A DNA stretch of 11,496 bases, from assembly GCA_028293265.1 (NCBI GenBank), contig JAQGPB010000209.1:1-11496 (forward strand), in the 5' to 3' direction. The notes below the pieces were generated by a model. That model ran no database searches, had not been told where the DNA came from, and saw nothing but the letters and a program-made list of their open reading frames with translations. Of the stretch, positions 1-11,496 are shown piece by piece. A program made the position numbers and the translations under genes. Source of the DNA: Pedosphaera sp. Its GTDB lineage: Bacteria > Verrucomicrobiota > Verrucomicrobiae > Limisphaerales > Pedosphaeraceae. Every line of letters begins with the position of its first letter. Position 1 is the first letter of the stretch.

Positions 1-209
1 GGCTGCATGGCGGCTATTTGGGCGGGATCTCCGCTGGCGACGGCCTGGCGCAACTGGCTTTCGAAGCTGGGAGCGACGTCCATGCGCTTGTAATTCGGCG
101 TCTCGACGTTGGCGATATTGCTGGCGATGGCTTGATGACGCAGGACGTTGGTGTCCAGCATCATTTTCGCCGCCAAATAGTTCGAATTGCTGAATAAGGC
201 TTCAATCAT
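1..209 (-). CDS. flgB: Flagellar basal-body rod protein FlgB, N-terminal part (runs off the window)
   Basis: Read on the minus strand from the ATG at 209-207, this gives about 69 residues before the window edge. FlgB is a structural subunit of the proximal rod of the bacterial flagellum and is exported by the flagellar type III system. The sequence has the conserved rod-protein N-terminus: a short amphipathic start, then LRHQAIASNIANVETPNYKR near residues 22-41. The core of this (IASNIANVETPNYKR) is the 'flagellar basal body rod' signature shared by FlgB, FlgC and FlgG. The LRHQAIASNIAN context and the length before it fit FlgB best. The gene is partial only because the window ends; flgC and fliE would be expected further left. 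No strong ribosome site is visible upstream. The call is family knowledge applied to a clear motif. Confidence 0.88.
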   Translation of the reverse strand, partial: MIEALFSNSNYLAAKMMLDTNVLRHQAIASNIANVETPNYKRMDVAPSFESQLRQAVASGDPAQIAAMQ

Positions 210-501
210 AGCAATAAAGCTTTCTGGTTTTTAGCAGTCAATGTGCCACCGGGCAAAAAGGGCTTAAAACAAGGGGTTTTCGCGAATGAATGGCGCGCAA
301 CGGGAAAGAATTGCCCGGGTACGGAGCGGGCGGTAGGCAAGAATGACCGGGGAATTTACGATTTTCGCTTTACGATTTACGAGCGCTGGAAGGGGTGGGC
401 ATCACGGTCGAAGCGGGCGACTATAGTGTCTATTGAGCCTCAGAAAAGTAATGAGAACCAAGTCAAAAAAATAAGACACACCTCTCCCCGGCCCTCCATG
501 C
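210..501. other. Intergenic region between flgB and the sulfotransferase gene
   Basis: No convincing gene is seen in these 292 bases. It must hold the flgB promoter (minus strand), but no clear -35/-10 pair stands out. It contains a near-perfect 14-bp tandem duplication at 355-368 and 369-382 (12 of 14 identical, built on TTTACGATTT). On the minus strand an uninterrupted T-tract at about 466-472 lies just downstream of the sulfotransferase stop codon. It is not preceded by an obvious stem, so it is not a confident terminator. Confidence 0.5.
355..382. repeat. 14-bp tandem repeat, two copies
   Basis: TTTACGATTTTCGC at 355-368 is followed without a gap by TTTACGATTTACGA at 369-382, with 12 of 14 positions identical. 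It lies in the intergenic gap before flgB. The role is unknown; it could be a simple replication-slippage product. Confidence 0.55.
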
Positions 502-2073
502 TTACGAATAACCAAATTCCCGGCAATAGGGGGCGAGCTTTTCCATGACGGGGGCGAGGGCGCCCGCGTAGTGTTCCCAGCGCCGGACGGCGCGGTTGTG
601 GACGGGCTTGGTCACGTCGTGGTAGGTGGGGGCATAGACGAATTTGCTGCGAACGGATTCGTAATAGTTCACCTGCTTCGGGTCCCACGGCAGGCCCATG
701 AATTCCGTGACGCGTTTCCCCTCGCTTTCGAGGTCGCCGACCATCTGCTCGTAGCGGGTCTCGATCCAATCGAAGCCGCCGAGTTCCTTCAGACGCAGCC
801 AGACGTCCATCATGTCGGAAAAATGCCGGGCGGTGCGCTCGAGGCTCAGGAAATTCACGCTGGAGGCGGTGACGGTCAGGTTCTGGAAGAAGCAACTGAT
901 GACGACGTCGCGCGGGTCGCGGATGGGGATGATGACCTTCAAGTGTGGGAACACGCGCAACCAGAGGTGCAGGGAGGCGGTGGGCGAGGGATTTTTGTCG
1001 AGCAATACCTGCCGGCCATTGGCGTCGTTGCGTTCGCGCAGCAGGCTTTTCAGGTAGCGCCGGCTCAGGGAGACGCGGCTGGCGGCGCTAAGGCCGTTGA
1101 GGCCGTCCAGGGTCAGGCCGCGGACGGATTGCGCCGGGGCGACTTCATTCAAGATTTCCTGGGTGAAGGCCTCGGGCTCGTCGAAGGCCATGATTTCGGG
1201 GTGCGCGCCGAGGACTTGCTCGATCAGGGTGGTGCCGCTGCGCGGGTGTCCGCCGAGGAAGGCGATCGGCTGCCGGGAAATTTCGGCCGGCGCCTCGTCG
1301 CGCCAGCGCCGGATGGTGTCGGGGGTCAATCCGGCGAGCAGCACGCGGCGCTGACGGTCGGTCTGGTCGTAGATGCGTTCGAGTGAGGCGGTGTCGGTCA
1401 TCTGGCGAAGCTGGGCTTTGGCCTCGCGCAGCCAGTGCATGGCCTCGGTATATTGTCCCAGTTCATCGAGCACGACTCCAAGGAGATGGCGGCTGGAATG
1501 TTTGACGCCCGGGTCGCGCGGGGCGCGGTCAATCAATTCACGCAGGGCGGCCTCGGCCTCGGGGTTGCGGCCTTTGCGATGGAGCAGAAAGGCGCGGAAA
1601 TAAATCACCTGCGAGTCCTGGGGGTTTTTGGCCAGGCATTCTTCGACGCAGTTCCAGGCTTCGTCCATGCGGCGTTCGCGCTCGTACCAGGCCGCGAGGC
1701 TGAGCCGCGCGTGGACGGACGCGGGATCGGCCGCGACAGCCCGCTGATAGCAATCACGGGTGAGGTCCAACTGGCGGAGGCGCTGGTATTGCTGGCCGAC
1801 GAGGACGAGGAGGGAGACATCCTGGGGAGCGAGGGAGACGGTGCATTGAAAAGCCTGATGGGCGAGGGCGAAATCGAGTTCGCCGCCCGCCGCGATGCCC
1901 AGTTCAAACCAAAGCTGGGCGACGCCGGGATACGCGCGGACAAGCTCCTTATAGGCCGCCAGCGCATGGCTGTAGCGGCCGCTCATCAACTGATTTTGTG
2001 CCTTTTGCCAACGGGCGGTCTCGCGCGGCACACTCTGTAACTTCGCGAGATCACCACAAACTGCTTGGCCCAT
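502..2073 (-). CDS. TPR-repeat sulfotransferase (PAPS-dependent)
   Basis: A 523-residue two-part protein. Residues about 20-230 are helical tetratricopeptide-like repeats (for example W..LG.A....G....A...F and WY.RERRMDEAW...EECL). From about residue 268 it is a sulfotransferase that would move a sulfuryl group from PAPS to an acceptor. The 5'-phosphosulfate loop reads GGHPRSGTTLIEQVLGAHPEI, near residue 274-294. LLDKNP lies near 358. The 3'-phosphate signature RDPRDVVIS lies near 385, and a C-terminal HNRAVRRWEHY closes the cofactor site. The family includes bacterial glycan, lipid and peptide sulfotransferases, and the acceptor cannot be told from sequence. The ATG at 2073 was chosen over an adjacent TTG at 2076 because AGGAAG sits about 8 bases upstream. 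There is no signal peptide, so it is probably cytoplasmic. The gene stands alone on the minus strand upstream of flgB. Confidence 0.88.
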   Translation of the reverse strand: MGQAVCGDLAKLQSVPRETARWQKAQNQLMSGRYSHALAAYKELVRAYPGVAQLWFELGIAAGGELDFALAHQAFQCTVSLAPQDVSLLVLVGQQYQRLRQLDLTRDCYQRAVAADPASVHARLSLAAWYERERRMDEAWNCVEECLAKNPQDSQVIYFRAFLLHRKGRNPEAEAALRELIDRAPRDPGVKHSSRHLLGVVLDELGQYTEAMHWLREAKAQLRQMTDTASLERIYDQTDRQRRVLLAGLTPDTIRRWRDEAPAEISRQPIAFLGGHPRSGTTLIEQVLGAHPEIMAFDEPEAFTQEILNEVAPAQSVRGLTLDGLNGLSAASRVSLSRRYLKSLLRERNDANGRQVLLDKNPSPTASLHLWLRVFPHLKVIIPIRDPRDVVISCFFQNLTVTASSVNFLSLERTARHFSDMMDVWLRLKELGGFDWIETRYEQMVGDLESEGKRVTEFMGLPWDPKQVNYYESVRSKFVYAPTYHDVTKPVHNRAVRRWEHYAGALAPVMEKLAPYCREFGYS

Positions 2074-2222
2074 CAAAAGATCTTCCTGACAATTTTAAGC
2101 CGAACTTTCTGTTAACTCTGTTTCAGACCGATGCGGGGGGCATTTGGTTACAAAAAGTTAATAATTGGGCGGTTGGCGGGATTCGGAGGACGATTGCGAT
2201 TCAGTGGCGGGGACTCGCCTGT

Positions 2223-2243
2223 GGCCATTTTCGCAAAATGGCC
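2223..2243. promoter_or_regulatory. Perfect 9-bp inverted repeat with 3-base loop upstream of tRNA-Leu
   Basis: GGCCATTTT (2223-2231), loop CGC, AAAATGGCC (2235-2243). It has no T-tract, so it is not a standard terminator. It lies 39 bases before the tRNA gene. TTGCGA at 2244-2249 directly follows it and could be a -35 box, with a weak TTCATT at 2267-2272 as -10. That would place a start a few bases before the tRNA. The role as a tRNA promoter or operator is inferred. Confidence 0.45.
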
Positions 2244-2282
2244 TTGCGAACTGCGGGCAAGCCTGCTTCATTAGTGACGAGT

Positions 2283-2367
2283 GCGCTTATGGTGGAATTG
2301 GCAGACACGCTACTTTGAGGTGGTAGTGGGGCAACCCGTGCAGGTTCAAGTCCTGCTAAGCGCACCA
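2283..2367 (+). tRNA. tRNA-Leu, anticodon GAG, with encoded CCA
   Basis: This folds as a class II tRNA. The acceptor strands GCGCTTA (2283-2289) and TAAGCGC (2357-2363) pair fully and are followed by discriminator A and CCA. The anticodon arm is CTACT / TTGAGGT / GGTAG (2310-2326) with GAG at 2317-2319, which decodes CUC and CUU. A long variable arm GGG-GCAA-CCC and the T arm GCAGG-TTCAAGT-CCTGC follow. The D region TGGTGGAATTGGCAGACACGC and the long variable arm are typical of leucine tRNAs. The gene appears intact, and its 3' end is the probable integration target of the element that starts immediately after it. Confidence 0.96.
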
Positions 2368-2388
2368 TTTTTCTTCAGGAAAATGGTG
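2363..2388. other. Probable attachment (att) core: dyad spanning the tRNA 3' end
   Basis: CACCATTTT (2363-2371) and AAAATGGTG (2380-2388) are perfect 9-bp inverted arms around an 8-bp centre (2372-2379). The left arm is formed by the CCA end of tRNA-Leu. Tyrosine recombinases act on core sites with inverted arms around a 6-8 bp overlap, often at tRNA 3' ends, and an integrase gene starts 66-78 bp away. A T-G and a C-G pair can extend the stem to 11 bp with loop TTCA, so an RNA hairpin for tRNA 3' processing is the alternative. No second copy of this site was found in the window. Confidence 0.5.
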
Positions 2389-2401
2389 AATTAGGTCAGT
2401 C

Positions 2402-2436
2402 CCGCACAGATTCCGCACAGAATCCGGTTGAATCCG
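2402..2436. repeat. Short direct repeats between att core and integrase
   Basis: CCGCACAGA occurs at 2402-2410 and again at 2413-2421, 11 bp apart. AATCCG occurs at 2421-2426 and 2431-2436, 10 bp apart. Spacing of about one helical turn just inside the attachment site would suit arm-type integrase or Xis binding sites, but the repeats are short and this is only an inference. Confidence 0.3.
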
Positions 2437-2465
2437 AGACTGAGAGTCAAAACGTGAAATTCCCC

Positions 2466-3734
2466 ATGAAGATCAAGTTTCGTGGGCAAGTTCTCGCCAA
2501 AATTTATGGCAAGAGCAAGGGCTACTCTTTTTACCGCCTTTGCTATTACACTGCCGGCAAGAGACATGTTCGCAGTTTCCGCACCTACAGCGAAGCGAAG
2601 AAGGAAGGTGACACCAAAGCCCAGGAATTGCACGAAGGCTCGCAAGCTGCCGCATTCACCGGTCCACAATCCCGCGATGCGCTGGCCGCGATGCAACGCC
2701 TTCAAACCTTCTGCCAGTCCACCGGACGCCGCGTTTCTCTTTTGGGCGCTGTGTCGGAGTATGTCGAGGCGTACGCAAAGTTGAACGGCCACACATTGGC
2801 CGAGGCGGTTGCCGGTTTTGTGGTCAATGTTGCCAGCGTCTTGCGGAAAGACATCAAAGAGGCCGTCGCAGAATTCATTGCAACCGACACGCCGCGCACG
2901 AAGGATAGCGAAGGCCAGCGGGCGCAACTCTCCGCCAAGTACGCCTACAACCGTCAGATTCAACTCAACAAATTCGCGGACGCATTTCCTGGCAATGCCG
3001 TCTCTGATCTCACCAAAATCCACCTGGATGCCTTCATTGGGGGACTGAGCGACTTTTCATCCAAGAGCCGCAACCACTACCGCGCCGCCGTCCGCCAATT
3101 TCTGCAATGGGCCGTCCGCAAAGACTATCTGACGGCGACCCATCGCTTGAACGAGGCTGACGCGATGCGGCCTGAACAAGCCAACACCGCCGAAACAGAA
3201 TTTTACACACCCAAAGAATTCCTGTCATTGCTGTCTGCCGCCAACGATACCCTGCGCCCGATGCTCGCCATTGGCGGACTTGCCGGACTCCGCACCGCTG
3301 AACTCATTCGTTTGGAGTGGTCAGACGTTTGGCGAGTGCCTGGCTACATCGAGGTTACTGCTCGAAAGAGCAAGACCCGCGCTCGCCGGCTTGTAGAAAT
3401 TTGTCCCGCCTTGGCCGCTTAGCTTGAAATTTTCCGCAAGCGGACCAGCGGCAAGCTGTGGACTTTGCACGAAATCACCTTCCAGCAACGTTTTGTTGAA
3501 CTGTGCGAGAAAGCGAAGGTCAACCGCAAAACCAACGGGCTGCGCCACGCCTTTTGCACCTACCATTTCGCTGCGCATGCCAATGAAAACCTGACCGCCG
3601 CGCAAGCAGGCAACTCGCCTGCCATGATTCACCAGCATTACAAAGGACTCGCCACCAAAGCGGACGCGGAAAAGTGGTTCAATGTAAAACCAACAAGCCC
3701 CGCGAATATCATCCAGCTTGCCGCAAAAAAGTGA
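2466..3734 (+). pseudogene. Tyrosine recombinase (phage-type integrase) interrupted by an in-frame TAG
   Basis: The reading frame is continuous from 2466 (ATG; a GTG at 2454 is also possible) to TGA at 3732-3734, except for one TAG at 3420-3422. Read through, it is 422 residues. The N-terminal arm and SAM-like core-binding domain lie at about 135-225 (RQIQLNKFADAF, then NHYRAAVRQFLQWAV). The catalytic domain has Arg-I in GLAGLRTAEL (R276), the beta-hairpin Lys in ARKSKTRARR (K301), Arg-II in GLRHAF (R360) and the nucleophile in HQHYKGLATK (Y392). The usual His of HxxR is Asn (357), and the usual His/Trp after Gly is Asn (383). The TAG at codon 319 falls in ...CPALAA*LEIFRKR, where a Trp codon TGG is the likely ancestor. 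Without readthrough the product lacks Arg-II and Tyr and would be dead. It sits directly after tRNA-Leu, as expected for the enzyme that inserted the element. Confidence 0.85.
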
Positions 3735-4615
3735 AACGTGCCAAACCGAGAAAACCTGTTCAGACCCCGGCCAAGCCAAGCGGCAAAAAATCGGCAAGGC
3801 CGAAAACAGGAGCACCTCCCGCTGGCTTCCTGTCGGCTCTAATAATGGAATCGCCCTTTCACTACGCCATCGCGCAACATCGCACAAAAAACCATGCAAA
3901 CTTTGCGCCTCTCTCCACCGGGAAAATCGGTGAACAGATTTATTCAGAGTTGACTGAGTTGGCAAGCCGCGTTGGCTGGCCGCAATTTGATGGCAAGCGC
4001 GTGGATCGTGCGGCGGATGTGCTTGCGGGATTGGCGATTTTTGCCGCGCAACTTTTGGAATATCTGGCTTTCTCAGGTGAACGCGACGAAAGGGTCAACC
4101 TTGGCTGGGCAGCAAAAGAAAAAAACTCGTGGCCCGTGCTCTTGCGGCTTGGGGTCAAACAAAACAGGAACGGACAACGAACCGCCATCCTAGAAGGTGC
4201 CAAAAAAGCCAAGGAGTATCTAAGCGCCATCCAACTTGGAAAAAACGCCACGCAAGTTCTGAGGCATTTGGCCGACCGCAAAACGAATCCGTTCAAGATG
4301 GCTGCGGAACTGCTTTTGCATGAACTTTGCCGGTGGCGTGAATCTGGCGCTTGGCGTGAGCCAGTCACTTCGTGGGGGAGGAAATTGCTGTTTTTGGAAT
4401 ATCCGATGACTGCAAAAAATGTTGGCGAATGGTGGTCTTTGGCGAAGGCATGGATGGATGAGCAATGGACGGCCAATCCTGATTTGTTTGAACCGCTTAT
4501 CAAGCACCTGAGCCTTGACCGGAAAAAACACACGCCCAGCCTTGTAAAAAGGCAGGTGATTGATGACAGCTTGAAAAAAGCCTTCTTAACTCTCGCCGTC
4601 CCCGATGACTTGTAG
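3731..4615 (+). CDS. Hypothetical protein coupled to the integrase gene
   Basis: About 294 residues from a GTG at 3731, whose GTGA overlaps the integrase TGA, the usual sign of translational coupling. An ATG at 3845 (MESPFHYAIAQ) is an alternative start. The first 40 residues are very rich in Lys, Arg and Pro (KRAKPRKPVQTPAKPSGKK), suggesting nucleic-acid contact or a disordered tail. The rest looks helical and globular, with patches such as ADVLAGLAIFAAQLLEYLAF, LLLHELCRWRESG and a Trp-rich NVGEWWSLAKAWMDEQW. No known catalytic motif, zinc site or membrane helix is visible, and I do not recognise the family. It lies between the integrase and the excisionase-like gene, so an accessory role in the element is plausible. 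Confidence 0.7.
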   Translation: MKRAKPRKPVQTPAKPSGKKSARPKTGAPPAGFLSALIMESPFHYAIAQHRTKNHANFAPLSTGKIGEQIYSELTELASRVGWPQFDGKRVDRAADVLAGLAIFAAQLLEYLAFSGERDERVNLGWAAKEKNSWPVLLRLGVKQNRNGQRTAILEGAKKAKEYLSAIQLGKNATQVLRHLADRKTNPFKMAAELLLHELCRWRESGAWREPVTSWGRKLLFLEYPMTAKNVGEWWSLAKAWMDEQWTANPDLFEPLIKHLSLDRKKHTPSLVKRQVIDDSLKKAFLTLAVPDDL

Positions 4616-4680
4616 AAAGCGGGCGTCAAGCTTCTACCGGCATTGCTCGTGCATTTTGGAGTGGCTGTGATAATTAAGTA

Positions 4681-4708
4681 GCTCAAATGAGCAAAAAATT
4701 ATTTGAGC
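4681..4708. promoter_or_regulatory. 7-bp inverted repeat over the start codon of the HTH gene
   Basis: GCTCAAA (4681-4687) and TTTGAGC (4702-4708) are exact inverted arms, 14 bp apart. The ATG of the small HTH gene (4687-4689) overlaps the left arm. It could be an autoregulatory operator or an mRNA hairpin covering the start codon. This is an inference from symmetry and position only. Confidence 0.35.
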
Positions 4709-4893
4709 AACCGGGTTTCCTTAACGAGAAACAACTCCTGGAGAAAGTGCCCATCAGTCGCCGAACCCTATTCGGCTGGCGCGAGGCCGGCAAAATTCCT
4801 TGCGTGCGACTGCCTGGAAGTCGTCGCGTATTATTTCACTGGCCAAGTGTCGAAGCCGCCCTTTTGCGTAGTCAGAAGGAAGTAGCAAAATAA
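4687..4893 (+). CDS. Small MerR/AlpA-like helix-turn-helix protein, probable excisionase or regulator
   Basis: A 68-residue protein with the layout of the excisionase-type winged helix-turn-helix (HTH_17 / MerR-like): GFLNEKQLLEKVPISRRTLFGWREAGKIPCVRLPGSRRVLFHWPSVEAALLR. The first helix is ..EKQLLEK, the recognition helix is SRRTLFGWREAG, and the wing is KIPCVRLPGSRRVLF. Proteins of this size and type act as recombination directionality factors or as activators in integrated elements. It lies 71 bp after the unknown gene and about 100 bp before the primase, on the same strand. No good ribosome site is visible, but an inverted repeat covers its start. The fold is clear; choosing Xis over transcriptional activator is an inference from context. 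Confidence 0.85.
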   Translation: MSKKLFEQPGFLNEKQLLEKVPISRRTLFGWREAGKIPCVRLPGSRRVLFHWPSVEAALLRSQKEVAK

Positions 4894-4895
4894 AA

Positions 4896-4920
4896 CCCGC
4901 CTGCCATGTGGCAGTGCGGG
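4896..4920. terminator. GC-rich hairpin after the HTH gene
   Basis: CCCGC-CTGCC (4896-4905), loop ATGT, GGCAG-(T)-GCGGG (4910-4920): ten paired bases with one bulged T, starting three bases after the HTH stop. A T-rich tail follows the stem only on the minus strand (TTTTATTTT), so it is a textbook intrinsic terminator in that direction and a weaker one in plus. The loop holds the ATG at 4906, which argues against that ATG being the primase start. Confidence 0.5.
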
Positions 4921-4989
4921 GTATTGGAACTGGACATTTCAATATTACCACTGGCCAGCATTGGCGCAAGGCAAACCAACTTGCCATTC

Positions 4990-7458
4990 ATGCCAAATTC
5001 TCCCTTGGACGAAGCTAAACAATGCCTACCGCTGCCCGCGCTCATGGCGCGATACGGCTATGGCGACCGTGCCAAAAAATCCGCGCGGTGCATGTTTCAT
5101 GACGATTCACGCAACTCGTTTTCCATCTATCAACGTGACGATGGCACCTGGGCTTGGAAATGTCATGCCGTTTGCGGTGGTGGCGATGAAGCCGACTGGC
5201 TCGCCACGCTGCTGGGCTTAAGCAACGCCGATGCCTGCCGCGAATTCATCCACCTCACCGGAACCACGGCACCGTCCCTGCCGCCATTGACACCGGCCAT
5301 ACCATCCACCCCACGACCGTTCGACTGGCCATCATGCGTTGCTGCTCTCACCCCCGAACATCGCGAAAAACTTGCCCGCTGGCGTGGTTACGCACCCGAA
5401 TTTGTCGAATGGTTGCATGGGCAAAACCTCATTGGGTTGTTCAACGGTGCGCATATCGCTTTCCCCGTCCATGATTCTCAGGGCAACGTCATTGGATGCC
5501 ACTACCGAATCAAAGAAGACGGTTCCTGGCGTTATCATCCCACCGGCACGCACACCGCCCCCTTCATCATCGGTGACACTACAACGGCGGACACTCTTCT
5601 CGTGGCCGAGAGTCAGTGGGATTTGTTGTCCGGCCTGGCTTCCTTGGATTGGCATATCCAACCGTTGGCCCACACCGCTGCCATCGCTACGCGCGGCGCG
5701 AGTAATGGACGCCTGCTTGCGGGCGTGTGCCCATCGGATGCCGTCCTTTATGCGTTCGCGCAGAATGACGAGGCCGCGCAAAAGTGGCTTGCTGCCGTCG
5801 CCTCTAGTTGTGGCTGCAAATGCGTTCACGTCCTAACACCTGGACCTCATAAAGACATGAACGATTGGGCACGCGCAGGCGCGACCGGTGATGACATCCG
5901 TCGTGCCATCCTCGAAGCACGGCCAGTGATCGCACCCGCTCCGCCCGATCTCCGTGCTGCGCGGGTGAAAAATGTCTCAAAACCTGTCCGCCTGTTTCCC
6001 GACGAACATGACGAACCTGAACCCGCGCCGTTCCCTGTGGACGCTTTCCCACCGGTAATGGCATCCATGGTCGCAGGCGTGGCCCGAACCGAGCGCGTCC
6101 CGCTTGCCCTGCCCGCTGTGTGCGCGCTGGGCGTGGCTTCCGCTGCCATAGGTGCAGGCTTGGAAGTCGTCAGCGGCCCAAATCGGGTCACGCGGGCCAA
6201 TCTTTATTTGCTCGCCAGCGCGGACTCCGGGAGCGGCAAATCGGAGACTTTCCGCATTGTCGCGGCCCCCTTGGTGGACTACCAGACACGCCTGATAGAA
6301 ACATGGCGGCTGGAAACGTCACCGAAGCTCCAATCCGAATTGCGCGTTCTCGACTCGGAAATTGCAACTCTCGAAAAAAAGGCTGCAAAGACCACTGAGC
6401 CGTTTGAGCGCGACCAGATAGTCGGCGAGCTAAAATTCAAGATCGCCCGCAAGGACGACCTGACGCGAGTCGCCGCGATGCCCTGCATCATCGCGCAAGA
6501 TGTGACCACGGAACGCCTTGCCGTACTTTTACGTGACAACCGTGAAGTGGTTTTTTCGGCCAGCGCCGACGCGAGGAAGCTGGTGGACAATTTGATGGGG
6601 CGTTACAACCCCGGCAAAATGACGGACGAGTCGCTCTACCTCTCTGCCTATTCCGGCGATTTGGTCCGCGTTGATCGCCAGGGCCGCGACCCCGTCGTGC
6701 TCAACAAGCCTTGCCTATCTCTTTGCTGGTTCGCCCAACCCGATTTGCTTGCGACCATGCTCGACGAGGAAAGTCTCTCAGTAGGAGGTTTCCTACCTCG
6801 CCTCCTGGTCTGCGACACAAAAGCAACACCGCACCGCATCGAAGGTGAAGAGCGAGTTCTTTCCGAGTCCGTTCGCGATCAGTGGAACCGGCGCATTACT
6901 GACCTGATCGCCACCTTCCGCGTCGCCGACAATCCGCACCGGCTAACTCCGACGCCGGAAGCGGTCGCCATACTGAATGATTATCACAACCGTATCGTTG
7001 ACCGCCGTGCCAACGATCTGGCGGATGTGGGTGCCTTCGCGGCACGCTACGCGGAAAACGCCTGGAGGGTTTCGGTCGTGCTTCACGGGACGCTTTGGGG
7101 AACGGACGCCGGTAAGGAACCACTGACAGCCGAAACCGCCGCCAATGCGGTCCGCATCGTGGAATGGTTTGCGGCAGAACAACAGTCGGTCCTCGCCAAG
7201 GGCCGTCACGCCGCCGCCGTCAAAATCGAGGAAGAAGTGCTCAAACTACTGAAAACCAACCTCCAGCGAACAGGACGGGACTACATCACCGCCCGCGACG
7301 TTCTCCGCGCCCGCATCATTAGCAGTGCCGCCGGCGCTCGTACCCTCTTGGGCCGCGTGGAGGGCTATGGTGTACTCACTGGCGAGGACATCACTCCGGC
7401 CCATGGTGGCAAGACCACGCGCGTTTACCGGGCCGTCACAAATCCAGTGCCGGAATGA
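4990..7458 (+). CDS. Element replication protein: CHC2 zinc finger - TOPRIM - DUF3987 ATPase
   Basis: A primase/ATPase fusion of 822 residues. It would synthesise primers and remodel DNA for replication of the element. Near the N-terminus is a CHC2-type zinc finger (C34, H37, C58, C62: RCMFHDD...WKCHAVCGGGDEADW). A TOPRIM-like domain follows: VAESQWD with E207, AFAQNDEA near 255-262, and HKDMNDWA near 287-294. After a proline-rich linker comes a DUF3987 domain with the P-loop SADSGSGKSETF (K417) and the block SLCWFAQPDLLATMLDEESLSVGGFLPR. The C-terminus (VLKLLKTNLQRTGRDYITARDVLRARI) resembles a winged helix. The ATG at 4990 was preferred over 4906 because 4906 lies in a hairpin loop and its extra 28 residues look non-native. 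DUF3987 proteins are typical of phages, satellites and integrative elements. The 3' end overlaps a mini-ORF by ATGA. Confidence 0.87.
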   Translation: MPNSPLDEAKQCLPLPALMARYGYGDRAKKSARCMFHDDSRNSFSIYQRDDGTWAWKCHAVCGGGDEADWLATLLGLSNADACREFIHLTGTTAPSLPPLTPAIPSTPRPFDWPSCVAALTPEHREKLARWRGYAPEFVEWLHGQNLIGLFNGAHIAFPVHDSQGNVIGCHYRIKEDGSWRYHPTGTHTAPFIIGDTTTADTLLVAESQWDLLSGLASLDWHIQPLAHTAAIATRGASNGRLLAGVCPSDAVLYAFAQNDEAAQKWLAAVASSCGCKCVHVLTPGPHKDMNDWARAGATGDDIRRAILEARPVIAPAPPDLRAARVKNVSKPVRLFPDEHDEPEPAPFPVDAFPPVMASMVAGVARTERVPLALPAVCALGVASAAIGAGLEVVSGPNRVTRANLYLLASADSGSGKSETFRIVAAPLVDYQTRLIETWRLETSPKLQSELRVLDSEIATLEKKAAKTTEPFERDQIVGELKFKIARKDDLTRVAAMPCIIAQDVTTERLAVLLRDNREVVFSASADARKLVDNLMGRYNPGKMTDESLYLSAYSGDLVRVDRQGRDPVVLNKPCLSLCWFAQPDLLATMLDEESLSVGGFLPRLLVCDTKATPHRIEGEERVLSESVRDQWNRRITDLIATFRVADNPHRLTPTPEAVAILNDYHNRIVDRRANDLADVGAFAARYAENAWRVSVVLHGTLWGTDAGKEPLTAETAANAVRIVEWFAAEQQSVLAKGRHAAAVKIEEEVLKLLKTNLQRTGRDYITARDVLRARIISSAAGARTLLGRVEGYGVLTGEDITPAHGGKTTRVYRAVTNPVPE

Positions 7459-7586
7459 CGAACTATGGAAAATGCGACCTCTCCCCTCCCCTATGCCAGC
7501 CGTGCAAATCGCAACTGTTTCATCCCCCGATGCCTTTCGATTGTCACGATTGGCACGATTGTCACAGGCCCGATAGCCAAAATTGA
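7455..7586 (+). CDS. 43-residue Cys/His-rich mini-protein (possible)
   Basis: The ATG at 7455 overlaps the primase stop (ATGA), and the frame stays open to TGA at 7584-7586. The product has four Cys in its middle and C-terminal parts (LCQPCKSQLFH..., then DCHDWHDCH), a pattern that could bind zinc. The DCH-DWH-DCH segment is encoded exactly by the three 9-bp repeats at 7538-7564, so it may be a by-product of the iterons rather than a selected protein. The stop-start overlap favours translation; the small size and overlap with a DNA element argue against certainty. Confidence 0.4.
   Translation: MTNYGKCDLSPPLCQPCKSQLFHPPMPFDCHDWHDCHRPDSQN
7538..7564 (+). repeat. Three contiguous 9-bp repeats, left arm of the iteron dyad
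   Basis: CGATTGTCA, CGATTGGCA, CGATTGTCA follow each other with no gap (7538, 7547, 7556). The middle copy differs at one position. The block begins 80 bases after the primase stop and is mirrored at 7634-7660. Confidence 0.9.
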
Positions 7587-7633
7587 GCTTTTTTGATGGA
7601 AGGAAAAAACTTCACTTTCTTCTTCTGGCCCCG

Positions 7634-7660
7634 TGACAACCGTGCCAATCGTGACAACCG
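7634..7660 (-). repeat. Three contiguous 9-bp repeats in reverse orientation, right arm
   Basis: TGACAACCG (7634), TGCCAATCG (7643), TGACAACCG (7652) are contiguous. Reverse-complemented they are CGGTTGTCA, CGATTGGCA, CGGTTGTCA: the same order as the left arm, with an A-to-G change in the two outer copies and the middle copy identical. Confidence 0.9.
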
Positions 7661-7727
7661 CGTGTGCAAAAACCATGAGTTCAGAACGCCACCATCGGGA
7701 TGGGCGACGGGGAATGCAGTAGGTGGT

Positions 7728-8048
7728 TTACGTCGTGCGCTTTTTGAGACTGGCTTCCTGCGCTTCTAGCCTGTCAGCAATCTGTTCCGCTTCCTGATAC
7801 GGGACCGGTTCCGGCGGAGGGTCGTGCATCAGGGCCGGTCCGTCCGGGGGTGCCAGTATCGCCAGCATCATTTCGTGGGCCTCGTCCTCCGGCCTGCCGG
7901 CTTCCAGCGCCCGTATCTTCACCTGGTTCGCTTGGTCCCGCTGCTGGTTCAGGTGAGACAGGAGTTTCCCCGCCCGGTCCAGTTGCCGGACCAGATGCGG
8001 CTGGTTCTCGAACATCCAGTCCAGGTGCGCTAGGTGCAGGCTATCCAT
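7728..8048 (-). CDS. Hypothetical small charged protein
   Basis: A 106-residue protein from the ATG at 8048 (MDSLHLAHLDWMFENQPHL), ending with TAA at 7728-7730. A TTG at 8087 would add 13 residues. It is predicted mostly helical and hydrophilic: an N-terminal helix-rich part (HLDWMFENQPHLVRQLDRAG), a Gln/Arg-rich stretch, then an acidic, Pro-rich C-terminal half (PPDGPALMHDPPPEPVPYQEAEQ) ending in a basic KKR. No transmembrane segment, signal peptide or catalytic motif is visible, and I do not recognise it. It lies in the same orientation as the membrane protein gene behind it (48 bp apart), so both may share a transcript. A ribosome site is not evident. Confidence 0.6.
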   Translation of the reverse strand: MDSLHLAHLDWMFENQPHLVRQLDRAGKLLSHLNQQRDQANQVKIRALEAGRPEDEAHEMMLAILAPPDGPALMHDPPPEPVPYQEAEQIADRLEAQEASLKKRTT

Positions 8049-8065
8049 AGGCAGTTGGCGTCCAA

Positions 8066-8085
8066 TTCCACGTTCCACGCGGAAC
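8066..8085. promoter_or_regulatory. Tandem 7-mer overlapping a 5-bp dyad upstream of the small minus-strand gene
   Basis: TTCCACG is repeated without a gap at 8066-8072 and 8073-8079. GTTCC (8072-8076) and GGAAC (8081-8085) form an inverted pair with spacer ACGC. It lies 18-37 bases upstream of the ATG at 8048. It may be an operator; this is symmetry-based inference, and it would overlap the coding region if the TTG start at 8087 is used. Confidence 0.25.
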
Positions 8086-8096
8086 AAAGTCTGACA

Positions 8097-8351
8097 TCAA
8101 TCGTGTGCGGTGTGGGCGATAATCCAAATGAGGCCAATGACAAAACCAAATGACCATACTCCAACCCAACTGTGTGTGGCGTGATTGTCGTGCCCGCACT
8201 TTGAGCAGTAGGGATGTGAATTCTCATAATGCCAGTGGAGCAACAGTCCGTTGTACGCTGCGCCCAGCAATGTCCATAACACGAACCCGGTCAAAGTATC
8301 CCAAGAGACAATCATAGGGATTTGTGGTGATGTCGCTTTGCTTTCAGACAA
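8097..8351 (-). CDS. Small two-helix membrane protein with a CxxC motif
   Basis: An 84-residue ORF from a TTG at 8351; the ATG at 8315 (MIVSWDTLTGF) gives 72 residues and is equally possible. Two hydrophobic stretches, TLTGFVLWTLLGAAYNGLLL and WVGVWSFGFVIGLIWIIAHT, should span the membrane. They are joined by a loop HWHYENSHPYCSKCGHDNHATHS that carries CSKCG and several His and could hold a metal ion. I do not recognise the family. It is divergent from the XRE gene at 8470, with about 118 bp between them. The function is unknown; a small membrane partner of the neighbouring regulator or a toxin-like protein are guesses only. Confidence 0.6.
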   Translation of the reverse strand: MSESKATSPQIPMIVSWDTLTGFVLWTLLGAAYNGLLLHWHYENSHPYCSKCGHDNHATHSWVGVWSFGFVIGLIWIIAHTAHD

Positions 8352-8446
8352 AAAATGGCGTTTTCATCAAGATGGCCGTGTCTCGATTTATGACCGCGAA
8401 AGCCGCAGACTGCGCTGTTCCCGTCAGAAACGCAAGAATGAAATAA

Positions 8447-8459
8447 CGGCTACTAGCCG
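8447..8459. promoter_or_regulatory. 13-bp palindrome in front of the XRE regulator gene
   Basis: CGGCTA (8447-8452), centre C, TAGCCG (8454-8459): two exact 6-bp arms. A second overlapping dyad, GCTAC (8449-8453) and GTAGC (8460-8464), flanks TAGCCG. They end 5-10 bases before the TTG start and lie in the divergent gap shared with the membrane protein gene. Short palindromes of this kind are typical autoregulatory sites of XRE-type repressors; binding here is inferred. Confidence 0.4.
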
Positions 8460-8469
8460 GTAGCTCGAT

Positions 8470-8718
8470 TTGGCCGTTCCTGCTTGGTTACAGGCTGTGC
8501 CGCTGCCTGCAAAAATCTACCGCGTCGTGGGTGAAACCATCCGCGCCGAACGCAAGAAGGCTCGGATGAGCCAGGAAAAACTGGCGGAAAAAGCCGATCT
8601 CAACCGCAATTACGTCGGCGAAATTGAAAGAGCGGAGAAAAAAATCACGCTGGAAACCTTGGAAAAGATTGCCAAGGTATTCCGGCTGCATGTGCGCGAT
8701 TTGCTTCGGGATGCATAA
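8470..8718 (+). CDS. XRE-family helix-turn-helix transcriptional regulator
   Basis: An 82-residue single-domain HTH_3 (Cro/C1, SinR-like) DNA-binding protein. VVGETIRAERKKARMSQEKLAEKADLNRNYVGEIERAEKKITLETLEKIAKVFRLHVRDLL shows helix 1, the turn MSQEKLAEKADL, the recognition helix NRNYVGEIER and the typical KITLETLEKIAKVF tail. An in-frame TAG at 8461 sets the upstream limit and no ATG lies before the domain, so the start is TTG 8470 or GTG 8497. There is no ligand or effector domain. Repressors of this size control phage-like elements, restriction-modification systems and toxin-antitoxin modules; here the divergent membrane protein is the obvious target. A palindrome lies just upstream. The remnant of a transposase begins 25 bp behind its stop. 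Confidence 0.88.
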   Translation: MAVPAWLQAVPLPAKIYRVVGETIRAERKKARMSQEKLAEKADLNRNYVGEIERAEKKITLETLEKIAKVFRLHVRDLLRDA

Positions 8719-8743
8719 TCCCCCTGTTGCTTGCCCTATTGGA

Positions 8744-8957
8744 CGCCTGATCATCCGCGTGAACAACCGCCAGTTCACCCGGTTCACCGCCGCCTTTTCA
8801 AAGAAGCTGGAAAATCACAAGCACGCGGCGGCAATCTATTTTCATGCGCTACAATTTCTGCCGGATTCATACCACTTTGCGCGTGACACCAGCCATGGAA
8901 GCGGGGATTGCAAATCATGTCTGGACGCTGGAGGAAATTGTTGGGCTTATCGCTTGA
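8744..8957 (+). pseudogene. IS1-like transposase, 3' remnant with a frameshift
   Basis: In one frame (8744 to about 8848) the reading NNRQFTRFTAAFSKKLENH then KHAAAIYF matches the end of the IS1-family DDE transposase core. The homology continues in another frame from 8850 as YNFCRIHTTLRVTPAMEAG and IANHVWTLEEIVGLIA, ending at TGA 8955-8957. 'RIHxTLRVTPAMxAG' is the C-terminal hallmark of that transposase group. The catalytic N-terminal parts are absent and the two pieces are out of register, so it is dead. No terminal inverted repeat was recognised. It marks an old insertion, or a deletion through one, just behind the XRE gene. Confidence 0.75.
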
Positions 8958-8988
8958 CGGAAGTGGATAATTAAGCGGTAATTCCGGC

Positions 8989-9285
8989 ATGGAAATTCCC
9001 AATTTTAAGGACATCAGCAAAAACACACCGCTCATTATTCAAGGCCCAAGGGGCGACGTTAAGTTGCGACCAATAAAAACGACAAGGGGAGCCGGACGGC
9101 AGAAACATTGCCTTGCGATTGATGGAATTTGTCATGAAAGAATGGAGTTTTCAGATCAATGCACTGTCTTCTTTAAAGGAGGGCAGAGCCTTGGGAATTT
9201 TTCAAAATGCTCAGAATCTAATCACAAGGATATTTGGATGGCTACTTTTGAAACAATTATTTCAGAGCCTTCGTTTTGGGAATAA
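8989..9285 (+). CDS. Hypothetical protein, 98 residues
   Basis: Starts at ATG 8989 (MEIPNFKDISKNTPLIIQG) and ends at TAA 9283-9285. The composition is protein-like, with mixed strands and several Cys. There is no recognisable domain, signal peptide or membrane segment. The local base composition is more A+T-rich than in the primase gene, which suggests a different origin. Its last 29 bases overlap a 50-residue ORF on the other strand, so at least one of the two may not be expressed. The ribosome site is weak. Confidence 0.4.
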   Translation: MEIPNFKDISKNTPLIIQGPRGDVKLRPIKTTRGAGRQKHCLAIDGICHERMEFSDQCTVFFKGGQSLGNFSKCSESNHKDIWMATFETIISEPSFWE

Positions 9286-9409
9286 ACGCCAGCATTGTTT
9301 TAATCTGCTTGATGTCTCCGCGCACCACGGATTTTCCGCCCCTTATGGCAATCATGCCGACAATCTCGCCAGTCCTGTTTTTAAACTCGATTGTTGAATC
9401 CATACCCAT
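9257..9409 (-). CDS. Hypothetical small protein, 50 residues
   Basis: From ATG 9409-9407 (a second ATG lies two codons on) to TAA at 9259-9257. The translation begins MGMDSTIEFKNRTGEIVGMI, continues AIRGGKSVVRGDIKQIKTML and ends AFIPKTKALK. Alternating hydrophobic residues suggest a beta-hairpin followed by a helix, and the sequence reads like a genuine small protein. I do not recognise it. It converges on and overlaps the 98-residue ORF by 29 bases. A TTGACA hexamer lies on the same strand just upstream (9419-9414), but without a convincing -10. Confidence 0.45.
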   Translation of the reverse strand: MGMDSTIEFKNRTGEIVGMIAIRGGKSVVRGDIKQIKTMLAFIPKTKALK

Positions 9410-9519
9410 GTCGGCATGTCAACTTGGGGGCTGAATTCCAAACTGTACCACTACCAAAAATCTTGCTGATTTGGGCAATCAGATTCACACTGACAACCTG
9501 CCGCACCTCCGGCTAATCA

Positions 9520-9860
9520 TTACTTCCGTGAAATCGCTTGCCTGCTGCGCGGCTTTCCCGCCTTTAACGCTCTCAAGGAAAAACCCCGCCCATTCTCAAA
9601 CGCCTCCACCTTGGCGGTGATTTCCAAAACGGGGTAACGAACCGTCGCCAAGCCGTAACTTCGGTAGGTCTGCGCGAACAATTCGGTTTCGACCATGCCA
9701 GTCCGCCAAAGTCAGAAATTTCATTGACTCGCCGGTGGTTTGATGATGCGTGCGCTGTTCCACCACCAGGCCGCACGTCACCACTTCCTCACCGACATGC
9801 TCGCCCAACCACTTGTCTCCTACCGCAATGCGACTGAACTGGCAGGGATTGATCTGCCTT
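9520..9860 (-). pseudogene. DNA polymerase III alpha-type (DnaE family) C-terminal fragment with a frameshift
   Basis: On the minus strand one frame reads LGEHVGEEVVTCGLVVEQRT then HHQTTGESMKFLTLADW. Near 9700 the homology moves to another frame: TGMVETELFAQTYRSYGLAT, VRYPVLEITAKVEAFENGRG, FSLRALKAGKPR, stopping at TAA 9522-9520. This is the pattern of the C-terminal OB-fold of bacterial replicative or error-prone DNA polymerase alpha subunits (V.G.V...R...T..G..M.F.TL.D.TG..E...F). The polymerase, PHP and finger domains are all missing and the frame is broken, so it is a non-functional 3' piece. Position 9860 as the 5' limit is approximate. A small deletion at GCGGACTGGC (9697-9706) would explain the frame change. 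Confidence 0.68.
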
Positions 9861-9973
9861 GAACCGAGCGACGTTACACGCTGCGAATTCGCCGATTTTT
9901 CAGCCGTTATTCGCATTGCGCAAGCATTGGAAAGGATTAATCTAATCAGCTCGACTTTGAACTTAAAAAAATC

Positions 9974-10234
9974 TTGAACGCAGAACTTTGCAAAAAAGCA
10001 TTGGAGAAGGTTGGCAAACCAAACGTTATGATCAACCTCGTCTCGCGCCGCGTGCGCCAGCTCAATTCGGGCGGCGGCTCAGCCAGCCGTCCGCTGATCG
10101 CCGATACGGCGAACATGGGATGGGCGGACGTTGCCCTGGCCGAAATCATCGAAGGAAAAATGGGCTGGCATGTGCCAGAATTGGCCGAAGATCATAAGCA
10201 GGCCAACAACACCAAGAAAAAAAAGAAGCATTGA
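9974..10234 (+). CDS. rpoZ: RNA polymerase omega subunit, RpoZ-like
   Basis: An 86-residue protein, MNAELCKKALEKVGKPN then VMINLVSRRVRQLNSGGG, a short Ser/Arg/Pro insert, DTANMGWADVALAEIIEGKM and a Lys-rich tail. NLVSRRVRQL and ADVALAEIIEGKM align with the omega signature (LVxxRRxRQ ... xxIALREIxEGxI). Omega helps assemble beta-prime into RNA polymerase. The frame upstream is open to a TAA at 9938 but contains no ATG, so the only start is TTG 9974, with no visible Shine-Dalgarno sequence. It lies among gene fragments. It may therefore be a second, possibly silent copy rather than the housekeeping gene. Length and domain look complete. Confidence 0.75.
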   Translation: MNAELCKKALEKVGKPNVMINLVSRRVRQLNSGGGSASRPLIADTANMGWADVALAEIIEGKMGWHVPELAEDHKQANNTKKKKKH

Positions 10235-10304
10235 TTGGTCGCCGCTGGCGTACAATGGGAATTGTCGGCGCAGGTGAATTTCCTTCTGCCACCACCAACA
10301 ATTC

Positions 10305-10586
10305 ATGAAACCAGGCTCTGCCATCCGCAAGGTCGCGTTTCTTGGCGATTATCTGCCGAGGAAATGCGGCATCGCCACGTTCACAACGGACTTGCGATGC
10401 TCGGTGGCGGCAGAGTTCCCGGCAATGCAATGCCTCGTCGTGCCGGTCAATGATCTCGCGGGCAGTCACCTGCTGGCCCCGCTGGGCGAACTGCGATATG
10501 TCACGGCCTTGGAAATCCCGCCTATGGAAGCGCCCAAAACTGCGCTCAGAGTGACAATTGTTCCAGAAATAAAAGGGAAGCAATGA
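10305..10586 (+). pseudogene. Glycosyltransferase N-terminal fragment fused to unrelated sequence
   Basis: Residues 8-50 (KVAFLGDYLPRKCGIATFTT, then DLRCSVAAEFPAMQCLVVPV) are the first beta-strand and substrate loop of a GT4-like glycosyltransferase; 'GxYxPRxCGIATFTTDL' is characteristic of that group. After PVND the family resemblance stops. The ORF continues only 43 more residues, to TGA 10584-10586, in sequence I do not recognise (LRYVTALEIPPMEAPKTALR). A whole enzyme would be about 350-450 residues, so this is a truncated remnant, perhaps fused by deletion. Its stop overlaps the next ATG (ATGA), so the fused ORF may still be translated. No ribosome site is seen. Nothing was identified in the 70 bases between rpoZ and this ORF. 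Confidence 0.6.
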
Positions 10587-10804
10587 AACCCGTCGAATTT
10601 GATTGCGCTCAAAAAGGGTGGATCACCGGTGTTCGCACCCTGCTTGGGTCTGGTATCGAAGTGGATTTAGTTCATTTCGACCCCGAGTTTAACAATCCTC
10701 TTTGCGAGGCAATTGCCAAGGCTTACAACTTTCAGTTTACAGCGGACCCCGGCCTCAAATCAGGGGCGTTCAGAAGAATTTCAAACGAACGCGCAGCCGA
10801 TTAG
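10583..10804 (+). CDS. Hypothetical protein, 73 residues
   Basis: ATG 10583 overlaps the preceding stop by ATGA and is preceded by a purine-rich AAAGGGAAG, a fair ribosome site. The protein (MKPVEFDCAQKGWITGVRTL ... VDLVHFDPEFNNPLCEAIAK) looks like a small alpha/beta protein or the start of a longer one. There is no known motif and I do not recognise it. Its stop TAG (10802-10804) overlaps the TAA of the convergent minus-strand gene. Confidence 0.45.
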   Translation: MKPVEFDCAQKGWITGVRTLLGSGIEVDLVHFDPEFNNPLCEAIAKAYNFQFTADPGLKSGAFRRISNERAAD

Positions 10805-10944
10805 GATTTCCCTTTCCGTCCGACAACTTTTTGCTTCTTGGCCAACCATCCGGGGGGATGACCAAGGATTTTAAGGGAGTGTTTGATCAGCTCTCTCGAT
10901 TGCCGAAGTTGCCTTGATAAATCTAGCCAATCTCTTTCGGTCAT
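10801..10944 (-). CDS. Hypothetical small basic protein, 47 residues
   Basis: From ATG 10944 (MTERDWLDLSRQLRQSREL) to TAA 10803-10801. The frame stays open further upstream to a TTG near 11079, giving up to 92 residues, so the start is uncertain. The C-terminus is strongly basic (GWLAKKQKVVGRKGKS). Helical and hydrophilic, with no recognised family. It is convergent with the 73-residue ORF and their stops overlap. Confidence 0.4.
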   Translation of the reverse strand: MTERDWLDLSRQLRQSRELIKHSLKILGHPPGWLAKKQKVVGRKGKS

Positions 10945-11060
10945 GGAGTTGTTATAGCATTCAGGAGTTTGCCCCGCCATGGGGAGTCGCATTTTGGTAG
11001 GAAAAGACCCCATTTGAGCAACCCGCACCCCTGTATTTGAAAAAGAAAATATTTGCTCCC

Positions 11061-11260
11061 ATGGATTCTCGGATACCAAATTGTCGCGTCGTAATTGCGG
11101 ATGACTCGCCTGCCGAACTAAAGCTGCTGGTGATTGCGCTCAAGTCCGTGACGCATTTCCGCATTGTGTATCAAGCCCATCCGCCTGGATCACATCCGGG
11201 GAAGTGGCGAGTCGCATCGAGCTATTCATGGAAGCTAATCCGAAGGGCGTCACCTGTTAA
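11061..11260 (+). pseudogene. Response regulator receiver domain, internally deleted and frameshifted
   Basis: The ATG at 11061 starts MDSRIPNCRVVIADDSPAEL then KLLVIALKSVTHFRIV, the first strand and helix of a CheY-like receiver with the acidic pair D14-D15. Right after it comes, in another frame, IKPIRLDHIR, the beta5 Lys-Pro and alpha5 region. In a third frame, after a G-run (11198-11201), comes EVASRIELFMEANPKGVTC, stopping at TAA 11258-11260. Removing one G joins the last two pieces cleanly. The middle of the domain, including the phosphoacceptor Asp and the Thr/Ser switch, is gone, so it cannot signal. An intact single-domain regulator would be about 140 residues. Confidence 0.7.
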
Positions 11261-11269
11261 GTAGGCAAA

Positions 11270-11479
11270 TCAGCAATCAGGAGGTTTGGCGACTTCGAAG
11301 TCATACCGTACATCAGCAAATTTAAACACGATATGGACGTGTTCCAAATGATGTGTGGTGATATATTCCAGCGCCTTAGCACCAGACGGAAACGAAGAGG
11401 CTCTTTCATGTTCGTGCATCCACCCCTTGTCCCCCGCCAAATATCCATCATAATCACAATTTTGAATCAGCACTTTCAC
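11270..11479 (-). CDS. Hypothetical small protein, 69 residues
   Basis: The frame is open from GTG 11479 to 11270: KVLIQNCDYDGYLAGDKGW, then MHEHERASSFPSGAKALEYI, TTHHLEHVHIVFKFADVRYD and FEVAKPPDC. It reads like a compact alpha/beta protein: a first strand KVLIQNC, a helix GAKALEYITTHH, and strands VHIVFKF and RYDFEVA. It is rich in His and aromatic residues. There is no signal peptide, membrane segment or known catalytic motif, and I do not recognise the family. No good ribosome site is seen in the 17 bases left in the window. It is convergent with the response regulator remnant. Confidence 0.55.
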   Translation of the reverse strand: MKVLIQNCDYDGYLAGDKGWMHEHERASSFPSGAKALEYITTHHLEHVHIVFKFADVRYDFEVAKPPDC

Positions 11480-11496
11480 ATGTTTAACGTGGGCCA

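Follow-up and report, generated by a model that had tools for sequence, protein, structure and literature searches.

The closest described systems are mobile elements with a helicase or primase of their own, which the cited articles describe as follows. In SaPI/PICI elements, the primase and helicase genes are followed by two iteron sets placed around an AT-rich region, with the C-terminal domain of the helicase acting as the reader (PMC6092414, PMC7581432). For one of them, PICI EcCICFT073, a minireplicon was assayed in laboratory E. coli on a temperature-sensitive vector (PMC6092414). In SCCmec, the gene for the helicase Cch2 is followed by direct-repeat iterons that are bound by the isolated C-terminal domain, and binding of two hexamers has been proposed (PMC7581432). 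The alpha protein of phage P4 unites a primase and an initiating helicase in one chain (PMC7145576) and has a cognate ori site (PMC6092414). The PICMI satellites of Vibrionaceae encode an integrase, AlpA, and a primase recognized by the DUF3987 and DUF5906 profiles, whose deletion lowers copy number (PMC10803314); the word iteron is absent from the main text of that article. DUF3987 proteins were also predicted to be helicases of mobile elements (PMC5862659), and Pfam still describes the family as being of unknown function.

The window analyzed here, a stretch of 11,496 nucleotides from Pedosphaera sp., contains an element that resembles SaPI/PICI in its integrase, its small regulator, and its primase/helicase (fused in this case) with two iteron sets directly after the gene. 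As in those islands, the C-terminal domain of the helicase is the putative reader, here predicted from co-variation. The differences are that the helicase is DUF3987, that the iterons have a 9-bp period and are contiguous, mirrored, and often accompanied by a third set, and that the loci considered derive for the most part from searches centred on Verrucomicrobiota and Gammaproteobacteria. The SaPI5 primase-helicase (7ola) appears only at rank 38 in a Foldseek comparison with the window protein (E 0.057). SCCmec likewise has iterons after the helicase gene and a C-terminal reader (predicted in our case), whereas Cch2 belongs to the D5/Primase_Cterm type, has three iterons of 5 nt (AAGTG), and acts alongside a separate polymerase-based primase. 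Small size, an integrase, and a primase of the kind recognized by the DUF3987 and DUF5906 profiles are shared with PICMI satellites, which integrate at fis; the neighbor of the window element is tRNA-Leu. Like P4 alpha, the window protein fuses primase and helicase and has a candidate ori beside its gene, but Pfam finds in it no family other than DUF3987, which separates it from the P4 alpha-type primase-helicases. The working principle is already known from SaPI/PICI and SCC elements. As far as a literature search of partial coverage shows, in which no paper paired DUF3987 with iteron, three aspects are new: the assignment to DUF3987, a mirrored 9-bp format that recurs across phyla, and candidate residues for recognition.

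We read the two arrays and their spacer as a probable replication origin, or the initiator-loading part of one, of an integrative element, bound by the C-terminal domain of the DUF3987 protein, and assign this reading a probability of roughly three in four. It draws on the conserved layout, the near-exclusive occurrence of this repeat type at DUF3987 genes, the 9-bp period across phyla, the lack of compensatory pairing between the arms of the loci tested, and the co-variation with the C-terminus. The candidate origin proposed in the first-pass annotation thereby gains support, through layout and SaPI/PICI precedent.

The window element and its repeat arrays

The element lies next to a tRNA-Leu gene (anticodon gag; 2283..2367, plus strand), its likely integration target and the sole Rfam match in the window at gathering cut-offs. 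Downstream follow, all on the plus strand, a tyrosine integrase reading frame (2454..3734; Phage_int_SAM_1 and PHROG integrase), an uncharacterized frame, an excisionase-like protein of 68 aa (4687..4893; phrog_66, E 5.7e-5, without a Pfam match), and an 850-aa protein in which a CHC2/Toprim-type primase is fused to a DUF3987 (MCM-like AAA+) helicase, the predicted initiator (4906..7458). The position next to tRNA-Leu speaks against a PICMI-type fis site, but no att pair was found in the window: the 3′ end of the tRNA lacks a second copy (best match 24/45), and no right att site was detected. Among the window proteins scanned (9 with Pfam, 8 with PHROG), none was named as serving phage induction, interference, or packaging. 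An in-frame TAG (3420-3422) interrupts the integrase frame, the remainder of which stays in phase up to 3734. Given this stop and the missing right att site, the window copy may be an immobile relic with an origin that never fires following excision; the stop renders doubtful, for this copy, the earlier suggestion of such firing.

The two halves of the 850-aa protein are distinct, with primase matches in the N-terminal half and DUF3987 in the C-terminal half. The PF13148 match spans residues 398-764 at 196.2 bits (E 1.2e-57) against a curated cut-off of 27, which places the protein in DUF3987. PHROG primase and helicase families are both matched, and fold comparison yields DnaG/T7 primase and MCM folds. 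A search for viral relatives found 94 and kept 80, among which 77 matches end by residue 369 and thus cover mainly the primase half; the helicase half has only distant relatives in the phage and plasmid collections (4 and 17 records, all below 60% identity). Thirty-two of 37 relatives carry titles that we take to denote Verrucomicrobiota, the closest being subdivision 3/Limisphaerales.

Array B begins 80 bp 3′ of the DUF3987 stop and consists of three contiguous 9-mers, CGATTGTCA, CGATTGGCA, and CGATTGTCA (7538..7564, plus strand). It is mirrored by array C, with CGGTTGTCA, CGATTGGCA, and CGGTTGTCA on the minus strand (7634..7660), which reads without gaps as TGACAACCG, TGCCAATCG, and TGACAACCG on the plus strand. 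The arrays are separated by 69 bp and are complementary at 25 of 27 positions; inverted pairs of 27-base arms scored no higher than 21/27 in any of 20 dinucleotide-shuffled versions of the window. Between them lies an A+T-rich spacer (7565..7633), the predicted melting region, which contains a T6 tract (7589-7594) and an A6 tract (7604-7609); AT content between the repeat cores is 57% versus 40% in the flanks. The putative origin region is thus placed as in SaPI/PICI, directly 3′ of the (fused) primase/helicase gene and with an AT-rich region between two iteron sets. The first-pass annotation had described the triplets, their complementarity and spacing, and the T6 and A6 tracts correctly. It had also stressed that both outer copies show the same change between arms; the change is present, but it falls on a position in the linker that is freely variable among relatives and carries little weight. 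The only other exact unit in the window, a lone CGGTTGTCA at 6534-6542 within the DUF3987 coding sequence, is probably a coincidence.

Conservation in close relatives and the predicted reader

The close set comprises loci of the fused primase-DUF3987 family, compared in the region 3′ of the gene. Triple 9-mer arrays are found there in L002-L007, L009, L010, and L012-L014, and in degenerate form in L011; in L008 the contig ends at the gene. L001 is a real exception, encoding a protein 70% identical to that of the window with no arrays after the gene; its family-profile match stops at 815 of 824 while the frame runs on, and the 3′ end looks replaced. The prediction that the same layout would recur 3′ of homologous DUF3987 genes holds for many loci and fails at some, the close relative L001 included. 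In 11 loci of the window repeat type (the window among them), selected for visible arrays and leaving out the degenerate L011 and a second copy in L003, array B, a spacer of 63-67 bp, and array C can be aligned, with a spacer AT content of 52-69% versus 36-45% in the flanks. An additional array A, in the orientation of C and upstream of B, was detected in 8 of 10 relatives of this type, by eye more weakly in L002 and L013; the window is without a clear array A. In L003 and L004, a small cysteine-containing frame (about 80-90 aa) opens nearly at the DUF3987 stop, before the arrays. The DNA between stop and arrays in these two loci is similar to that in L002, L005, L007, and L010, and in the window, L012, and L014 the gap is too short for such a frame.

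When the proteins of the window were sought in 13 array-bearing loci, DUF3987 recurred in 13 and a distant integrase in 11, the excisionase-like protein in one, and the HTH_3 protein in none. The other HTH proteins of the window are accordingly not supported as repeat binders, as their relatives are missing from most array loci (some of them short contigs). Over 32 loci (L230 absent), repeat similarity correlates with identity in the C-terminal part (hmm 651-824) at 0.58 and in the core at 0.55; the partial correlation, with phylogeny handled only by conditioning on the core, is 0.25 for the C-terminal part given the core (0/1000 permutations) and 0.04 for the core given the C-terminus. The proteins of L004 and L007 form a mosaic, being 72% identical in the primase half, 63, 36, and 53% in helicase-core segments, and 77-86% in the last 124 positions, and their origin regions share 77% DNA identity over 729 columns. 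Counting against the co-variation reading, the origin of L014 resembles that of L002 (80%) more than its C-terminus does (50-69%). A separate gene for the DUF3987 C-terminal domain is present in L011 (8986-9534), L012 (6365-6928), and L013 (9052-9597), starting no more than about 10 bases from the stop of the helicase gene and still before the arrays.

Candidate recognition residues emerged from a comparison of repeat types. Between hmm 341 and 824, 57 columns are invariant in 18 GTGAC-type proteins, and only two of these differ in at least two of the GTGCA-type proteins, which number only four, with repeat-class labels assigned by hand and phylogeny not fully corrected. T795 is replaced by R, R, R, and S and R797 by A, S, S, and T, so that both differ in all four; random relabelling gave even one such column in 1 of 2000 trials. 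With variable columns counted too, four separate GTGAC from GTGCA, and residues 558 and 669 lie outside the winged helix. R801 is invariant in the 22 GTGAC/GTGCA proteins and is Q or K in two GCTAC-type proteins, which are set apart by four columns (R801, 447, 619, and 782). R812 is more variable, with H in 4/4 GTGCA-type and 1/18 GTGAC-type proteins. T795, R797, R801, and R812 fall in a predicted winged helix (mean pLDDT 88.4; residues about 795-843, encoded at 7288..7434, plus strand), T795 and R797 on helix alpha2 and not on the usual recognition helix. The best Foldseek matches of the winged-helix model include winged-helix regulators, none below E 0.02. This C-terminal winged helix is the predicted iteron reader.

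In the proposed mechanism, the DUF3987 protein, encoded just upstream, would bind the contiguous 9-mers via its winged helix, and two helicase assemblies in opposite orientation would be placed by the mirrored sets around the A+T-rich spacer. The spacer would melt, and the protein, self-loading as an MCM-like helicase, would unwind outward, with the fused DnaG-type primase supplying primers. Binding, melting, double-hexamer loading, and replication at the arrays are all steps that we infer. An MCM-like fold combined with mirrored sites would make a simple bacterial model of double-hexamer loading, and natural pairs with a similar protein background and different 9-mers render the recognition code directly testable.

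The strongest competing explanation, though an improbable one, is that the arrays bind DUF3987 or another protein of the element for regulation, copy control, or partition instead of initiation, use as an operator included. In plasmids, iteron arrays may additionally serve copy control or incompatibility, and origin function and binding at the present arrays are both deduced from sequence comparison, which leaves room for such a role. An origin is favored over it by the recurrence of DUF3987, alone among the window's proteins, in all 13 array-bearing loci examined and by the AT-rich spacer of nearly fixed length that window-type arrays flank, as described for PICI origins (PMC6092414).

Hairpin folding and genomic distribution

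The inverted repeat could also act as RNA or single-stranded DNA, in the form of a large terminator, as the first-pass annotation had considered, an attenuator, or a single-strand origin hairpin. The window copy is indeed predicted to fold strongly (DNA z -6.8, RNA z -8.0), and in several split-gene loci the arms stand close together straight after the stop. However, in a test covering the B-C arms of the 11 window-type loci, the B and C arms of one locus pair no better at 11 variable columns than arms taken from different loci (0.702 vs 0.703, P 0.58). This absence of compensatory change makes a terminator hairpin unlikely, and the cores are kept while the linkers drift independently, as would be expected of a protein site. 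The arm linkers of L209 and L211 do not fully pair though their GTGCAA cores are mostly kept, 9-bp tandem units are unnecessary for a hairpin, and the right arm of the window copy is not followed by a T-run. Taken as a whole, a role of the folded strand is very doubtful.

Random scatter of the 9-mer across the genome, which the first-pass annotation had named as evidence against its proposal, was not what the searches returned. A degenerate triple pattern gave 24 matches in 9 of 14 relatives' genomes searched, 22 of them no farther than 700 bp 3′ of a DUF3987 gene, the other two belonging to the second L003 copy; the reversed control pattern gave none in the same genomes. A search of 320 genomes from a single order, tolerating two mismatches, placed 35 of its 44 matches at DUF3987 loci, and the remaining nine (seven places) equal the nine matches of the reversed pattern. 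An exact 24-mer of the window repeats had no match among viral contigs. The second B-spacer-C copy of L003 (432-553) is inverted and sits at the opposite end of the 8670-bp contig, several kb away from the other copy; this contig showed no terminal direct repeat. That copy would suit a dispersed or mobile (REP/MITE-like) family landed here by chance, an explanation with next to no probability given the concentration of matches at DUF3987 loci, the remainder at reversed-control level, and the unrelated 9-mers that take the same place in other lineages.

Period-9 arrays across the DUF3987 family

Mirrored period-9 arms were scored in matched 450-bp pieces from 81 DUF3987 loci and 500 controls. 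Within 450 bp of the stop, 45 of the 81 loci exceed the 99% control level, as does 1 of the 500 controls, and 25 exceed every control. The passing loci comprise 28 of 50 from the Verrucomicrobia-centred set, 16 of 27 from the class to which Rhodanobacter and its relatives belong, which we take to be Gammaproteobacteria, and 1 of 4 others. At periods 6, 7, 8, 10, 11, and 12, the loci above their own 99% level number 4, 2, 4, 6, 10, and 2 of 81. Not counted among the 81 are L037, which duplicates the gene of L228; L008 and L159, where the 3′ sequence is too short; L241, L257, and L260, in which no frame was located at the match; L231 and L262-L265, which match weakly; and loci of the Verrucomicrobia-centred set with a profile match ending short of position 740. 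Simple tandem period-9 matches give the same picture (24/51 loci vs 5/564 control pieces). A few passing loci (L247, L250) have a low-complexity look.

Thirty-six of the 81 loci fail the mirrored test. Among them, L006 and L016 have arrays more than 450 bp away, and L213, L242, and L172 have short or one-armed ones. Others show no visible arrays on their 3′ side, among them the YfjI genes of E. coli and Citrobacter (L232, L234); Streptococcus phage Javan191 fails as well. L253, another failing locus, has a ACACATTA-type run of period 8, not 9, in the first 110 bases after the DUF3987 stop.

Lineages differ in the 9-mer found at the same 3′ place, with unrelated letters, among others GCTACACTC in L009 and L022; GTGCAACTC in L015, L209, and L211; GTGACACTC in L138, L208, L210, and L212; CTGCGAAAC in L020, L021, and L223; GAATCGCAR in L230; GAGTCGCAA in L227; and CTGACAGAA in the Streptomyces plasmid NZ_CP107792.1. 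All ten TGACARAA units of this plasmid lie at 14539-14794, at and just after the end of the DUF3987 gene. Its GC-skew minimum (17.1-18.0 kb) is away from the arrays (14.5-14.8 kb), and its annotation includes a separate primase/polymerase.

A broader proposal, to which we lean with some reserve, is that DUF3987 proteins as a whole form a large family, spanning phyla, of MCM-like initiator helicases that load themselves, each with its own origin of mirrored tandem period-9 iterons directly after the gene, read by a C-terminal winged helix in which T795, R797, R801, and R812 follow the 9-mer type. A 9-bp-period cis site beside DUF3987 gives the family a concrete, testable partner and would show where replication starts in many integrative elements and satellites that lack annotation. 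If the proposal is true for the whole family, sequence alone could suffice to locate the origin of an element and to guess its specificity class. In L029, about 27 tandem GTAGCGCAG-type 9-mers (4433-4677) are found 5′ of the DUF3987 helicase gene or at its start rather than behind it.
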